This document shows positions 1 to 64,000 of a DNA stretch of 64,000 nt, in pieces (positions within the stretch are counted from its first letter, which is position 1; each line of letters starts with the position of its first letter). The translations under genes and the position numbers were made by a program. The DNA is from Candidatus Eremiobacteraceae bacterium. Lineage in GTDB: Bacteria; Vulcanimicrobiota; Vulcanimicrobiia; Eremiobacterales; Eremiobacteraceae. The stretch covers positions 124,001-188,000 of the forward strand of contig DATFYX010000001.1 in NCBI GenBank assembly GCA_035314825.1. Reading direction: 5' to 3'. Below the pieces are notes generated by a model. The model saw only the letters and a list, made by a program, of their open reading frames with translations. It had not been told where the DNA came from and did not search any database.

Positions 1-1555
1 CGGCCGAGGTCGTATTGCTCGTCTGGCCGTGGTTGGTCGAGACGAGCAGGTCGGCGTCGAACGCGCGCGCGGCGTAGCGCGTGTCCTGCTGGAAGAGCAC
101 CGAGCGCGAATACGAGTTGGATTCGAACGGCGTGCCGGCCGCGAAGACCGAGTTGTTGTACTGGAGCTGCAGCGAGACGTTCTCCGAAAACGCCGGCGAG
201 AACGCGATGCTGTGGTTGATGAGCCCGCCCACCGAGCTGCTCGGCCCGGTGGTGGTCGCCGTGCCGCCGTAGCTGGTCGTGCTGCGCGCGCCGTTGTGCA
301 CGACGTTGACGTTGGCGGACAGCGTCGGCGGAATCGTGTTGAGCAGCGACTGGCTCACGTAGCTCGCGTTCGCCGACAGCGTGACGTGGTGCGAGAAGAT
401 GCGCTGGTAGGTCAGCCCTGAATTCAGCGAGTTGCGCACGCCCGTGTTCTGGAATTGATAGTTATTGCTGTGCAGGTCGTAGATCGTGAACTCGCCCGAT
501 CCCGAGCCGTCGCGGCGCGCGAAATACAGATCGACACCCAGCCCGATGCCCGCTTTCTGGTAGAAATCGATATGGTACGTGCCGTAGAAATATTGGCTCG
601 AGTAGAAATTGATATAGTTCTTCAGGAAAAAGCCGTAGATGGAGTTGTAGCCGATGCGCGGTGCGATCGCGCTCGGGCGCCGTTGGCCTTCTTGCGTCAG
701 CGGCACGACGAGGATGCCAAGCCCGGCGACGAGATACTTGCCCAGGTAGAGCGCCGGGCTATGCGCGATGAGCCGGTCGTTGGGCCGCAGCTCGATCTCT
801 TTGCCGGTGATGTGGTACGCGACGTGGTGCAGGTCGCAGGTCGTCACCCACCCGCGCTCGAGCACCGCGTGGCCGTTGTGGTCGATCGTGATGCGCTGGC
901 CTTTGTAATAGACGAACCCGTGGATCCGCTCGGATTGAAAGGCGACCGCCGAGCTTTGCCCCTCGACCCCGTCCATGATGACGCGATCGCGGCCCACGTC
1001 ATAGTCGAGCGCCTGCGCGGTCGCGTTGTCGCCGTTGGCGGCGACGTAGTGGACGTTGCCGATGGCGCGCACGGTGCGCGTCGCGGCGTCGTAGTGCGCG
1101 CGGTCAGCGGTGATGCTTGAATCGCCAGAGACGATCAGCACGTGGCCGTCGGCGTCCATGTCTCCGTTCGCCTTGCCGTAGAGACGGTCGGCGGTGAGCC
1201 GGCCGAACCCGGGCGGCGGCGACGGCGGCGCAGCGGTCTCGCTCACCGCCGGCGCGCCCGAAACATGCGGAGCCGGCTGCACCGGACGGATGAGCACGGG
1301 GTACGAGTCCGGATCGGGCGGACCTGTGGGATTGCTCGCCGGCGTCTGCGGTGGTGCGGTGGGCGGCGTGATCATCGGCATCGGCATGGCACTGCCGGCA
1401 GCCGCAGATGGCACGGGCGACGGTGACGGGGTCGAGCTTATGGAATTCTGGTCGCCTGAGTCCGCGTTCGCATGGCCGCCGGCCGCGGCCACGAACAGCG
1501 CCGCAGCGAGGGCTGCGGCGGCGACTCCCCACGTGCGGCTGCGTCGTTCGCGCAA
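1..1555 (-). CDS. lptD: LPS-assembly outer-membrane protein LptD/OstA-like (3' end beyond window)
   Basis: The reverse strand is open from 1555 to the window edge (about 518 residues, C-terminus missing). A signal peptide (RERRSRTW then a long Ala/Val run ending GGHANA) is followed by a Pro/Ser-rich linker. An OstA/LptA-like segment comes next (ITADRAHYDAATRTVRAIGN, near residue 150), then alternating polar/aromatic beta-barrel strands. The TTCDL and ILVVPL stretches match the LptD layout between the N-terminal domain and the barrel. The family inserts lipopolysaccharide into the outer leaflet of the outer membrane. No ATG or GTG suits the signal peptide; TTG at 1555 is the best start, 7 bases after the lptF/G stop. 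The adjacent LptF/G permease supports the call. It could also be a divergent OstA-type barrel with another cargo. Confidence 0.8.
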   Translation of the reverse strand, partial: MRERRSRTWGVAAAALAAALFVAAAGGHANADSGDQNSISSTPSPSPVPSAAAGSAMPMPMITPPTAPPQTPASNPTGPPDPDSYPVLIRPVQPAPHVSGAPAVSETAAPPSPPPGFGRLTADRLYGKANGDMDADGHVLIVSGDSSITADRAHYDAATRTVRAIGNVHYVAANGDNATAQALDYDVGRDRVIMDGVEGQSSAVAFQSERIHGFVYYKGQRITIDHNGHAVLERGWVTTCDLHHVAYHITGKEIELRPNDRLIAHSPALYLGKYLVAGLGILVVPLTQEGQRRPSAIAPRIGYNSIYGFFLKNYINFYSSQYFYGTYHIDFYQKAGIGLGVDLYFARRDGSGSGEFTIYDLHSNNYQFQNTGVRNSLNSGLTYQRIFSHHVTLSANASYVSQSLLNTIPPTLSANVNVVHNGARSTTSYGGTATTTGPSSSVGGLINHSIAFSPAFSENVSLQLQYNNSVFAAGTPFESNSYSRSVLFQQDTRYAARAFDADLLVSTNHGQTSNTTSA

Positions 1556-1562
1556 AGGCGGA

Positions 1563-2792
1563 TTATCGTTCCTCGAGCAGGAGCAGCACGAGGCCCGCGG
1601 AGCCCATGATGATGTTGGGCGCCCACGCGGCGAGCACCGGCGGCATGGCGCCGCTCTTGCCGAGCGCATTCGTGGCGGCCATGATCAGATAGTACCCGAG
1701 CAGGATGACGATGGCGAAGATCGCCGCCACGCCCCGGCCCCGTTTGCCGAAGCGGATGCCCATGGGCAGTGCGATGAGCACGCCGATCAAGCAGGCGGCG
1801 GGCATCGCGTATTTCTGCTGCAGCGACATCTCCAGCTGCGTGACGTCCTGGCCGCCGGTGCGCAGGTTCTGGATCTGCAGCCGCAGCTCGCGCGAGTTGG
1901 TCTCGAACGCGCTTTGCGGCGAGTACAGCAGACTGGTGTCGCCCAACGGGAACTCGAGCCGGTCGAAGTGCTTCACCTGCGACACCGTGCCCTGAAAACC
2001 GGTCGTCGTCACCACCCCGTCCTCCAACACCAGCTTGCCGCCGACCTGGTGGCCGACGCGTGCGGTCAGCGTCTCGGGCCAGTAGCCGGCGCCGATGTTG
2101 AACACCTGCACGTTGTGCATGACGCCCGTGCCCGAATCGACCGATTGGATGTAGATCACATGTTGGCCGTCGGTCGTGCGGAAGAACTGATAGGGTTGGA
2201 TGATCGCTTGCGTCGAGTGAAACGCGATCTGGCGGAACAGCTCGACCGACTTGGCCTGCGAACGCGGCGCGATCTCTTCGTTGATGCCGAAGGCGATGAA
2301 CGTCATGATGACGCCCAGCACATAGCATGGCAGCGCGATGCGCTGCAGGCTGATGCCGCTCGTGCGCATGGCGGCGATCTCGTTGTCGGCGGAGAGCCGG
2401 CCGATGCCTAACAAGATGCCGAACAGGCACGAGAACGGCAAGATGAGGTACATCAGGGCGGGCAGTTGGAGCGCGAGATATTTGGCGATGAGGATCGCCG
2501 GCACGCCTTTGTTGATGACGTATTCGGCCGCCAAGAACAGCGAATTGATGAGCATGAAGAGCGTGAACGCGGCGATCGCGAAGCCGAAGGGCGCGAGCAG
2601 TTCGCGCGTCAGATATTGGTCGAGGATCGAGAGGGAGAAGTAGCTCGAGCCGAGCCGGCGGGCCGGCTGCGGCGTTCCGTGCCCGACGGATAGCCAGTCC
2701 AGGCGTTCGCCGGACGGCGGCTCCGCGGCCGGTGCGGCCGGCGGGCCCAGCGTCGTGGATCGCGAGATCGGCCGGCCGAAGGCGCCGAACAT
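1563..2792 (-). CDS. LptF/LptG family (YjgP/YjgQ) inner-membrane permease
   Basis: At most 409 residues. About 50 weakly conserved residues precede the conserved start (ILDQYLTRELLAPFGFAIAA), so the true start may lie inside the frame. The protein has one N-terminal and two further early membrane segments, including the family signature around LSADNEIAAMRTSGIS. A periplasmic beta-jellyroll-like domain (roughly 180-320) follows, then two to three C-terminal membrane helices. LptF and LptG form the membrane part of the LptB2FG transporter that extracts lipopolysaccharide. Only one copy is present and lptB, lptC and lptA are not in view, so F or G cannot be assigned. It lies immediately upstream of lptD on the same strand, which suggests one transcription unit. 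Confidence 0.85.
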   Translation of the reverse strand: MFGAFGRPISRSTTLGPPAAPAAEPPSGERLDWLSVGHGTPQPARRLGSSYFSLSILDQYLTRELLAPFGFAIAAFTLFMLINSLFLAAEYVINKGVPAILIAKYLALQLPALMYLILPFSCLFGILLGIGRLSADNEIAAMRTSGISLQRIALPCYVLGVIMTFIAFGINEEIAPRSQAKSVELFRQIAFHSTQAIIQPYQFFRTTDGQHVIYIQSVDSGTGVMHNVQVFNIGAGYWPETLTARVGHQVGGKLVLEDGVVTTTGFQGTVSQVKHFDRLEFPLGDTSLLYSPQSAFETNSRELRLQIQNLRTGGQDVTQLEMSLQQKYAMPAACLIGVLIALPMGIRFGKRGRGVAAIFAIVILLGYYLIMAATNALGKSGAMPPVLAAWAPNIIMGSAGLVLLLLEER

Positions 2793-2805
2793 CAGGCGCC
2801 CGTAC

Positions 2806-3339
2806 CTACTTGTGCGCTGCCGGCGCGTGGTACAGTGAGAGCACGCTGCTGACGTATGCGTCGGTCTCGGCGTACGGCGGGATGCCCTTGTAGCGCGCGA
2901 CCGCGCCCGAACCTGCGTTGTATGCGGCGAGCGCCAACGAGACGTTGCCGTTGTACTCGCGCAGCAGATCGCTCAAGTGTTTGGCGCCGCCGGCCACGTT
3001 CTGCTCGGGATCCCACGGATCGGCGACGCCGTACGCGCGCGCAGTGCCCGGCATGAGCTGCATGAGCCCCATCGCTCCCGCGGTCGAAACGGCCGACGGG
3101 TCGCCGCCCGATTCCACCCGGATGACGGCCTTGACGAGGTTGGGGTCCACATGGTTGGCCTTGGCCTGCTGGCTGACGATGCGGTCGAGCCGCTGCTGCG
3201 CCATGCTGTGCGGGCCCTCGCCGAACGGCAAGAAGCCCCCGCCGCTGCAGCCCGCAAGGACCGCCGCAGCGATGACCGGCGCCGTACGCCAAAAGGCGCG
3301 CTGGGCGTCCACCAACGTCGTAAAGCTCCTTTTCGCCAT
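2806..3339 (-). CDS. Lytic transglycosylase (SLT domain) lipoprotein
   Basis: 177 residues from ATG 3339, chosen because GGAGAG sits just upstream and a lipoprotein signal follows (hydrophobic run, then VLAGC with Cys31). Residues 50-170 form a soluble-lytic-transglycosylase domain: VKAVIRVESGGDP with catalytic Glu76, then GLMQLMPGTA and AYNAG. The family cleaves the MurNAc-GlcNAc bond of peptidoglycan to leave 1,6-anhydro ends. The lipobox implies periplasmic attachment to a membrane. It ends 14 bases before the lptF/G frame, so the three envelope genes are probably co-transcribed. The same frame is open further upstream to 3552, but that part has no signal sequence. Confidence 0.9.
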   Translation of the reverse strand: MAKRSFTTLVDAQRAFWRTAPVIAAAVLAGCSGGGFLPFGEGPHSMAQQRLDRIVSQQAKANHVDPNLVKAVIRVESGGDPSAVSTAGAMGLMQLMPGTARAYGVADPWDPEQNVAGGAKHLSDLLREYNGNVSLALAAYNAGSGAVARYKGIPPYAETDAYVSSVLSLYHAPAAHK

Positions 3340-3503
3340 TCTCTCCGGGGCCCGTTCAACGCGGCCGGAGGCTCTACATCTATACGTATCGGCACCGTCT
3401 GGCGGCTTAACGAACCTCTCATCGGCGCGCGGACAAACAAGCAGCCGACCCCGCCAACGGGCAGTTGCGAAGGAGTGCGACGCGCAGGCTGGGTGGGTCG
3501 CTC

Positions 3504-3803
3504 CTATGTCCTGGCGCGGCGGCCGGCGACCGTCTTGTAACAGTCCTGGCAATACACCGGCTTATCGGCTCGGGGCGAGAACGGGACTTGCGTCGCCACG
3601 CCGCATTGAGAACAGATCGCGTCGTACATCGTGCGCTCTCCGCTCGCGGCGGAGCGATCGCGTTTGCGCGCCTGCCTGCAGTTCGGGCAACGGGCTGGTT
3701 CGTGCTCGAAGCCTTTTTGTGCGTAGAATTCTTGCTCGCCCACCGTGAAGATAAATTCGGAACCACAGTCGCGGCAGGTCAGCGTGCGGTCTTGCAGTGC
3801 CAC
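3504..3803 (-). CDS. Small zinc-ribbon protein
   Basis: 99 residues from ATG 3803. Two treble-clef or ribbon-like metal sites are visible: Cys10-x2-Cys13 with Cys39-x2-Cys42, and Cys64-x2-Cys67 with Cys85-x2-Cys88. The first half (TCRDCGSEFIFTVGEQEFY then the CPNC pair) matches the small zf-trcl zinc-ribbon family. The second resembles the CxxC...CxDC ribbons often attached to it. Such proteins are widespread and usually uncharacterised; nucleic-acid or protein binding is plausible but not shown. It is followed on the same strand by the transglycosylase after a 164-base gap. Confidence 0.8.
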   Translation of the reverse strand: MALQDRTLTCRDCGSEFIFTVGEQEFYAQKGFEHEPARCPNCRQARKRDRSAASGERTMYDAICSQCGVATQVPFSPRADKPVYCQDCYKTVAGRRART

Positions 3804-3952
3804 TTAACGCTCTCAGTTCCACCATCTGGAAACGCGAAAATGTCCGAGGCCTTGATGAGGGCCACGAAACAGTGCAAAAACTCTAGCACAACTCCTCACC
3901 GAAAAGCAACCGTGCAGGCCATGATAGAAGCGCGCGCGTAACAACCAGCGCT

Positions 3953-5647
3953 ATGCGCCTTCCCAAAGCTTCTGTTCTTATCGCCGGGGCCATTGCCGCC
4001 GCGGCGGCCGGCTTGCTCCAGACCTATGCCGCATTGGCGGCCGCTCCGGCCGTCGGATCGCTTGCACCCGATTTCTCGCTGCAGACCACGGCCGGCAAGC
4101 CCTTGCGGCTGTCGGATCTGCGCGGCAAGGTCGTCGTGCTGAACTTTTTCGCGACCTGGTGCCCGCCATGTCGCGCCGAGACGCCCGATCTCGTGAGCAT
4201 CGCCGGCAGCTATACGCCGCGCGGCGTCACCTTCGTTGGCATCGACGTCAAAGAGTCGCCCGAGCTCGTCTCGGAGTTCGCCGGCGCCAAGGGCGTCGGC
4301 TACACGCTTGTGCTCGACCGCGACGGCAAAGTCAATGACGCCTACGATGTGCGCGCGATTCCGACCACCTACGTCGTAGGCCGCGACGGACGCATCCTGT
4401 ACCGCCAAGTCGATCAGCTCTCGGGCACGGTTCTTGCGAGCGCGCTCAACGATGCGCTCGCCGGCCGCATCGCGAACGAGTCGGCGCTCGGCCGGCGTTT
4501 CGCCGCCGCCGCCGCGGATGGATCGCAGCTCGTCAGCGCCGACCTCTCGCACGCGAGGACCGCTGCCGCCGCGCACGACAAGGCAGCCGCTGTGGACGCT
4601 GCCGGGCAGGCGATCGCCGCCGGCGTCGCCGCGAACAAGAAGCTCGACGATCTGCAGAGCTCTGACGACCAGTCGGCGATCAACTTCTGGCTGAGCGCCC
4701 AGCAACGCGATGCCCTCGGGGCGGTGCTCGCGCAAGCGTATCAGCTGCGGGCTCAGCTCCAGCCGTCGGCCAAGTCGACGCAGTCGGACCTCGAGCAAGC
4801 GGCGCTGCTGCTCGGACAAAAAGCTGAAGACGAAGAACGCTTTGCGCAGGCGGAGAGCTACTACAAGCAGGCCGCCGTCTATGCGCCCAAAGACCCCAAG
4901 GCGTACGACGGCATCTATCTCGCCGCGTACGAGCAGCGCGATTACGCGACGGCGCGCGCGGCGGCGGAGACGGAGACCGAGATCGCGCCGAAGGATCCGG
5001 AGAGCTGGCTCACGCTGGCGTCGGCGCTGAACTCCCTGAAGCAGTACGACGATGCGCTGGCGGCGGAGCACAACGCCCTCGTGCTGGCGACTTTGGATTA
5101 CGCGAATCATCCTTTGAAGAAGCGTGCCGCCTACGAAGTGGGCCGCGTCTTCCTCAAGACCGGACGCACGCAGATCATGGCCGGCAAAGATGACGACGCC
5201 ACACTCTCGCTGGCGACCTCGTCCATCATGGCGCCGGGCACGATCGTCGCCCAGCAGGCGGACGAACAGCTGGCCGCGCTCTCGCCGCAGCCGGTCTATG
5301 TCGCGATCTCGGGGTCGGACAACGTGGCGACCAACGGCACTGCGCCCGCCAAGCTGTGGGTGACGGTGCGCAACGCAGCGCCGCAGACGCGCATGGTGCA
5401 CCTCGCAGCCGTCAACGTGCCCAAGAAGTGGGTGCTGTCGTTCTGCTACGACAAGGTCTGCGATCCATATAAGAGCGACGTGTCGCTCGGCCCGAACTCG
5501 ACGCGCCGCGTCGAGCTCCAAGTGGTGCCGCTCGGCCCGGTGCAGGGGTCATGGCGCATGACGCTAGCGCCCGGCGGCGTGGATCAAATGGATGTCAACG
5601 TCGACGGCCGCGCAGCGAAGGCGAACATCACGGTCCTCGCTTCTTAA
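3953..5647 (+). CDS. Exported TlpA/ResA-type thioredoxin fused to a TPR region
   Basis: 564 residues. The N-terminal signal peptide or anchor (about residues 6-30) is followed by a TlpA/AhpC-TSA-like domain at 35-175. It carries the redox motif FFATWCPPCRAE (Cys70/Cys73) and the cis-Pro loop near IPTTYVVG. TlpA and ResA proteins reduce disulfides outside the cytoplasm, for example on apocytochromes. Residues 190-400 are alanine-rich helices with TPR-like units (AESYYKQAAVYAPKDPKAYD, LNSLKQYDDAL). The last 130 residues look like a beta-sandwich domain (PVYVAISGSDN onward). This three-part architecture is unusual for the family. The gene stands alone between the zinc-ribbon gene and the dcw cluster, and a hairpin follows it. 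Confidence 0.8.
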   Translation: MRLPKASVLIAGAIAAAAAGLLQTYAALAAAPAVGSLAPDFSLQTTAGKPLRLSDLRGKVVVLNFFATWCPPCRAETPDLVSIAGSYTPRGVTFVGIDVKESPELVSEFAGAKGVGYTLVLDRDGKVNDAYDVRAIPTTYVVGRDGRILYRQVDQLSGTVLASALNDALAGRIANESALGRRFAAAAADGSQLVSADLSHARTAAAAHDKAAAVDAAGQAIAAGVAANKKLDDLQSSDDQSAINFWLSAQQRDALGAVLAQAYQLRAQLQPSAKSTQSDLEQAALLLGQKAEDEERFAQAESYYKQAAVYAPKDPKAYDGIYLAAYEQRDYATARAAAETETEIAPKDPESWLTLASALNSLKQYDDALAAEHNALVLATLDYANHPLKKRAAYEVGRVFLKTGRTQIMAGKDDDATLSLATSSIMAPGTIVAQQADEQLAALSPQPVYVAISGSDNVATNGTAPAKLWVTVRNAAPQTRMVHLAAVNVPKKWVLSFCYDKVCDPYKSDVSLGPNSTRRVELQVVPLGPVQGSWRMTLAPGGVDQMDVNVDGRAAKANITVLAS

Positions 5648-5669
5648 GAAAAGACGTCGCGAACCATAG

Positions 5670-5691
5670 GAGCCGCGCTCGTGCGCGGCTC
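5670..5691 (+). terminator. Hairpin after the TlpA-TPR gene
   Basis: A 9-bp perfect stem (GAGCCGCGC / GCGCGGCTC) with loop TCGT starts 23 bases after the stop codon. The following tract is T-poor (TTGCGCATT), so it may be a weak intrinsic terminator that separates this gene from the mraZ promoter. Confidence 0.5.
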
Positions 5692-5728
5692 TTGCGCATT
5701 CTCAGAGGCCCGAACAGGTGTGTCCCAC

Positions 5729-5758
5729 TTTACAAACTACCGATAAGTGGGGTATAGT
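5729..5758 (+). promoter_or_regulatory. Promoter of the mraZ/dcw cluster
   Basis: TTTACA (5729-5734) and TATAGT (5753-5758) are separated by 18 bases and read like a housekeeping sigma promoter. The predicted start of transcription (about 5765) lies inside the MraZ boxes and 33 bases before the mraZ ATG. Confidence 0.65.
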
Positions 5759-5782
5759 GGGGCAAAGTGGCATACCGTGGGG
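5747..5782 (+). promoter_or_regulatory. MraZ operator: four GTGG repeats with 10-bp spacing
   Basis: GTGGGG occurs at 5747, 5757 and 5777, and a degenerate GTGGCA at 5767: four units in exact 10-bp register. MraZ is known to bind tandem TGGG-type repeats upstream of its own gene. Here the array covers the -10 element and start site, so binding should block transcription. The register puts all repeats on one helical face, as expected for an oligomeric ring protein. Confidence 0.85.
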
Positions 5783-5797
5783 CTTGGGACCTCTATT

Positions 5798-6238
5798 ATG
5801 AGCGCTCTCCCGAAGTTTACGGGACAGTTCGAACATTCTCTGGACGAGAAGGGTCGTTTGACCATCCCGGCCCGTTTTCGCGCGCGCCTGGGCGATCACT
5901 TCGTGCTGACGATCGCCCCGCCCGAGCCGTGCCTGGCGATGTACCCGGAATCGGCCTGGTCGGATTTCTGCGCCAAGCTGGAAGCCGCGCCGCGCAAGGA
6001 CGCGCAGTACCGCGCCTTCGTCCGGCATCTGTTCGCGCACACCGAGGAGGTCACGCTGGATGCCCAGGGTCGGCTTCTCATCCCGCCTGCGCTGCGCGAG
6101 TACGCTGCGCTCGAGCGCGATGCGGTGCTGGTCGGTGCGCTGACGCGCATCGAGATGTGGGCGGCGGGCAATTGGCGCAAGGCCAGCGCGGCGCCCGAGC
6201 GGATGGCCGATCTGATGACCGAGCTTGGACTCTACTAG
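5798..6238 (+). CDS. mraZ: Transcriptional regulator MraZ
   Basis: 146 residues with two AbrB-like MraZ repeats, each with a conserved D-x-KGR-type core: SLDEKGRLTIPARFR near residue 15 and TLDAQGRLLIPPALR near residue 87. The family represses the mra/dcw operon by binding repeats in its own promoter, and those repeats are present just upstream. ATG 5798 (MSALPKFTG) was preferred to the in-frame ATG 5747, because the earlier one would start inside the operator. The 3' end overlaps rsmH by 14 bases. Confidence 0.93.
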   Translation: MSALPKFTGQFEHSLDEKGRLTIPARFRARLGDHFVLTIAPPEPCLAMYPESAWSDFCAKLEAAPRKDAQYRAFVRHLFAHTEEVTLDAQGRLLIPPALREYAALERDAVLVGALTRIEMWAAGNWRKASAAPERMADLMTELGLY

Positions 6239-7148
6239 CCATGTGCCGGTCATGCTCGATGAGGCGCTCGCGCTGCTCGTGCCGGCAGATGTCGAAAGTC
6301 CGGTTCTTGTCGACTGCACCTTCGGCGCCGGCGGATTCACGCAGGCCATCCTCGCTCAGATTTCGGGAGCGCGCGTCATCGCGCTCGACGCCGATCCGCA
6401 AGCCTTTGAGCGCGCGCGAACGCTCGCGCAGCGCTATCGACAACGCCTCACGCCGGTCCATGCAAATTTCGCGCAGCTCGCCGAGGTGCTCGCCTCGCTT
6501 GGAGTGGGCAGCGTGAACGGCATCGTCTACGACCTCGGCCTCTCGTCGTTGCAGCTGGCCGATGCGGCGCGCGGATTCGCATTCGCAGGCGAGGGCGAGC
6601 TCGACATGCGTCTGGATCCGACGTCCGACGCCGCGACCGCCGCGCAATTGCTCGCGACCGCAAAAGAAGGCGAGATCGCGGATATCATCTTCGAATTCGG
6701 AGACGAGCGCAACGCGCGCCGTATCGCGCGCCAGATCGTCAGGCGGCGCGAGCGCTCGCCGCTGCGCACGACGTCCGATCTGGTCGCAGCCGTCTTGGCC
6801 GCGCAACCGCGGGGCGCGCACCGCCGCGGCATCCACCCGGCGACGCGCACGTTCTTGGCGTTGCGCATGGCGGTCAATGAAGATCTTGACAGCCTGTCGG
6901 CGAGCCTTGAAGATGCGATCGCGTGCGTCCAGCCGGGCGGCCGGATCGCCGTCATCAGTTTCCATTCCGGCGAGGATCGCGTCGTCAAACATCAATTCGC
7001 CGCGTGGCGGCGCGCGGGCGTCGCGGAGATCCTGACGCGCAAACCGCTGTCCCCGACGCAGACCGAGATCGCGGCCAATCCGCGCAGCCGCAGCGCGAAG
7101 CTGCGCGCCGCGCAACGCACCTCTGAGAATCTGCCGAGGAGCGCGTAG
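6225..7148 (+). CDS. rsmH: 16S rRNA m4C1402 methyltransferase RsmH (MraW)
   Basis: 307 residues, usual length. The start is TTG at 6225, inside the end of mraZ; translation from it gives DSTSHVPVMLDEAL, the conserved RsmH N-terminus. The SAM-binding loop is VDCTFGAGGFTQAIL, and FAGEGELDMRLDP, HPATRTFLALRMAVN and ISFHSGEDRVVK are family motifs. The enzyme N4-methylates C1402 in the ribosomal P site. It is the standard second gene of dcw clusters. The TTG start and overlap suggest translational coupling to mraZ. Confidence 0.95.
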   Translation: MDSTSHVPVMLDEALALLVPADVESPVLVDCTFGAGGFTQAILAQISGARVIALDADPQAFERARTLAQRYRQRLTPVHANFAQLAEVLASLGVGSVNGIVYDLGLSSLQLADAARGFAFAGEGELDMRLDPTSDAATAAQLLATAKEGEIADIIFEFGDERNARRIARQIVRRRERSPLRTTSDLVAAVLAAQPRGAHRRGIHPATRTFLALRMAVNEDLDSLSASLEDAIACVQPGGRIAVISFHSGEDRVVKHQFAAWRRAGVAEILTRKPLSPTQTEIAANPRSRSAKLRAAQRTSENLPRSA

Positions 7149-7150
7149 CG

Positions 7151-7591
7151 ATGCCCGCCGCGCACGCCTACAAGCTCGAATTCGACCGGCGCTTGGCGCC
7201 GGCGCCGCGCAGCGCGCGCACACGCGCCGCCGGAGCTCGCGCCGCGCGCCGCAAGACGATGTCGAGCGCGCGTATCGTCGCCATCGCGATGGTGCCGTTG
7301 ATCCTGATCTTCGGCTACGTCGGCCTCACCGCGGAGCTCGCGGCTCAGACCTATCGCCTCAACGCCGATCAAACGCTGCAGGCACAGCTGGTGCAGACGG
7401 ACGACGCGCTGCGCCAGCGCGTGGCGCAGGCCCAATCCGTCGCACGGCTCGAGGCCGCTGCCGCCGCGCTGCATATGAAAGAGCCCGCGCGCGTCGCGGT
7501 GATCAGATTGCCCGCTCCAAGCAGCAAGCCCACGACCACGGCCTTCGCCGCCGGAATCGCGAGCTTCACGCGCTTGTTCTTCGCGCGCTAG
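7151..7591 (+). CDS. FtsL-like septum protein
   Basis: 146 residues. An Arg/Ala-rich cytoplasmic tail (1-37) is followed by one membrane helix (about 40-62, IVAIAMVPLILIFGYVGLTA). A short coiled-coil stretch (ADQTLQAQLVQTDDALRQRV) and a Pro/Thr-rich end follow. Sequence alone is not diagnostic, but a small bitopic coiled-coil protein between rsmH and the division transpeptidase is where FtsL normally sits. FtsL bridges FtsB/FtsQ to FtsW/FtsI in the divisome. The last hydrophobic stretch (ASFTRLFFAR) is unexplained. Confidence 0.65.
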   Translation: MPAAHAYKLEFDRRLAPAPRSARTRAAGARAARRKTMSSARIVAIAMVPLILIFGYVGLTAELAAQTYRLNADQTLQAQLVQTDDALRQRVAQAQSVARLEAAAAALHMKEPARVAVIRLPAPSSKPTTTAFAAGIASFTRLFFAR

Positions 7592-7610
7592 CGGCGCGCC
7601 GGCTCGCCGC

Positions 7611-9422
7611 GTGAAGGATAAAGAACGAAGCCGCCTTCGCGCGCGCGCCATCTTCATCTTCTGGGTGTTCTTCCTCGTCACCGGTCTGCTGGCGGCACGA
7701 CTCTATAAGGTACAAGTGCGCGACGGGGCCGCACTCGCGTCCATCGCGGTCGACCAGCACCGCGCGGAATATCCGGTCAGCGGGCGGCGCGGCCGGATCG
7801 TGGATCGCTTCGGCGCGGTCTTCGCGGGCACGTCGCCGGCGGTGCAGGTCTTCGCGCAACCGCCCGACGTGACGGACACGCACGCTGTGGCGCTCACGCT
7901 CGCTCCGCTGCTTCACCAGCCCGCTCCGCTGCTCGAGCGCGAACTGTCGGAACACACGACCTTCATCTACCTCGACCGCATGCGCCCCAAGGCGCTTGGC
8001 GAACGCATCGACGGTCTCGCGCTGCCCGGCATCGGCACGAACGACGAGCCGACGGGCCTGCGCATCGACCCGCAGGGCCGCATCGGCTCGACGGTCATCG
8101 GTTTCACCGGCATCGACAATCAAGGTCTCGCCGGAATCGAAGTGTCGTTCAACGATGTGCTCGCGGGCAAACCCGGCCAGGTCGTCGAGGAGACGGACAG
8201 CCAGCTGCGGCCGATCCCCTTCGGACGACGCGTCGTGCAAGAGGCCGTCACCGGCGACACCGTCGTGCTGACGATCGACCGCTCGCTGCAACTGGCGGCG
8301 GAGGACGTGCTGGCCAAGACGGCGACCAGATACAGCGCGCGCAGCGCCAGCGCGATCGTCTTGCGCGCCGGCACCGGCGAGATCCTCGCGCTCGCCAATT
8401 GGCCGAACTTCGATCCAAACCGCTACGCCGCGTTTCCGCAGGAGTCGTACAAGGACCGCGCGATCACCGATCCCTTCGAGCCTGGATCGACGTTCAAGCT
8501 GATCACGGCGACCGCGGCCATCGACTCCGGCCGCGTCGGGCTCGACGACACTTTTCCCGCCGAGAACGTCATCGATATCGGCGGCTACGTCATCCACAAC
8601 GCCGATGACGGCCTGATGTCATCCGGACACGCGCGCGAAACGCTTTCGGACATCGTCACGTTCTCGCACAACGTCGGCGCCGCGGAAGTGGCGCTGCGCG
8701 TGGGCAAACAGACGATGGGCGAGTACATCAAGCGCTTCGGGCTCGACGAGGTCAGCGGCGTCGACCTGCCTGGCGAGAGCCCCGGCATCATCGACACGCC
8801 CGACCATTGGTACGGTTCGCGCGAAGCCACCATCGCCTTCGGCCAGGGCGTCTCGGTCACGGCGCTCGCCCTTGCGCGGGCGTATGCCGCGATCGCCAAC
8901 GGCGGCCTTCTCATGCGCCCCCTGATCGCGCACGAAGTGCTCGATCCCGACGGGCACGTCGTGCGCGTGTATCAGCCGCAAGCCGTGCGCCGGGTCATGC
9001 GCCCGCAGACCGCCGCGGCGCTGCTCGCGATGCTGCGCAACGTCGTCAGACAAGGTACCGGCACGAACGCCCAGATCGCCGGCTACGCGGTGGCCGGCAA
9101 GACCGGCACGGCGCAGATCGTCGCGCACGGCGAGTATCAGCAGGGCGAATACATCGCGTCGTTCATCGGCATCGTGCCAGCGGACAAGCCGCAGTACGTC
9201 GTGCTCGTCAACGTCGAGCGTCCGCGCGGCGCGTACTACGGCGGCATCGTCGCGGCGCCGGCGTTCCGCGAGCTGGCGCTGCGCGTGCTCTGGCGCGAGG
9301 GCATCCTGCCCAAGCGCACTGACGGCGACCTGGCCGACACCGCGCCGCCTCCGAGCCCCGCGCCCGTGCGCCGCGAGGCGCCCGCCACCGCTCGGAGGAA
9401 TACGACTCCTATACATCAATGA
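7611..9422 (+). CDS. ftsI: Division-specific peptidoglycan D,D-transpeptidase (FtsI/PBP2-type)
   Basis: 603 residues from GTG 7611. One N-terminal membrane helix (about 13-32) precedes a PBP dimerisation region with GRRGRIVDRFGAVFAG. The transpeptidase domain has all three active-site motifs: STFK with Ser293, SHN with Ser352 and KTG at 497-499. It crosslinks septal peptidoglycan with FtsW. The C-terminus is a short Pro/Ala tail with no PASTA domain. Position after the FtsL-like gene supports a division role over elongation. The stop overlaps the murE start by ATGA. Confidence 0.93.
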   Translation: MKDKERSRLRARAIFIFWVFFLVTGLLAARLYKVQVRDGAALASIAVDQHRAEYPVSGRRGRIVDRFGAVFAGTSPAVQVFAQPPDVTDTHAVALTLAPLLHQPAPLLERELSEHTTFIYLDRMRPKALGERIDGLALPGIGTNDEPTGLRIDPQGRIGSTVIGFTGIDNQGLAGIEVSFNDVLAGKPGQVVEETDSQLRPIPFGRRVVQEAVTGDTVVLTIDRSLQLAAEDVLAKTATRYSARSASAIVLRAGTGEILALANWPNFDPNRYAAFPQESYKDRAITDPFEPGSTFKLITATAAIDSGRVGLDDTFPAENVIDIGGYVIHNADDGLMSSGHARETLSDIVTFSHNVGAAEVALRVGKQTMGEYIKRFGLDEVSGVDLPGESPGIIDTPDHWYGSREATIAFGQGVSVTALALARAYAAIANGGLLMRPLIAHEVLDPDGHVVRVYQPQAVRRVMRPQTAAALLAMLRNVVRQGTGTNAQIAGYAVAGKTGTAQIVAHGEYQQGEYIASFIGIVPADKPQYVVLVNVERPRGAYYGGIVAAPAFRELALRVLWREGILPKRTDGDLADTAPPPSPAPVRREAPATARRNTTPIHQ

Positions 9423-10906
9423 CGAATCCGATGCCGACGCTGCTCCGGCGTCTGCTCGCCGGCGTGAGCGACGCGCGCGTGAGCGGCGATCCCGACGTCC
9501 TCATCACCTCGATCAGCATCGACTCGCGGCGCGTCGAGCGCGGCGGCCTGTTCGCGTGCCTGCGCGGATTGCACGCCGACGGGCACGTGCATGCGGCTGA
9601 GGCGGTAGCCTCCGGCGCGGCCGCCGTGCTGGCCGAGCATGACGTCGAGATCGGCAGCGCGCCGCTGGTCGTGGTCCCGTCCGTGCTCGCGGCCCTTTCG
9701 CCGATCGCGGCCGAGCTGTGGGGCCGCCCCGCCAACGCGCTCACGTGCGTCGGGGTCACCGGCACGAACGGCAAGACGACGACGACGCACATCTTCGAGG
9801 CGATCGCCGCGGCCGCCGGCCGCTCGTTCGGCCTGATCGGAACGTTAGGTGCGCGCTTGGGCGACAAATTCTCCGTCGATCTGGCGCATACGACGCCCTA
9901 CGCGCACGATCTGCAGGCGCTGCTCGCGCGCTTTCGCGCGGCGGGAGCGAACGGAGCGGTGCTCGAGGTCTCCAGTCACGCGCTCGCCATGCATCGCGTC
10001 GACGACGTGGAGTTCGACGTGGCCGCGCTGACCAACATCACGCACGACCATCTCGATTTCCACGGCAGCTTCGAGACCTACGCCAACACGAAGCGGCGCC
10101 TGTTCGAGCTGGCACGGCGCAACGAGGTGAAGCCGCATGGGATGTGCGTCATCAATCTCGACGATGCTGAAGGCAGGCGCCTCGCCGCCGAGCTGCCCGC
10201 CGCGCTGAGCTACGCGGTGGACAATCCGGATGCCGCGCTGCGTGCGGTCAACGTCGAGCTATTCGCCGACGGCTCGCGCTTTTCGGTGCCCGCATTGCGC
10301 CCCGCGCCGTTCATGATGCGACTGCCCGGGCCGTTCAACGTCGCCAACGCCATGACCGCGATCGCATGCGCGAGCGCGCTTGACTTCGACGTCGAAGCGA
10401 TCGCGCAAGGGCTGCTCGCGGTCAGCGCTGTGCCCGGCCGGATGACGCAGGTGCCCGCCGAGCGCATCGGCGTCTATGTGGACTACGCGCACACCCCCGA
10501 CGGCTTGCGCAACGTCTTGCGCGCGGCGCGCGCGCTCACCGAGCACCGCGTGGTGTGCGTGTTCGGCTGCGGCGGCGACCGCGACCCGCTCAAGCGTCCG
10601 GTGATGGGGCGCATCGCGCGCGAGCTCGCCGATCACGTCGTGCTGACGACCGACAACCCGCGCTTTGAAGATCCCAAGCGCATCATCGACGACGTGCTTG
10701 CCGGCATGGAAGGCGCCGGCGCCAGCTATAGCGTCGAGCCCGACCGGGCGCGCGCCATCGAGAGCGCCATCGCAGAGGCCGAGCCAGGCGACGTCGTCGT
10801 GATCGCCGGCAAGGGCCACGAATCGTATCAGCTCATCCGCGGCGATCGCGTGCCGTTCTCGGATGTGAGCATGGCCGAGGCCGCCATCCGCAAGGCCGGC
10901 GCATGA
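9419..10906 (+). CDS. murE: UDP-MurNAc-L-Ala-D-Glu:meso-diaminopimelate ligase MurE
   Basis: 495 residues, normal for MurE. It shows the Mur-ligase three-domain pattern: UDP-substrate domain with SIDSRRVERGGLFAC, ATP loop GTNGKTTTT from Gly115, and a C-terminal domain with DYAHTPDGL. Residues 412-415 are DNPR, the motif that distinguishes meso-diaminopimelate enzymes from L-Lys-adding ones. The cell wall is therefore inferred to be of the meso-DAP type. The start overlaps ftsI and the end overlaps murF, each by 4 bases. Confidence 0.95.
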   Translation: MTNPMPTLLRRLLAGVSDARVSGDPDVLITSISIDSRRVERGGLFACLRGLHADGHVHAAEAVASGAAAVLAEHDVEIGSAPLVVVPSVLAALSPIAAELWGRPANALTCVGVTGTNGKTTTTHIFEAIAAAAGRSFGLIGTLGARLGDKFSVDLAHTTPYAHDLQALLARFRAAGANGAVLEVSSHALAMHRVDDVEFDVAALTNITHDHLDFHGSFETYANTKRRLFELARRNEVKPHGMCVINLDDAEGRRLAAELPAALSYAVDNPDAALRAVNVELFADGSRFSVPALRPAPFMMRLPGPFNVANAMTAIACASALDFDVEAIAQGLLAVSAVPGRMTQVPAERIGVYVDYAHTPDGLRNVLRAARALTEHRVVCVFGCGGDRDPLKRPVMGRIARELADHVVLTTDNPRFEDPKRIIDDVLAGMEGAGASYSVEPDRARAIESAIAEAEPGDVVVIAGKGHESYQLIRGDRVPFSDVSMAEAAIRKAGA

Positions 10907-13131
10907 GCAGGTTGACGCTGTCGCGCTTCCTTGAAGCGTCGGGCGGCAGGCTGGCCGGCACTGCGCGGCTCGAGGCAGACACGCCCTTCGTCCCCAGCAC
11001 CGACTCGCGCACGCTGCGCCCCGGCGAGACCTTCGTGGCCCTGCGCGGGGAGAGCTTCGATGGCCATCATTATATAGGGGCTGCGCGCGCCGCCGGAGCA
11101 GCGGCGCTGGTCGTCGACCGCCTCGAGGCGGTACCGGCCGGCTGCGACGTCGTGGTGGTGGCCGTGGACGACGCCAAGGCCGCGTACCTGCGCGGCGCCG
11201 CAGCGGCACGACGCATGGCGGCGCGGACGCTCGTGGTCGCCATCACGGGCAGCGTCGGCAAGACGACCACCAAGGCGTTCGCGGCGCAGCTCATCGGCCG
11301 TTTTCGCCGCGTCATCGCCACACCCCAGAACGAGAACAACGAACTGGGGGTGGCAAAGCTCTGCTACGCCATCGGCGACGGCGTGGACGTCGCGATCGCG
11401 GAGTTCGGCGCGCGCCACCCGGGCGAGATCACGCAGCTTGTCGAAATCGCGGCGCCCGATGTCGGCGTGTTGGTCAACGTCGGAGAGGCGCATCTCGAAT
11501 TCTTCACGAGTCGCGAAGAGCTCGCACGCACCAAGTTCGCCATCTTCGGCGCGGGCGCTCGAGCGGTGTGCAATGCGGCCGACGAGTGGACGCGCCGTCT
11601 TGCCATCGAAACGGGCATCGCCGAACGCGCGCTGTGGGTGCGGCTGTGCGGCGAGCCGGACATGCCGGGTCTGACGCTCGAGGCCGGTGAACCGCGCGAC
11701 GGCCGCGTGCCGCTCTCGCTCGGCGCTTCGCACGCCTTCGCTGCCTGGCACCTGATCGGCGAGCACCATCTGCGCGACGCGCTGCTCGCCGCCGCCGCCG
11801 GGCTGCAGTGCGGCTTGCGCTTCGAGGAGGCGATCGACGGCTTCGGCGATCTGCGCTTGCCGCCGGGCCGATTCGAGCAGCACGCGTTGCCCAGCGGCGC
11901 GATCGCGGTCTACGACGCGTACAACGCAAGCCCGACCTCGATGCGCCACGCGCTGCGCGCGTTCGCGTCATTGCCCGCTCAACGCCACATCGCCGTGTTG
12001 GGCAGCATGGCCGAGCTCGGTGAAAGTGCACCCACCGGACATGCGCGGACCGGCGCGGCCGCCGCGCAGAACGGGATGGACGCTCTCTACTGCGGTGGCG
12101 ACCACGCGCAGGCGATCGCGCTCGGCGCGCTCGAGGCCGGCATGGCGCCGACGGCCGTGCACACCTATGTGACCAATGCCGAGATCGCACAAACGCTTCG
12201 CGCTCAGCTGCGCGAACGCGATGCCGTGCTGTTGAAGGGCTCTCGCATCCAGCGCATGGAGGAGATACTGGACGTTCTGCTCGCCCCCGAGAGCGGCACG
12301 TCTGCAGCACCGAAAGCCGAGACGTCTGAGGCGGCGAGAGCCGCCGAAGCCGAGTCGGGGAGGGAGATTGTCCCGAAGCTCTCCGGCGTTCTCGGCGCAG
12401 GTGCTGCAGACGTGCCGCTCTGGCACGCGAAGACGTTCGATGTGCGCGCTCCTGAGCTGCCCGCGCGCATCGTCGCGCTGCCGGTGCGCACGCCTTTGGT
12501 CAAGCCCGGGGATGACCTCGCCGCGCTCGTCGCGCAGTGCGTGCGCGGCATCGCGGACGGCGACGACGTCGCGTGCATCTCGGAGACCGCCGTCGCGATC
12601 GCGCAAGGACGCTCGATTCCGGCGGAGTCGATCCGGCCGGGCCGGCTCGCGCGCATGCTCGCCGATCGCGCCGGATCGTATGCGACGATGAATCAGCCCG
12701 AATCGATGCAGCTGGTGATCGAGCACGTCGGCGCCGCCAAAGTGGTGGCAGCGGCCGTCGCAGGGGCGGCCGGCAGGCTGGTCGGCAGGCGCGGGGACTT
12801 CTATCGCATCCTCGGCCCGGCCGTCGCCGAGATCGACGGCTACACGGGCACGATGCCGCCATACGAACGGCATATCGTGCTGGGCCCGCAAGATCCGCAG
12901 GCCGTCGCCGAGCAGATCGCCCCCGCGTGCGGCGCCCACGTCGCCATCGTCGACGCCAACGACCTGCACAAGGTCGAAGTGCTTGGCGCAAGCGCAGCCG
13001 TGAACCGCGACGCGGTGCGCGCCTGCCTGCGCGACAACCCCCATGGCAACAGCGATCAGCAGACGCCGATCGTCGTGCTCAAGTATCGGCCCACCCCGAG
13101 CTCGCCCGCGGCTTCGCCGCTGCTGCTCTGA
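10903..13131 (+). CDS. murF: MurF ligase fused to an F420-0:gamma-glutamyl-ligase-like domain
   Basis: 742 residues, against about 450 for ordinary MurF. Residues 1-460 are MurF: STDSRTLRPGETFVAL, ATP loop GSVGKTTTKA from Gly116, EFGARHPGEI, AYNASPTSM and the end motif LLKGSRIQRMEEIL. MurF adds D-Ala-D-Ala to the UDP-MurNAc-tripeptide. A low-complexity Ala/Glu linker (about 460-524) leads to residues 525-730, which resemble the CofE/F420_ligase fold family: LVKPGDDLAALV, SIRPGRLARMLADRAG, PESMQLVIEHVG, RRGDFYRILG, AIVDANDL and TPIVVLKYR. The frame is open throughout, so this is a real fusion as read. What the second domain does is unknown; see findings. The stop shares one base with the mraY ATG. 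Confidence 0.9.
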   Translation: MSRLTLSRFLEASGGRLAGTARLEADTPFVPSTDSRTLRPGETFVALRGESFDGHHYIGAARAAGAAALVVDRLEAVPAGCDVVVVAVDDAKAAYLRGAAAARRMAARTLVVAITGSVGKTTTKAFAAQLIGRFRRVIATPQNENNELGVAKLCYAIGDGVDVAIAEFGARHPGEITQLVEIAAPDVGVLVNVGEAHLEFFTSREELARTKFAIFGAGARAVCNAADEWTRRLAIETGIAERALWVRLCGEPDMPGLTLEAGEPRDGRVPLSLGASHAFAAWHLIGEHHLRDALLAAAAGLQCGLRFEEAIDGFGDLRLPPGRFEQHALPSGAIAVYDAYNASPTSMRHALRAFASLPAQRHIAVLGSMAELGESAPTGHARTGAAAAQNGMDALYCGGDHAQAIALGALEAGMAPTAVHTYVTNAEIAQTLRAQLRERDAVLLKGSRIQRMEEILDVLLAPESGTSAAPKAETSEAARAAEAESGREIVPKLSGVLGAGAADVPLWHAKTFDVRAPELPARIVALPVRTPLVKPGDDLAALVAQCVRGIADGDDVACISETAVAIAQGRSIPAESIRPGRLARMLADRAGSYATMNQPESMQLVIEHVGAAKVVAAAVAGAAGRLVGRRGDFYRILGPAVAEIDGYTGTMPPYERHIVLGPQDPQAVAEQIAPACGAHVAIVDANDLHKVEVLGASAAVNRDAVRACLRDNPHGNSDQQTPIVVLKYRPTPSSPAASPLLL

Positions 13132-14096
13132 TGCCGGCGGACAGCACGTCCGTCTTCCTGCTCGTCGCGTTCGCCGTCGGCGCGCTCCTGGCCGCCGCGA
13201 TCATCCCAGCGCTCATCTCGTGGCAGCGCCGGCGCGAGCTCGGACAGCAGATCTACGAAGACGGTCCCGCGTCGCACGCCGTCAAACGCGGCACGCCGAC
13301 GATGGGCGGCATCGCCTTCATCGCTGCAGCACTGGCCGGCGCGTTCATTCCGCCGATCGACGCCGTGTGGCGCTGGCCGGTCGTCTTGCTCGTCATCGCG
13401 GCCGGGGCGATCGGCTTCGCAGATGATTACCTTAAGCTCGTGCGGCGCCGCCCGCTCGGACTGCGGGCGCGGGCCAAGTTCGCGCTGTTGCTCATCGTCG
13501 CCGCGTGCTTTACCGCCTGGGCGTGGCAGGCGCACCAATTCGCCGCCGTCTGGTTCACCGGATACGTGGCGCTGCCGCCATGGCTGTGGGCCCTTCTCGC
13601 GGTGTGTGCGATCGTCGGCGCCGCCAACGCGGTGAACCTGACCGATGGCCTGGACGGGCTCGCCGCCGGCGCAGCGATACCGCCGCTCATGCTCATGAGC
13701 TTCCTCTTCGCCGGGACCATCGCAGCAGCGGTGGTCGGCAGCTGCGCCGGATTCTTGTACTTCAACCGCCATCCCGCGCGCATCTTCATGGGCGACACCG
13801 GCGCGCTCGCTTTAGGCGCGCTGCTGGGCGGGCTCGCGATCGAATATAACTTCCTGCTCGTGTTGCCGCTCATCGGGATCGTCTTCGTGCTCGAGGCGCT
13901 CTCCGTGATCGTGCAGGTGATCAGCTTCAAGTCCACAGGCCGGCGAGTCTTCAAGATGACGCCGCTGCATCATCATTTCGAGATGTCCGGTTGGCCCGAA
14001 GGCCGAGTGACCGGCGCGTTCATCGCGGCGTCGTTCTGCGCGACGTTCGTCGCGCTCGTGTTCCTCTTGATCGGCGCGCGAGGCCTCGCGCTGTAA
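13131..14096 (+). CDS. mraY: Phospho-MurNAc-pentapeptide transferase MraY
   Basis: 321 residues from ATG 13131, overlapping the murF stop by one base; this start gives the usual N-terminal helix. About ten membrane helices. Family motifs are HAVKRGTPTMGGIAF, GFADDYLKL, NAVNLTDGLDGLAAG (Asp-rich catalytic region), RIFMGDTGALALG and KMTPLHHHFEMSGWPE. The enzyme moves phospho-MurNAc-pentapeptide from UDP to undecaprenyl phosphate, making lipid I at the inner face of the cytoplasmic membrane. It ends directly against murD with no gap. Confidence 0.96.
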   Translation: MPADSTSVFLLVAFAVGALLAAAIIPALISWQRRRELGQQIYEDGPASHAVKRGTPTMGGIAFIAAALAGAFIPPIDAVWRWPVVLLVIAAGAIGFADDYLKLVRRRPLGLRARAKFALLLIVAACFTAWAWQAHQFAAVWFTGYVALPPWLWALLAVCAIVGAANAVNLTDGLDGLAAGAAIPPLMLMSFLFAGTIAAAVVGSCAGFLYFNRHPARIFMGDTGALALGALLGGLAIEYNFLLVLPLIGIVFVLEALSVIVQVISFKSTGRRVFKMTPLHHHFEMSGWPEGRVTGAFIAASFCATFVALVFLLIGARGLAL

Positions 14097-15530
14097 ATGC
14101 CGAACGATGAGGTAGTGAAGCTCGTAGAGGGCGACCGCGCGCTGGTCATCGGCGTCGGCCGCAGCGGCATGGCGACCGCGGCCGTGCTGCGCGACCGCGG
14201 CCTTCACGTCGCCGCCTACGACGACAAACCGCTCGAGCAACTCGCCGCGCAGCGCGACGATCTCGCCAAGCTCGGCGTCGAGCTCGCGGGCAAAGACGCG
14301 CTCGCCGCGGCAGCCGACGGCGCGACCGTCGCGATCCTTTCCCCTGGCGTACCGCTTAACAACCCGGCCGTTCTAGAAGTCCAACGCGCGGGCGTGCCCG
14401 TCATTTCGGAGATCGAGGCGGCGTACCGCATCGCCCAGGCGCCGATCATCGCGATCACCGGCAGCAAAGGGAAGTCGACCACGACCGCTTTGACCGCGCA
14501 CTTGCTGCGCGCTGCCGGCGTGTCCGCCCGCACCGGCGGCAACATCGGCAACCCGCTGATCCGCGAAGCCGCGCTCGCCCAGGCCGGCGAGTGGCTCGTC
14601 GCCGAGGTCTCGAGCTTCCAACTCGAAGGCATCAGCACGTTCCACCCGCGCGTCAGCGTGCTGCTCAACATCTCGCCCGATCATCTGGATCGCTATCCTT
14701 CGATGGATGAGTATCGCGAAGCCAAATTCAGGCTCTTCGCGAACCAGATCGAGACCGATTGGTTCGTCGGCAACGCGGACGATGCCGCGGTGCGCGAACT
14801 GCGCGACGGACCGGTCAGGCGCCTGCGCTGCGGCGACGCGTGGTTCTCGGGCCTCGGAGCAGATGCCGCCGACGTGGTGGTCAAAGGCGGCTGGATCGTG
14901 CGCCGCGGCCGCTCGAACGAGGCGGCCAAGTACGTGCCGGTCATCGCCGCATCGGAACTGAAGATCAAGGGCGCCCATAACGTCGCCAACGCGATGGCCG
15001 CGTATCTCGCCGCGTCGCTGGCGCTCTTGCGCGGCACCCAGATCGGCACGTCCGACGACGCATTCGTGGCCGCGCTGCGCAGCTTCGAAACGCTCCCCCA
15101 CCGCCTGCAGACGGTCGGCGTTTCGGGCGGCGTGCGCTGGGTCGACGACAGCAAGGCGAGCAACCCGGACGCCGTCGTCAAGGCGCTGGCCGCGTTCGAC
15201 GAACCGCTGATACTCATCGCGGGCGGCCGCAGCAAGCGGACGGACTTCAGCGCGCTGGCCAAAGCCGCCTCAGCGCGAGCCAAGCTCGTCGTGCTGATCG
15301 GCGAAAGCGCGCGCGAGATCGGCGCGCTCATGGAAAAAGGGCCGATCGTCTATGCCGCCTCGATGGACGCCGCCGTGGCGGCCGCGGCGGAAGTCGCGAC
15401 GCGCGGCGACGTCGTCCTGCTCTCACCAGGTTGCGCTTCGTTCGACATGTTCGACAGCGCTGAGCAGCGCGGCGATGTCTTCGCAGCGGCGGTGCGCTCG
15501 CGCAGCGGCGCGACGGCGAACGCATCGTGA
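14097..15530 (+). CDS. murD: UDP-MurNAc-L-Ala:D-Glu ligase MurD
   Basis: 477 residues. An N-terminal Rossmann-like nucleotide fold (ALVIGVGRSGMATAAVL) is followed by the ATP loop GSKGKSTTT from Gly122, the SSFQLEG and LNISPDHLDRYPSMDEY motifs, and a C-terminal domain with VDDSKASNPDAV and SPGCASFDMFDSAEQRGD. It adds D-Glu to UDP-MurNAc-L-Ala in the cytoplasm. The ATG abuts the mraY stop, and the end overlaps the ftsW GTG by 4 bases, as expected for tight co-translation. Confidence 0.95.
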   Translation: MPNDEVVKLVEGDRALVIGVGRSGMATAAVLRDRGLHVAAYDDKPLEQLAAQRDDLAKLGVELAGKDALAAAADGATVAILSPGVPLNNPAVLEVQRAGVPVISEIEAAYRIAQAPIIAITGSKGKSTTTALTAHLLRAAGVSARTGGNIGNPLIREAALAQAGEWLVAEVSSFQLEGISTFHPRVSVLLNISPDHLDRYPSMDEYREAKFRLFANQIETDWFVGNADDAAVRELRDGPVRRLRCGDAWFSGLGADAADVVVKGGWIVRRGRSNEAAKYVPVIAASELKIKGAHNVANAMAAYLAASLALLRGTQIGTSDDAFVAALRSFETLPHRLQTVGVSGGVRWVDDSKASNPDAVVKALAAFDEPLILIAGGRSKRTDFSALAKAASARAKLVVLIGESAREIGALMEKGPIVYAASMDAAVAAAAEVATRGDVVLLSPGCASFDMFDSAEQRGDVFAAAVRSRSGATANAS

Positions 15531-16753
15531 CTTCAGCGCGGCGCGCGCCCGACGCGACCCTGCTCATCGTCGCCGCGCTGCTCACCGCGATCGGCGCGAT
15601 CATGGTGTTCTCCGCCTCGTCGGTCGTGGGGATCACGCGCTACCACGACGCGGCGCATTTCTTCAAGCGCGAGCTGGTCTGGGTCGCGCTCGGCGGCCTG
15701 GCCTGCTGGATCGGTATGAAACTCGATTACGGCGTCTTGCGCCGCGCCGCTCCATGGCTGTTGGGAGTTGCCGTCGTCCTGCTCGTCGGCGTGCTGTTCC
15801 CGCATTTCGGCGCGATGGAGGGCGGCGCGCGGCGCTGGTACGAGTTCGGCCCGCTCTCGTTCGAGCCGTCAGAGTTCGCGAAGCTGGCGCTCATCGTCTT
15901 CTTGGCCAAGCTGCTCGCGGACCGCGAGGACAGCGCACGCGACTTCAGCACGATCGGCTTTCCGGCACTGTTCTGGGTGGGCGTATGCTTCATGCTCGTA
16001 TTGCGCCAACCGGACCTCGGCACGGCGACGCTCTTCTTGATGATAGCGTTCTTCATGCTGTTCGCCGCCGGAGCGCGCTTGAGCCACCTCGCCATCGGCA
16101 TCGCCGTCGCCGTGCCGGCGCTGCTCGCATTCGTCTACGCGAGCCCGTACCGGCGCGCGCGCTTCACCGCATTCCTTGATCCCAACGCCGATCCCCAAGG
16201 CACCGGGTATCACATCTTGCAGTCGCTGTATGGCTTGGGCTCAGGCGGCATCTTCGGCGTCGGTTTGGGCGCGAGCCGGCAGAAGTTCGGCTACTTGCCG
16301 GAACAGTACACGGACTTCATCTACTCCGTGCTCGGCGAAGAGCTCGGCTTCATCGGCGCGGCGACCGTGCTCGTGCTGTTCTTGTTGTTCGCCTACCGCG
16401 GGTTGCGCATCGCCATGAAAGCCGAAGACCGCTTCGGCTTCTTCCTCGCGGTCGGCATCACGGCGTCCATCGCGCTCCAAGCGTTCATCAACATCGGCGT
16501 CGTGACGTCGACGTGGCCGGTCACCGGCGTGCCGCTGCCGTTCATCAGCTACGGCGGCACGTCGCTGGTCATGAGCTTGTTCGGTGTGGGCCTCTTGGCC
16601 AGCATCTCGCGCGGTCGGTCGCGAGCGGCGCAAGCCGCCGAAGAACGCATGAGGGAACCACGCAGTGCGCATCCTGCTCACCGGCGGCGGCACGGGGGGT
16701 CACCTCTACCCCGCGCTGTCACTAGCGCAAGCGCTCTCCGGCGCGCCCGCTGA
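15527..16753 (+). CDS. ftsW: Septal peptidoglycan glycosyltransferase FtsW (SEDS family)
   Basis: 408 residues from GTG 15527. Ten membrane helices with SEDS motifs: GGARRWYEFGPLSFEPSEFAKLAL, VLRQPDLGTATL, YHILQSLYGLGSGGIFGVGLG, DFIYSVLGEELGF and GVPLPFISYGGTSL. FtsW polymerises lipid II and pairs with FtsI. The reading frame runs 89 bases into murG; the last 35 or so residues (Arg/His-rich, starting near MREPRSAHPA) are an out-of-frame reading of the murG 5' end and probably lack a conserved role. The long overlap is odd for this cluster, where others are 1-14 bases. Confidence 0.94.
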   Translation: MTSARRAPDATLLIVAALLTAIGAIMVFSASSVVGITRYHDAAHFFKRELVWVALGGLACWIGMKLDYGVLRRAAPWLLGVAVVLLVGVLFPHFGAMEGGARRWYEFGPLSFEPSEFAKLALIVFLAKLLADREDSARDFSTIGFPALFWVGVCFMLVLRQPDLGTATLFLMIAFFMLFAAGARLSHLAIGIAVAVPALLAFVYASPYRRARFTAFLDPNADPQGTGYHILQSLYGLGSGGIFGVGLGASRQKFGYLPEQYTDFIYSVLGEELGFIGAATVLVLFLLFAYRGLRIAMKAEDRFGFFLAVGITASIALQAFINIGVVTSTWPVTGVPLPFISYGGTSLVMSLFGVGLLASISRGRSRAAQAAEERMREPRSAHPAHRRRHGGSPLPRAVTSASALRRAR

Positions 16754-17855
16754 CCCAGGGGTCTGCGCTCCGGACGACGGCGAACCGCGCCTCGCGTTCC
16801 CGAATGACGCGCACGCACTGCTTTTCGTCGGCACCCGCGGCGGCATGGAGACGCAGATCGTCGCGCGCGCGAACGTCGCGGCCGCATACGTGCGCAGCCG
16901 TCCGCTCTCGCGCACGTCATTCGCCGCGGCCGCAGGCGGCGTCGCCGCCAACGTGATCGGCACCGGCGAAGCGCTGCCGATCGTGCGCAAGTTCAATCCG
17001 CAGGTCATCATCGCCACGGGCGGCTACGCGAGCGTGCCGGTGGTGATGGCCGCTGCGACGCTGCGGGCGTCGGGCGGCCTGCGCGGCGCCAAGATCGTGC
17101 TGCTCGAGCCCAACGTCGAGCCTGGACGCGCCAATCGCTTCATGGCCGCTGCGGCGGACGAGGTGTGGGGCGCGTTCGAGGAGACCGCCGCGTTTTTCGG
17201 CCGAAAATTCGTGGCGACAGGCATCCCCGTGCGGCCGGAGATCTACGCGCGCCCGACGCAGGTCGAAGCGCGGCGCAGTCTCGGCCTGGATCCGAAGCTG
17301 GCGACAGCCATCATCTTCGGCGGCAGCCAGGGTGCGCGCAGCATCAACGTCGCTACCAGCGGCATGGTCGCGCGCCGGCGTCTGCCACCGGGCCTCCAAG
17401 TGCTGCACATCGCCGGCGAGCGCGATCACGAATGGATGGCGGCCGAACGCAAAGTCGAGAGCAACGCCAACCGTTACCAGCTCGTCCCCTATCTCGACAA
17501 GATGGAGCTTGCCTACGCGGCGGCGGACATCGCCGTGTGCCGCGCGGGCGCTTCGACATTGGCCGAGCTTGCAGTGGTCGGGCTGCCGTCCATCTTGATC
17601 CCGTACCCGCACGCGGCGGACGACCACCAGCGCAAGAACGCCGCGGTGTTCGAACGGCACAACGCCGCGCTGGTGATCGAAGACAAAAAGCTCGACGCCG
17701 ACGCGCTCTACTGGGCGCTGCTGCAAGTGCTGACGCCCGAGAAGCTGAGCGCCATGCGGTTCGGCGCGGCATCGCTGGCTCACCCGCGCGCGCTGCAGAC
17801 GATGGTCGAGCGCATCATCAAGGGCCAGATCGGCAAGACGCCGGCTCCCGCCTGA
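16665..17855 (+). CDS. murG: Lipid II synthase, UDP-GlcNAc transferase MurG
   Basis: 396 residues from GTG 16665, which gives the canonical RILLTGGGTGGHLYPALSLA N-terminus. An insertion of about 20 residues (SGAPADPGVCAPDDGEPRL) follows the first helix. Other motifs are FVGTRGGMETQIV, LLEPNVEPGRANR, GGSQGARSIN and CRAGASTLAELAVVGLPSILIPYPHAADDHQ. The enzyme adds GlcNAc to lipid I at the inner membrane face. The first 89 bases lie inside the ftsW frame. murC does not follow directly; a peptidase gene comes next. Confidence 0.95.
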   Translation: MRILLTGGGTGGHLYPALSLAQALSGAPADPGVCAPDDGEPRLAFPNDAHALLFVGTRGGMETQIVARANVAAAYVRSRPLSRTSFAAAAGGVAANVIGTGEALPIVRKFNPQVIIATGGYASVPVVMAAATLRASGGLRGAKIVLLEPNVEPGRANRFMAAAADEVWGAFEETAAFFGRKFVATGIPVRPEIYARPTQVEARRSLGLDPKLATAIIFGGSQGARSINVATSGMVARRRLPPGLQVLHIAGERDHEWMAAERKVESNANRYQLVPYLDKMELAYAAADIAVCRAGASTLAELAVVGLPSILIPYPHAADDHQRKNAAVFERHNAALVIEDKKLDADALYWALLQVLTPEKLSAMRFGAASLAHPRALQTMVERIIKGQIGKTPAPA

Positions 17856-17868
17856 GAAAGGTCACGCC

Positions 17869-19749
17869 GTGACGCACGGACTGTTCAATCTATTCGTCGC
17901 CATGGTGCTGACACTGCCCGTCGCCGCCGCGGTGGCGCCCGCCGACGTGGCCACCTATCTCCAGATCAAAGGGCAGACCGGGCCTTCGCTCTCTCCCGAC
18001 GGTTCGCTTGTGGCGTTCAGCTTCGCCGGATCAGGCGTGTCGCAGGTATGGATGGCGCCGATCGCCGGCGGCGAGCCCACAGAGGTCACGAGCGGACCGG
18101 AGCGGGCGGACTTCAAAGCCTGGTCGCCCGTCGATCCGAATCTCATCATCTTCGGACGCGATCGCGGCGGCGACGAGAACTGGAATCTGATCGCGACCGA
18201 TCCAAGCGGCGCACGGCTAGAATCGCTCACGGCTGACGCGGGCATCCAGCACAACTTCGGCGGCTTCTCGTTCGACGGCAAGAGGGTCGCCTTCGCATCG
18301 AATGAACGCGACCGCGAATTCTTCGACGTCTACACGCTGGCGCTCGCGCACGGCGCACAGCCCAGCCGGGTGCTGCAGCAAGACAGCGATAACCGGCCGG
18401 TCGCATGGTCGCACGATGGCAACAGCTTGCTGGTCAGCATTCGCAGGGACAACTTCGACAACGACCTGCTGCTCATCGACCTGCGGCGCGACGCGTATCT
18501 CGCGCGGCTGCTCACCGCGCACAGCGGCAACGCGGATTTCGAAAGCTGTCACTTCTCGAGCGACGACACCAAGCTCTACTGCGTCAGCGACTACGGCGGA
18601 CGCGAGTACCGCGGGCGCGCGGTGATCGACATCGCCGGCGGTAAGCACATCAGCTTTCTCGACGATGGGCCGTACGATGTCGACTCGCTGACCATCTCGC
18701 GCGACGGCACGAAGATGGCATACGTGCGCAACCGCGATGGATACGGCGAGCTAATCATCGCGGATGTGGCGACCGGCAAGACGCTCGCGACGCCGGCGCT
18801 CCCGCCGGGCGTCGCGGCCGCGCCGACGTTCTCTGCTAAGGGCGACGAGCTGGCGTTCGAGTTCTCGGGCCCGGCCAACCCGGGCGCCATCTGGGTCTAC
18901 AGTTTTCTGAACAAGCGCGCGCGCCAGGTGACCGCGCCGAAACTGGCGGGCATCGCGCCGAGCACGTTCGTGCAGCCGAGCCTCGTCTCGTTTCCATCCT
19001 TTGACGGGCGATCGATCCCTGCGTGGTACTACAAGCCGAAGAACGCGAGCGGCCCCCTGCCGGTGATCGTCGACGTCCACGGTGGACCCGAGGCGCAGGC
19101 GCGCCCCGTCTTCAATCCCATCACGCAGTACTTCATCGCGCGCGGTTATGCGGTATTGGTCCCCAACGTGCGCGGCAGCAGCGGTTACGGCAATACGTAT
19201 CTGCATCTCGCGGACGTGCGCAAACGGCAAGACTCGGTGAAAGATCTGCACGCGGCGCACGACTGGCTCATCGCCCACGGCGGCGCGGATCCCAAACGCA
19301 TCGCGCTCTATGGCGGCTCCTACGGCGGCTACATGGTGCTCGCCGGATTGACCGAGTTCCCGGACGATTGGGCCGCCGGCGTCGACATCGTGGGCATCTC
19401 CGATTTTGTCACATTCTTGGAGCACACGAGTTCGTACCGCCGCGCCAACCGCGAGGGCGTCTATGGCTCGCTCGCGCAGGACCGCGACTTCCTCGAGTCG
19501 ATCTCACCGCTCAATCACATCGACAGCGTCGTGGCGCCGCTCATCATCTTCATGGGCGCGAACGATCCGCGCGTGCCGGCGGCCGAAGGGCAACAGATGG
19601 CCGACGCGCTCAGGGCCAAAGGCGTGCCGGTCGAGCTGACGGTCTTCCCAGACGAGGGCCACGGCATCGCGCGCGATGCCAACCGCATCGTCGCCTACAC
19701 CCAGATCGCCGTCTTTCTCGACCGCTACATCGGCCCGGGCCAGCCTTAG
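17869..19749 (+). CDS. Exported S9-family prolyl oligopeptidase-like serine peptidase
   Basis: 626 residues from GTG 17869. A signal peptide (hydrophobic 5-22) is followed by a WD40/TolB-like beta-propeller (about 40-360) and an alpha/beta-hydrolase domain. Catalytic residues are visible as Ser484 (GGSYGGYM), Asp566 (NDPRVP) and His598 (EGHGIA). S9 acyl-aminoacyl/dipeptidyl peptidases cut short peptides, the propeller restricting access. The signal predicts a periplasmic enzyme. It follows murG after 13 bases, in the place where murC usually sits, and may be co-transcribed. Whether it works on wall-derived peptides is speculation. Confidence 0.9.
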   Translation: MTHGLFNLFVAMVLTLPVAAAVAPADVATYLQIKGQTGPSLSPDGSLVAFSFAGSGVSQVWMAPIAGGEPTEVTSGPERADFKAWSPVDPNLIIFGRDRGGDENWNLIATDPSGARLESLTADAGIQHNFGGFSFDGKRVAFASNERDREFFDVYTLALAHGAQPSRVLQQDSDNRPVAWSHDGNSLLVSIRRDNFDNDLLLIDLRRDAYLARLLTAHSGNADFESCHFSSDDTKLYCVSDYGGREYRGRAVIDIAGGKHISFLDDGPYDVDSLTISRDGTKMAYVRNRDGYGELIIADVATGKTLATPALPPGVAAAPTFSAKGDELAFEFSGPANPGAIWVYSFLNKRARQVTAPKLAGIAPSTFVQPSLVSFPSFDGRSIPAWYYKPKNASGPLPVIVDVHGGPEAQARPVFNPITQYFIARGYAVLVPNVRGSSGYGNTYLHLADVRKRQDSVKDLHAAHDWLIAHGGADPKRIALYGGSYGGYMVLAGLTEFPDDWAAGVDIVGISDFVTFLEHTSSYRRANREGVYGSLAQDRDFLESISPLNHIDSVVAPLIIFMGANDPRVPAAEGQQMADALRAKGVPVELTVFPDEGHGIARDANRIVAYTQIAVFLDRYIGPGQP

Positions 19750-20690
19750 TGGATCGCGACGCCGCCCGTGCCGTTCACGCCGAAGCCGGTAAGGGTCAGG
19801 AGCATCGGTACCGGCATATTGCCGCTAAACGTGGCGGCAGCGTTTGAGAAGAGGTACAGTTGTGGGCTCTGGATGTTGGTGGCGTAGAGGTTCCCGTTTG
19901 AATCGAACGCAAGCGCGCCCGCATTCGTGATCAGCGTATTCGAACCGGTTTGCTCGACGCTGATCGGGCCGCCGCCCGCAGTGGGCGCGGTGAAGCGGTC
20001 GATATTGCCATTGGTGTTCAAGGTGTAGAGATTGCCGGCAGCATCGAAGACCAACGCGCCCGGTTGGCTCGAGCCGGTGAGCGGTGCGGCGGTCGGCAGC
20101 TGGCCTGTCGAAAACGGCGGATTGAATATCTCGATGGCGCCCAAACCGAGGATCCCCTTGGACACATAGAGGTTTCCCGCGCTATCGAACGCGAGGCCGG
20201 ACGGCGCCGTGACGCTGCTGATGACGACCGCCGGCGCCGGTGTCACCGAACCGCTGAACGGCGGTGTGAACTTCAACACCAGGTTGGTCCCACCATCAGC
20301 GACCCAGAGATTCCCAGAGCTGTCGAAGGCGAGCGCGACCGGATTCTTGGCACCCGGGATATTGATCGTGGCAAACGGCGTGCTGGCGTTTGAAAGCGGC
20401 AGGCTGTAGCCGTTCACGGCAGCCGTCGAAAAATCGTTGACCGCCCATAGGTTGCCCGAACCGTCGAACGCCAGCGCGGTCACGGCATGCAGCCCAGCCG
20501 GAGCGACGATGGTCGGGACAGAGCTGACGGTGGCCGGAAGGCCCACAATCGCGATCTGAGACCCCGAGTTCGCAAAATTGCTGACGTAGACGTTGTGAGC
20601 CGCCGCAGGCGGCGGCGGGTTGACGGAGGCGGCCGAGCAGCCGGCCGATGCGAGTGCGGCCAGTCCGGCCAACAGACATAGGCGCTTCAC
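19746..20690 (-). CDS. Beta-propeller (NHL/SMP-30-like) lipoprotein
   Basis: 314 residues. The lipoprotein signal ends at LASAGC (Cys17). The rest is a repeated beta-propeller: a unit of the type ALAFDSNGNLYATN / LAFDSSGNLWVADGG recurs about six times at 40-45 residue spacing. Such propellers usually bind ligands or proteins; no catalytic residues can be assigned. It is transcribed against the dcw cluster, with its stop codon interlocked with that of the S9 peptidase (19746-19749). It therefore interrupts the run from murG to murC. Confidence 0.8.
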   Translation of the reverse strand: MKRLCLLAGLAALASAGCSAASVNPPPPAAAHNVYVSNFANSGSQIAIVGLPATVSSVPTIVAPAGLHAVTALAFDGSGNLWAVNDFSTAAVNGYSLPLSNASTPFATINIPGAKNPVALAFDSSGNLWVADGGTNLVLKFTPPFSGSVTPAPAVVISSVTAPSGLAFDSAGNLYVSKGILGLGAIEIFNPPFSTGQLPTAAPLTGSSQPGALVFDAAGNLYTLNTNGNIDRFTAPTAGGGPISVEQTGSNTLITNAGALAFDSNGNLYATNIQSPQLYLFSNAAATFSGNMPVPMLLTLTGFGVNGTGGVAIH

Positions 20691-20854
20691 AGGTCACTCC
20701 TCATGTGGTCGGCAGCGGCAGATCGATAAGGTTGCACGCCGCCGTTCCCTGCCGGGTATACGAGTCCTGGTGTCGCGTGCGCCGCGTTAAGAATGTCGAG
20801 TTGCGCCTGCTCACACAGGGGCCGAATGTCGGGACACCTAAATCAACAGTCCGG

Positions 20855-22273
20855 ATGATATCGTACCGTCACGTCCACTTCGTCGGCATCGGCGGCGTCG
20901 GCATGAGCGCGATCGCGCGAGTGCTGCTCGCCATGGGCCTGACGGTCTCCGGTTCGGATCTCAAGACGACCGGCACGCTGGAGAAGCTGCGCGCGCTCGG
21001 CGCCCGCGTTTATCTCGGACACGGCTCGGGCAATATCAAAGGCGCCGACGCCGTCGTGATCTCTTCAGCGATCCCCCAGGACAACCCCGAAGTCATCGCC
21101 GCGCAGCGCGCGCGTGTGCCGGTGCTGCAGCGCGCGGAGATGCTGGCGCAGATCATGGCGGACAAGCGCGCCGTCGCGGTCTCGGGCACGCACGGCAAGA
21201 CGACCACGACGTCGATGATCTCGCTCGTGCTCGACGCCGGCGGTTTCGAATCCACGGTGCTCATCGGCGGCGAGGTCAACGATCTTGGCGCCAACGCGCG
21301 CTTGGGCAGCGGCGACGTCGTCGTCGCCGAGGCTGACGAGAGCGACGCGTCGTTCTTGCGCCTCACGCCGACGTGCGCCGTCGTGACGAACATCGAGAAC
21401 GACCATCTCGGCTACTACCGCGACCTCGGACACCTCATCGACACGTTCTCGCTCTTCATCAACCGCGTGCCGGCGTCGGGCAGCATCGTCGCTTCAGCCG
21501 ACTGCCCCGCAGTCACCGAATTGATCCGGCGCTTCTACGAATCGCCCAAGCTGCTCGGCGACCCGAAGGTGATCACGGCCGGCTTTGACGCCGCCGCCGC
21601 GGTGCGCGCGGACGATGTGCGCCTGGCGGACTTCGGCTCGGCCTTCACGGTGCACCAGCGCGGCGAACCGCTGGGAGAAGTGCGCTTGCGCGTGCCCGGC
21701 CGCATCAACGTCCACAACGCGCTGTGCGCGATCGCGGTCGGCCTGGAGTTCGGCGTGCCGTTCGAGCTCATCGCGCAGGCGCTGGCCCGCTTCCGCGGCG
21801 TCGCACGCCGCTTCCAGATCCTCTACGATGACGAAGCCCTCAAGATCGTCGACGATTATGCGCACCATCCGACCGCGGTCCAAGAGACGATCGCCGCCGC
21901 GCGCGCGTATTGGGCCGGCCACATCGTCGTCGCGTTCCAGCCGCATCGCTACAGCCGCACGGCATATCTGTTCCGCGATTTCGCGCATGCTCTGCTCGGC
22001 GCGGACGAGATCATCGTGACGGACATCTACGCCGCGGGCGAAGTGCCGCTGCCGGGCGTACGCGCCGAGTCGATCGTCGAATGCGTGCGCGATCTCGACG
22101 CGGCCAAAAAGGTCACGTACCTGCCCAAGACGGCCGACGTCCTCGCCTATCTGCAGCGCACGCTCGGGCGCGGTGATCTTGCGCTGACGCTCGGCGCCGG
22201 CGACATCGGCGGCGTCGCCCACGAGCTCGCCGCCACGCTCTCGGTGGCCGACGTCGGGATCGGTTCGCGTTAG
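20855..22273 (+). CDS. murC: UDP-MurNAc:L-Ala ligase MurC
   Basis: 472 residues from ATG 20855 (ISYRHVHFVGIGGVGMSAIA), which fits the family start. The frame is open upstream to 20648, but that part shows no homology and overlaps the lipoprotein gene. ATP loop GTHGKTTTT from Gly111; EADESDASFL, NIENDHLGYY, HHPTAV and QPHRYSRT are MurC motifs. It starts the stem peptide by adding L-Ala to UDP-MurNAc. The 164-base space upstream contains a possible TATACG -10 box but no convincing -35. murB follows without a gap. Confidence 0.95.
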   Translation: MISYRHVHFVGIGGVGMSAIARVLLAMGLTVSGSDLKTTGTLEKLRALGARVYLGHGSGNIKGADAVVISSAIPQDNPEVIAAQRARVPVLQRAEMLAQIMADKRAVAVSGTHGKTTTTSMISLVLDAGGFESTVLIGGEVNDLGANARLGSGDVVVAEADESDASFLRLTPTCAVVTNIENDHLGYYRDLGHLIDTFSLFINRVPASGSIVASADCPAVTELIRRFYESPKLLGDPKVITAGFDAAAAVRADDVRLADFGSAFTVHQRGEPLGEVRLRVPGRINVHNALCAIAVGLEFGVPFELIAQALARFRGVARRFQILYDDEALKIVDDYAHHPTAVQETIAAARAYWAGHIVVAFQPHRYSRTAYLFRDFAHALLGADEIIVTDIYAAGEVPLPGVRAESIVECVRDLDAAKKVTYLPKTADVLAYLQRTLGRGDLALTLGAGDIGGVAHELAATLSVADVGIGSR

Positions 22274-23170
22274 GTGTTCACGCCGGAACAGCGCGCCTCG
22301 CTCACGAGCATGCTCGGCAAGCACATCGAATTCGACGCCCCGCTCGCTCCCAAGACCTCGATGAAAGTCGGCGGTTCGGCCGCCGCGTACGCCGAGATCG
22401 GCGGCGTCGTCAACCTCGCCGCCGTGTTGAGCCTGTGCGAGCAGCAGTCGATCCCGTGGACCATCATCGGCTTCGGCAGCAACCTGCTCGTGCCCGACGA
22501 GGGCTACCCCGGCCTCGTCGTACGGCTCATCGGCGACTTCACCAAAGTGAGCATCAGCGGCACGCGCGTGCGCGCCGGCGGCGCGACGCCGATCGTGTCG
22601 CTGTGCCGCGAGGCCGCGCTGGCCGGGCTGAGCGGCGCTGAGGGCCTGGTCGGCATTCCCGGCACCGTCGGCGGCGCGGTGCGCATGAACGCCGGCACCG
22701 ACGTCGAGATCGGCGACGTCATCAAGCGCGTCGAAGTGCTCATCGCGGGCGAACCGCTGCAGACGTTCACCACGCCGGAGTTCTCGTATCGGCGTTCGTC
22801 GCTGGACCGGCGCGCGGTCGTCACCGCGGCCGAGCTCGAGCTGCAGCCCGGCGACCCCGCGGCGGTGCAGGCCGAGCTCAAGCGGCGCATCGCCAAGCGC
22901 AATTCCACGCAGCCGCTCGAGCTGCCGAACGCCGGCAGCATTTTCCGCAACCCGCCAGGCGACTACGCCGCCCGGCTCATCGAGACGACCGGGTGCAAGG
23001 GCTGGCATTGGGGCGGCGCAGAGGTGTCGGACAAGCACGCGAACTTCATCGTCAACCGCGGCGGCGCGACGTATGCAGACGTGCTGGCGCTGATCGAGCG
23101 CGTGCGCGAGGCGGTCAAGGCCAAGCACGGGGTGGAACTGGAACTGGAAGTACATCTTCTCGGAGGGTAG
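22274..23170 (+). CDS. murB: UDP-N-acetylenolpyruvoylglucosamine reductase MurB
   Basis: 298 residues, type II MurB length, from GTG 22274 directly after the murC stop. FAD-binding segments: KTSMKVGGSAAAYAE, GFGSNLLVPDEGYPGLVV, GLVGIPGTVGGAVRMNAG. The proton-donor Ser lies in NAGSIFRNPPGDYAARLIE (near residue 221), and the catalytic Glu is probably in the end segment VELELEVHLLGG. The enzyme reduces enolpyruvyl-UDP-GlcNAc with NADPH to give UDP-MurNAc. It forms a murC-murB-ddl unit. Confidence 0.95.
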   Translation: MFTPEQRASLTSMLGKHIEFDAPLAPKTSMKVGGSAAAYAEIGGVVNLAAVLSLCEQQSIPWTIIGFGSNLLVPDEGYPGLVVRLIGDFTKVSISGTRVRAGGATPIVSLCREAALAGLSGAEGLVGIPGTVGGAVRMNAGTDVEIGDVIKRVEVLIAGEPLQTFTTPEFSYRRSSLDRRAVVTAAELELQPGDPAAVQAELKRRIAKRNSTQPLELPNAGSIFRNPPGDYAARLIETTGCKGWHWGGAEVSDKHANFIVNRGGATYADVLALIERVREAVKAKHGVELELEVHLLGG

Positions 23171-23183
23171 ACGCACGACGACG

Positions 23184-24113
23184 ATGACGCGGCCCAAGAT
23201 CGCGGTCGTGATGGGCGGTGACTCGGCGGAACGCGAGATCAGCCGGCAGACCGGTGCCGGCGTCGTGGCGGCGTTGGATGAGCTGATGTATCCCACCGTG
23301 CAGCTGGATTTCGACGAGCGCCTCGCCGACGCACTGCGGGAGGCTCGCCCCGACGCCGTGTTCAATGCGCTGCACGGCGGCACCGGCGAAGACGGCACAC
23401 TCCAGGCGATCCTCGACTGGCTGCGCATCCCATATCAGGGATCCGGCGTGCGTGCTAGCGCGATCGCGATGGACAAGTGGATCACCAAGGCGCTCGCCCG
23501 CACGCTCGACATCCCGGTGCCTCGAGGGGTTCGGTTGGACGTCGCGGCCGGCGAGGCCGACCGCATTCCTGACATGCCGGGCCTGCCCTGCGTCGTCAAG
23601 CCGGCGGCGCAAGGTTCTGCAGTGGGCGTCAGTATCGTGCATTTCGCGGAGCAGTGGGCGGACGCCGTCTGCGAGGCGAGCAGCTTCGGCACGGCGATCC
23701 TCGTCGAAGAGTACATCGAGGGCCGCGAATTCACCGTCGCGGTCCTGGACGAGCGCGCACTGCCGGTCGTCGAGATCACGCCGCACGACGACTTCTACAC
23801 CTATCACGCCAAGTACACGGCCGGCGCGAGCACGCACGTCGTGCCCGCGACCATCGCCGAGCATCTGGCGCAGCGCATGCAGGAGCACGCCCTTCGCCTG
23901 CATCGCGCGCTGGGCTGTCGCGACTACTCGCGCGTCGACGTCTTGATGTCGGTCACCAATTCGATGTATGTGTTGGAGTGCAACACGCTGCCGGGATTGA
24001 CGCCCCTCAGCCTCTTCCCCGAGGCCGCTGCCGCAGCCGGAATCGGGTACGCGGCGCTCATCGAGCGGCTCGTCCAGGCCGCGCTGTCGCGCGGCGGGGT
24101 GCGCGCATCGTGA
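23184..24113 (+). CDS. ddl: D-alanine:D-alanine ligase
   Basis: 309 residues. ATP-grasp architecture with N-terminal IAVVMGGDSAEREIS, HGGTGEDGTLQAILDWL, KPAAQGSAVGVSIV, VEEYIEGREFTVAVL and LECNTLPGLTPLSLFPEAA. It makes the D-Ala-D-Ala substrate of MurF; alanine racemase (27631-28776) provides D-Ala nearby. The loop HGGTGEDG differs slightly from the commoner HGxxGEDG, which is not a functional concern. The end overlaps the next gene by GTGA. Confidence 0.94.
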   Translation: MTRPKIAVVMGGDSAEREISRQTGAGVVAALDELMYPTVQLDFDERLADALREARPDAVFNALHGGTGEDGTLQAILDWLRIPYQGSGVRASAIAMDKWITKALARTLDIPVPRGVRLDVAAGEADRIPDMPGLPCVVKPAAQGSAVGVSIVHFAEQWADAVCEASSFGTAILVEEYIEGREFTVAVLDERALPVVEITPHDDFYTYHAKYTAGASTHVVPATIAEHLAQRMQEHALRLHRALGCRDYSRVDVLMSVTNSMYVLECNTLPGLTPLSLFPEAAAAAGIGYAALIERLVQAALSRGGVRAS

Positions 24114-24814
24114 CGTCGCGCCGAGCGCTGCCGCGGCTGCGGGTCGTGCTGTTCGATCTTGATGGGACTTTGATAGACAGCACCGAGCTTATCGTCGCCT
24201 CGTTCGACCACACCTATCGCAAGCTTGGGCGGGTGATGTCGCACGACCAGATCAAGGCGGATCTGGGCATGCCGCTGCGCGATACGCTGCGCCGCTATTT
24301 CGACGGCGACGACCTCGAGCGCGCTATGAAAACCTACATCGCGCACAACCTCGAGCGGCACGACGCAAGCGTGCGGCAGATGGCCGGGGTCGCCCGTTTG
24401 GTCCACCGGCTCAAGAACGCGGGACTACGGCTCGGCGTGGTGACGTCTAAATTGAGGGACACGGCGCTGCGGGGCCTGACCCTATGTCACCTTGACCGGC
24501 CGTTCGAAGTAGTAGTCGCCAAGGAAGATACCTTGCGGCACAAGCCTGAGAGCGAACCGCTCATCTACGCGCTGGCGGCGTTCGACGCCGAAGGCGCGGA
24601 ATGCGCATACGTGGGCGACACGCCGCTCGATATCGAGGCCGCGCGCGGCGCGGGTGTGCGTGCCGTGGCCGCGCTGTGGCGCCCGGTCCCGGCAGAAACG
24701 TTCGCGCAGTGGGAACCGGACGCGTACGCGCGCACCCCCGAAGAAGCGGCCGATATACTAGAAAGCTGGCACCGCGATGACGCGCGCGGCGCCGCCGTCG
24801 ACGAAGCGATGTAG
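24110..24814 (+). CDS. HAD-superfamily phosphatase (Gph/PpaX-like)
   Basis: 234 residues from GTG 24110, overlapping the ddl stop. HAD motif I VLFDLDGTLIDS, motif II in LGVVTSKL, motif III Lys in RHKPESEPL and motif IV VGDTPLDIEAARGAG are all present, with a helical cap after motif I. This matches the phosphoglycolate phosphatase/pyrophosphatase subgroup; the substrate cannot be told from sequence. It is translationally coupled to ddl and sits 2 bases before the next gene. Confidence 0.85.
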   Translation: MTSRRALPRLRVVLFDLDGTLIDSTELIVASFDHTYRKLGRVMSHDQIKADLGMPLRDTLRRYFDGDDLERAMKTYIAHNLERHDASVRQMAGVARLVHRLKNAGLRLGVVTSKLRDTALRGLTLCHLDRPFEVVVAKEDTLRHKPESEPLIYALAAFDAEGAECAYVGDTPLDIEAARGAGVRAVAALWRPVPAETFAQWEPDAYARTPEEAADILESWHRDDARGAAVDEAM

Positions 24815-24816
24815 AG

Positions 24817-25542
24817 ATGGGACTGCTCAATTTCCTAGCCTGGCTGGTCAGCGGCAATGCAAGCGAGACCGTACGTGCATGGACGAGCGATAGCATAGAC
24901 GTCCCGCCCGATGCGTTCGGCGCTGCCACCGACGCGGCGACCCCATCGGCGCCGTCCACCCCCATGTGGCAGCAGGCCAAAGCGCAGATCGCCTCGCTGT
25001 CCACGATCGATCCGGATTTCTCAGAAGTCGCGTTTCTCGAGCAGGCGACCAAGACGTACCTTGCAGCACTGCAAGCCGAGAACGACATGAATCCCTCGGA
25101 GCTCGGCGATCGCGCGACGGCACATTTCACGGATCAGCTCGCGCAGTGCGTGACGCAGTGGCAAAGCGCCGGAATCGTGCGCCACGTGAGCGGCGTGAAA
25201 TTGGATTCCCCGATGACGTTCAAGGTGTCGGTCGATGGGCTGCAACAGCTTATCACGGTCAGGTTCACCGGCCAGGCGACCCGTTACAGCCAGGACGAAG
25301 CGAACCGCGTCGTCACCGACGGATCCACCCAGCCTGCCTTGTTCACCGAGTTCGCGGTGTTCGTGCGCCCGGCGGGGACGACGACTCCGAAAGCCGTCGG
25401 CGCCGGCGCGCCATCGCACTGTCCGTCCTGCGGCGCGCCCGTTGACCCAGGCGTCGCGGTGTGCCCGTACTGCAACACGCCGCTGACCGGTACGGGATCG
25501 TACTGGCAGATCGACCGGCTTAGCGCGTCTCCCTACACCTAA
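24817..25542 (+). CDS. Tim44-like domain protein with C-terminal zinc ribbon
   Basis: 241 residues. Residues 65-190 resemble the Tim44-like/MRPL45 fold: DPDFSEVAFLEQATKTYLAALQAENDM, then an ERATAHFTDQL-type helix and a beta sheet with VRFTGQATRYSQ. Residues 205-230 form a zinc ribbon, CPSCGAPVDPGVAVCPYCNTPL. In bacteria, Tim44-like domains occur on membrane-associated proteins of unclear function. Only a short hydrophobic N-terminus (GLLNFLAWLV) is visible here. It is the last gene of the dcw-linked run and is followed by a strong hairpin. Confidence 0.75.
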   Translation: MGLLNFLAWLVSGNASETVRAWTSDSIDVPPDAFGAATDAATPSAPSTPMWQQAKAQIASLSTIDPDFSEVAFLEQATKTYLAALQAENDMNPSELGDRATAHFTDQLAQCVTQWQSAGIVRHVSGVKLDSPMTFKVSVDGLQQLITVRFTGQATRYSQDEANRVVTDGSTQPALFTEFAVFVRPAGTTTPKAVGAGAPSHCPSCGAPVDPGVAVCPYCNTPLTGTGSYWQIDRLSASPYT

Positions 25543-25557
25543 GCCAAGGCGCACACG

Positions 25558-25585
25558 AAGGCGCACCGGTCTCCCGGTGCGCCTT
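25558..25585. terminator. Bidirectional hairpin between convergent genes
   Basis: A perfect 12-bp stem (AAGGCGCACCGG / CCGGTGCGCCTT) with loop TCTC lies between the ends of the Tim44-like gene and the SRPBCC gene, which face each other. There is no T-tract, so termination may rely on stem strength or protect 3' ends. Confidence 0.6.
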
Positions 25586-25614
25586 ACCATGTCCAAACCG
25601 GCTGCGTCTTATGA

Positions 25615-26055
25615 CTACATCGGTGCGCTGTCGGGACCGGGATCGCCACCCTCGGCGACGGTCTTGAGCCGGCCCAGGTAGTAGCCCCAGCCCTTGCCAT
25701 GGTCCTGCGCCCACTCGGCATCGACAAAGCCCGTGTGCGTGAGGCGGACGAGCGTGCCCGTGCCGTCTTTTGTCAGCTCGATCTTGACGACCGTGCGCGC
25801 GCCGATCGGCTTGTTCTCCCAATCCCACGTGTACGCCACCGAGCGCGGCGGATCGAACTCGACGATCTCACCCACGGCGGACCACTCACCCTTTGCGAAC
25901 TTGTACTTGCCGCCGAGGCGCGCTTCGAAAAAGTGGATGGGCTGCCAGCGCTTCATCTGCTTCGGGTCGCTCACCAATTCGAACACTGCTTCTTGCGGAG
26001 CTTCGACGCGAACCGTCTGATCCACCACGAATTGCTGCGTGTCGTTCTTGATCAT
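25615..26055 (-). CDS. SRPBCC/AHSA1-like domain protein
   Basis: 146 residues, ATG 26055. The START-like fold is recognised from TVRVEAPQEAVFELVSDPKQMKRWQP, the strand GEIVEFDPPRSVAYTWDWENKP and the end helix WAQDHGKGWGYYLGRLKTVAEGG. AHSA1-type proteins bind hydrophobic ligands or act as Hsp90-activator homologues; in bacteria they are commonly paired with an ArsR regulator as here. The start overlaps the end of arsR (ATGA). No ligand can be inferred. Confidence 0.88.
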   Translation of the reverse strand: MIKNDTQQFVVDQTVRVEAPQEAVFELVSDPKQMKRWQPIHFFEARLGGKYKFAKGEWSAVGEIVEFDPPRSVAYTWDWENKPIGARTVVKIELTKDGTGTLVRLTHTGFVDAEWAQDHGKGWGYYLGRLKTVAEGGDPGPDSAPM

Positions 26056-26378
26056 TGCTTTCTCCTGCGGGTGCGGTGGTCGCTTTCGGCGACCGCTTTG
26101 AGGTTGCCAAGGGCCGCGCTCCAGAAGTAGTCCAAATACGCGCGCAGTCCGGCCAACCCATCGGCGTCGAGCCGATAGAGCCGTTGCGTGCCATTGCGCC
26201 TGTCCGTCACGAGCCCAGCCTTCTTGAGGATCTTGAGGTGTTGCGAGACCGCCGGCCGGCTCACCGGCAAGCGTTTCGCGAGCTCCCCGACGGGGCGCGC
26301 GCCAGACCTCAGCATATCGAGGATCGCGCGCCGCGTCGCGTCGCCGAGTGCATCGAGGATTCGTTCGTAAGTTTGCAC
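26052..26378 (-). CDS. ArsR-family winged-helix repressor
   Basis: 108 residues from GTG 26378 (VQTYERILDALGDATRRAIL). The winged-helix core is ARPVGELAKRLPVSRPAVSQHLKILKKAGLVTDRRNGTQRLYRL. No Cys pair for metal sensing is present, so it belongs to the non-metal ArsR group typically paired with SRPBCC proteins. The frame is open up to a TTG at 26414. That TTG is better read as part of a -35 box, which would make the mRNA almost leaderless. It probably represses its own two-gene operon. Confidence 0.88.
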   Translation of the reverse strand: MQTYERILDALGDATRRAILDMLRSGARPVGELAKRLPVSRPAVSQHLKILKKAGLVTDRRNGTQRLYRLDADGLAGLRAYLDYFWSAALGNLKAVAESDHRTRRRKQ

Positions 26379-26414
26379 TAACGGTAAGATACCACTAACG
26401 CAGCGCTCCGTCAA
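26376..26414 (-). promoter_or_regulatory. arsR promoter with duplicated operator
   Basis: On the minus strand TTGACG (26414-26409), 17 bases, then TATCTT (26391-26386). The GTG start codon begins 7 bases after the -10, so transcription should begin at or next to it. Two identical 8-mers CGTTAGTG (26400-26393 and 26383-26376) lie 17 bp apart and flank the -10. They are candidate half-sites for ArsR autorepression. Confidence 0.65.
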
Positions 26415-27634
26415 GCCTGTTCCGCAGAGGCGGTCGCGGGGTCCGGTGCCATCAGGCTAAGCCGCTTGAGCAACGGTTCCAGCGCGATGCCCTGCACGAT
26501 GATGGTGAACAGCACGACCGAGAACACCATCGGGACGAGGAGGGCGCGATCCGGGAAGCCCGCCGGCAAGCTCAGCACCAAGGCCATCGAAAGCGCGCCG
26601 CGCATGCCGGACAGCGTGATCGCGTGGAGCCAGGACTGCGGCAGCGGCCGCCCGAGCAGCGCGGACACCGGCGCGAGGCCGTAGACGATCACCGGCCGCC
26701 CGATGAGGACCGCTGCGATCGCCCAGATCGCATACGGCCATGCGGCGACGAGCGCGCCGAGGTCGATCGACGTTCCGATGAGCAAGAAGAGCAGCGTCTC
26801 GGCCATGAATGCGACCACCGACCAGAAGTTCGTCACGATCTCGCGCTCTGCGACCGGCAGCGCCCCCAGGCCTCGCGCGCCCGCCAACACGAGCGCCGCT
26901 GAAATCACGGCGAAAATGCCCGAGACGTGCAGATCGTCAGCCACGAAATACGAGCCGTACGCCGCGGCCACGCTGATGACCGCCACGTGCAGTGGATCTT
27001 CCCGGATCCAGCGGATCGCGAACAGGGCGAGACCGCCGAAACCGAGCCCGACGAGCAAGCCGCCCGCCGTCACGAGGACGAACTGGCCGAGCGCGACGCC
27101 GAAATCGATCGACGATCCCGTGCCCGCTGTGGCAGCCAGCAACGCGCTGAACATGACGACCGATGTGCCGTCGTTGAACATGCTTTCGCCCTCCACGATG
27201 GAGGCCAGCCCTTGGTTGACGCGCAGCGTCTTGAATATAGCGATGACCGCGACCGGATCCGTGGCCGCGACCATCGCGCCGAAGAGCACTGCGTCGCGCG
27301 TCGAAAATCCGGCGCCGAAATGGAGCATGACGTACGAGATCGCGATGCCGAGCAGCACGCCGATGGTCGCCAGCAACGTGATGGGAATCCAATTCTCCCG
27401 AAGGTCCGGCACGCTGATGCCAAGCCCGGCGGCGAACAGCAGCGGCGGAAGAAACACGAACAGCACAAGCTCGGGCGTGAGCGACAGCATCTGGTGCGCC
27501 GGCAGCAGCACGCCCACCAGGCCGGCGATCACAAGACCGACCGTGTAGGGTATGCGCAGGCGCCGCGTCACGATCGTGATGTTGACGACGATGCCGAGCA
27601 GCAGTGCGAGCTGCAAGCCGTGTCCGGCGATCAC
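26411..27634 (-). CDS. CPA1-family Na+(K+)/H+ antiporter (NhaP-like)
   Basis: 407 residues from GTG 27634, overlapping the end of alr. About twelve membrane helices. Family ion-path motifs are FLPPLLFAAGLG, FGAMVAATDPVAVIAIF (Asp-Pro pair) and VEGESMFNDGTSVVMF, plus SGMRGALSMALVLSLP near the end. It exchanges cytoplasmic Na+ or K+ for protons. No long cytosolic regulatory tail is present. Its stop codon overlaps the -35 of the arsR promoter downstream. Confidence 0.9.
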   Translation of the reverse strand: MIAGHGLQLALLLGIVVNITIVTRRLRIPYTVGLVIAGLVGVLLPAHQMLSLTPELVLFVFLPPLLFAAGLGISVPDLRENWIPITLLATIGVLLGIAISYVMLHFGAGFSTRDAVLFGAMVAATDPVAVIAIFKTLRVNQGLASIVEGESMFNDGTSVVMFSALLAATAGTGSSIDFGVALGQFVLVTAGGLLVGLGFGGLALFAIRWIREDPLHVAVISVAAAYGSYFVADDLHVSGIFAVISAALVLAGARGLGALPVAEREIVTNFWSVVAFMAETLLFLLIGTSIDLGALVAAWPYAIWAIAAVLIGRPVIVYGLAPVSALLGRPLPQSWLHAITLSGMRGALSMALVLSLPAGFPDRALLVPMVFSVVLFTIIVQGIALEPLLKRLSLMAPDPATASAEQA

Positions 27635-28776
27635 GTATAGCGGCGCTCCAGATGCGCCGGCAGTCGCGCCAGGATCTCGTAGTTGATCGTGTTCGCCGCT
27701 TTGGCGAGCGCCTCGATCTCGAACTCGACGCGGTCGCCGGGCTGAGGCCGCGGTCTCACGTCACTGACGTCGATCATGCACGCGTTCATGGCGACGCGAC
27801 CGGCGATCGGCGCGCGGGCATCGCCGATGCGCACGCGCATGCGCCCGCCTCCGGCGGCGCGCGGCAGGCCGTCGGCGTAGCCGACCGGCAGCACCGCGAT
27901 GTGCGAGTCGCGCGCGGCGACGAACGTCCGGCTATATCCGACGCTCTCGCCCGCGGGCACCTCGCGCACTTGCGCGATCGGCGCGAACCAGCGCAGCGCC
28001 GGACGCAGCGTGAAGCTTGGATCGAGCCCAGCCATCACCGCTTCCACCTCAGCCGACGGCCACGCCCCGTACACGGCGATACCGCAGCGCACCATGTCGA
28101 GCCGGCTTTGCGGCCACATCATCGCCGCCGCGGAGGCCGCGATGTGCAGCAGCGGTGCTGGAGCGGTCGAACCTGTTCGACCGTCCGACGGTCGAATAAA
28201 TTCGACCGTTACATCGGAGAGTCTCTTCACCTGCTGTGTGGCGAACGCGGTGTCGATGTCTTCAGCGCTCGCAAGGTGCGAGTAGATGCCTACGACGTCC
28301 ACGCCGAGCTGCGCGCAGCGTGCGAGCACATCCGCCGCGCGATCGTAAGGAACGCCGAAGCGGCTGGTGCCGGTGTCGACCTTCAGGTGTGCCGCGACCC
28401 GCGCCCGGGCGAACGGCTCCATCATGCGCTCGTCGAGCAGCGCGAGCTCGAGCCGCTGCTGCGCCGCTCGTGCAAGGTCGGCGTCCGCCACCGGACCGAC
28501 CACGAGGATCGGCAGCTCGATGCCTGCCGCGCGCAGCGCGAACGCCTCGCCGGCCGCGAACACCGCCAGCCGGAGGCCCGCGATACCTGACCCCGCGAGC
28601 GCCGCCGCCACCGGCACTAACCCGTGCCCGTAGGCGTTGGATTTGACCACCGCGCAGAGGATGGCCGGGGCGGCCTTGGCGGCAAGCGCGCGGGCGTTCG
28701 CGACAAGGGTCGCAAGGTCGATTTCGACCCAGGAAGCGGCCTCAGGCACGGGCGCCGCCGTAGGGGCAGGAACCAC
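27631..28776 (-). CDS. alr: Alanine racemase
   Basis: 381 residues from GTG 28776. PLP Lys45 lies in VVKSNAYGHG; HLKVDTGTSRFGV, CGIAVYGAWP, VGYSRTF (catalytic Tyr) and LPVGYADGLPR are family motifs, and the second domain has AMNACMIDVSD. It supplies D-Ala for Ddl and MurF. Two copies of a palindromic repeat (28164-28208) lie in frame in the coding sequence and encode an atypical stretch, VEFIRPSDGRTGSTAPAP, between the Gln-rich helix and the LLHIAASAA segment. The reading frame is preserved. The start codon abuts the -35 of the divergent groES promoter. Confidence 0.93.
   Translation of the reverse strand: MVPAPTAAPVPEAASWVEIDLATLVANARALAAKAAPAILCAVVKSNAYGHGLVPVAAALAGSGIAGLRLAVFAAGEAFALRAAGIELPILVVGPVADADLARAAQQRLELALLDERMMEPFARARVAAHLKVDTGTSRFGVPYDRAADVLARCAQLGVDVVGIYSHLASAEDIDTAFATQQVKRLSDVTVEFIRPSDGRTGSTAPAPLLHIAASAAAMMWPQSRLDMVRCGIAVYGAWPSAEVEAVMAGLDPSFTLRPALRWFAPIAQVREVPAGESVGYSRTFVAARDSHIAVLPVGYADGLPRAAGGGRMRVRIGDARAPIAGRVAMNACMIDVSDVRPRPQPGDRVEFEIEALAKAANTINYEILARLPAHLERRYT
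28164..28183. repeat. Palindromic repeat copy 1 (inside alr)
   Basis: CGGTCGAA-CCTG-TTCGACCG. In the minus-strand orientation it extends as ACGGTCGAA-N4-TTCGACCGCTCCA, identical outside the 4-base spacer to the copies at 30945 and 46417. Confidence 0.8.
28189..28208. repeat. Palindromic repeat copy 2 (inside alr)
   Basis: CGGTCGAA-TAAA-TTCGACCG, five bases from copy 1. The flank is TTACA rather than CTCCA, so it is a slightly diverged neighbour or a partial duplicate of copy 1. Confidence 0.75.
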
Positions 28777-28805
28777 TTGTCAAAGCCTGAACCTCCCGCT
28801 ATACT
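28777..28805 (+). promoter_or_regulatory. groES-groEL promoter
   Basis: TTGTCA (28777-28782), a 17-base spacer and TATACT (28800-28805) form a near-consensus housekeeping promoter. The start of transcription should fall at the left arm of the CIRCE element, so HrcA binding would block initiation. Confidence 0.85.
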
Positions 28806-28809
28806 GGGG

Positions 28810-28836
28810 TTAGCACTCAAGTGCTAAGACTGCTAA
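28810..28836 (+). promoter_or_regulatory. CIRCE element (HrcA operator)
   Basis: TTAGCACTC-N9-GACTGCTAA matches the CIRCE consensus TTAGCACTC-N9-GAGTGCTAA with one mismatch. The 9-base spacer is itself AAGTGCTAA, so the left arm also pairs with the spacer (TTAGCACT-CA-AGTGCTAA). HrcA-type heat-shock control of groESL is inferred; hrcA is not in the window. Confidence 0.9.
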
Positions 28837-28965
28837 TTCAACAGAACAGCCCCGTCCGGGGCGTATCCTAGAGGTCCAGAGTTTCACGCCGGCGTGCACA
28901 CGCCCCGCTTGGGGTTCGCGCCGGCATCCATCCGGACCCAGCCCACGTCTGCAGGAGGTCATCCC

Positions 28966-30943
<1,978 letters not shown>

Positions 30944-30944
30944 A

Positions 30945-30964
30945 CGGTCGAATACATTCGACCG
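30945..30964. repeat. Palindromic repeat copy 3 (after groEL)
   Basis: CGGTCGAA-TACA-TTCGACCG, followed by CTCCA, 1 base after the groEL stop codon and 17 bases before the terminator stem. Same family as the copies in alr and at 46417. Confidence 0.8.
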
Positions 30965-30981
30965 CTCCACACGACAAGAAA

Positions 30982-31012
30982 GGCCCGGCGGATCACCGCC
31001 GGGCCGTTTTCT
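30982..31012 (+). terminator. groESL intrinsic terminator
   Basis: A 10-bp perfect GC stem (GGCCCGGCGG / CCGCCGGGCC) with loop ATCA is followed by GTTTTCT, a good rho-independent terminator. The A-rich left flank could also let it serve the opposite strand. Confidence 0.88.
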
Positions 31013-31028
31013 ATCCCGCCTATGAACA

Positions 31029-31880
31029 TCAGAGCGTAGGCAACCCGGCGTTGCGGCCGAGCGGAAACGCCGCATCGATCGCCGCGATATCGTCGCGTGT
31101 GAGCGTCAGGTCGCCGGCGCCCGCGTTCTCGCGGACGTGATCTTGGCGCTCGGCTTTGGGGATCGTGAACGAATCGGGATGGCGCGTGAGAAACGCGAGC
31201 GCCACTTGGCGCGGGGTGGCGCCGTGGCGCTGCCCGATCGCAGCAAGCGCCTGCGCGCCCTTCGACGAGCCGGTTCCGAAATCGCCATGCCCGAACGGGC
31301 TGTATGCGACCAGCGCGATGTCGTTCGATTGGCAGTACGGGAGCACCCGATGCTCGATGCTGCGCTCCTCGAGGTGATACAGCACCTGGTTGCAGGCCAG
31401 CGGATGACGGGTCAGCGCCGCGCGCGCCTCTTCCATATCGTCGACATCGAAATTGCTCACGCCGAGCGCCCGGATCAGGCCCTCGTCGACGAGGCGCTCG
31501 AAGGCGGACATCGTCTCTTCCAATGGGTGGCGCCCGCGCCAATGGAGCAGATAGACGTCGAGGTAGTCGGTGCGCAGCCGCTTCAGCGACCGGCGGCACG
31601 CCCGCAGCGTGCCGTCGTAGCTTGCGTTCTGCGGCAGGACCTTGGAGACGACGAATAGGTCTTTACGCGGTTTGCCGGCGATCGCATCGCCGACGATCTC
31701 CTCGGCGCGCCCGTCGCCGTACATCTCGGCGGTATCGATATGGGTCATGCCGAGCTCGATGCCCAACGCAAGCGCATTGACCGCCCCTGCGGCGCGCGCA
31801 CCGGCGGCGTGCATCTGCCACGTCCCCTGGCCGATGACCGGAACGTTTGTTTTGAGCGGACCGAACGTGCTGGTGCGCAA
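31029..31880 (-). CDS. Aldo/keto reductase
   Basis: About 283 residues. Catalytic tetrad: Asp and Tyr in HIDTAEMYGDG, Lys in LFVVSKVLP, His in YLLHWRGRHP. VSNFDVDDM and the NADPH-binding SFTIPKAERQDHVREN are also conserved. It reduces carbonyls with NADPH; the substrate is unknown. The start is uncertain. No ATG fits, and TTG 31880 (RTSTFGPLKTNVPVIGQGTW) or TTG 31898 are the likely sites. The frame stays open upstream through a terminator hairpin, which argues against a longer protein. It ends close to the groEL terminator. Confidence 0.88.
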   Translation of the reverse strand: MRTSTFGPLKTNVPVIGQGTWQMHAAGARAAGAVNALALGIELGMTHIDTAEMYGDGRAEEIVGDAIAGKPRKDLFVVSKVLPQNASYDGTLRACRRSLKRLRTDYLDVYLLHWRGRHPLEETMSAFERLVDEGLIRALGVSNFDVDDMEEARAALTRHPLACNQVLYHLEERSIEHRVLPYCQSNDIALVAYSPFGHGDFGTGSSKGAQALAAIGQRHGATPRQVALAFLTRHPDSFTIPKAERQDHVRENAGAGDLTLTRDDIAAIDAAFPLGRNAGLPTL

Positions 31881-31900
31881 CGCGGTCGCGTTCTGCAAGC

Positions 31901-31932
31901 GAAAACCGGGGTCCCTGCGGAGGACCCCGGTT
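31901..31932 (-). terminator. Terminator of the DUF1036 gene
   Basis: On the minus strand an 11-bp stem AACCGGGGTCC / GGACCCCGGTT with loop TCCGCAG runs into TTTTCGC, 49 bases after the DUF1036 stop. It separates that gene from the aldo/keto reductase. Confidence 0.8.
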
Positions 31933-31980
31933 CGTTCGCGCTGCGTCAAAGCTGAGATTGCCCGGAGAGCCGGGCCCGAT

Positions 31981-32397
31981 TCATTTGAACGTGTAGGTGA
32001 ACGTGTTGGATTCGCCCGTGTCCACCTCGCGGAAGCTCTTGTAGACGAACGGGCATTTGTTCTGCGCGTTGTAGAGCGTGAACGGGTCATCGGGGTTGAC
32101 GCACATCTTGTAGTCGCCGCCCCACTCCCACGAATTGTTGTCGTTCATCGCGTACACGTAGACGTACTTCACTTTGAGATCGCCGGCCATCGCCGTCTTG
32201 CACTGGCCGGGATCGAGCGACCACCAGCCCTCGGAGATGAAGTAGTCGTACTCCGCCGAGTAGTAGGCGACCGCCGAGCTGATGTGCTCCTTATAATCAT
32301 TGCAGACCTTGAAGCTCGCTTGCGCGGGCACCGGGTGCAGCGCTGCGGCCACCGTCAATGCCAGCGCGGCCGCGAAGAACAGCGCGTATTTCCTCAT
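31981..32397 (-). CDS. Exported DUF1036-family protein
   Basis: 138 residues. A signal peptide (RKYALFFAAALALTVAAALHPVPAQA) is followed by a DUF1036-like domain: FKVCNDYKEHISSAVAYYS, EGWWSLDPGQCKT and a VKYVYVYAMND strand. Four Cys residues in the mature part could form disulfides. DUF1036 proteins are small secreted proteins of unknown function. The gene is monocistronic, with its own terminator. Confidence 0.85.
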   Translation of the reverse strand: MRKYALFFAAALALTVAAALHPVPAQASFKVCNDYKEHISSAVAYYSAEYDYFISEGWWSLDPGQCKTAMAGDLKVKYVYVYAMNDNNSWEWGGDYKMCVNPDDPFTLYNAQNKCPFVYKSFREVDTGESNTFTYTFK

Positions 32398-32509
32398 CGA
32401 GCAGCCTCTCCTTTACTGCGTGCTAGCCGTACGACCAGCGTACCCGACCGCTTGTTACACCGCGGCGAGAGTGCCGACCCGGCTCGCCAGCGAAGCGGAC
32501 GTTCACGAT

Positions 32510-34312
32510 ATGGACGCTGCAACGCAACGGCCCTCTGCGGTTGGAACGATCGCACGCTTCGGTGCGGTCGCCCTGCTCGCTAGTTGGGTTATCGGCATGT
32601 CGTTGGCGAATCTCGCCTACCTGGTACACCCGCCCGGGACGTTTGGTATGCGTGCCGACTACGACGGTCGCATCAAAGGCGTCACCGCTGACTTGCCTGC
32701 CGCCCGAGCGGGCTTGCTGCAGGGCGACCTTATCGACCTCCATCTCACCTCGAAGGAGGCTCGCAACCTTGTGCTGCCGGCCAAGTCGAACGTCCCGGTC
32801 GGGACCACCATCACGCTGTGGATCGCGCGCGCCTCAGGGCCGAGCGCGATCGCGCTGACGTCCGCGCCGCTGGCATACCCCCGGCCGTATCAGCTGGCCC
32901 TCGTCTTGCGCCGCCTCGCGACTCTGGCGTTTCTTGTCATCGGTGCGTCGCTCGTGCTGTTGCGGCCAGGACCGGCGACGTGGGGCTTCTATCTCTTCTG
33001 CGTCGGCTTGAATCCGCAGACGTTCTTCGTCAGCCTGTCGCGCTATCCGTCGGCGGCGTCGAACATAGCGACAACCGTGCTCGACGACATCTTCATCAGC
33101 GGCGGCGTGGTCGGTCTGCTGATGTTCGGCTTGCATTTTGCCAACGATGACAGGGAGGGGTGGCGCCGCTGGCTGGAGCGGAGCATCCCGTACCTCTTCG
33201 TCGTCTGTGCGGCGCTGACGGTGTACCCCGACTACGCGAACCTCGCGCTCGGTCTGAAAGCCGAGACCGTGCAGACCTTGAGCTTAGCGCTGCGCGGCGC
33301 GATCCTCGCGCTGGCTGTGGCCGCGCTGCTGGATACGTATGCAAGGTCGCCAGGCGAGGTCCGTCAGCGCATCATATGGGTGGTCATCGGGTTGCTGGCC
33401 GGCGTGGTCGGCATCTTCACGGCTGACGTGCTGGTCTACAGCAATGCGCCCTTCGAGGTTCCCGTCGTCGGGCAGTCGCTGCTGCTGCTGTTCAGCGTGG
33501 CGCTGCCGCTTGCAGTCGCCTATGCGGTCATCCGCCACCGGATGTTCGACGTGCGCTTTGTGATCAACCGCGCGTTGACATATGGCATCCTGACAGCGCT
33601 CATCGTGCTGATCTTCTCGCTTATCGATTACCTCGTCGGACAGGTCTTGCTCGCGAGCAAGCTCGCGACGGCGGTCGAAATCGTCGTCGCGGTGCTCCTC
33701 AGCTATTATCTAGCCGTTCTCGACAAGCGCTTGGAGAACTTCACCGAACGCGTCTTCTTCCGCCAGCGCCACGAGGCCGTAGAGCGACTGCGGCGCGTCG
33801 GCAAGGCGCTGCCCAACGCGAGCTCGATCGACACGGTCGACGACTTGCTGCAAAGCGAACCGGTCGGCGCTCTCACGCTCGCATCGGCCGCCGTGTTCCG
33901 CAAGGCCGACGATGGCGCGGGCTACGTCCGCCGATCGGCGACCGGCTGGGGCCCCGGCACTGCCTTGAAGCTCGACGACGAAGACCGTCTCGTGCTCGTG
34001 CTGGAGTCGGAGATGACGCCGGTGCGCATCTTCGATTTGCGTTGGCAGCGGCCTGACCTGCCATCGGATGCCGCCAGCCCAGTGCTCGCCGTGCCAGTCG
34101 TCATCCACAACGCGCTCGTCGCGGTGGCGCTCTATGGCGCGCACGCCAGCGGCGAGGATCTCGATCCCGACGAGGTCCGCGCGTTAGAAGGCTTGGCCGA
34201 GGGCGCGCGGGCCGGGTACGAACACGTGGCCGCCGAGCAGCTGCGGCAGGAGAACGAAGCGTTGGCGCGCGAGGTGGCGCAATTGCGCGCCGCCCTGGGG
34301 AGAAGCACATGA
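32510..34312 (+). CDS. Membrane sensor-like protein with PDZ-like and GAF-like domains, no kinase
   Basis: 600 residues from ATG 32510 (an in-frame GTG at 32471 is possible). TM1 (about 12-38) is followed by a PDZ-like loop (GRIKGVTADLPAARAGLLQGDLIDLH), then about eight membrane helices up to residue 400. A helical stalk (LDKRLENFTERVFFRQRHEAVERLRRVGKAL), a GAF-like domain (about 440-570) and a short coiled coil complete it. The RHRMFDVRFVINRALTYG and FFRQRHEA segments occur in bacterial membrane sensor kinases. However, there is no HisKA, HATPase, GGDEF or other output domain. It overlaps the quinone oxidoreductase gene by ATGA. The function is unknown; sensing or scaffolding is an inference. 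Confidence 0.7.
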   Translation: MDAATQRPSAVGTIARFGAVALLASWVIGMSLANLAYLVHPPGTFGMRADYDGRIKGVTADLPAARAGLLQGDLIDLHLTSKEARNLVLPAKSNVPVGTTITLWIARASGPSAIALTSAPLAYPRPYQLALVLRRLATLAFLVIGASLVLLRPGPATWGFYLFCVGLNPQTFFVSLSRYPSAASNIATTVLDDIFISGGVVGLLMFGLHFANDDREGWRRWLERSIPYLFVVCAALTVYPDYANLALGLKAETVQTLSLALRGAILALAVAALLDTYARSPGEVRQRIIWVVIGLLAGVVGIFTADVLVYSNAPFEVPVVGQSLLLLFSVALPLAVAYAVIRHRMFDVRFVINRALTYGILTALIVLIFSLIDYLVGQVLLASKLATAVEIVVAVLLSYYLAVLDKRLENFTERVFFRQRHEAVERLRRVGKALPNASSIDTVDDLLQSEPVGALTLASAAVFRKADDGAGYVRRSATGWGPGTALKLDDEDRLVLVLESEMTPVRIFDLRWQRPDLPSDAASPVLAVPVVIHNALVAVALYGAHASGEDLDPDEVRALEGLAEGARAGYEHVAAEQLRQENEALAREVAQLRAALGRST

Positions 34313-35274
34313 ACGCCATCGTCATCAACGCGTACGGCGGTCCAGAAGCGCTCACGCACAAGGACATGCCGATCCCGACGCCGGGGCCGGACGAGGCGCT
34401 CGTGCGCATGACCGCGATCGGCGTCAACTTCATCGACATCTATCAGCGCATGGGCCTGTACCCCGGGACGCTGCCCTTCATCGCGGGCAACGAGGGTGCA
34501 GGACGGGTCGAAGCGATCGCACCGGGCACGTCCGGCGCGAGCGTCGGCGACCGCGTGGCGTTTTGGAACGTGCGCGGTGCGTACGCCGGTTACGTGGTCG
34601 CGCCGGTCGACAAACTCGTCAAGGTTCCGAATGATATCGACGATCAGACCGCAGCGGCGGTCCTGCTGCAAGGCATGACGGCGCACTACCTCACTCGTTC
34701 CACCTATGCGCTTCGAAAAGGCGACGCGGCGCTGGTGCACGCGGCGGCGGGAGGCGTCGGGCTGCTGCTCACGCAGATGGCCCACCGCATCGGGGCGCGC
34801 GTTTTCGGCACCGTCTCGACCGACGAGAAGGCCGCGCTCGCGCGCGAAGCCGGCGCGGACGAGGTCATCCTCTACACGCGCCAGGATTTCGAGACCGAGG
34901 TCAAACGCTTGACCTCCAACGCCGGCGTGCACGTCGTCTACGACTCGGTCGGGAAGACGACGTTCGAGAAAGGGTTAGACTGCCTGCGCCCGCGCGGGAT
35001 GATGGTCAGTTATGGTCAGTCCAGCGGCAAAGCGCCGGCGATCGAGCCGCTGCGCTTGGTCAAGGGCTCGCTATTCTTGACCCGCCCGACGTTGGTCGAT
35101 TATGTCGCGACGCCCGAGGAGCTGCGCACGCGAGCTGACGACGTGTTCGGCATGATCGAGCGCGGCGAACTGCACGTGCGCATCGGCCATGTCTACAAAC
35201 TCGCGGACGCGGCGCAGGCGCACCGCGACCTCGAAGCACGCAAGACGACCGGCAAACTGATCCTCGTCCCCTAA
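34309..35274 (+). CDS. NADPH:quinone oxidoreductase (zeta-crystallin/QOR type)
   Basis: 321 residues. A GroES-like N-terminal domain (VNFIDIYQRMGLYPGTLPFIAGNEGAGRV) precedes a Rossmann fold with VHAAAGGVGLLLTQMAHRIGARV. There are no catalytic zinc ligands, which places it with QorA-type zinc-free MDR enzymes. These reduce quinones or activated alkenes with NADPH. Translation is coupled (ATGA) to the membrane sensor-like gene upstream, suggesting a shared redox-related context. Confidence 0.92.
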   Translation: MNAIVINAYGGPEALTHKDMPIPTPGPDEALVRMTAIGVNFIDIYQRMGLYPGTLPFIAGNEGAGRVEAIAPGTSGASVGDRVAFWNVRGAYAGYVVAPVDKLVKVPNDIDDQTAAAVLLQGMTAHYLTRSTYALRKGDAALVHAAAGGVGLLLTQMAHRIGARVFGTVSTDEKAALAREAGADEVILYTRQDFETEVKRLTSNAGVHVVYDSVGKTTFEKGLDCLRPRGMMVSYGQSSGKAPAIEPLRLVKGSLFLTRPTLVDYVATPEELRTRADDVFGMIERGELHVRIGHVYKLADAAQAHRDLEARKTTGKLILVP

Positions 35275-35278
35275 GTCG

Positions 35279-36916
35279 TCAGATCGACCATTCCCACGTG
35301 TTCCAGAACGGCGTGACGGCGTGCGCCGGCTTGTAGTCGTGGAAGTCCGTGTTGATGACGTCCATGCGCCGTACGTACCAGATGATGATGAACGGCAATT
35401 CGCGCGTCATCTCCTCCTGCACGACCGCGTAGTCGGCTTTGCGCCGCGCCTGATCGTACGTCGTGAGCGCATCGGCCTCCGCGGCGTCGAGGCGCTTACT
35501 GCAGAAATGGTAGATGTTCCAGCCCGCGGGCGGCGCCATCGTGCAGGTCACCAATATCGACTCATCAGGATCGATTCCGTTGGCCCACTCCTCGTATGCG
35601 ACGTCGTACTTCCCGCTCTGCTCGACGCCGCCGTTGGCGAGCGTCGCGTAGAGCTCATTTGACGGCCAATCCTTGATCTGGATGTCGACGCCGAGCGCGC
35701 GCCATTGCTGCTGGATCACGACCTGCGCTCCGCTCACCGTCGACGAACCGGTGAACCCGGTCATCTGCAGCTGCAGCGGTTTTCCCTCTTTGTAGCGCAT
35801 GCCGTCGGCGCCACGCTTCCAGCCCGCGTCATCGAGCAGCGCGGCGGCGCGTGTGGGATCGTACGGATACTTCATGGCGTTGTCGTCGTGCGCCCAGAAA
35901 AAACTCGGCTGATCGGTGTCGCCCAGCGCGTCGATGCCGTGGCTGACCTTGTCGATGAGCTCCGTCCGGTCGGTGGCGTAGGCGAGGGCTTGGCGGACGC
36001 GCACGTCGTCCAGCGGCGGATGCGACGCGTTGATGCCGATGTCCGCGAACTGCGTGAACGGATAGATGATGACGCGCGTGCCGGGAATGCTGCGAAGGCT
36101 CGGCGCCAGCCCTTCGGTCGCGCGATAGTAGAAATCGATGCCGTGCGATTCCAGCAGCGTGAGGATGGTGTTGTCGTTGCCCACGATCTGCCACTCGATG
36201 CGTTTGAGCTTTGGCGGCCCGCGCCAGTACAGCGGGTTGGCTTCGAACGTGATGTGCGAACCGTGCACGAACTCCACCACGCGAAACGGCCCGGTGCCCA
36301 CCGGCTGCCGGTTGAACGCCACGCGGGTCAAGTCGTGATACTTCGCGAGCAGGTGCTTGGGCAGCACCGCGACCGGGTTGTTGCTCATCGTGAAGAACAT
36401 GTTGACGAACGGCGAGAAGCGGCGCTTGAGCCGCACGGCGATCGTGTAGCCGTCAAGTTTGTCGATGCGCGAGATATCGTCAAAACCAAGCCGGCTGATG
36501 ACCGGGTTGTCCGGGTTAAGCTGCTGGGTCCAAGTGAAGATCACGTCGTCGGCGCCAAACGGCGCGCCGTCTTGCCACTTCACGCCGCGCCGCAGATGAT
36601 ACGTGATCGTCAGCCCGTCCTTCGAGACGCCGCCGTTGGCGAGCGTGGGGACCTCGGCCGCGAGTTCGGGCACCAGCTCGTTGCGATCGCTCCAGTTGAA
36701 CAGGTAGCCGCCCCAGAACATCGACAGATCTTTGTCGATGACTTCGGTGCCGAGCATCGGATTGAGGTTGTCGGGCTCTTGCCGGCTGGCGATGCGCAGG
36801 GTGCCCGGAATCGTCCAGGCGTTCCCGGCGCCTGCGCGCGGTGCCACCGCCGTCTGGATCTTCGTGCAGCCTGCGAACGCCAAGACGATGACCAGCGCGG
36901 TCAAAGATCGCGCCAC
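35279..36916 (-). CDS. Peptide/oligopeptide-binding lipoprotein (SBP_bac_5), orphan
   Basis: 545 residues from GTG 36916, which has AGGA upstream and gives a short lipoprotein signal ending LAFAGC. The ABC-transporter family-5 binding fold is seen from LRIASRQEPDNLNPMLG, SKDGLTITYHLRRGVKWQDGAPFGADDVIFTW, QPVGTGPFRVVEF, DDVRVRQALAYATDRTELID and YDPTRAAALLDDAGW. These proteins deliver peptides, or sometimes nickel or other solutes, to Opp/Dpp permeases. No Opp/Dpp permease or ATPase gene is nearby. It follows the creatininase gene by 7 bases on the same strand. Confidence 0.88.
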   Translation of the reverse strand: MARSLTALVIVLAFAGCTKIQTAVAPRAGAGNAWTIPGTLRIASRQEPDNLNPMLGTEVIDKDLSMFWGGYLFNWSDRNELVPELAAEVPTLANGGVSKDGLTITYHLRRGVKWQDGAPFGADDVIFTWTQQLNPDNPVISRLGFDDISRIDKLDGYTIAVRLKRRFSPFVNMFFTMSNNPVAVLPKHLLAKYHDLTRVAFNRQPVGTGPFRVVEFVHGSHITFEANPLYWRGPPKLKRIEWQIVGNDNTILTLLESHGIDFYYRATEGLAPSLRSIPGTRVIIYPFTQFADIGINASHPPLDDVRVRQALAYATDRTELIDKVSHGIDALGDTDQPSFFWAHDDNAMKYPYDPTRAAALLDDAGWKRGADGMRYKEGKPLQLQMTGFTGSSTVSGAQVVIQQQWRALGVDIQIKDWPSNELYATLANGGVEQSGKYDVAYEEWANGIDPDESILVTCTMAPPAGWNIYHFCSKRLDAAEADALTTYDQARRKADYAVVQEEMTRELPFIIIWYVRRMDVINTDFHDYKPAHAVTPFWNTWEWSI

Positions 36917-36923
36917 TACATTC

Positions 36924-37730
36924 CTAATGATGGTCCACCCGCTTGGCATCCGGGCGCGCGCGCATCTCGTCGACGAGCTCGACGACACCACGTGCAGCCG
37001 CGGCCAGCAAACGCTCTCCTTTTTGTGCGCTGGCCACGGTCGGGTCGCCCATCACGCCGCTCTCAGAAAGCGCGCTCCAGTGCTCCATCATCGCGAGCGG
37101 TCCGTCGCCCCCCACGAGATCGGTCCAGTAATTCACGGTCGGGCGGTGCGAGAGCTCGCGCACCGCTTTGGACATGTCGACCAGGTCGGGCCGCAGCGCG
37201 AGATAGATCGAGGTCTCGAACTCGCAGGCGTGGTTCATGCCGCCGATCTTGTCCGATTCGCGCAGGTCTTCGGCGACCTCGTGCACGCCGGGCGCGTTCC
37301 AGTAGTTGACCGCTGCTGCCAGCGCTCCAGTCTCTACCACCGTCAGGCGCGCGATGATGTCGACGAACGGCGTGTTGCTCCCGTGCCCGTTGACGATGAG
37401 GATGCGCGTGAAGCCGTGATGAGCCAGACTGCGGCACACGTCCACACCGTAGGCGATGAAGGTCTGCCAGCCGATCGTGATGGGTCCCGGGAAGTCCATG
37501 TGATGCGGTGTGTAGCCGTGATTGATGGCCGGCACGAGCACCGCGCGGTCGGCGCACGCGGCGACCGCGCGCTCGCAGACGGCGTTGCACAGCAGCAGAT
37601 CGGTGTCGATGGGAAGATGGCGCCCGTGGTCCTCAAGGACGGCGACGGGCACGACCGCGACCTTGCGGGCGGCGGCCGCCTCCTTGACCTGAGGCCACGT
37701 CAAAGAGCCGTAGTGATATTCAATCGCCAT
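36924..37730 (-). CDS. Creatininase-family amidohydrolase
   Basis: 268 residues from ATG 37730; an in-frame ATG at 37820 would run through the divergent promoter. Creatininase metal-site motifs: LEDHGRHLPIDTD (Glu, His, Asp), NGHGSN and ESDKIGGMNHACEFETSIYL. The family includes creatinine amidohydrolase, FAPy deformylase-like enzymes and the MftE-type peptidase that trims the mycofactocin precursor. The substrate here is unknown. Context may be informative: it is paired with a peptide-binding lipoprotein and diverges from a promoter that drives a 40-residue peptide gene. Confidence 0.85.
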   Translation of the reverse strand: MAIEYHYGSLTWPQVKEAAAARKVAVVPVAVLEDHGRHLPIDTDLLLCNAVCERAVAACADRAVLVPAINHGYTPHHMDFPGPITIGWQTFIAYGVDVCRSLAHHGFTRILIVNGHGSNTPFVDIIARLTVVETGALAAAVNYWNAPGVHEVAEDLRESDKIGGMNHACEFETSIYLALRPDLVDMSKAVRELSHRPTVNYWTDLVGGDGPLAMMEHWSALSESGVMGDPTVASAQKGERLLAAAARGVVELVDEMRARPDAKRVDHH

Positions 37731-37788
37731 AGGTTGGCCGGTTTGGGTCACGCAGCGCAGAATCCCTAGGCGCGGGACAAAATTGGTA

Positions 37789-37817
37789 TTGACAAGCATT
37801 ATTCGGCGACCTATACT
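37789..37817 (+). promoter_or_regulatory. Consensus promoter of the peptide-GntR-ABC operon
   Basis: TTGACA (37789-37794), 17 bases, TATACT (37812-37817): one of the two near-consensus promoters in the window. Predicted transcription start is about 37824, at the edge of the ACTAGT operator. Confidence 0.88.
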
Positions 37818-37823
37818 CATATC

Positions 37824-37842
37824 GTACTAGTTCACTAGTATA
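37824..37842 (+). promoter_or_regulatory. Candidate GntR (YtrA-type) operator
   Basis: GTACTAGT-TC-ACTAGTATA: two ACTAGT hexamers two bases apart, forming a dyad at the predicted start of transcription. Its size and place fit autorepression by the GntR regulator encoded 155 bases downstream. Confidence 0.65.
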
Positions 37843-37868
37843 ACAGTAAATAAGAAAGGACACCCACC

Positions 37869-37991
37869 ATGCTGTCGACCCAAACCAACGCCAACGGCGT
37901 CCAGACCATCGACGATATCAGCCACCCGTTCGTTCGCCTGCCCAACGCCAACACCAACAACGTGTTTCCAGGTTGGGGGCCGAGGATCTAA
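37869..37991 (+). CDS. Short peptide gene (40 residues) heading the GntR-ABC operon
   Basis: ATG 37869 follows a Shine-Dalgarno AAAGGA at 8 bases spacing, and the frame ends at TAA 37989-37991, five bases before the GntR ATG. The product begins MLSTQTNANG, has an Asp-Asp-Ile stretch and SHPFVRLPNANTNN in the middle, and ends VFPGWGPRI. It is polar and Asn-rich, with no signal peptide or membrane helix and no Cys. I recognise no family. It is the first gene after a consensus promoter. It could be a precursor of a modified peptide, a small signal, or a regulatory leader peptide. The aromatic, Gly/Pro-rich tail after a polar leader-like half resembles RiPP precursors in general form only. No radical SAM or cyclase gene is adjacent. 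Confidence 0.6.
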   Translation: MLSTQTNANGVQTIDDISHPFVRLPNANTNNVFPGWGPRI

Positions 37992-37996
37992 GTCCG

Positions 37997-38416
37997 ATGC
38001 CAGCAATCTTCACGGTCGACCCGCGCAGCGGAGTGCCGATCTACCTCCAGATCGTGGAGCAGGTCAAGCGCTCCGTTGCGCTCGGTGTGCTCGCACCGCA
38101 CGAGCAGCTGCCGACCGTCAAACAGCTCGCAGCTGATCTCATCGTCAATCCGAACACCGTCGCCCGCGCCTATCGAGAGCTCGAGCGCGACGGCGTGATC
38201 GAAACCATGGCCGGCCGGGGCTCGTTTATCGCCGGCACCGGTACCGTCGCCGGCGCGAAGCGCGCCGTCGCAGACGTCGCCGACCAGGCAATCGTGCAAG
38301 CCGTCCGCGAGGGCAAATCGATGGGCCTCGCGCGCGACGAGATGAAAGTTTTGTTCGAGCGAGCGCTCGACCGCTGGTATCCAACTCATGCGTCAGAGGA
38401 GAACGCAGCATCATGA
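37997..38416 (+). CDS. GntR-family regulator, YtrA subfamily
   Basis: 139 residues from ATG 37997. The N-terminal winged helix is typical: GVPIYLQIVEQVKRSVALGVL, then LPTVKQLAADLIVNPNTVARAYRELERDGVIETMAGRGSFIAG. The short C-terminal part (about 50 residues, helical) lacks a large effector domain, as in YtrA regulators. These control ABC transporters encoded in the same operon, often those responding to cell-envelope stress. Its stop overlaps the ABC ATPase start (ATGA). The dyad at 37824-37842 is its likely site. Confidence 0.9.
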   Translation: MPAIFTVDPRSGVPIYLQIVEQVKRSVALGVLAPHEQLPTVKQLAADLIVNPNTVARAYRELERDGVIETMAGRGSFIAGTGTVAGAKRAVADVADQAIVQAVREGKSMGLARDEMKVLFERALDRWYPTHASEENAAS

Positions 38417-39339
38417 CAACCGAACATACCCCGATGATCTCCGTCCACGCGCTGAGCAAGCGCTATGGCCGGACGCTGGCCGTCGACGACGTGTCGTTTT
38501 CGATCAACCGGGGATCCATCTTCGGGTTGCTCGGCACGAACGGCGCCGGCAAGACGACGACCTTCAAGTGCGTGCTCGGCTTGGCGTTTCCGGACGCCGG
38601 CGAGGTGCGCTTCGACGGCGAGCGGCTGCGGCCCGAGCTGTTCGAGCGCATGTCGTACGTGCCCGAGACGAGCGCGTTGTACGGCTGGATGACCGGCCGC
38701 GAGCACCTCGAGATGACCAAGCGGTCCTTCCGCCGCTACGATGCGGCGCGCGCACAGATGCTGTTGGATCTGTTCGCCTTCGACGTGAAGAAGAAGGCAA
38801 AGCAGCTTTCCAAGGGCCAGCAGAGCGCGCTCGCGCTGACGATGGCATTCTCGATCCGGCCCGACATCCTGGTGCTCGACGAGCCGTCGAGCGGCTTGGA
38901 TCCCGTCCACCAGCGCCACGTGCTCGATCTGATGATCGACGCGGCGGCCGGCGGCGCGACGATCCTGTTCAGCTCGCACCAGATCGGACAGGTCGAGCGC
39001 GCCGCGGACCACGTCGCGATCATGCACAAGGGCAAAGTGCTTCTGGCGGGCGACGTCGAGGAGCTGCGCGCCGGTGAAAAGGTCGTCGAAGCGACGTTCG
39101 ACGGCGACGCCCCGGCGATCGCCGCGCTGGACGGCGATCCGCACGTGCGGCGCGTCATGCGCCAAGGACGCGTGTTGCGAGCATACATCCGCGACGGAGG
39201 CAACGGTGTGGCCAATCTGATCGATGCCGCAAAGCCGGCGAGCCTGCGCGTGCTCAATCAGAATCTCGAAGACATCTTCCTTGCGGCCGTCGGCGACGAT
39301 TCCGGCGCCGCGATGGCCACGCTGAACCGGGAGAACTAG
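38413..39339 (+). CDS. ABC transporter ATP-binding protein (YtrB-like)
   Basis: 308 residues. Walker A GTNGAGKTTTFK, Q-loop near YVPETSALYGWM, signature LSKGQQSALAL, Walker B ILVLDEPSSGLDPVH and the switch SSHQIGQVERAADHV are all present. The signature reads LSKGQ, as common in the YtrB/ABC-2 branch. A C-terminal domain of about 85 residues (EKVVEATFDGDAPAIAAL onward) follows. It is the energy subunit for the two permeases downstream. Confidence 0.93.
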   Translation: MTTEHTPMISVHALSKRYGRTLAVDDVSFSINRGSIFGLLGTNGAGKTTTFKCVLGLAFPDAGEVRFDGERLRPELFERMSYVPETSALYGWMTGREHLEMTKRSFRRYDAARAQMLLDLFAFDVKKKAKQLSKGQQSALALTMAFSIRPDILVLDEPSSGLDPVHQRHVLDLMIDAAAGGATILFSSHQIGQVERAADHVAIMHKGKVLLAGDVEELRAGEKVVEATFDGDAPAIAALDGDPHVRRVMRQGRVLRAYIRDGGNGVANLIDAAKPASLRVLNQNLEDIFLAAVGDDSGAAMATLNREN

Positions 39340-39340
39340 G

Positions 39341-40117
39341 ATGTACTATAAAGAGATCGTGACCGTCAGCCGGGCCCTGATGTGGCTAGTGATCTCACTG
39401 GCCATGATCCTCGGCGCCGTCATCCTCGTCAGCGCCCTCTCGCCGCACGGTCACGTGAGCGTCCAGGCCGGCGATACGCCATCCTCGGGCGGTCCCACCA
39501 GCTTCGTAGCGCTGCTCGGAACGGCAGCGCTGCTCGCCGGCGGTATCATGGCGACGGTTCTCGGCGTGCCGCTCGCAAAAGAGAATGAAGGCCACCTCGA
39601 GCTCGCGTGGACCAAACCGTACTCCCGTACCCAGTACGCCACCGCGATCGCGCTCGTGGACTCGGCGGCCCTGATCATCTCAACATTGCTGGGCTTTGTC
39701 ACCCTTGTGGCCATTCTCGACGTCGTGCATTCGCCCATCACGTGGGGCTTCAATACCGCGGTGTCCGTCAACATCGTGCGCTTCCTGCTGTTCCCGCTGG
39801 CCTGGTACGGTCTTTTGAATGCGTTGAGCGCGAGCGCCCGCGGCGGCGCGCGCGTACAGGGTCTCGTCTGGCTGATCGCCATCGTCCTTGTGGTCTTGTA
39901 CGCCTTACCGCTGCCCGCCATCTGGCACGGCATCATGGTGGCGCTCAACGTCGTGAACCCGCTTATATACGTCCAGTACCACGAGGCGGAGTTCTCGCTG
40001 ATGACTGGTGCCGGCTCGAACGGGTTATCGGGGCTCACCAGCGGCATCGCGCTCGCGGTGATCGCGATCGGCGGTTGGGCGCTCGCCGCTGCGCAATGGC
40101 GCCGGCTGCAGGCATAG
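39341..40117 (+). CDS. ABC-2-type membrane permease, subunit 1
   Basis: 258 residues with six predicted membrane helices. The motif ENEGHLELAWTKPYSRTQYA (about 82-101) is shared with the next gene (ENDGHLPLTWTKPISR), so the two permeases are paralogues and probably form a heterodimer with the ATPase. The substrate is unknown. An ATG one base after the ATPase stop (ATPase ends 39339) keeps it in tight coupling. Confidence 0.85.
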   Translation: MYYKEIVTVSRALMWLVISLAMILGAVILVSALSPHGHVSVQAGDTPSSGGPTSFVALLGTAALLAGGIMATVLGVPLAKENEGHLELAWTKPYSRTQYATAIALVDSAALIISTLLGFVTLVAILDVVHSPITWGFNTAVSVNIVRFLLFPLAWYGLLNALSASARGGARVQGLVWLIAIVLVVLYALPLPAIWHGIMVALNVVNPLIYVQYHEAEFSLMTGAGSNGLSGLTSGIALAVIAIGGWALAAAQWRRLQA

Positions 40118-40127
40118 GAGCGACGAC

Positions 40128-40898
40128 ATGTTCTACGTCGAGCTATTGCGCGTCCGAAACGGACTGATCGTCGCGGTCGCGGGGCTGATCGCCCTCGTGC
40201 TGGTGGGCTGGATCGGATTTGCCGCGGCGTGTCCTGAGTGCCGCCGGCTCAACGCGGCCGATCCGGCGACCGTGCTTGCCGTGATCGGTTACAGCGCCGC
40301 GATCCTCGCGGCGATCTTCGGCTCGGTCTTCGGCGCGAGTCTGTCGATCGAGAACGATGGACATCTTCCACTGACATGGACCAAACCGATCTCGCGCGGC
40401 GCGCAGGCGATCGGCATCCTGACCATCGATATCACAGCTGCACTCGCGGTCTTCGTGCTGTCGTGCGCGGCGGGGTGGTTGTTCGTGTCGCTGGTCGGCG
40501 AGCGGCCGTTACCCGTGCACGCTTCGTTTGACACCGTTGCCCTGCTCAAGCTCGCGCGGTTCGCGGCATTTCCTGTCGCGATGTTCGGCCTGACGCAGGC
40601 GCTCACCGCAGGCATCAAAGGCAGCTGGCAGGGCGCGGTCACCGGGCCGCTCTGGCCGGTCTGTCAAGGTCTGTTCGCCATCGGGCTGCTGCCGCTGACA
40701 CCGCCGCTGCACAAGCTTTGGCAGATCGTCAACATCCCGAACCCGATCGCATACTTCCCGTTTTGGGAATTCGACGAACACATCTTCCACGTGTACCCAT
40801 TCGGGTACGGCGTCGCAATCGACGCGCTCGCGCTGGCCGCGATCGCGTTCGTCGGCGTCACCATTGCGACGCTGCGCTGGCGGCGATTGGAGGCATAA
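40128..40898 (+). CDS. ABC-2-type membrane permease, subunit 2
   Basis: 256 residues, six predicted membrane helices, with the paralogous ENDGHLPLTWTKPISRGAQA motif near residue 73. Start region MFYVELLRVRNGLIVAVAG. Upstream AGGAGCGAC provides a ribosome site. It probably pairs with subunit 1. A CPEC pair (AAACPECRRL, near residue 30) in the first external loop is absent from subunit 1 and could form a disulfide. Confidence 0.85.
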   Translation: MFYVELLRVRNGLIVAVAGLIALVLVGWIGFAAACPECRRLNAADPATVLAVIGYSAAILAAIFGSVFGASLSIENDGHLPLTWTKPISRGAQAIGILTIDITAALAVFVLSCAAGWLFVSLVGERPLPVHASFDTVALLKLARFAAFPVAMFGLTQALTAGIKGSWQGAVTGPLWPVCQGLFAIGLLPLTPPLHKLWQIVNIPNPIAYFPFWEFDEHIFHVYPFGYGVAIDALALAAIAFVGVTIATLRWRRLEA

Positions 40899-40902
40899 GG
40901 GC

Positions 40903-41022
40903 ATGCAACTCGCCGGCACCAAATTCGAGATGCGGCTCGGCCCGCTCGTGCTGCGCGTCGACTTCGCGCTTGAGGAGATCCCCGAAGACGATGGGGGCGC
41001 AACGCCCCCGCGCGTCGGCTAA
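40903..41022 (+). CDS. Tiny ORF (39 residues) at the end of the ABC operon
   Basis: ATG 40903 lies 4 bases after the permease stop, with GGAGG about 9 bases upstream, and ends at TAA 41020-41022. The product starts MQLAGTKFEMRLGPLVLRVDF and ends in an acidic, Pro/Gly-rich tail. It has an amphipathic start but no membrane helix or signal. It is unrecognised. A GC hairpin (GGGGGCG / CGCCCCC, about 40992-41008) overlaps its 3' end. Its stop interlocks with the stop of the convergent gene, a packing often seen for real genes in this genome. Confidence 0.45.
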   Translation: MQLAGTKFEMRLGPLVLRVDFALEEIPEDDGGATPPRVG

Positions 41023-41765
41023 GTTCTGATCAGTTTCATCTCTATGGTGTACGAATTGATGCTCTGTTGCGGGATGACCCGCAGCACCTCGCTGACATAC
41101 ACCGGCATCTTGATGCGCGGGTCGAAGAGGATCCCAGCCTTTTGATCGATGGTGGTGTACCGGCCGCCTTGCTGTTTCAGCGTGCCATCGGACTGGATCT
41201 GGACCAGCGGCGGCTGCTGGGGAATGGTGCCCTTGCCGGTTAGGGCATATGCGCAGTTCCAGGTGTAGACTTGTCCTGCAAACCCCATACCGGGACCCGG
41301 CGCGAAGGTCGCCCGAATGTTATAGGTCTGCTTCCAGCTCGAAGTCAGACTTGAGGTCAACGCGCTGAAATAGTTCTGCCCGAGAAGCGGAAGGATGGCA
41401 GCCTGAAGGATCGTCAACGCGTACGGAGGCTTCGCGCAGGTGACCGTGCCGTTCGCATAGACTTCGCAGGTCGAACTCTGCTTCGGCTGAACCGCGTTCC
41501 ACCAGCTATCCGTCGCATTCACGGTCAGGCCGCCATCTTTTGCAACCCCGACGATATCGATCGTGGTCGTTCCGGTGTTGTTCCCCTCTTTCGTCGCTTT
41601 TGTGTTCCAGCCGAACCGATAGACGAGATGGTGCACCGCGGGCATCGCTTCGACGGCCGGCATCGTCGAAGGCGCCGCCGAAGCCGCAGGAGTCTGGTCT
41701 GCCCCCGCGGGTGACGTCGCCAGCATCGCAGCGATGGTGAAAGCACCAATGAGTAGCTTGTTCAT
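41019..41765 (-). CDS. Exported protein of unknown function
   Basis: 248 residues from ATG 41765 (upstream AGGAG and a clear signal peptide MNKLLIGAFTIAAMLATSPAGA). The mature part has beta-rich stretches (VHHLVYRFGWNTKATKEGNN, GTTTIDIVGVAKDGGLTVN) and a Cys pair in SSTCEVYANGTVTCAKPP. The end is a LRVIPQQSINSYTIEMKLIRT strand. I recognise no domain. The frame extends upstream to 41810 without improving the start. Confidence 0.75.
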   Translation of the reverse strand: MNKLLIGAFTIAAMLATSPAGADQTPAASAAPSTMPAVEAMPAVHHLVYRFGWNTKATKEGNNTGTTTIDIVGVAKDGGLTVNATDSWWNAVQPKQSSTCEVYANGTVTCAKPPYALTILQAAILPLLGQNYFSALTSSLTSSWKQTYNIRATFAPGPGMGFAGQVYTWNCAYALTGKGTIPQQPPLVQIQSDGTLKQQGGRYTTIDQKAGILFDPRIKMPVYVSEVLRVIPQQSINSYTIEMKLIRT

Positions 41766-41956
41766 GTAGGTCTCCTCCGCGATCTCGCGAGAAATCCCCG
41801 GGCTGCACACGCGGTTGCCCTTGCGTGAGGGCGCAATTCGCGACTTCCCATTGCTCAGCCTGGGTCCACGAACGACTGGATCGCACTGCGTCTGCGCGAC
41901 GGGAAACAGGCCCCGCTTTAGTTAACCTTAACCCTCCCCTGCTAGCCTAGGACCAG

Positions 41957-44011
41957 ATGAAGTATCTCAATCGGGATCTCTCGTGGCTCGACTTCGACGC
42001 GCGAGTCTTGGCGTTGGCCGAGAACGAGTCGGTGCCGCTGCTCGAGCGCGTGCGCTTCCTCGCTATTTTCAGCCGCAATCTCGACGAGTTCTTCCAGGTC
42101 CGCATCGGCGGCCTGCACGAGCAACTGCGTGAGGGCGTCGGCGGCACGAGCTCCGACGGCCTGACGATCACCGAGCAGCTCGACATCATCAAGCCGCGCA
42201 CCGAGCAGCTGGTGGAGCGCAGCGCCCGCATCTTCGCCGAGCAGCTCAAACCCGCGCTCGCGCAGGCGGGCATCAGGTTCGCGGACTGGTCCGAACTGAA
42301 CGAGAGCGATCGCGCGCATCTCGACAAGATGTTCTACGAGCAGATCTTCCCGGTGCTCACCCCGCTGGCGGTCGATCCCGGCCATCCGTTCCCGTATATC
42401 TCCAACCTGTCGCTCAATCTCGCCGTCGTCGTGGGCGACCCCGCCGCGGCCGAGCCGCGCATCGCCCGCCTCAAAGTCCCGCCGCTGCTGCCGCGCTTCG
42501 TACGCATGCCCGACGGCGAACGCTTCGTGCCGGTCGAGCAGATAATCGCCGCACATCTCGACTCGCTGTTCCCGGGCATGGAGATCGTCGAGAGCCACGC
42601 GTTCCGCATCACTCGCAACGCCGACTTCGCGCTCAAAGAAGATGAAGCCGAAGATCTGCTCGAGGCCGTCGAATCCGTCCTGCGCATGCGGCGGCGTTCG
42701 CCGGACGCGGTGCGTCTTGAGATCGCGCGTGCGATGTCGGATGACGTGCGCAGCCTGTTGATGCGCGAGCTCGAGCTCGACAATTCCGATGTCTACGTGG
42801 TCGACGGCCCGCTGGATCTGGGCGGCCTGTGGGCGATCGCCGACCTCGATCGACCGGCGCTCAAGTACGAGCCGTGGCTGCCGCTCACCCCGCCGCAGTT
42901 CTCAGTGGCCGGCGATCAGACGCTGCGGCTGTTCCGCGTCTTGCGCCAAGGCGACATGCTGGTCCACCACCCGTACGATTCGTTCCTCACCTCGGTCGAG
43001 GCGTTCGTGGACCAGGCGGCCCGCGATCCGCGCGTCATGGCCATCAAGCAGACGCTGTACCGCACCGGACCCGACAGCCCGATCATCAAGTCGCTCATCC
43101 GCGCCGCCGAAGCGGGCAAGCAGGTCGTGGCGCTCGTCGAGGTCACGGCTCGCTTCGATGAGGCGACCAACATCAATTTCGCGCGCGCGCTGGAAGAAGC
43201 CGGCGTGCACGTCGTCTACGGCATCGTGGGGTTGAAGACGCACGCCAAGATCACGCTGGTCGTGCGCCAAGAGGCGACGGGCATCAAGCGGTACTGCCAC
43301 GTCGGGACCGGGAATTACAACCCGACGACTGCGCGGCTGTACGAGGACATCGGCATCCTCTCGAGCGATCAGGACCTCGGCGCAGACCTCACCGAGTTGT
43401 TCAATTACCTGACCGGCTACAGCAAGCAGAGCCGTTACAAGAAGCTGCTGGTGGCGCCGGGCACGCTGCGGCCCGCGCTGATCGAGCTCATCAAGCGCGA
43501 AGCGGACGCACCCGACGGGCGCATCATCATCAAGGTGAACAATCTGGTCGACCCGACCATCATCCAGGCTCTGTACGGCGCAGCGCAGTCGGGTACCCAG
43601 ATCGACCTGATCGTGCGCGGAATCTGCTGCTTGCAGCCGGGCGCGGACGGATCGGCGAACAACATACGCGTGCGTTCGATCGTCGGCCGCTATCTCGAGC
43701 ACTCGCGCATCATGCGCTTCGGCGGCGACGAGCGCGGGCCGGAGTATTTCATCGGCTCGGCGGACGTCATGCAGCGCAACCTCGACCGGCGCGTCGAGGC
43801 GGTCATCCCGGTCACCGATCCGCTGCTGCAAGCGCGCCTGCAAGAGATCCTCGACGTGGATCTCGCCGACGACGCGCTCGCCTGGACGCTTGACGCCGAA
43901 GGCGTCTGGCACAAGGTGCCGGACGTGCTCCATCTCAACGCGCACCGCCGGCTGCAAGAGCTGGCGACGGCGCGCCTGCAGGCTCACACGCCCGTCGACG
44001 TCAGTGCTTGA
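41957..44011 (+). CDS. ppk1: Polyphosphate kinase 1
   Basis: 684 residues, full-length PPK1. N-terminal YLNRDLSWLDFDARVLALA, then GDMLVHHPYDSF, the two phospholipase-D-like halves with catalytic His residues in LKTHAKITLVVRQE and RYCHVGTGNYNPTTARLYED, and the end region GGDERGPEYFIGSADVMQRNLDRRVE. It reversibly transfers the gamma phosphate of ATP to polyphosphate. It is clustered with a CHAD protein and a MutT1-like gene, as polyphosphate genes often are. The stop overlaps the next gene by 8 bases. Confidence 0.96.
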   Translation: MKYLNRDLSWLDFDARVLALAENESVPLLERVRFLAIFSRNLDEFFQVRIGGLHEQLREGVGGTSSDGLTITEQLDIIKPRTEQLVERSARIFAEQLKPALAQAGIRFADWSELNESDRAHLDKMFYEQIFPVLTPLAVDPGHPFPYISNLSLNLAVVVGDPAAAEPRIARLKVPPLLPRFVRMPDGERFVPVEQIIAAHLDSLFPGMEIVESHAFRITRNADFALKEDEAEDLLEAVESVLRMRRRSPDAVRLEIARAMSDDVRSLLMRELELDNSDVYVVDGPLDLGGLWAIADLDRPALKYEPWLPLTPPQFSVAGDQTLRLFRVLRQGDMLVHHPYDSFLTSVEAFVDQAARDPRVMAIKQTLYRTGPDSPIIKSLIRAAEAGKQVVALVEVTARFDEATNINFARALEEAGVHVVYGIVGLKTHAKITLVVRQEATGIKRYCHVGTGNYNPTTARLYEDIGILSSDQDLGADLTELFNYLTGYSKQSRYKKLLVAPGTLRPALIELIKREADAPDGRIIIKVNNLVDPTIIQALYGAAQSGTQIDLIVRGICCLQPGADGSANNIRVRSIVGRYLEHSRIMRFGGDERGPEYFIGSADVMQRNLDRRVEAVIPVTDPLLQARLQEILDVDLADDALAWTLDAEGVWHKVPDVLHLNAHRRLQELATARLQAHTPVDVSA

Positions 44012-45488
44012 GCGCGAACTCAAACTCGGGGCGCCGGCCGCCTTTCGACTGCCCGACCTCGCGCTGGTGACGATCGACGTCGCCAGCGCCGATGCCGTCA
44101 CCGAAAAACTCAAGACGACCTACTTCGATACGCGCGATCTGCGCCTCACCCGTTGGGGCTGCAGCTTGCGTTACCGCATCGGTCAAGGCTGGACCGTCAA
44201 ACTGCCGGGTCCGCTCGAATCCAACGGCGATCTGCTGGTGCGCGGCGAGCACGTGTTCCAGGGGGAACCGCAAGCGCCACCGCCGGCGGCGCTCGACCTG
44301 CTGACCGCGTACTTGCGCAAGAGCGCCGTGCACGAGATCGTCCGGCTGCGCACGACGCGCCAGATGATCACCTTGAAGGGGCCCGACGGCACGCCGCTTG
44401 CCGAAACCGTCCAAGACGACGTCGCCGTGCTCGACGGCCGCAAGATCGCTGACCGCTTCCGCGAGATCGAGATCGAGCTCAAGGAAGCCGCACCAGAAAC
44501 GCTTCTGCCTGCGATCCTCGAACGGCTCCAGGCCGCAGGAGCCGGCGCCGCAGATCCGACGCCCAAGATCGTGCGCGCGCTGGGCATGCGGGCCCGGCGT
44601 CCTCCCGAGCTCGAGGTCGAAGAGCTCGCGCCAGAGGCCACCGCAGGGGCGGTCTTGCGGCGTGCGCTCGCACTCGCGTCGACCCGCCTGTTGCGGCACG
44701 ACGCCGGTATCCGCTTAGGCACCGATCCCGAGGACATCCATCAGGCGCGGGTCGCCGTGCGTCGCCTGCGTTCGCACCTGCGCACGTTCTTGCCGTTGAT
44801 GGATATCGAATGGGCCGGCTCGTTGCGGCAGGAGCTCGGCTGGCTCGCCGACGAGTTAGGGGCCGTGCGTGACGCCGACGTCTTGATGGATCGACTGCGC
44901 AAACACGCCGGTGCGTTGCCGCCGCGCGATCGCAACGCCGGCGCCCAGATCCTCGCGCTTTTGGCCGCACAGCGCGCGGCCTCCATGCAGCGGCTCAACG
45001 CCACGGTCCACGATCCTCGCTATATCGAACTCCTGAAGCGTCTGGTGGAATCCGCTCGCGCGCCGCAGCTCGCGCCCATCGCCGCCGAGGCCGGGATGCT
45101 GACCCTGCCGCCGCTGATCGCCAGCTTGTATCGCAACGTGCGCACGATGGTGGACGACTTCGGCCAGCAGCCCACCGACGACCAGTTGCACAAGTTGCGC
45201 ATCCGCGCCAAACGCTGCCGCTACGCGGCCGAGGCCGTCACCCCGGTCATCGGCCGGCGCGCGCGCAGCTTCGCCCGCGCGGCCGCGGCGTTGCAGGAAG
45301 TGCTCGGCGAGCACCACGATGCCGTGGTCGCGATGCAGTGGGTGCGCGAGCACGCGGCCAGCGGGCCCTTGACGTTCGTGGCCGGCCAATTCAACGCGTT
45401 GGAATTGACCGCGGCCAACGCCGCACGCGCCGTGTGGCACGAAGCCTGGCGCGCATTCGACAGGAAGAAGCTGCGTTCGTGGATGTGA
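44004..45488 (+). CDS. CYTH-CHAD domain protein, polyphosphate-associated
   Basis: 494 residues from GTG 44004 (LERELKLGAP). Residues 1-205 are a CYTH (triphosphate tunnel) domain with the ERELK metal/phosphate motif, YFDTRDLRLTRWGCSLRYR and EIEIELKE. Residues 230-490 are a CHAD domain: conserved basic helices IHQARVAVRRLRSHLRTF, LGAVRDADVLMDRLRKH and LHKLRIRAKRCRYAAEAV. CHAD domains bind polyphosphate, and CYTH domains hydrolyse triphosphate or bind polyphosphate. Coupling to ppk1 gives strong functional support. CYTH activity is inferred. Confidence 0.93.
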   Translation: MLERELKLGAPAAFRLPDLALVTIDVASADAVTEKLKTTYFDTRDLRLTRWGCSLRYRIGQGWTVKLPGPLESNGDLLVRGEHVFQGEPQAPPPAALDLLTAYLRKSAVHEIVRLRTTRQMITLKGPDGTPLAETVQDDVAVLDGRKIADRFREIEIELKEAAPETLLPAILERLQAAGAGAADPTPKIVRALGMRARRPPELEVEELAPEATAGAVLRRALALASTRLLRHDAGIRLGTDPEDIHQARVAVRRLRSHLRTFLPLMDIEWAGSLRQELGWLADELGAVRDADVLMDRLRKHAGALPPRDRNAGAQILALLAAQRAASMQRLNATVHDPRYIELLKRLVESARAPQLAPIAAEAGMLTLPPLIASLYRNVRTMVDDFGQQPTDDQLHKLRIRAKRCRYAAEAVTPVIGRRARSFARAAAALQEVLGEHHDAVVAMQWVREHAASGPLTFVAGQFNALELTAANAARAVWHEAWRAFDRKKLRSWM

Positions 45489-46408
45489 ACGGGGTCGTCC
45501 GCGCAGCCGGCGGGATCATCGTTCGCTCCAAACCCGAAGGGGCTCTCGAGCTGGTCATCGTCCACCGGCCGTCATACGACGATTGGACGTTCCCTAAAGG
45601 CAAACTGCAGGCCGGCGAACGCGAAGAGCACACCGCGATCCGCGAGGTCGAGGAGGAGACGGGCATGCGTTGCCGTCTCGAACGCGCGCTCGGCAGCACC
45701 AAGTATAAGGATCACCGCGGACGGCCCAAGGTCGTCCACTACTGGGTGATGCGAGCGCTGGCCGGTCATTTCCGGCCGAGCCGCGAAGTGGATGAGCTGC
45801 GCTGGGTCTCGGTGCGGCAAGCCTCCGCGCTGCTGACCTACAATCACGACCGCGCCTTGCTGCGCGGGCTCTCCAACGAGATCGATGCTGCGGCCGTACA
45901 AGCCGGCGGCGAGCGCCAGGGGCGCGCGTCGCTGCGTAACCAGATGAGCTCGACGATCTACCTCGTGCGTCATGCCAAGGCGCTCAACCGCAGCGAGTGG
46001 ACCGAGGTGGACGAGCAGCGGCCGCTGACCAAAGCCGGCCGCCGACAAGCAGACGAGCTGGTGCAGCGGTTGAGCGCCTTTTCGTTCGCGCGCGTGATCA
46101 CCAGTCCGCACGTGCGCTGCAAAGAGACGGTCGAGCCGCTCGCCAAAGCGCGTAAGCTCGCCGTCGAAGCCGCGGACCAATTGGCCGAGAACACCGACGC
46201 CGATGACGTGCTCGCCTTCATCAAGACGCTGGGCTCGAGACCGGCGCTGCTGTGCAGCCACGGTGACGTCATCGCGGATCTCATGACCAACCTCGTCAAC
46301 GACGGGCTGGCCACCGAGAGCGAGCTGCGTTGGGAGAAGGGCTCGACCTGGGTGCTCGAGTCAGACGGCGAGACCTTTTTGTACGGCCGCTACTTGCCGC
46401 CCCCGTGA
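45479..46408 (+). CDS. Nudix hydrolase fused to SixA-type histidine phosphatase (MutT1-like)
   Basis: 309 residues from GTG 45479 (GTG 45485 is also possible). Residues 1-145 are Nudix, with the box GKLQAGEREEHTAIREVEEETGM. Residues 158-309 are a histidine phosphatase: RHG-type motif YLVRHAKALN, SPHVRCKETVEPL and CSHGDVIADL. This two-domain layout is that of mycobacterial MutT1, which acts on 8-oxo-guanine nucleotides and dinucleoside polyphosphates and is encoded beside ppk1 there too. Start and stop overlap the neighbours, so CHAD, Nudix and GNAT genes are translated as one chain. Confidence 0.93.
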   Translation: MDVNGVVRAAGGIIVRSKPEGALELVIVHRPSYDDWTFPKGKLQAGEREEHTAIREVEEETGMRCRLERALGSTKYKDHRGRPKVVHYWVMRALAGHFRPSREVDELRWVSVRQASALLTYNHDRALLRGLSNEIDAAAVQAGGERQGRASLRNQMSSTIYLVRHAKALNRSEWTEVDEQRPLTKAGRRQADELVQRLSAFSFARVITSPHVRCKETVEPLAKARKLAVEAADQLAENTDADDVLAFIKTLGSRPALLCSHGDVIADLMTNLVNDGLATESELRWEKGSTWVLESDGETFLYGRYLPPP

Positions 46409-46917
46409 CGCAGGCACGGTCGAATGAATTCGACCGCTCCAAAGCGCGCATACGCGATGCGCGCGACGACGATGCGGCCGGCCTCATCGCGTTGATCGAT
46501 GCGACGTTTTCGGAATATCCCGGCTGCGTGCTCGAGCTGGAGCACGAGATGCCGCAATTGAAGGCCATCGCGACCGCGTTCGCAGCGCTGGGCGGGCGCT
46601 TCTGGTCGGCGGAACTCGACGGCGTCGTCGTGGGCTGCGCCGGCATCGCTCCGGCGCACGATCCCTCCGGCGCGGAGCTGAAACACTTATACGTCTCCAA
46701 GAACGTGCGGCGCGCCGGCTTGGGCACCGCGTTCGTGAAGCTCGTCGAAGAAGAGGCGGCTCGCAGAGGCGCTACGTTCGTCGAGCTGTGGAGCGACACG
46801 CGCTTTCTCGACGCGCATCGTCTGTACGAGCGGCTAGGCTACGCGCGCCTGCCCGACACGCGCGAGCTCGACGACTTGAGCAACAGCATCGAGTACCACT
46901 TCATCAAGCGGCTGTAA
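46405..46917 (+). CDS. GNAT-family N-acetyltransferase with repeat-encoded N-terminus
   Basis: 170 residues from GTG 46405, overlapping the Nudix-SixA stop. GNAT core: IRDARDDDAAGLIALIDATF, LKHLYVSKNVRRAGLGTAFVKLVEEEA (acetyl-CoA loop) and YERLGYARLPDTREL. Residues 4-12 (ARSNEFDRS) are encoded by a copy of the palindromic repeat, which therefore lies between the start codon and the domain. No start codon exists between the repeat and the first beta strand. Substrate unknown. The 3' end overlaps the convergent DUF4126 gene by 14 bases. Confidence 0.88.
   Translation: MTQARSNEFDRSKARIRDARDDDAAGLIALIDATFSEYPGCVLELEHEMPQLKAIATAFAALGGRFWSAELDGVVVGCAGIAPAHDPSGAELKHLYVSKNVRRAGLGTAFVKLVEEEAARRGATFVELWSDTRFLDAHRLYERLGYARLPDTRELDDLSNSIEYHFIKRL
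46417..46436. repeat. Palindromic repeat copy 4 (start of the GNAT gene)
   Basis: CGGTCGAA-TGAA-TTCGACCG followed by CTCCA, the same extended sequence as at 30945 apart from the spacer. It is read in frame as part of the acetyltransferase. Confidence 0.8.
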
Positions 46918-47467
46918 CGCCGCGATAGACCCTGCGTCCGAGCACGATCAGTGAGATCACCAAGATGAGCGCGAGCACGGCGGCAAGGATCGGAGCGGCG
47001 AACGTCACGATCAGTCCGCCGATAGCGATCACGTCCTCGACGACGCTCAACGCGGGGTTCGCCAGACCAAGGGTGGTCGCCGATGATGCGGCGCGCGCAG
47101 TGGCAGAAGACGTGTGCACGACAAGCGCGTTGAGCGCGCCGGCCGCCATCAGGCCCGCCAGCTCGCCGGGGCTGCTCGTGTTGACCGTGCCTCCGACGAG
47201 GATCGCGGCCGCGACCGGTCGCGCCGCGAACGAAACCGCGTGCAACGCATGATCGACCACGGGGATCTTGTCCGCCGCGAGCTCGAGCAACGCGAAGACG
47301 CCCAGCACGATGACGGTGCCGTCCGCGCCGAGCCACATGAAGCCGGCGCTCGGATGGATAAGATGGTAATGGGCCGCCACGGAAGCGGCGAAGAGCGTGA
47401 GAAAGCCGCGCAGGCCAGCCGTGGTCGTCAGCGCATACGCGAGCGCATATTGGGTCGTCGTATCCAT
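46904..47467 (-). CDS. DUF4126-like membrane protein
   Basis: 187 residues, largely hydrophobic, with about five to six membrane segments. ALTTTAGLRGFLTLFAASVAAH and AADKIPVVDHALHAVSFAARPVAAAILVGG match the DUF4126 pattern, and a Gly/Ala-rich segment GELAGLMAAGALNALVVH follows. No function is established. It is convergent with the GNAT gene. Confidence 0.8.
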   Translation of the reverse strand: MDTTTQYALAYALTTTAGLRGFLTLFAASVAAHYHLIHPSAGFMWLGADGTVIVLGVFALLELAADKIPVVDHALHAVSFAARPVAAAILVGGTVNTSSPGELAGLMAAGALNALVVHTSSATARAASSATTLGLANPALSVVEDVIAIGGLIVTFAAPILAAVLALILVISLIVLGRRVYRGVTAA

Positions 47468-47501
47468 CGGAGCGGATTACCCGTCGGCGAGCTGTTTGGT
47501 T

Positions 47502-49634
47502 TCAGTGGGAGAAGGCCGGTAGCGACGTTGACTGTGTGACGCGCTCGCCTTGCGCTCCTACCGAGACGACCTGGACGAAGACCGACCCGCGGTACGTGCG
47601 CGGGACGTACAGCACTGCGTTGTAGCGTCCGCCGGGGACGTCGGTCGAGCTGAGCACATCGCCGCGCTCATCGGTGAGCTCGACGTGCGCCGAGGCTTGC
47701 CCGTTGGCGCCCCACAGGACGCGCACGGCGTGGCCGCCCGGGCCGTAGTGCGCGTCGACTCCCTGCATCGATACGACGATGCTCGGATTCGCCGGCCGGT
47801 AATGCGGGCGCGGTTTTGGCGCTGCGGTGTGCACCGGCTTGGGCGCGAGCGCGACGTGTGCCGCTGTCGGCGCCGGACGAGGCGGCGCGGGCGCCGTCGT
47901 CGCGAGCGCGCGCTGTGTCGCTTGGGCTGCCGCGCGTGCAGTGGCCGTCGGTGCGACGCTCGGGGGTGCGACGACCTTGCCCGACGCATTCGGTGCGGGC
48001 GACGCGTTCTGTTTGTTCTGATCGTTGCGTCGAGGGCTCGCGGCCGGAGGCGGAGTCTCTAAGACCACCGCGGGAGGAACGGTGACGCTCGGAGCGGCCT
48101 GCGGTGCGACCGGCGGAGCTATCGTCGGACGCATCAAGTAGAAGACGACCACCAGCGCAAGCGCGATGATCGCAGTGCCGCCGACCGCAAGCGTTCCCAA
48201 CTGTCCTTCATGCGAGCGCAGCGCCGGAAGGTCTGGCATCTCGATCGTGCGGCGCGCACTGGCCTTGCGTTCCTTACCGGCCTCGATGGCGCGCGCGAGC
48301 GACGGCGGCGGCCCGACGACCGACGACTCGAGCGGCGATTCTCCGAAAAGGCCTTCCGTCGCAGGCTGTTCCTCGACCGGCGCTTCGCTTTCGCTCGTCG
48401 CGATGCCGGGCGCGACGTATGTCCGGCGATACGGCTGCGGAACCGCGTCGCCTGAATCGGCCGGCGAGACCGGCGGCGGGACGGGCGTCGGCGCGCGCGG
48501 CGGAGCCGGCGGTTGCGGTGGCTGTGGTTTAGGCACTGTCGCCGGCCTGCGCGCGTAGATCGACGGCGGCTCCGATGGCGCATCCGGCGCATCGCGTCCT
48601 GGTCCGCGCCAACCCGCTGGCGGCGAGACGGGTCTGCCGACGAGCAGCGACATCAACTCGTCGTCGTTCTCGGGATTGCTGAAGTCGGGCTGCGGCGGGC
48701 TCGGCCCCACCGGCTCCGCCGGCGGGTTCGCGCTTGCAGCAACCGGCGACGTAGCCTCGGGCGCGGACCCCGGATAGGGATTCACAAACGGCGGCGTCGG
48801 CGCTTCGATCGCGAGCGCCGTCTGAGTTTGGTTCGGCGGCGCCGAAGCGGGTGCGAGCGGAGGCGGCATGGGTTGCGGAGGCGGCGCTGGTTGCACGACT
48901 TGTGCCGGTTGCACGGATTGCGCTTCATGCGCAGCGGCGGCCTCGGCTGCTTCCGCGCGCTCGTACGGGGAGAGCTTGCTCTCGATCGTATCCCACGACA
49001 AACGGCCGGTCCGTTTGCCTTGCGATACGGCGACGCCCATCTCGACGACGTGCGGATGGTTATTGCCTTGCGCGTCTTTGACTGCGCGTTTCCATAATAT
49101 CGGGATGGTGACGGTTTGGGTCTGACCGGGTTCGAGCCGCAGCGGCGCGACGTCGACGAATTCGAGCGACTGATGCGGCGTGGGTTGCAGTGCGAATTGT
49201 CCGCCGGTCGCGCTCAGGCTCTTCACCGCACAGGAGATGACGAAACCGCGGATTGCGTCGCCGTCGAGTATTGGCTCTTTCCACGCCAGCTGGATCGTGC
49301 AGTCGATGCCGCCGGCTGATATGAGGCCGCGCTCGAGCGACGCGATGACGTCCCCGGCGGCGTCGCGCACCGAGATCAGGGTCAGCTGATCGCGCGGCAC
49401 CTGGGCGGTTTCAGCGAAGGTGAGCGCGACGGTCTTGCGCTCGCGCGGGCGTAAGCTGAACGAGGCCGGCTCGAAGGTCCCCCCTTCGGCTGGCTCGTCC
49501 AACGACATGGTGCAGTCGACATGCTCGTCCCCGGACTTGTTGATCACGATGATCTCGTATCGCGATGATTGTCCGGGCGTCAGGTACCACCTAACGGAAC
49601 GGTCGGCGCACTCGATGCTGAGGTTTGTCGCCAT
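47502..49634 (-). CDS. Large proline-rich single-pass membrane protein with Ig-like ends
   Basis: 710 residues from ATG 49634, chosen for the GGGAG six bases upstream (an ATG 15 bases earlier is in frame). Residues 5-90 and 100-210 look like beta-sandwich domains (YEIIVINKSGDEHVDCTMSL, TVTIPILWKRAVKDAQGNN). Residues 230-470 are a Pro/Ala-rich linker. A single membrane helix (about 480-502, TLAVGGTAIIALALVVVFYL) and a second Pro/Ala linker follow. The end domain is beta-rich (IVVSMQGVDAHYGPGGHAV, GRYNAVLYVPRTYRGSVFVQV). No catalytic motif is visible. It is divergent from hsp20-lon. Confidence 0.75.
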   Translation of the reverse strand: MATNLSIECADRSVRWYLTPGQSSRYEIIVINKSGDEHVDCTMSLDEPAEGGTFEPASFSLRPRERKTVALTFAETAQVPRDQLTLISVRDAAGDVIASLERGLISAGGIDCTIQLAWKEPILDGDAIRGFVISCAVKSLSATGGQFALQPTPHQSLEFVDVAPLRLEPGQTQTVTIPILWKRAVKDAQGNNHPHVVEMGVAVSQGKRTGRLSWDTIESKLSPYERAEAAEAAAAHEAQSVQPAQVVQPAPPPQPMPPPLAPASAPPNQTQTALAIEAPTPPFVNPYPGSAPEATSPVAASANPPAEPVGPSPPQPDFSNPENDDELMSLLVGRPVSPPAGWRGPGRDAPDAPSEPPSIYARRPATVPKPQPPQPPAPPRAPTPVPPPVSPADSGDAVPQPYRRTYVAPGIATSESEAPVEEQPATEGLFGESPLESSVVGPPPSLARAIEAGKERKASARRTIEMPDLPALRSHEGQLGTLAVGGTAIIALALVVVFYLMRPTIAPPVAPQAAPSVTVPPAVVLETPPPAASPRRNDQNKQNASPAPNASGKVVAPPSVAPTATARAAAQATQRALATTAPAPPRPAPTAAHVALAPKPVHTAAPKPRPHYRPANPSIVVSMQGVDAHYGPGGHAVRVLWGANGQASAHVELTDERGDVLSSTDVPGGRYNAVLYVPRTYRGSVFVQVVSVGAQGERVTQSTSLPAFSH

Positions 49635-49737
49635 CCAGTACTCCCGCATTTATTGTATCGGAAGTCCCGCCTGCGGGTAGGAGGGCCCGGGACGCCGAAA
49701 TAGGACTATTCCCGCCTATCCAGGAGCGCCATCACAG

Positions 49738-50178
49738 ATGCAGCCCGATGATCTCGTACGCGAATTCGACCGATTGTTCGCGGAATTGAGCCTCCCCCTG
49801 ACCCGGCACGCCCGGCGCGGGTCGTTCAACCCGAACGCCGACGTCTACCTGACCGACCGTGGCCGCACGGTCATGGTCCGCGTCGAGCTGGCGGGCGTCA
49901 ATCCCGCTAACGTCAAGCTGGTCGTCGAGGGCGCAAGCCTGTACCTGGCTGGGTTTCGTGAGCCTGACCTGCGCCGCGCCGAGGCGGTGCTCCAAAAAGA
50001 GATCGAATACGGCTGCTTTCTCAAGCGCATCCCGCTGCCCTCAGTCGTCGCGGTCGATGCCGCCAAGGCTGAATATCACGACGGCACGCTGAGCATCAAG
50101 CTGCCTGTGTCCGACAGCGGCCAAGTCGACGGGGTTGACCGCATGGAGATCCGCATGGCGATCCGGGGGCGCGGCTGA
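49738..50178 (+). CDS. hsp20: Small heat-shock protein Hsp20 (alpha-crystallin domain)
   Basis: 146 residues. Alpha-crystallin domain from FNPNADVYLTDRGRTVMVRVELAGVNPANVKLVVEG to AKAEYHDGTLSIKLPV, whose end contains the usual A-x-x-x-x-G-x-L pattern. N-terminal helix PDDLVREFDRLFAELSL. It is an ATP-independent holdase. It directly precedes lon, sharing a base with its ATG (TGATG), so folding and proteolysis genes are coupled. Confidence 0.93.
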   Translation: MQPDDLVREFDRLFAELSLPLTRHARRGSFNPNADVYLTDRGRTVMVRVELAGVNPANVKLVVEGASLYLAGFREPDLRRAEAVLQKEIEYGCFLKRIPLPSVVAVDAAKAEYHDGTLSIKLPVSDSGQVDGVDRMEIRMAIRGRG

Positions 50179-52595
50179 TGGCGACCGACCAGCGCGACGT
50201 CGACGCGCGCGAAGCCAACAGCATCCCGTCCGAACTGGCTGTTCTGCCGCTGCAAGATTCAGTGCTGTTCCCGAACACGGTCATGCCGCTGGCGGTCACC
50301 AAGCCGCACGGCATCAAACTCGTGGAAGACGCGCTCAAGGCGAGCGTGCCGATCGGCGTGGTCGCGCTCAAAGACCGCGATGCATCGCCGCCGGCCCCCG
50401 ACGACGTCTACACGATCGGCACCGTCGCCATCATCCAGAAGATGATCAAGGTCCCTGACGGCACGCTGCGCTGCATCATCTCGGGCACCGTGCCGTTCAC
50501 GATCACCGAGTTCACGCGCGCGGAACCGTACCTGGTCGGCAAGGTCGAGCAGCTTGAAGACCAGACGCCCGACAGCGACGAGCTCACCGCGCTCTCGCGC
50601 AACATCGCCGCGCAGTACACGCGCTTGCTGGCGTTCTTGCCGTCGGCGCCCAAAGAGCTCGAGCTGGAAGTCAACAACATCACCGATCCGAACCTGCTCT
50701 CGTATTTCATCGCGTCGACCATGCGGCTTGACACGGCGGAGAAGCAGGCGGTGCTGGAAGAGCGCGACACGCTCGCGCGCCTGCGCATGCTCACCGCGTA
50801 CCTCACGCGCGAACTGGAAGTCCTCGAGCTGGGCCACAAGATCCAGTCGGACATCCAAAAGGAGATGGACAAGAACCAGCGCGAGTACTTCTTGCGCCAG
50901 CAGCTCAAGGCGATCCAAGACGAGCTAGGTGAGTCCGATCCGACGCAGGCCGACGTCAACGAGCTGCGCGAGAAGGTCGAAGCCGCCAAGATGCCCGAGG
51001 AGGCGCACAAAGCGGCACTGCGCGAGCTCGACCGGCTCGGGCGCATCCCCTCGGCCAGCCCCGAGTACTCGGTCATCCGCACGTATCTGGATTGGCTCGT
51101 GACGCTGCCGTGGAGCACGACGACCGAGGACAGCCTCGAGATCGCCAAGGCGCGCAAGATCCTCGACGAGGACCACTACGATCTCGAGAAAGTCAAAGAC
51201 CGCATCATCGAGTATCTTGCGGTGCGCAAGCTCAAGAACACGCTGTCGGGCCCGATCCTGTGCTTCGTCGGACCGCCCGGCGTCGGCAAGACCTCGCTCG
51301 GCCGCTCGATCGCGCGCGCGATGAACCGCAAATTCATCCGCCTGTCCGTCGGCGGCGTGCGCGACGAGGCGGAGATCCGCGGCCATCGGCGCACCTACAT
51401 CGGCGCCATGCCCGGGTCGTTCATCCGCGCGATCCGCGATGCGGGCACGAGCAATCCGCTCATCATGATCGACGAGATCGACAAGGTCGGCGCGGACTGG
51501 CGCGGCGACCCATCGTCCGCACTGCTCGAAGTGCTCGATCCAGAGCAGAACAACACGTTCCGCGATCACTATCTGGATCTGCCGTTCGACCTGAGCCGCG
51601 TGCTGTTCATCGCCACCGCCAACCAGCTCGACACCATCGCACCGGCGCTGCGCGACCGCATGGAGATCATCCAGCTGGCCGGCTACACGCAGGCCGAGAA
51701 GGTCGCGATCGCGCGCAAGTACCTCGTGCCCAAGCAGCTCAAAGCCAACGGTTTGACGGCCAGACAAGCGGCGATCTCCACGCCGGCGCTCGAGACCATC
51801 GTCGCCGATTACACCCGCGAGGCGGGCGTGCGCAATCTCGAACGCGAGATCGCGACGATCTGCCGCAAAGTCGCGCGCAAGGTCGCCGAAAAGCCGAGCT
51901 TCGAGGCCACGATCACGCCCAAGACGCTGCCAAAGTTCCTCGGCAAGCCGCGCTTCTTCGCAGAGGTCGCCAAGCGCACGGCGGTGCGCGGCGTCGCTAC
52001 GGGTCTGGTCGTCACGCCGGTCGGCGGCGACATCGTCTTCATCGAATCCAGCGTGATGCCGGGCAACGGCAAGCTGACGCTGACCGGCCAGCTCGGCGAC
52101 GTCATGAAAGAGTCGGCGCAGGCGGCGCTGTCGTTCGTGCGCAGCCGCTCGGGCGAGCTCAAACTCGCACCGGATTTCTTCAGCAAACACGACGTCCACG
52201 TGCACGTGCCAGCAGGCGCAGTGCCCAAAGACGGCCCGTCCGCCGGCGTCGCGATCGCGACCTCGCTGGTCTCGGCCGTCACCGGCAAGAAGGTCGACAA
52301 GAACGTGGCCATGACCGGCGAGATCACGCTCACCGGCCAAGTGCTGCCCGTCGGCGGGATCAAAGAGAAGGTCCTCGGTGCGCGCCGCGCCGGCATCAAG
52401 AAGATCGTCTTGCCCAAGCGCAACGAGCCCGACGTGTCCGAAGACGTGCCGCCCGAAGCCAAGCGGGCCCTCAAGTTCGTGTTTGCCGACGAGCTATCCG
52501 AAGTGCTCAAGGAAGCGCTGGGCTCGCCGATGATCGCGCGCATCGCGACGACCAACGGGCGTTCCAGCCGCCAACTGCCCGCGGCCGCCCGATGA
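50178..52595 (+). CDS. lon: ATP-dependent protease Lon
   Basis: 805 residues, LonA length. An N-terminal substrate domain ([20 protein letters not shown]) is followed by a helical region with [14 protein letters not shown], then the AAA+ domain: Walker [10 protein letters not shown] at about 366-374, Walker B in LIMIDEIDK and the RDRME arginine region. The protease domain has the Ser of [14 protein letters not shown] (near residue 686) and the Lys of [14 protein letters not shown]. It degrades misfolded and regulatory proteins in the cytoplasm. The stop overlaps the next gene by ATGA. Confidence 0.97.
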
Positions 52596-53068
52596 CCCAT
52601 GTGGCTCGCGTCGCCGTCATCGCGGGAACGGTCGCCGCTGCCGGCGCTCTTCTGATGAACCCAGCGCGCGCAGAGACCACCGCGATCAAAGGGTACGTCT
52701 CGGATCTATATTCCGAAACCAAGGTGCCCTTGGCGGGAGTCTTGGTCCGCTTGCGCTCTCGCAGCCAGTCGATGGACGCGCATACGGACAAGCGAGGGTT
52801 CTACAGTCTCGTGGGCGTGACGCCGGAGAAGCAAGTCGAATTGACGTTCTCGCGCGACGGTATGGCCACGAAGACATTTCGCGTCTCGTCGTGCGTCGAC
52901 ACGACTCTAGAGGTCGATGCAATGCTTGCGAGCCATATCGGCGCGGGCACCCTCGGTTATTTCTACATCTCGCCCACGCCGGCAATGATCCGGTACGAGC
53001 ACTCGGCAACGCTGTACAGCGTCGACCCCGAGGCTGATTTGGGCAATCAGGGATCGGAGAGTTGCTAG
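52592..53068 (+). CDS. Exported carboxypeptidase-regulatory-like (Ig-fold) protein
   Basis: 158 residues from ATG 52592. Signal peptide to about residue 27 ([14 protein letters not shown]). Residues 30-110 resemble the CarboxypepD_reg-like beta-sandwich: [52 protein letters not shown]. The Tyr-rich C-terminal part ([25 protein letters not shown]) is unassigned. It is translationally coupled to lon, which is unexpected for an exported protein and may only reflect compact packing. Confidence 0.75.
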
Positions 53069-53072
53069 GCGC

Positions 53073-53807
53073 CTAGCGGCCGCCGAGGCGATACGACACG
53101 AAGTACTCGAGTGCGATCGGATGGCCATCGAATTGCGGCGCACTGAACTCGGTCTTGCGCGCGGCGCTGAGCGCCGCCGCATCAAACGACGGATAGCCGG
53201 ACGACTGGTCGATTCGCGCTGCGACGATGCCGCCGCCGGCGCCGACCGTCAGGGCCACCACGATTGTCGAAGGATGTTTGATCTGGGCGTCGCTTGCCGG
53301 GAATGCGGCGGGCGCCGACTGTAAGATGTGCGCCTCGGTCACCCGCTGGGGATATAGCAGGTCACTGGGCGAGAGTCCGCTATCATCGAATTGGGAAAGC
53401 GAGCCGGCCGGCGCGGTGGTCACCAAGCGTACGGGCTGGCGGCAGGTCATGTCATGGTCGCCGCGTCCGTGCACGAGCAACCCGTAGACGGTGATACCGG
53501 TCGCCGAAACCGCACGAGGGATGTCGATCGCGTAATGATTGATCGACTCGCCGCCGGCCGCATCTGGAGCGATGACCGGCGTCGTGATGTCGTTTTGCAG
53601 CCCTGGGACCTGCAGGTTCGCGGTGACCGGATCGCTGCCGGTGAGCAGCAGTGCCACTACGTAGCGGTCCACTTTACCCGTCTGGCCGTGCGCGACGAGC
53701 ATGAAGCTGGCCGCATGCAACGGGCACTTGTCGGCGGCTGTCGCGACGATGGGCGCGCTGGAAAGCGCGGCGACAAGCGCCGCGGCGGACGCGAGAACGG
53801 CTTTCAT
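53073..53807 (-). CDS. Exported protein with TonB-like C-terminal domain
   Basis: 244 residues from ATG 53807 (signal peptide KAVLASAAALVAALSSAPIVATAAD). The first half is unassigned beta-rich sequence with a Cys in DKCPLHAASFMLVAHG and another in HDMTCRQPV. The last 90 residues match a TonB/energy-transducer C-terminal fold: STIVVALTVGAGGGIVAARIDQSSGYPSFDAAALSAARKTEFSAPQ. With no membrane anchor other than the signal, it is probably a soluble periplasmic protein rather than a working TonB. It overlaps the methyltransferase stop (53804-53807). Confidence 0.75.
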   Translation of the reverse strand: MKAVLASAAALVAALSSAPIVATAADKCPLHAASFMLVAHGQTGKVDRYVVALLLTGSDPVTANLQVPGLQNDITTPVIAPDAAGGESINHYAIDIPRAVSATGITVYGLLVHGRGDHDMTCRQPVRLVTTAPAGSLSQFDDSGLSPSDLLYPQRVTEAHILQSAPAAFPASDAQIKHPSTIVVALTVGAGGGIVAARIDQSSGYPSFDAAALSAARKTEFSAPQFDGHPIALEYFVSYRLGGR

Positions 53808-54622
53808 GCCGTGCTCCTCGCGTTGTCGAGCAAAAGCACCCCGACCATGGGTCCAGAGCGCCGCGTCGCCTCGCTCCGGTACCACGGCGCGAAAACGAGC
53901 TTGAAGAACCAGGCCATCGGATACTCTCGTTTGAGCCTGGCGGCCTGGATGACATTGGCGTGGTATTCGCGGATGCGCCAGCCGTGCTGCGCGAAAAACG
54001 CCGCGGCGTCCTTCGGCGCGAATTGGAACGGTGTGCCGCCTTCGCGCAAGCGCTTGCCCCACGTGCGCTCCATCATGCGCAGCACCCACGGCGACGCGAC
54101 GTCGGTCACCCACGAGCGAAACGACGGCTGCACGCCCAAGTCGGCCGCGAGCGCGCCGGCGTCGTCAGGCGCGAGGTAGACGAGCAGCCCTTCGCTGACG
54201 ATCGCCACGCGATGGCACTCCGATCCGATGCGCGCGAACAGCGCCTGGCGCGCGCTCCGGTCGGCGAGATCGAGCGGGATGCGCTCGAGCACGCAGCGCG
54301 GCGCGGCGTCCGCGAGCAGCGCCGTCTTGTACTCGAGCGTCGCGGCGTAGTCGACTTCGATCCAACGCAGATCGGCGCGCAGCGGCAGGCGGTAAGGCCG
54401 CGCATCGAGACCGGCCGCCAAGTTGAGCACCGCATCGACGCCGGGAGCGAGCCGCACGATGATGTCGTCCATCACCGCGGTGCGCACCACCATCGGCCAG
54501 CCGTACACGCGGGCGCGCGGGATGGTCGCCAAGATCTCCTCGCCGCGCGCGCCTGCAAGCGGGCGCGCATACGGGTCGTGGAACAGGGCGTCCGGGCGCT
54601 CGGACTCGATCGCGCGATACAT
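53804..54622 (-). CDS. SAM-dependent methyltransferase (leucine carboxyl methyltransferase-like, TIGR00027 type)
   Basis: 272 residues from ATG 54622, probably longer. The SAM site is VLNLAAGLDARPYRLPL; SERPDALFHDPYARPLAG, WIEVDYAATLEYKTALL and IVSEGLLVYL are family motifs. The family usually begins about 15 residues earlier with a TAxxVAxxRAxE segment. The sequence upstream in frame, RPITVADTAYWVAMYRAIES, fits that, yet has no ATG, GTG or TTG before the pgl stop at 54686. A CTG (54676) or ATC (54655) start is possible. Substrates of this family are mostly unknown. It is the last gene of the pentose phosphate operon strand. Confidence 0.85.
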   Translation of the reverse strand: MYRAIESERPDALFHDPYARPLAGARGEEILATIPRARVYGWPMVVRTAVMDDIIVRLAPGVDAVLNLAAGLDARPYRLPLRADLRWIEVDYAATLEYKTALLADAAPRCVLERIPLDLADRSARQALFARIGSECHRVAIVSEGLLVYLAPDDAGALAADLGVQPSFRSWVTDVASPWVLRMMERTWGKRLREGGTPFQFAPKDAAAFFAQHGWRIREYHANVIQAARLKREYPMAWFFKLVFAPWYRSEATRRSGPMVGVLLLDNARSTA

Positions 54623-54685
54623 CGCGACCCAATACGCGGTGTCGGCGACGGTGATCGGACGCTGCGTCTTGCCCAGAGCGTGGCC

Positions 54686-55432
54686 TCAGACGCGCGACTT
54701 CAGACCGCTCGCCGCGGCGTCATCCACCAGCCAGATCAGCGAGCCTTGCGCCGGCGCGACCCCTTGCGCCGGGAGCGCGTGCGCATCGCGGGGTCCCTCG
54801 AGCACGCGGGCCAGCACCGCCGCCTTCGCGGCGCCCGCGACCAAGAAGATCGCGGCGTCCGCTGCGTCGAGCACCGGATAGGTCAAGGTGAGCCGCCACG
54901 GCGCCGCGCGGTTCTCGGGCACGTGGACCGCCGCGCATGGCTGGTCTACGATGTCGAGCACGGGATTGCGCGGGAACAATGACGCGGTGTGGCCGTCCTC
55001 ACCCAAGCCCAGATAGATCGCGTCGAGCGAGATCGAATCGCCGAACGACGCGCGCAGCTCATCCGCATAGCTGACCGCGCCGGCGTGGGGCTCGAGCTCG
55101 CCGCGCATCCTATGGACATTGGCCCTGGGCACTTGGAGCGGACCCAGCAGCAGCTTCTCCGCCTGCGCGTAGTTGCTCGCCTCATCGGTCGGCGGCACGC
55201 AGCGCTCGTCGCCCCAGAAGATGTGTATGTTCGGCCAGTCGATATCCTCGGCGAACTGCGGCGAGGCCAGCAGCGCGAAAAACGCGCGCGGCGTCGTTCC
55301 GCCCGACAGTGCGGCGTTGAAACGGCCGTGATCCTCGATCGCCGCTCGCGCACGAACTTCGAACTCCGTCGCGGCCTGATAGGCCACGTCGTCGGCGGTA
55401 TCGAGCACGACAAGGCGGCGTTCTTGCGCCAT
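54686..55432 (-). CDS. pgl: 6-phosphogluconolactonase
   Basis: 248 residues, DevB/Pgl type. Motifs: FNAALSGGTTPRAFFALLAS, IHIFWGDERCVPPTDEASNYAQAEKLLL, LGLGEDGHTASLFP and RLTLTYPVLDAADAAIFLVAGAAKAAVL. It hydrolyses 6-phosphogluconolactone, the second step of the oxidative pentose phosphate pathway. It starts 4 bases after opcA stops. The end sequence SGLKSRV is normal, so the TGA at 54686 is a genuine stop. Confidence 0.95.
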   Translation of the reverse strand: MAQERRLVVLDTADDVAYQAATEFEVRARAAIEDHGRFNAALSGGTTPRAFFALLASPQFAEDIDWPNIHIFWGDERCVPPTDEASNYAQAEKLLLGPLQVPRANVHRMRGELEPHAGAVSYADELRASFGDSISLDAIYLGLGEDGHTASLFPRNPVLDIVDQPCAAVHVPENRAAPWRLTLTYPVLDAADAAIFLVAGAAKAAVLARVLEGPRDAHALPAQGVAPAQGSLIWLVDDAAASGLKSRV

Positions 55433-55435
55433 CAG

Positions 55436-56503
55436 CTACTCCTCGGCGAGCGCGGCTTCGAGCATCGCGTCCCGCGACGGATCGTCGATCGAGCGATGCA
55501 GCAGCTCCGCTTCGGTCGCCTTCACGACGTGGAAGTTCCAGCTGCGGATCAGTCCGCCTTGTGCGTCGCGGACTTCGGCGACGACCTGGCGCGGGCTGTC
55601 CTGGCGCCGCAGCGACAGCTCGGTCTGCGAGCGCGACGATTGGAAGAGCGCCGCGATGAGGCGGCCCGGGCGCGCACCCGCGTTGGCCACCGGTGCGAGG
55701 CGGACGCGGCCGCGCAGGCGCGGCACGCAACGCGCAAGCCAGCCGGCGAACAGCGTCGCGCCCGCGGTCTTATGCTGGGTGTCGGGCTGGTCGAGATCGG
55801 CGGCGTACTCCACACGGCACTTGTCGAAGTCGCCGATGAGCGCCAGCACTTGCGGGTCGTCGAAGCACGCGGCCACCGCCTGGCGCCACGGTTTGAGACG
55901 CTTCCAATTGAGATCGGCGACGGCGACATGGCCGGCGCGGCGTTCGGTGAGCCGGCGCAATGTGTCGAGCGAGGCGTTCGTGTCGCCGAAGCGCATCGAG
56001 TCCACGACGATCTTCTTGACGAGCGGCGCGAGCAGGCGGAACAGCGGGCGGCCGAACGGCGAATCGCCGCGCCACCACAGATAGATGGGCAGATCGGCGG
56101 CCAGCAGCGCGAGCACTGCGGAGGCAGCCGAGGCGGATGCGCGCGGATTGACGCGCACGAAGACCTCTTCGCTGAAGCCCTGCGCGTCTGCGTGGTCGTC
56201 GGGGCGGATGAACGCCTGGATCGCATCTTCATCGACCGTCGCGTCTTCGATGATCGTCACGGCACGGATCGAGTGCGTGCCCGCGATCTCGGCCAGGATC
56301 TGCGACACGTCGGTGCACGCGTCCGGCCGATCCACGTACGTGACGAGGTTGAGCGTGAGCGAGCGCGCGCTCGGCGTCGCCCCAGCCGTGGCCACGATCT
56401 CGCGCCAGCGCGCGGTCAAGGTGGATTCGGCTTCTTCGACCCGCACGAGTTCGAAACCCGAGGCCCACGCGGGCGTCGCAGCGCCGTCGCCCTGTTTGCT
56501 CAC
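55436..56503 (-). CDS. opcA: Glucose-6-phosphate dehydrogenase assembly protein OpcA
   Basis: 355 residues from GTG 56503, overlapping the zwf stop (GTGA). OpcA features: SLTLNLVTYVDRP, EEVFVRVNPRAS, LLAADLPIYLWWRGDSPFGRPLF, DSMRFGD and LNWKRLKPWRQAVAACFDD. OpcA is known from cyanobacteria and actinobacteria, where it activates G6PDH, in cyanobacteria under thioredoxin control. Placement between zwf and pgl supports the same role. No conserved Cys pair for redox control stands out. Confidence 0.92.
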   Translation of the reverse strand: MSKQGDGAATPAWASGFELVRVEEAESTLTARWREIVATAGATPSARSLTLNLVTYVDRPDACTDVSQILAEIAGTHSIRAVTIIEDATVDEDAIQAFIRPDDHADAQGFSEEVFVRVNPRASASAASAVLALLAADLPIYLWWRGDSPFGRPLFRLLAPLVKKIVVDSMRFGDTNASLDTLRRLTERRAGHVAVADLNWKRLKPWRQAVAACFDDPQVLALIGDFDKCRVEYAADLDQPDTQHKTAGATLFAGWLARCVPRLRGRVRLAPVANAGARPGRLIAALFQSSRSQTELSLRRQDSPRQVVAEVRDAQGGLIRSWNFHVVKATEAELLHRSIDDPSRDAMLEAALAEE

Positions 56504-58032
56504 GGGAGCCGCCACGCGCGCCCGTCGCGCGCGATCAGGTCCTCGGCCTCTTTGGGCCCCCACGAGCCAGCCGCGTAGTTCGGGAACACGATCGAGCGAT
56601 CGGCATCCCATGCCTGCAGCAGCGGATCGACCAGCGCCCAGGCGGCCTCGACGCCGTCGGCGCGGTCGAACAACGTCTGATCGCCTTTCATACAATCCAA
56701 GATGAGCCGCTCGTACGGCGACGCGTCTTCGGCACCGAAGGTCGCGCCGTATGAGAAATCCATCGCGACCGAGCGGATGCGCATGCTCGGGCCGGGCACT
56801 TTCGCCTCGAGCTTGAGGGTCACGCCCTCGTCCGGCTGGATGCGCAGCGCCAGCACGTTGCCCTCGGCTTGCTCGATCTGTGACTTGCGAAACGGCAGAT
56901 GCGGCGCTTCTTTGAATTGGATGGCGATCTCGGTGACGCGTTTGGGCAGCCGCTTGCCGGAGCGCAGGTAGAAGGGCACGCCGGCCCAACGCCAATTGTC
57001 GACGAAAAGGCGCAGCGCGGCATACGTCGGCACCATCGAACCGGGCGCGACGCTTTGCTCCTCGCGATAGCCCACCACCGGCTGGCCGTTGACGAATCCC
57101 GGCCCGTACTGTCCGCGCACCGCTTCCTTGACGTCGATCGGACGGATGGCCTCGATGACGCGCACCTTCTCGTCGCGGAAATCGCGCGCGTCGAACGTCG
57201 TCGGCGGTTCCATGCCGACCAACGAGAGCAGCTGCAGGCCATGGTTCTGCAAGATGTCGCGCACGACGCCGGTCTCTTCATAGAACGCGCCGCGGCCCTC
57301 GATGCCCAGGCTCTCGGCGACGGTGATCTGCACGCTGTCCACGTAGTTGCGGTCCCAGATCGGCTCGAAGATGCCGTTGGCGAAACGCAGCACGAGGATG
57401 TTCTGGACCGTCTCTTTGCCGAGATAGTGGTCGATGCGGTAGATCTGATCCTCGCGCAGATACTTGAGCATCTCGTCGTTGAGCGCTTTGGCGCTGGCGA
57501 GATCGCGGCCGAACGGCTTCTCGACGATGATGCGCACCGAGTCTGCGGATCCGCTGTCGCCCGTGAGGCCCGCCTCATGGAGCTGCTCGACGATGATGCC
57601 GAACAGACTGGCGGGCGTCGAGATATAGAAGATGCGATTGCCCGCGGTGCCGTACTTGAGGTCGTCCTCGGTGAGCACGCCGCCCAGCCGCTTGAACGCG
57701 CTCGCGTCGTCGAACGTGCCCTCGACATAGCGGCAGCGCGAGGCGAGCTCTTCAAGCACGTTCTTGTCGCGTACGCGGATCTCGCTCGAGTTCGCGACCG
57801 AGCGGCGCAGCTGCTCGCGGAACTCCTCGTCGGTCATTTGCGAGCGCGCGAAACCGACGACGCAGAAATTCTCGGGCAGCAGATCCGCTTGGGCGAGATT
57901 GTAGATGGCAGGCAGCAGCTTGCGGCACGTCAGATCGCCCGATGCGCCAAAGATGACCAATTGCACCGGCCGGGTCGCACGGTCTTCGCGCAGCCCCTCG
58001 CGGAACGGGTTGGGTATCTTGACTTCGACCAT
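56500..58032 (-). CDS. zwf: Glucose-6-phosphate 1-dehydrogenase
   Basis: 510 residues. NADP site VIFGASGDLTCRKLLPAIYNL, substrate signature YRIDHYLGKETVQNILVLRF with the catalytic His, EKPFGRDLASAKALN and PFYLRSGKRLPKRVTEIAIQFK. It opens the oxidative pentose phosphate pathway, producing NADPH. It is 24 bases after tal-pgi and is coupled to opcA. The N-terminal extension (MVEVKIPNPFREGLREDRATRP) resembles that of OpcA-dependent enzymes. Confidence 0.96.
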   Translation of the reverse strand: MVEVKIPNPFREGLREDRATRPVQLVIFGASGDLTCRKLLPAIYNLAQADLLPENFCVVGFARSQMTDEEFREQLRRSVANSSEIRVRDKNVLEELASRCRYVEGTFDDASAFKRLGGVLTEDDLKYGTAGNRIFYISTPASLFGIIVEQLHEAGLTGDSGSADSVRIIVEKPFGRDLASAKALNDEMLKYLREDQIYRIDHYLGKETVQNILVLRFANGIFEPIWDRNYVDSVQITVAESLGIEGRGAFYEETGVVRDILQNHGLQLLSLVGMEPPTTFDARDFRDEKVRVIEAIRPIDVKEAVRGQYGPGFVNGQPVVGYREEQSVAPGSMVPTYAALRLFVDNWRWAGVPFYLRSGKRLPKRVTEIAIQFKEAPHLPFRKSQIEQAEGNVLALRIQPDEGVTLKLEAKVPGPSMRIRSVAMDFSYGATFGAEDASPYERLILDCMKGDQTLFDRADGVEAAWALVDPLLQAWDADRSIVFPNYAAGSWGPKEAEDLIARDGRAWRLP

Positions 58033-58056
58033 GAGGCTACCGCCGCTCGACGCGCA

Positions 58057-60876
58057 TCACGCGTTGCTGCCGCTGCCGGCCGGCGAGAGCGAGCCGGCCA
58101 TCTTGGTCACCGTGCGCCGCAACGCCGCCAGCGAAGCGTCGACGTCCGCGCCGAGATCGATGCGCACGACGCGCCGGCCGTGCGCGCGCAGCGACTGCAA
58201 GTCCCCCAGCGCTTGGGCTGCGACGAGCGTGCCGAAGTCGAACGGCCGGCCGGGAATCGGCAACGTGTCGCGATTATCTCCGACGAGCTGGATGAACACG
58301 CCCGTGTTCGGGCCGCCCTTGTGCAGCTGTCCGGTCGAGTGCAAAAAGCGCGGCCCGTAGCCGAACGTCGTCGCGGCTTTCGTCGCATCGCGCAGCGTCG
58401 AGCGTATGTCGTCGAAGATCTCGTCGCGGGCGTCGGTCTGGTGGATGAAGGCCATGAGCGCGATGTAGTCGCCGGTGGCCGTGCTGCGCACGAAACGCGC
58501 GAGCGCTTCCTCGTCGCTGGGGCCGATGGACGCTGCGCGCTGCTGCCCGGCCGGATCGCGCTGCGCAAGGATGCGGTTGGTGTTGTCCTTGCTCTCCTGG
58601 ACGTTGGGCTGGTCGAAAGCGTCGACGCCCATGAGCGCGCCGACGGTCGCGGTCGCGAACTCCCAGCGGAAGAATTCGGCTCCCAGATCGAGCGTGTCGC
58701 GCAGGCTGATGCGCAGGACTGGATGGCCGGCCCGCTCGAGCGCCTCGCCGCGCGCGTCGAGGGTCGTATCGTCACCGAGGCGCAGATGCACGAAGACGCG
58801 GTCGGCGCCGTATGCGCCGGGATCTCCCGGGGGCTCGCCCGCCACTGGGATGAGGCCGCGCCCCTCCTTGCCGAGACTCTCCGCGATGAGCTGCTCGAGC
58901 CACAACCCAAAGGTCGCGATACCCGGCGAGGCGAGCACCGTCACCTTGTCGCGGCCATGGCCCTGCGCCAGCGTCGCGAGCGCGCAGCCGAGGCGCACGG
59001 CCGGGTGGTCGCTTGCTTTGACGCCGGCGCCGCAGGCTGCAGCCATAGCGCGCGCGCGCTCGAGCAGCCCATCGACGTCGATGCCCGACGCTGCGGCAGG
59101 CACCAGTCCGAAATACGTCAGCGCCGAATAGCGGCCACCGATGTCCTCAGGGTTGATGAAGACGCTGCGCCATTTCTGTTCGCTCGCGAGTTTTTCCAAC
59201 GGCGTGCCCGGATCGGTGACGCATGCGAAGCGCGAGACCGCTTTGTCAGCGCCGCCCAGCGCGCCCGACACCTTGTCGAAGAAGTACTCGGAGAAGACGC
59301 GCGGCTCGAGCGTCGTGCCCGACTTGCTCGATTCGATGAAGACAGTGCTCTTGAGATCGATCGCTCGCTCGATCGCGCTGACGCTTTCGGGCACCGTGCT
59401 GTCGAGGATCAACAGCGCCGGGTAACCCTTGTGCGACCCGAACGTCTCGCGCAACACGATCGGACAGAGGCTGGATCCGCCCATGCCCATCACGACGACG
59501 TGCGCGATGCCGTCCTTGCGCAGCCCGTCCGCGAACGACGTAAGCTCGCTCTTGCGCTGGTACATGAGGTCTGGCGAGGTCAGCCAGCCGAGGCGATCTT
59601 TGATGATCGCGGCGTGCTCCGGATCGCCTTTCTTCCAAAGATCGGGGTCGTGCTGCCATACCCGCGCGACGAAGCCCGCGGTGTCGAGACTAGCCAGGGC
59701 GTCGGCCTGTTCCTCCAGCGAGATTCCTGACATCGTAAGCCGCTCGCCGGAGCCTCGCAGCGTTTGCGCCTTTTTCGCGAGCACGTCGAGCAGCTGGTCG
59801 TACGAGGTCTGGAACGAGACCAGACCATCGGCGAGCAGTTTGTCCGTGATCGCTTTGAGCGAGATGCCGAGATCTTCCAGCTCGGCCAGCGTCTCCTCGG
59901 CCTTGTCGATGCCGCGGTCGAGCGTCTGCTTGACGACGCCGTGATCGCGGAAGGCGTCGATGGTCGCCGGCGGCATGGTATCGACGGTGTCGGGGCCGAT
60001 CAACGCTTCGACGTAATACGTATCTCTATATGCGGGGTTCTTTGTCGACGTGCTCGCCCACAGCGGACGCTGCCGGCGCGCGCCTGCTGCCGCAAGCGCC
60101 TGCCAGCGCTGGCCGGCGATCGAGCGTTGATAGACCGAGTACAGGCGCTTGGAGTTGGCGATGGCTGTCGTTCCTAGGTGCGTCTGCAAACGCGCCACGG
60201 CGGCCGCGTCTGCGCTCGCCATCGCGGCCTCGATGCGCTTGTCGGCTTCGGTGTCGACCCGGCTGACGAAACACGATGCGACCGACGCGACGGAGTGGAT
60301 CGGCTGCCCCTTGCGCAGGCGGTCTTCGAGGCCGCCCATGAACGCGTCGATGACGCGTTCGTAGTATTCCGCTCCGAACATCAGCGTGATGTTGACGTTC
60401 ATGCCGTCGCCGATGAGCTGGCGGATCACCGGCATGCCCTCGGGCGTCGCCGGCACTTTGATCATGACGTTGGGTCGCGCGACCAGCTTCCACAGACGGT
60501 GCGCCTCGGCGATCGACGCGTCCGTGTCTTTGGCCAGCTGCGGGGGCAGCTCGATCGACACGTAGCCGTCGCCGCCCGAACTCGTGTCGTAGAGGTCGCG
60601 GAACGCGTCGCACGCCTCGCGGATGTCGTCGGTGGTCAGCGCGTCATAGATCGCCGCGGCGCTCGCGCCCTGCGCCACGAGCGCCACGATCTGCTCGTCG
60701 TAGTCCGCGCTCTCGGCGATCGCCTTCTCGAAGATGGTCGGATTCGACGTCTCACCGCGTAAGCCGTCGTCGTCGATCATGCGGCGCAGCTCGCCCGAAC
60801 GCGTGAAGCCGCGCCTGACGTTGTCGAGCCAGAAGCTCTGGCCTAGATCGATGAGGCGCTGCAGCGGGTTAGGCAT
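58057..60876 (-). CDS. tal-pgi: Bifunctional transaldolase / glucose-6-phosphate isomerase
   Basis: 939 residues in one frame. Residues 1-365 are transaldolase: MPNPLQRLIDLGQSFWLDNVRRG, TSNPTIFEKAI and NVMIKVPATPEGMPVI with the Schiff-base Lys. Residues 395-930 are phosphoglucose isomerase: VVMGMGGSSLCPIVLRETFG, FIESSKSGTTLEPRVFSEYF and KGGPNTGVFIQLVGDN. The fusion would shuttle sugar phosphates between the non-oxidative pathway and glucose-6-phosphate for Zwf. Such fusions are known in a few lineages. It lies between tkt and zwf. Confidence 0.95.
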   Translation of the reverse strand: MPNPLQRLIDLGQSFWLDNVRRGFTRSGELRRMIDDDGLRGETSNPTIFEKAIAESADYDEQIVALVAQGASAAAIYDALTTDDIREACDAFRDLYDTSSGGDGYVSIELPPQLAKDTDASIAEAHRLWKLVARPNVMIKVPATPEGMPVIRQLIGDGMNVNITLMFGAEYYERVIDAFMGGLEDRLRKGQPIHSVASVASCFVSRVDTEADKRIEAAMASADAAAVARLQTHLGTTAIANSKRLYSVYQRSIAGQRWQALAAAGARRQRPLWASTSTKNPAYRDTYYVEALIGPDTVDTMPPATIDAFRDHGVVKQTLDRGIDKAEETLAELEDLGISLKAITDKLLADGLVSFQTSYDQLLDVLAKKAQTLRGSGERLTMSGISLEEQADALASLDTAGFVARVWQHDPDLWKKGDPEHAAIIKDRLGWLTSPDLMYQRKSELTSFADGLRKDGIAHVVVMGMGGSSLCPIVLRETFGSHKGYPALLILDSTVPESVSAIERAIDLKSTVFIESSKSGTTLEPRVFSEYFFDKVSGALGGADKAVSRFACVTDPGTPLEKLASEQKWRSVFINPEDIGGRYSALTYFGLVPAAASGIDVDGLLERARAMAAACGAGVKASDHPAVRLGCALATLAQGHGRDKVTVLASPGIATFGLWLEQLIAESLGKEGRGLIPVAGEPPGDPGAYGADRVFVHLRLGDDTTLDARGEALERAGHPVLRISLRDTLDLGAEFFRWEFATATVGALMGVDAFDQPNVQESKDNTNRILAQRDPAGQQRAASIGPSDEEALARFVRSTATGDYIALMAFIHQTDARDEIFDDIRSTLRDATKAATTFGYGPRFLHSTGQLHKGGPNTGVFIQLVGDNRDTLPIPGRPFDFGTLVAAQALGDLQSLRAHGRRVVRIDLGADVDASLAALRRTVTKMAGSLSPAGSGSNA

Positions 60877-60912
60877 CGTGCTCTTCCTCTGCGCGCGTGC
60901 GAGCGCGCGCGG

Positions 60913-62925
60913 TCACAGTAAGGACTGGGCGACGGCGGCGACGTTGGCCGGCGTGAAGCCGAATTTTTCGAACAGCACCTCGGCCGGCGCCGACGCGCCG
61001 AAGCGCGTCATGCCGACGACGCGTCCCAGCGTGCCGACGTAGCGCTCCCAGCCCATGGGCGCAGCGGCTTCGACCGCGACGCGCGCCGTCACCGCAGGCG
61101 GCAGCACTGACTCGCGATAGGCCTGGTCTTGCGCATCGAATATCTGCCAGCACGGCAGGCTGATGACGCGCGTGCCGATGCCGGCCTTGTGCAGCAATTC
61201 GCGGGCGCCGATGCAGAGATGGACCTCCGAGCCGGTGCCGATGAGGATCACGCGCAGCGCACCCTGCTCGGCGGCCAGCACGTAGCCGCCGCGCTGCGCG
61301 CCGGCGACGGCCGCCGCCTCGAAGATCGGGACCTTCTGGCGCGTCAGCGCGATGCCGATCGGCCCGTCGCGGTGCTCCATCGCCAGTTTGAAGCAGATCG
61401 TCGTCTCGTTGGCATCAGCCGGCCGCATCATCGTCATGTTCGGTATCGCGCGCAAGCTGGCGAGCTGCTCGATCGATTGGTGGGTCGGGCCGTCTTCGCC
61501 CAACCCGATGCTGTCGTGCGTCCAGATGTAGAACGGGTTGATGCGCATCAGGCAGGCGAGGCGGATGGGCGGGCGCATGTAGTCCGAGAAGATGAGGAAC
61601 GTCGCGCCCCAGGAACGCACGCCGCCGTGCAGCGCCATGCCGTTGAGCGTCGCGCCCATCGCATGCTCGCGGATGCCGAAGTGCATCTGCCGCCCCTCGT
61701 ACGACCCGGCCTCGAAATCGCCCATGTCCTTGAGGTTCGTCTTGTTGGATCCGGCGAGATCCGCCGAACCGCCGAGCAGGAATGGCACAGACTTGGCCAG
61801 CGCCGTCAGCGCTTTGCTGGACGCGTCTCGCGTCGCCATGGGACCGTCGCCCGGCGCGAAGCGCGGCAACTGGGCCGACCAGCCCTCGGGCATCGTTCCG
61901 TCCTGCTCTGCGAGAAAGGCTATCGCGCGCGCCTTGTCATCGCGCTCGTAGCGCTCCCACAGCTCGCTCCACTCGCGTTCGTAGCGTTGCCCGCGCTCGA
62001 CCGCCGTGCGGTAATGCGCGAGCGCTTCGTCGGGCACCAAGAACTTCGCATCTTCGGGCCAGCCATAGAAGCGCTTCGCGCCCTTGATCTCGTCCTCGCC
62101 CAGCGGCTCGCCGTGCGCTTCGGCCGTGTCCTGTTTGTTCGGCGCGCCGTAGCCGATGTGCGAGCGGATGCGGATCAGCGAAGGCCGCGCGTCTGCCTTG
62201 GCCGCATCGAGCGCGCGGTCGATCGCCGCCACGTCGTTCGCATCTTCGACGGCCTGCGTGTGCCATCCATAGGCGTCGTACCGCCGGCAGACGTCTTCTT
62301 GGTCGAACGCGAGCGAGGTGTTGCCCTCGATCGTGATGTGGTTGTCGTCGTAGCACACGATCAGCTTGCCGAGCTTGAGGTGTCCGGCCAGCGACGCCGC
62401 CTCACCCGAAACGCCTTCCATCATATCGCCGTCGCTGGCGATGACGTAGGTGTGGTGATCGACGACGTTGAGGCCGTCTCGGTTGAAGCGCGCCGAGAGG
62501 AATGCCTCGGCGACTGCGAAGCCGACGGCGTTGCCGCAGCCTTGGCCAAGCGGTCCCGTGGTGCACTCGACGCCGGGCGTATGCCCGTACTCAGGATGGC
62601 CTGGCGTCTTCGAGCCCCACTGTCGGAACTGTTTGAGATCGTCAAGCGTGAGGTCGTAGCCCGTGAGGAAGAGCATGACGTATTGCAGGATGCACGCGTG
62701 GCCGGCCGAGAGGATGAAACGGTCGCGATTGACCCAGGCCGGATTGCGCGGGTTGTACCGCATGTGTTTGGTCCACAACGCGTATGCAAGCGGTGCCAGC
62801 GCCATCGCCGTGCCCGGATGGCCGGAGTTGGCCTTTTGCACCGCGTCCATCGAGAGCGTGCGGACCGTATTGATGCAAAGCTGCTCGAGCGCGCCGCGGT
62901 CGAGCGTCGAACCTGCCTGCTTCAC
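60913..62925 (-). CDS. tkt: Transketolase
   Basis: 670 residues. TPP motif [34 protein letters not shown]-terminal [19 protein letters not shown], catalytic-region [20 protein letters not shown] and [28 protein letters not shown] are all intact. It moves two-carbon ketol units in the non-oxidative pathway. ATG 62925 has a purine-rich AGGAGGAA upstream. It is the first pathway gene after selD; spacing to tal-pgi is 36 bases. Confidence 0.96.
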
Positions 62926-62940
62926 GCGTTCCTCCTGGGA

Positions 62941-63987
62941 CTAGGCGACAGTGATGGCGGCATCGGTGCAAAGGCTGCCGATCACGCCGGCCTGCGCGAC
63001 ACCGCGCCGCGCCAGGGCGTCGAGCAGCATCGCGGCGTTCCCTTCTGATACGGCGATGAGCAGTCCGCCGGATGTCTGCGCGTCGCACAACACGAGCCGC
63101 AGCGCCGCAGGCACCGAATCGGCGAAACGCACGCCGTTGACCAGCGCGAGCGCGAGGTTCGCCTTTGTGCCGCCCGGGGCACAATCCCGCTCTGCGAGCG
63201 ACAACGCCAGTTCGAACAACGGCACTGCCGCGGCGTCGATGCGCGCGCCCACCCCGCTGGCCGATGTCATCTCGTGCAGGTGGCCGAGCAGACCGAACCC
63301 GGTGACGTCGGTCGCCGCGTCCACGCCGGTCTCGAGCATCGCTTCCGCGGCGGCGCGGTTGAGGGTCTGCATCGAGATCGACGCCTCCTCCAGCTCTTCA
63401 TCTGATATCACGTCGCGGCGCCGCGCCGTCGTGTACAGTCCGGTGCCGAGCGGCTTGGTGAGCACCAGCAGATCGCCGGCTCGACCGGTCGAGTTGCGCA
63501 CGATGCGGTCGGGATGTACGCGCCCGGTGACGGCGAGTCCGTACTTGGGCTCGGGGTCTTTGACGGTGTGGCCGCCTATGATATGGATGCCCGCTTCGCG
63601 CGCCTTTTCGGCGCCGCCGCGAACGATGGCGTGCAGGACGGCGAGATCGAGACCCGATTCGGGGAACGTCGCGATCGCCACCGCGAACAGCGGTGTGCCG
63701 CCCATCGCGTAGATGTCGGAAATGGCGTTGGCGGCGGCGATGCGCCCGAACGTCTGCGGATCGTCGACGATCGGCGTGAAGAAATCGACCGTCTCGACGA
63801 GCGCCAGGTCTTCCCCGAGCTTGAAAACGCCGGCATCATCGCGCGTCGAGGTGGCGACCAGCACGCGCGGATCGTCGATCGCCGGCAGTTCGCGCAAGAC
63901 GCGCGCGAGCACGTCGGCTTCCATCTTCGACGCGCAGCCGGCGCACGCGACCATTTGCGTGAGGCGCGGCGCTGCATTTCCGATCAT
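62941..63987 (-). CDS. selD: Selenide, water dikinase (selenophosphate synthetase)
   Basis: 348 residues from ATG 63987. The active-site loop is ACAGCASKM: Cys and Lys align with the essential Cys17 and Lys20 of the E. coli enzyme, while the second Cys of the usual GCGCK is Ser here. DDAGVFKLGEDLALVETVDFFTPIVDDP, AISDIYAMGGTPLFAV, GGHTVKDPEPKYGLAVTG and TDVTGFGLLGHLHEM are conserved. It makes selenophosphate from ATP and selenide, implying selenoproteins, seleno-tRNA or another selenium use. No other selenium gene is in the window. It is 15 bases upstream of tkt. Confidence 0.95.
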   Translation of the reverse strand: MIGNAAPRLTQMVACAGCASKMEADVLARVLRELPAIDDPRVLVATSTRDDAGVFKLGEDLALVETVDFFTPIVDDPQTFGRIAAANAISDIYAMGGTPLFAVAIATFPESGLDLAVLHAIVRGGAEKAREAGIHIIGGHTVKDPEPKYGLAVTGRVHPDRIVRNSTGRAGDLLVLTKPLGTGLYTTARRRDVISDEELEEASISMQTLNRAAAEAMLETGVDAATDVTGFGLLGHLHEMTSASGVGARIDAAAVPLFELALSLAERDCAPGGTKANLALALVNGVRFADSVPAALRLVLCDAQTSGGLLIAVSEGNAAMLLDALARRGVAQAGVIGSLCTDAAITVA

Positions 63988-64000
63988 GAATGCTCCATCT

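Follow-up and report, generated by a model that had tools for sequence, protein, structure and literature searches.

Why does the murF frame of this cell-wall gene cluster run on, without interruption, into a domain of the F420_ligase superfamily, and what might such a domain do directly ahead of mraY? The window (the whole 64-kb stretch of DNA analysed) carries dcw genes in the order mraW-like methylase, small gene, ftsI, murE, fused gene, mraY, murD, ftsW, murG, S9 peptidase, murC, murB and ddl. An ftsI-like penicillin-binding protein gene (7611–9422, +; Transpeptidase and PBP_dimer domains) is followed by murE (9419–10906, +; three Mur ligase domains, named by place and domain order), directly upstream of the fused gene. 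Directly downstream lies mraY (13131–14096, +; 321 aa, Glycos_transf_4 and MraY_sig1), then murD, ftsW and murG (14097–17855, +; MurD-like_N plus Mur ligase domains, FTSW_RODA_SPOVE and Glyco_tran_28_C), and then murC, murB and ddl (20648–24113, +; Mur ligase domains, MurB_C and Dala_Dala_lig).

Two further genes of the cluster deserve mention. The small gene between the mraW-like methylase and ftsI (7151–7591, +; 146 aa) has no Pfam match, and its place and size suggest ftsL. Between murG and murC lies an S9 prolyl-oligopeptidase-like gene with beta-propeller repeats (17869–19749, +), which occupies the same place in two related genomes, G021 and G022, and is absent there in the other family members read (L034–L039).

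The fused gene

The fused open reading frame (10903–13131, +) starts with ATG and spans 742 codons with no stop inside. Its MurF part (residues 1–460; 10903–12282, +) contains the P-loop GSVGKTTTK at residue 116 and matches the TIGR01143 murF model over residues 33–459 at 318.6 bits against a cut-off of 288.6, with the entire model covered (positions 1–418 of 418). An Ala/Glu/Pro-rich linker (residues 461–506; 12283–12420, +) leads into the CofE-like domain (residues 507–742; 12421–13128, +), which includes its own N-terminal strand. We set the linker boundaries from the starts of stand-alone versions of the domain gene, which fall at about the equivalent of residue 507. The fused gene then meets mraY in a TGATG overlap (13129–13133, +), where its stop codon and the mraY start codon share one base, the last of the former and the first of the latter. 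The source genome (2.55 Mb, 97% complete) encodes no other full MurF and no other PF01996 protein.

The sequence is 66% G+C, and an open frame by itself is therefore weak evidence of fusion. Indeed, long open frames span the same junction in several other genera, yet murF lies in another frame there, which marks them as chance open frames of G+C-rich DNA. The first-pass annotation had named a sequencing frameshift, concealing a stop between residues 460 and 525, as one finding that would refute the fusion. The source genus comprises three genomes, and the MurF–CofE-like fusion is common to all three: G021 carries it at full length, and G022, whose contig begins inside murF, carries it in frame from the MurF C-terminus. 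Because the fusion is genus-wide, it is not a frameshift. Comparison of the three genomes gave a pN/pS of 0.22–0.28 for the added domain and 0.27 for MurF over its full length, against 0.86–0.92 for the linker (residues 460–511). The CofE-like domain is thus under purifying selection, and the linker is near-neutral, with little constraint. Together, the in-frame fusions in G021 and G022 and the pN/pS values rule out both a frameshift and a chance open frame.

Fold and conserved residues of the added domain

The first-pass annotation had read the extension of the murF frame as an F420_ligase-like domain, likened to CofE. The fusion and the superfamily assignment are confirmed, with the start of the domain refined as above. 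PF01996 (F420_ligase) matches residues 528–673 at 48.8 bits against a cut-off of 25 (E 8e-13), a match that spans model positions 2–131 of 218 only; the domain segment alone scores 52.2 bits. An AlphaFold2 model of the domain, with 40 homologues in the input, reached a pLDDT of 91.2 and a pTM of 0.87. In a Foldseek search of the PDB with this model, five matches had E ≤ 0.001, all of them Archaeoglobus fulgidus CofE, and the next stood at E 0.7; the best superposed with a TM-score of 0.61 (E 2e-9) at 21% identity. The added domain is, on this predicted structure, a divergent member of the F420_ligase superfamily with a confidently modelled CofE-like fold. The likeness to CofE itself did not hold. 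On TIGR01916, the CofE equivalog model, the domain scores 43.2 bits, below the cut-off of 180.65, the residues that contact F420 appear changed, and the source genome yields neither CofD nor a CofH match over cut-off.

The comparison with CofE (A. fulgidus structures 2PHN, 2G9I and 7ULD), an enzyme whose active site lies where two subunits of a dimer meet, shows where the two part. CofE uses GTP and two Mn2+ ions to convert a carboxylate to an acyl phosphate that is then joined to glutamate, a mechanism that its authors liken to that of MurD, and it contacts the F420 ring through G153–C155 and R234 (PMC10861534). By hhalign profile alignment, the N-terminal half of the domain and the strand bearing D150 (TDTN in CofE, VDAN here) match CofE, and the GDDL and GR motifs can also be aligned. 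The CofE motif SKAEGR, however, reads AIAQGR in the domain, with K replaced by I and E by Q. D150 aligns to D684, and the CofE stretch G153–C155 reads DLH or DLG, in a region past D150 where the alignment is uncertain. The domain is shorter than CofE at its C-terminus, and the CofE tail that bears R234 has no counterpart. The F420-contact residues therefore look, from alignment, to have been lost throughout the domain family.

Other positions are strongly kept. About nine acidic or polar residues are invariant or nearly so across the class, the phylum and Cyanobacteria, a set that includes E561, D645, T650, D684, N686, D687, N712, N716 and T721. The invariant D645 resembles by eye D109 in the NAGID motif of CofE, which we take to be a metal ligand, but the profile alignment puts another residue there. 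This pattern of conservation favours a putative catalytic site.

Gene order in the class and the wider family

What the class (families f1–f3) shares is the gene order, not the fusion. We read the surroundings of the domain gene in 104 class genomes. murF lies immediately upstream in 103, including the three fused cases, and the remaining one is a contig end; mraY is the next gene downstream in 100 and follows after a gap of about 250 bp in one, and the other three are contig ends. Class-wide, the domain gene thus has murF on one side and mraY on the other, with nothing between, wherever both sides are readable. The first-pass annotation had asked whether the fusion is conserved in relatives: it is so within the genus, and elsewhere in the class the domain is its own gene at the same place, which rules out the fusion as a class-wide trait. 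The conserved, ancient feature is the gene order, not the fusion. In the tree, the class domains form one clade (support 100/100) in which the three fused sequences nest as a single event (96/95), and the fusion arose once, in the source genus. Thirteen class genomes had no PF01996 match. Two of these hold fragments at contig ends; the other 11, in which no copy was detectable, are all draft assemblies, a few of them 90–95% complete (G039 is at 95%), and the absence possibly stems from assembly gaps.

Beyond the class, the family is widespread and its settings differ. PF01996 matches occur in 132 of the 149 genomes of the phylum. In the other classes the domain forms the C-terminal part of a 390–440 aa protein encoded away from mur genes, and the same long form, likewise away from mur genes, is found in 25 of 117 sampled Cyanobacteria. 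The N-terminal part of the long form consists of a transmembrane helix and a beta-sandwich, for which the predicted structure shows a weak likeness to adaptin-ear and ApaG domains. A search of 117 class genomes for this N-terminal partner, run without a positive control, gave no match. Roughly 45 of 149 sampled Bacillota carry the domain, in up to three copies each, and in most of these, as in Cyanobacteria, its gene is not beside wall-precursor genes. The first-pass annotation had also named, as a refutation of its reading, a lineage in which the domain is a separate gene unrelated to murF. In part this holds: in Cyanobacteria, most Bacillota and the other classes of the phylum the domain gene lies away from murF, but these are branches of the tree other than that of the class.

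A second fusion links the domain to the cell wall. In three related Bacillota genomes (L250, L251 and L252) its fusion partner is an N-acetylmuramoyl-L-alanine amidase (Amidase_3, E about 1e-32); no obvious signal peptide is seen, and the fused gene abuts a MurJ/SpoVB-like flippase gene on the same strand. We count these three as one event because they are close relatives; it is an event separate from the MurF fusion. The tree joins the class to the amidase-fused and short Bacillota forms (89/92) and sets the long forms apart. The conserved murF–domain–mraY order and this separate fusion to a muramoyl amidase lend support to the cell-wall role that the first-pass annotation had suspected.

Several further occurrences of the family were recorded. 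In some Bacillota (L274:5457–5996, L275, L249 and L253), the helix and beta-sandwich part has a gene to itself, immediately ahead of the CofE-like one, and this gene had no Pfam match. In cyanobacterial loci such as L104, L109 and L134, the next gene after the long form, in the same orientation, encodes a GNAT-like protein of about 410 aa, and past it come ruvX/yqgF-, DUF3727-, mltG- and yqeG-like genes, named by eye from their sequences. Two unannotated faecal sequences labelled Bacteriophage sp. (MT835656.1:5930–6607 and MT838774.1:2266–2889) encode the domain at 31–37% identity; they may be bacterial contigs. Searches of plasmids and of defence and phage protein libraries gave no match.

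Candidate functions of the domain

What, then, could a CofE-like domain do between MurF and MraY? We tentatively favour, at somewhat less than even confidence, an NTP-dependent amide ligase that modifies the muropeptide precursor on its way from MurF to MraY. The fused protein would be a two-part enzyme in which a flexible linker tethers a normal MurF to a divergent ligase domain of the CofE type. With a nucleoside triphosphate and a divalent metal, the domain would turn a free carboxylate into an acyl phosphate and then couple it to an amine. The likeliest target would be the soluble UDP-MurNAc-peptide that MurF produces, at the free carboxylate of D-isoglutamate or diaminopimelate for instance, and the modification would come just before MraY moves the precursor to the membrane. 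Fusion would hand the MurF product over directly. The link to the wall is well supported by context; we infer the catalysis, the amide product, the wall-precursor target and the amine added, be it glutamate or another. Since residues of the CofE motif are lost, glutamate cannot be assumed as the donor, and with the SKAEGR residues changed and the C-terminal region shorter, even nucleotide and donor may differ. Counting against the proposal, the window contains a complete Mur ligase set and Ddl, so no classical step is missing. The settings away from wall-precursor genes in Cyanobacteria and most Bacillota, and the 11 class genomes with no detectable copy, also speak against it.

Known systems offer partial parallels. 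Mur ligases and MurT/GatD extend or amidate muropeptides in the cytoplasm through an activated carboxylate, and their folds are unrelated to that of the CofE-like domain. MurT itself is rejected as the enzyme that modifies the stem in this class, since MurT_C is absent from 116 of 117 class genomes. NCBIfam describes fusions of MurE to MurF (NF008896) and of MurF to alanine racemase (NF008897), which likewise couple MurF to a precursor-pathway enzyme, whereas the domain added here does not belong to the classical pathway. In Streptococcus pyogenes, the qim operon for cell-surface modification includes qimC, a protein of the F420-ligase fold (PMC13059722); we liken it to our domain by description only, and its operon is of a different type with no link to murF. 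Chlamydia FolC2 (CT611, COG1478) is a CofE homologue in a bacterium that lacks F420 genes, where it has taken on a different ligation of the glutamate type (PMC1971073). In that respect it resembles our case, but FolC2 adjoins folate genes and replaces FolC, whereas our source genome has FolC and the domain lies among wall genes.

The alternatives differ in whether the domain is still a ligase and, if so, on what it acts. Having lost the K and E of the CofE motif, it could now serve as a regulatory or scaffold module linking MurF with MraY, which might work through a bound nucleotide, glutamate or the UDP-precursor, and both its place between the two genes and its fusion to MurF would fit. Such invariance of about nine acidic or polar residues in very distant lineages, even where murF is no neighbour, is nevertheless typical of a catalytic site, and we regard a pure coupling role as unlikely. 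We judge in much the same way a role as amide ligase on a different small molecule, be it a cofactor, an osmolyte or a lipid head group, with the gene only happening to lie in the dcw operon. The wider family does occur in genomes away from wall genes, and the tasks of PF01996-type proteins are diverse, ranging from F420 to folate in Chlamydia (PMC1971073) and the role of qimC in the qim operon (PMC13059722). That reading sits poorly with the fusions to MurF and, separately, to a muramoyl amidase, and with the unbroken murF–domain–mraY order. The amidase fusion, lacking an obvious signal peptide, would instead suit a salvage enzyme whose substrates are recycled muropeptides or stem peptides and not newly made precursor; for the class, the MurF fusion and the place ahead of mraY suggest a synthesis route, and salvage is improbable.

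The cofactor pathways fare worse. For a FolC2-type dihydrofolate/folylpolyglutamate synthase there is the Chlamydia precedent, in which a CofE homologue replaces FolC (PMC1971073), but the source genome encodes a full FolC (346 bits against a cut-off of 162.65, E 2e-103), as do nearly all class genomes. This rules out replacement of FolC and makes a FolC2-type role very improbable. A true CofE making F420 would account for the PF01996 match and the fold, and it is the least credible reading of all: against it stand the TIGR01916 score of 43 bits (cut-off 180.65), a family search of the source genome that found no CofD, CofH-like matches there that all fall below threshold, and the apparent change of the F420 contact residues. 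The sub-threshold CofH-like matches are probably enzymes of the futalosine route to menaquinone. We therefore reject F420 synthesis as the function; with no CofD, no CofH over cut-off and a normal FolC, a part in either F420 or folate synthesis is unlikely. Elsewhere, G141, G142 and members of families f14 and f16 encode a true CofE (E about 1e-62), with FolC matches that are absent or weak and at the level of Mur ligases; G141 and G142 also have no CofH over cut-off. By analogy with Chlamydia, CofE in G141 and G142 may serve as a folate synthase.

A bolder form of the wall-precursor proposal, possible but doubtful, is that throughout the class a CofE-fold ligase, with no kinship to Mur ligases or ATP-grasp enzymes, attaches an amino acid or another amine to UDP-MurNAc-pentapeptide between MurF and MraY, that the stem peptide carries an unrecognised substituent, and that the relatives in Bacillota and Cyanobacteria also act on muropeptides. 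No paper dealing with this gene, or linking MurF to CofE, came up in a search of literature that covered few subscription journals.

Taken together, a divergent CofE-like ligase domain is found in a wall-synthesis setting, at the murF–mraY junction, which is among the parts of bacterial gene order that have been studied best. An extra enzyme-like gene fixed there class-wide suggests that not all bacteria follow the textbook precursor route, and points to a so far unrecognised step in the synthesis of cell-wall precursors. It also gives a functional hypothesis to a widespread CofE-like family whose database label, F420, is impossible in such genomes. Should the activity be shown, the domain would represent a new type of peptidoglycan-modifying enzyme.

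Follow-up and report, generated by a model that had tools for sequence, protein, structure and literature searches.

A conserved micropeptide family with a C-terminal GWG tail heads YtrA-type GntR–ABC operons in Candidatus Eremiobacterota

Is the 40-codon open reading frame (ORF) that precedes a GntR regulator gene in a Candidatus Eremiobacteraceae genome a real gene, and what might its product do? We analyzed a 64,000-nt stretch of this genome (the window), in which the ORF starts with an ATG at 37869 and stops at 37989–37991 on the + strand, 5 nt before the ATG of the regulator gene (37997). The earlier note on this DNA had described a consensus promoter, a dyad near the start site and a ribosome site in front of the ORF, and our coordinates agree with all of these. 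A sigma-70-type promoter, TTGACA-N17-TATACT (37789–37817, + strand), matches the consensus at 11 of 12 positions, the perfect dyad TACTAGT-TC-ACTAGTA (37825–37840, + strand) lies between the -10 box and the peptide start codon, and the Shine-Dalgarno (SD) sequence of the peptide, AAAGGA, occupies 37855–37860 on the same strand. In relatives, -35/-10 boxes of a similar kind recur upstream of the peptide, and similar dyads are present at 59 of 82 GntR loci when a loose pattern is used. The dyad is the probable operator of the GntR (YtrA-type) regulator, as predicted from the sequence. Its pattern (TACTAGTNNACTAGTA) has one exact copy in the 2.55-Mb genome, so this GntR probably controls only this operon.

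The regulator gene (37997–38416, + strand) encodes 139 aa and matches PF00392 (4.8e-15). It is followed on the same strand by an ABC transporter ATPase gene (38413–39339; PF00005) and by genes for two membrane proteins (39341–40117 and 40128–40898). A short GntR repressor (about 120–140 aa), then an ABC ATPase and membrane proteins, is the arrangement of a YtrA-type GntR–ABC operon. For the ABC-2 exporter of the earlier note, the ATPase has a profile match; neither membrane protein is matched in Pfam, and both look like ABC-2-type permeases by their position and hydrophobicity. Across 82 GntR–peptide loci, GntR was found in 81, the ABC ATPase in 78, a relative of the first membrane protein in 68 and the second membrane protein in 41. 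On the - strand, Pfam agrees with the identities previously given to the divergent creatininase-family gene (36924–37730; PF02633) and the peptide-binding lipoprotein gene (35279–36991; SBP_bac_5). Neither is a conserved part of the system: the creatininase gene is divergent at only 3 of the 82 loci, a count in which the flanks of most loci reached about 1.5 kb or beyond, and the lipoprotein gene is found at 2 of the 82, some flanks being short. The same genomes also contain a second GntR group (L018–L024, L028 and L029), with a dyad of the TTGTC..GACAA type and no peptide; here the GntR match begins close behind the dyad, and these genes are possibly leaderless.

The GntR sequence was used as a query in 14 genomes of the family and then in 149 genomes of the phylum (E below 1e-30), nearly all of which are MAGs, Vulcanimicrobium being the exception. 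GntR orthologues exist in 13 of the 14 family genomes, each with an ORF of 36–40 aa just upstream, and all 13 ORFs end with F-x-G-W-G-P-(R/K/S)-(I/L). In the phylum, the peptide lies directly upstream of 95 of 108 GntR matches (a hand tally), and a short upstream ORF ending with F-x-G-W-G-(P/V/I)-(K/R)-(L/I/F) is found in 93 of the 100 Candidatus Eremiobacterota genomes that have this GntR. The seven GntR genomes lacking the upstream peptide all belong to genus g21, where promoter and operator are retained; the remaining peptide-less GntR matches are a second copy in one genome (G119) and four diverged copies. The proposal that an undescribed, conserved peptide gene heads the operon is borne out by these counts. 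The tail that had been singled out in the window peptide, VFPGWGPRI, is exactly the conserved part; the FPGWGPRI codons lie at 37965–37988 (+ strand), and the F, G, W and G are invariant. We named the 37869–37991 gene (MLSTQTNANGVQTIDDISHPFVRLPNANTNNVFPGWGPRI) and its relatives the GWG-tail family.

The conservation is seen at the codon level, which the earlier note had suggested examining. There is variation at synonymous sites, and dN/dS values are low: they range from 0.0 to 0.62 in 17 peptide pairs, with a pooled pS of 0.31 versus a pooled pN of 0.10. A tail-specific pattern was used to collect 125 distinct tails, and these use each of the four Gly and four Pro codons, several codons for Lys/Arg and for Leu/Ile/Phe, and all three stop codons. 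This codon variety, together with the low dN/dS, indicates that selection acts on the protein. A chance ORF is ruled out by the protein-level conservation at the same position and by dN/dS, and the 40-codon ORF is confirmed as a real conserved peptide gene.

To see how strictly the tail is placed, we took a wider collection, chosen only by an F-x-G-W-G near the end and a start codon with an SD sequence. Of its 148 distinct peptides, 127 end exactly three residues past GWG. The last residue of these canonical tails is always L, I, F, V or A (127/127), and the penultimate residue is Lys or Arg in 110 and another residue in 17; in g47 tails, Thr or Ser precedes the last residue. The other 21 of the 148 have extensions of other lengths after GWG, so that their tail is not strictly C-terminal. 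Family peptides are 28–84 aa long (median 39), and their N-terminal part is variable, with 13% Arg, 12% Pro and 10% Thr. No transmembrane or signal-like stretch was seen, a mean hydropathy above 1.6 over 15 residues being reached in one of 133 peptides. We regard the members as soluble and probably disordered micropeptides, with the N-terminal half as a linker.

The window peptide has no Pfam match, and a Pfam and NCBIfam scan of 33 members gave no meaningful match over the curated cut-offs; the resemblance of one member to a FATC domain (E 0.11) is weak and was taken as chance. No match to the family was found in a plasmid collection, nor any published description in the literature searched. 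Scanning the exact tail pattern over 84,980 bacterial and archaeal species yielded 68 stretches, about 55 of which are from Candidatus Eremiobacterota or from MAGs with the same GntR context, and no coherent members outside Eremiobacterota. The pattern matches in Pseudomonas, Marinobacter, Saprospiraceae, Oscillibacter, Flintibacter, Lachnospiraceae, Chlamydiia, Chloroflexota and one Bacillota MAG lack both the context and the family features and were set aside as chance. All members in the phylum come from the same class as the window (families f1, f2 and f3), matches elsewhere being at noise level; the family is nearly class-wide, and it covers f1, most of f3 and, with one variant, f2. Two further candidates were discarded: the frame in G008 does not end in the tail, and that in G034 sits inside a same-strand flhA-like ORF. 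Several MAGs labelled Proteobacteria or ‘bacterium’ (L205, L182, L215, L221 and L225) carry the family together with the GntR operon and are therefore probably Eremiobacterota. At least two copies are present in a cultivated strain, Vulcanimicrobium alpinum WC8-2, at 231821–231916 and 370468–370557 of its sequence (G118:C1), a single contig of 3,508,363 bp, the size of the published complete genome (PMC9758169).

The family is not tied to the GntR–ABC operon. The source genome (G000) has at least four members, namely the window copy, C1:803–937 and C1:2066–2203 on the same contig, and one on C10, with a possible fifth on C72. The copies at C1:803–937 and C1:2066–2203, outside the window, flank a gene for a secreted-type metallophosphoesterase (L092, G000:C1:803–2203), and the same is seen in G007 (L094). 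Elsewhere, the peptide gene precedes that of an ECF sigma factor (L037), VOC/glyoxalase genes, with an ABATE/CGNR regulator encoded divergently (L066, L068 and L105), DUF4097 genes (L207 and L295) and a gene encoding a DUF6249 protein (L161). At one further locus (L296, G050:C3), it stands immediately in front of a gene for a BlaI/MecI-like repressor. The last neighbor, which was named from its sequence rather than by profile search, suggests a link with cell-wall antibiotic sensing. The association with regulatory operons is modular. Several copies are monocistronic, with a convergent neighbor and, past the stop codon, a strong hairpin with a T-run. Examples are G000:C1:2066–2203, whose terminator consists of the stem GCTAAGGGCG..CGCCCTTAGC and then ATTTTCTTT, G007:C92:83765–83848, and copies on G001:C3 and G010:C78. 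The decoupling runs in both directions. Genus g21 keeps GntR and its operator with no operon peptide, and a more sensitive search found one standalone member of 53 aa there. In family f2 the GntR orthologue is absent, and in three genomes the tail closes a 223-aa protein that weakly matches a PD-(D/E)XK nuclease profile (PDDEXK_1, E 0.0092). These proteins end with SIFQGWGPRLS (L303, G029), SVFQGWGPRLG (L305, G028) and SIFQGWGPHLD (L313, G030), which shows that larger proteins can also bear the tail.

At the GntR loci themselves, the translation signals follow a pattern. The SD match of the peptide is 5–6 nt long in 64 of 83 GntR-linked peptides, that of GntR is 4 nt or shorter at 71 of 83 loci, and the median gap between the two genes is 10 nt. 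In Vulcanimicrobium, gntR starts 1 nt past the peptide stop and has no SD of its own; in genus g21, which has no operon peptide, GntR has its own AAGGA ribosome site. A strong peptide SD, a weak GntR SD and a short gap suggest an added cis role at these loci, in which translation of gntR may be coupled to that of the peptide. A ribosome-mediated transcription attenuator can be set aside. The BmrB leader peptide of Bacillus subtilis is likewise a small translated ORF immediately 5' of an ABC transporter operon, and the bmrBCD operon forms alternative stem-loops, including an intrinsic terminator, within the coding region of bmrB (PMC4191407). No such structures are evident in the GWG-peptide leader: no + strand terminator was found between 37820 and 38416, the leader RNA fold is unexceptional (z -1.5) and no Rfam leader matches.

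What, then, does the peptide do? Our working view, to which we give about even chances, is that the family consists of translated micropeptides acting in trans, with the free C-terminus F-x-G-W-G-(P/V/I)-(K/R)-(L/I/F/V) as the working part, and with cis coupling in addition at the GntR locus. We infer the action in trans from the peptide-only transcription units and the two-way decoupling from GntR–ABC. The tail would work as a short linear motif, and all paralogues would share one partner. At the GntR locus, the YtrA-type GntR would repress its own operon at the TACTAGT dyad until induction; the parallel with YtrA makes envelope or antibiotic stress the probable inducer. Ribosomes would then load at the strong SD of the peptide gene, translate it and reinitiate 5 nt past its stop on gntR, whose own signal is weak, so that peptide and repressor would be co-produced. 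Our first candidate for the partner is the terminating ribosome, given that the conservation is fixed on the last eight residues and on the free carboxyl end. Two observations count against this view: copies that lead an operon remain the commonest, which fits a cis role, and 21 of the 148 peptides have extended tails.

The ribosome as a partner brings to mind apidaecin and other Type II proline-rich antimicrobial peptides, in which the last eight residues, with a penultimate Arg and a terminal Leu, trap release factors, and versions of which are active when expressed inside the cell (PMC11347161, PMC11549390). The GWG-tail peptides likewise have an Arg/Pro-rich, variable N-terminal half and conserved last eight residues; of the canonical tails, 110 of 127 have a penultimate Lys or Arg and all end on a hydrophobic residue with a free carboxylate. 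However, the F-x-G-W-G core is absent from apidaecin, and canonical GWG tails lack the penultimate Lys/Arg in 17 of 127 cases, while the stop is shifted in 21 of 148 peptides. The resemblance is a lead and not a membership. A far-reaching extension of it, which we regard as very unlikely, is that the whole class would encode its own stress-induced peptides whose FxGWGP(K/R)(L/I) end acts on the terminating ribosome as an endogenous counterpart of apidaecin, pausing it in cis with reinitiation on the downstream regulator and tuning termination elsewhere in trans.

Several alternatives share part of this evidence. A purely cis-acting leader, in which the ribosome halts on the nascent tail (FxGWGPKL-stop), either at the stop codon or immediately before it, and the pause determines how gntR–ABC is translated, for example in sensing ribosome-targeting drugs, with an inert released peptide, would fit the strong SD of this first cistron and its short gap to the weakly signalled gntR. 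It would also fit the confinement of the conserved residues to the last eight, as in termination-arrest peptides, and the fixed distance of the tail from the stop in 127 of 148 peptides. It does not account for monocistronic copies with strong terminators, which have nothing downstream to regulate, for the 21 extended tails, or for a 223-aa protein that ends in the tail. The ordinary leader fold (z -1.5), the lack of an Rfam leader and genus g21, which runs the operon with no peptide, also weigh against it, and we consider it rather unlikely as a complete account. The simple leader peptide that the earlier note had offered as an alternative is therefore incomplete, although its cis role fits the SD pattern at the GntR loci. 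Such roles need not be exclusive: peTrpL of Sinorhizobium meliloti, a leader peptide, has a second, trans-acting role at a resistance operon (PMC7298713). It serves here as a precedent with no sequence relation claimed, and it differs in being derived from a transcription attenuator.

Alternatively, the ABC exporter might secrete the peptide, whole or as its tail, and GntR might sense its level, as with the PSM peptides and PmtR. The PSM and LL-37 peptides are amphipathic, membrane-active and encoded outside the operon. They are bound directly by GntR-type regulators of ABC operons, PmtR in Staphylococcus aureus (PMC5080381) and ClnR in Clostridioides difficile (PMC6117091), and peptide, YtrA-type GntR and ABC-2 exporter likewise form one conserved operon here. 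In contrast to PSM and LL-37, the GWG-tail family also occurs without GntR–ABC. The same tail on paralogues with no ABC–GntR nearby and in genomes with no GntR orthologue, the retention of GntR–ABC without the peptide in g21 and the lack of a signal sequence make this reading improbable. A RiPP precursor trimmed by the creatininase in the manner of the mycofactocin peptidase MftE, the processing that the earlier note thought conceivable, fares worse still and seems to us highly improbable. The peptide is small and has a W in its tail, and a creatininase gene is divergent in the source genome, in G007 and in G002, the last by a partial match. However, these three loci of 82 mark the creatininase as a chance neighbor, and with this the mycofactocin-like processing fails. 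The mycofactocin radical SAM (MftC, TIGR03962) is not over the cut-off in any of the 14 family genomes, and a related radical SAM is missing from G002, G009 and G013, which carry peptides. Moreover, the leader, normally conserved in RiPPs, corresponds to the variable part of this peptide. The related gene, encoding a PqqE/MftC-like radical SAM below the mycofactocin cut-off (G000:C5:4776–5756 and relatives), is present in most, not all, family genomes.

At the operon level, the nearest analogue of the GWG-tail peptide is YtrG of B. subtilis, a small transmembrane protein of unknown function whose operon also encodes an ABC transporter and a GntR/YtrA repressor and has ytrG first in its name (PMC12772383). 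Unlike YtrG, the GWG-tail peptide lacks any hydrophobic segment and is one of a multi-copy family whose members share a C-terminal tail; it is soluble and unrelated in kind to YtrG. Our results add a robust, nearly class-wide small-protein family, absent from the Pfam and NCBIfam copies scanned, to a class of soil bacteria that has been little studied, in a phylum with very few cultured members. Its invariant C-terminal motif, tied to regulators of the antibiotic- or envelope-stress type, gives a single testable handle on the role of the peptide, and the copies in Vulcanimicrobium alpinum WC8-2 open this question to testing in a living strain.
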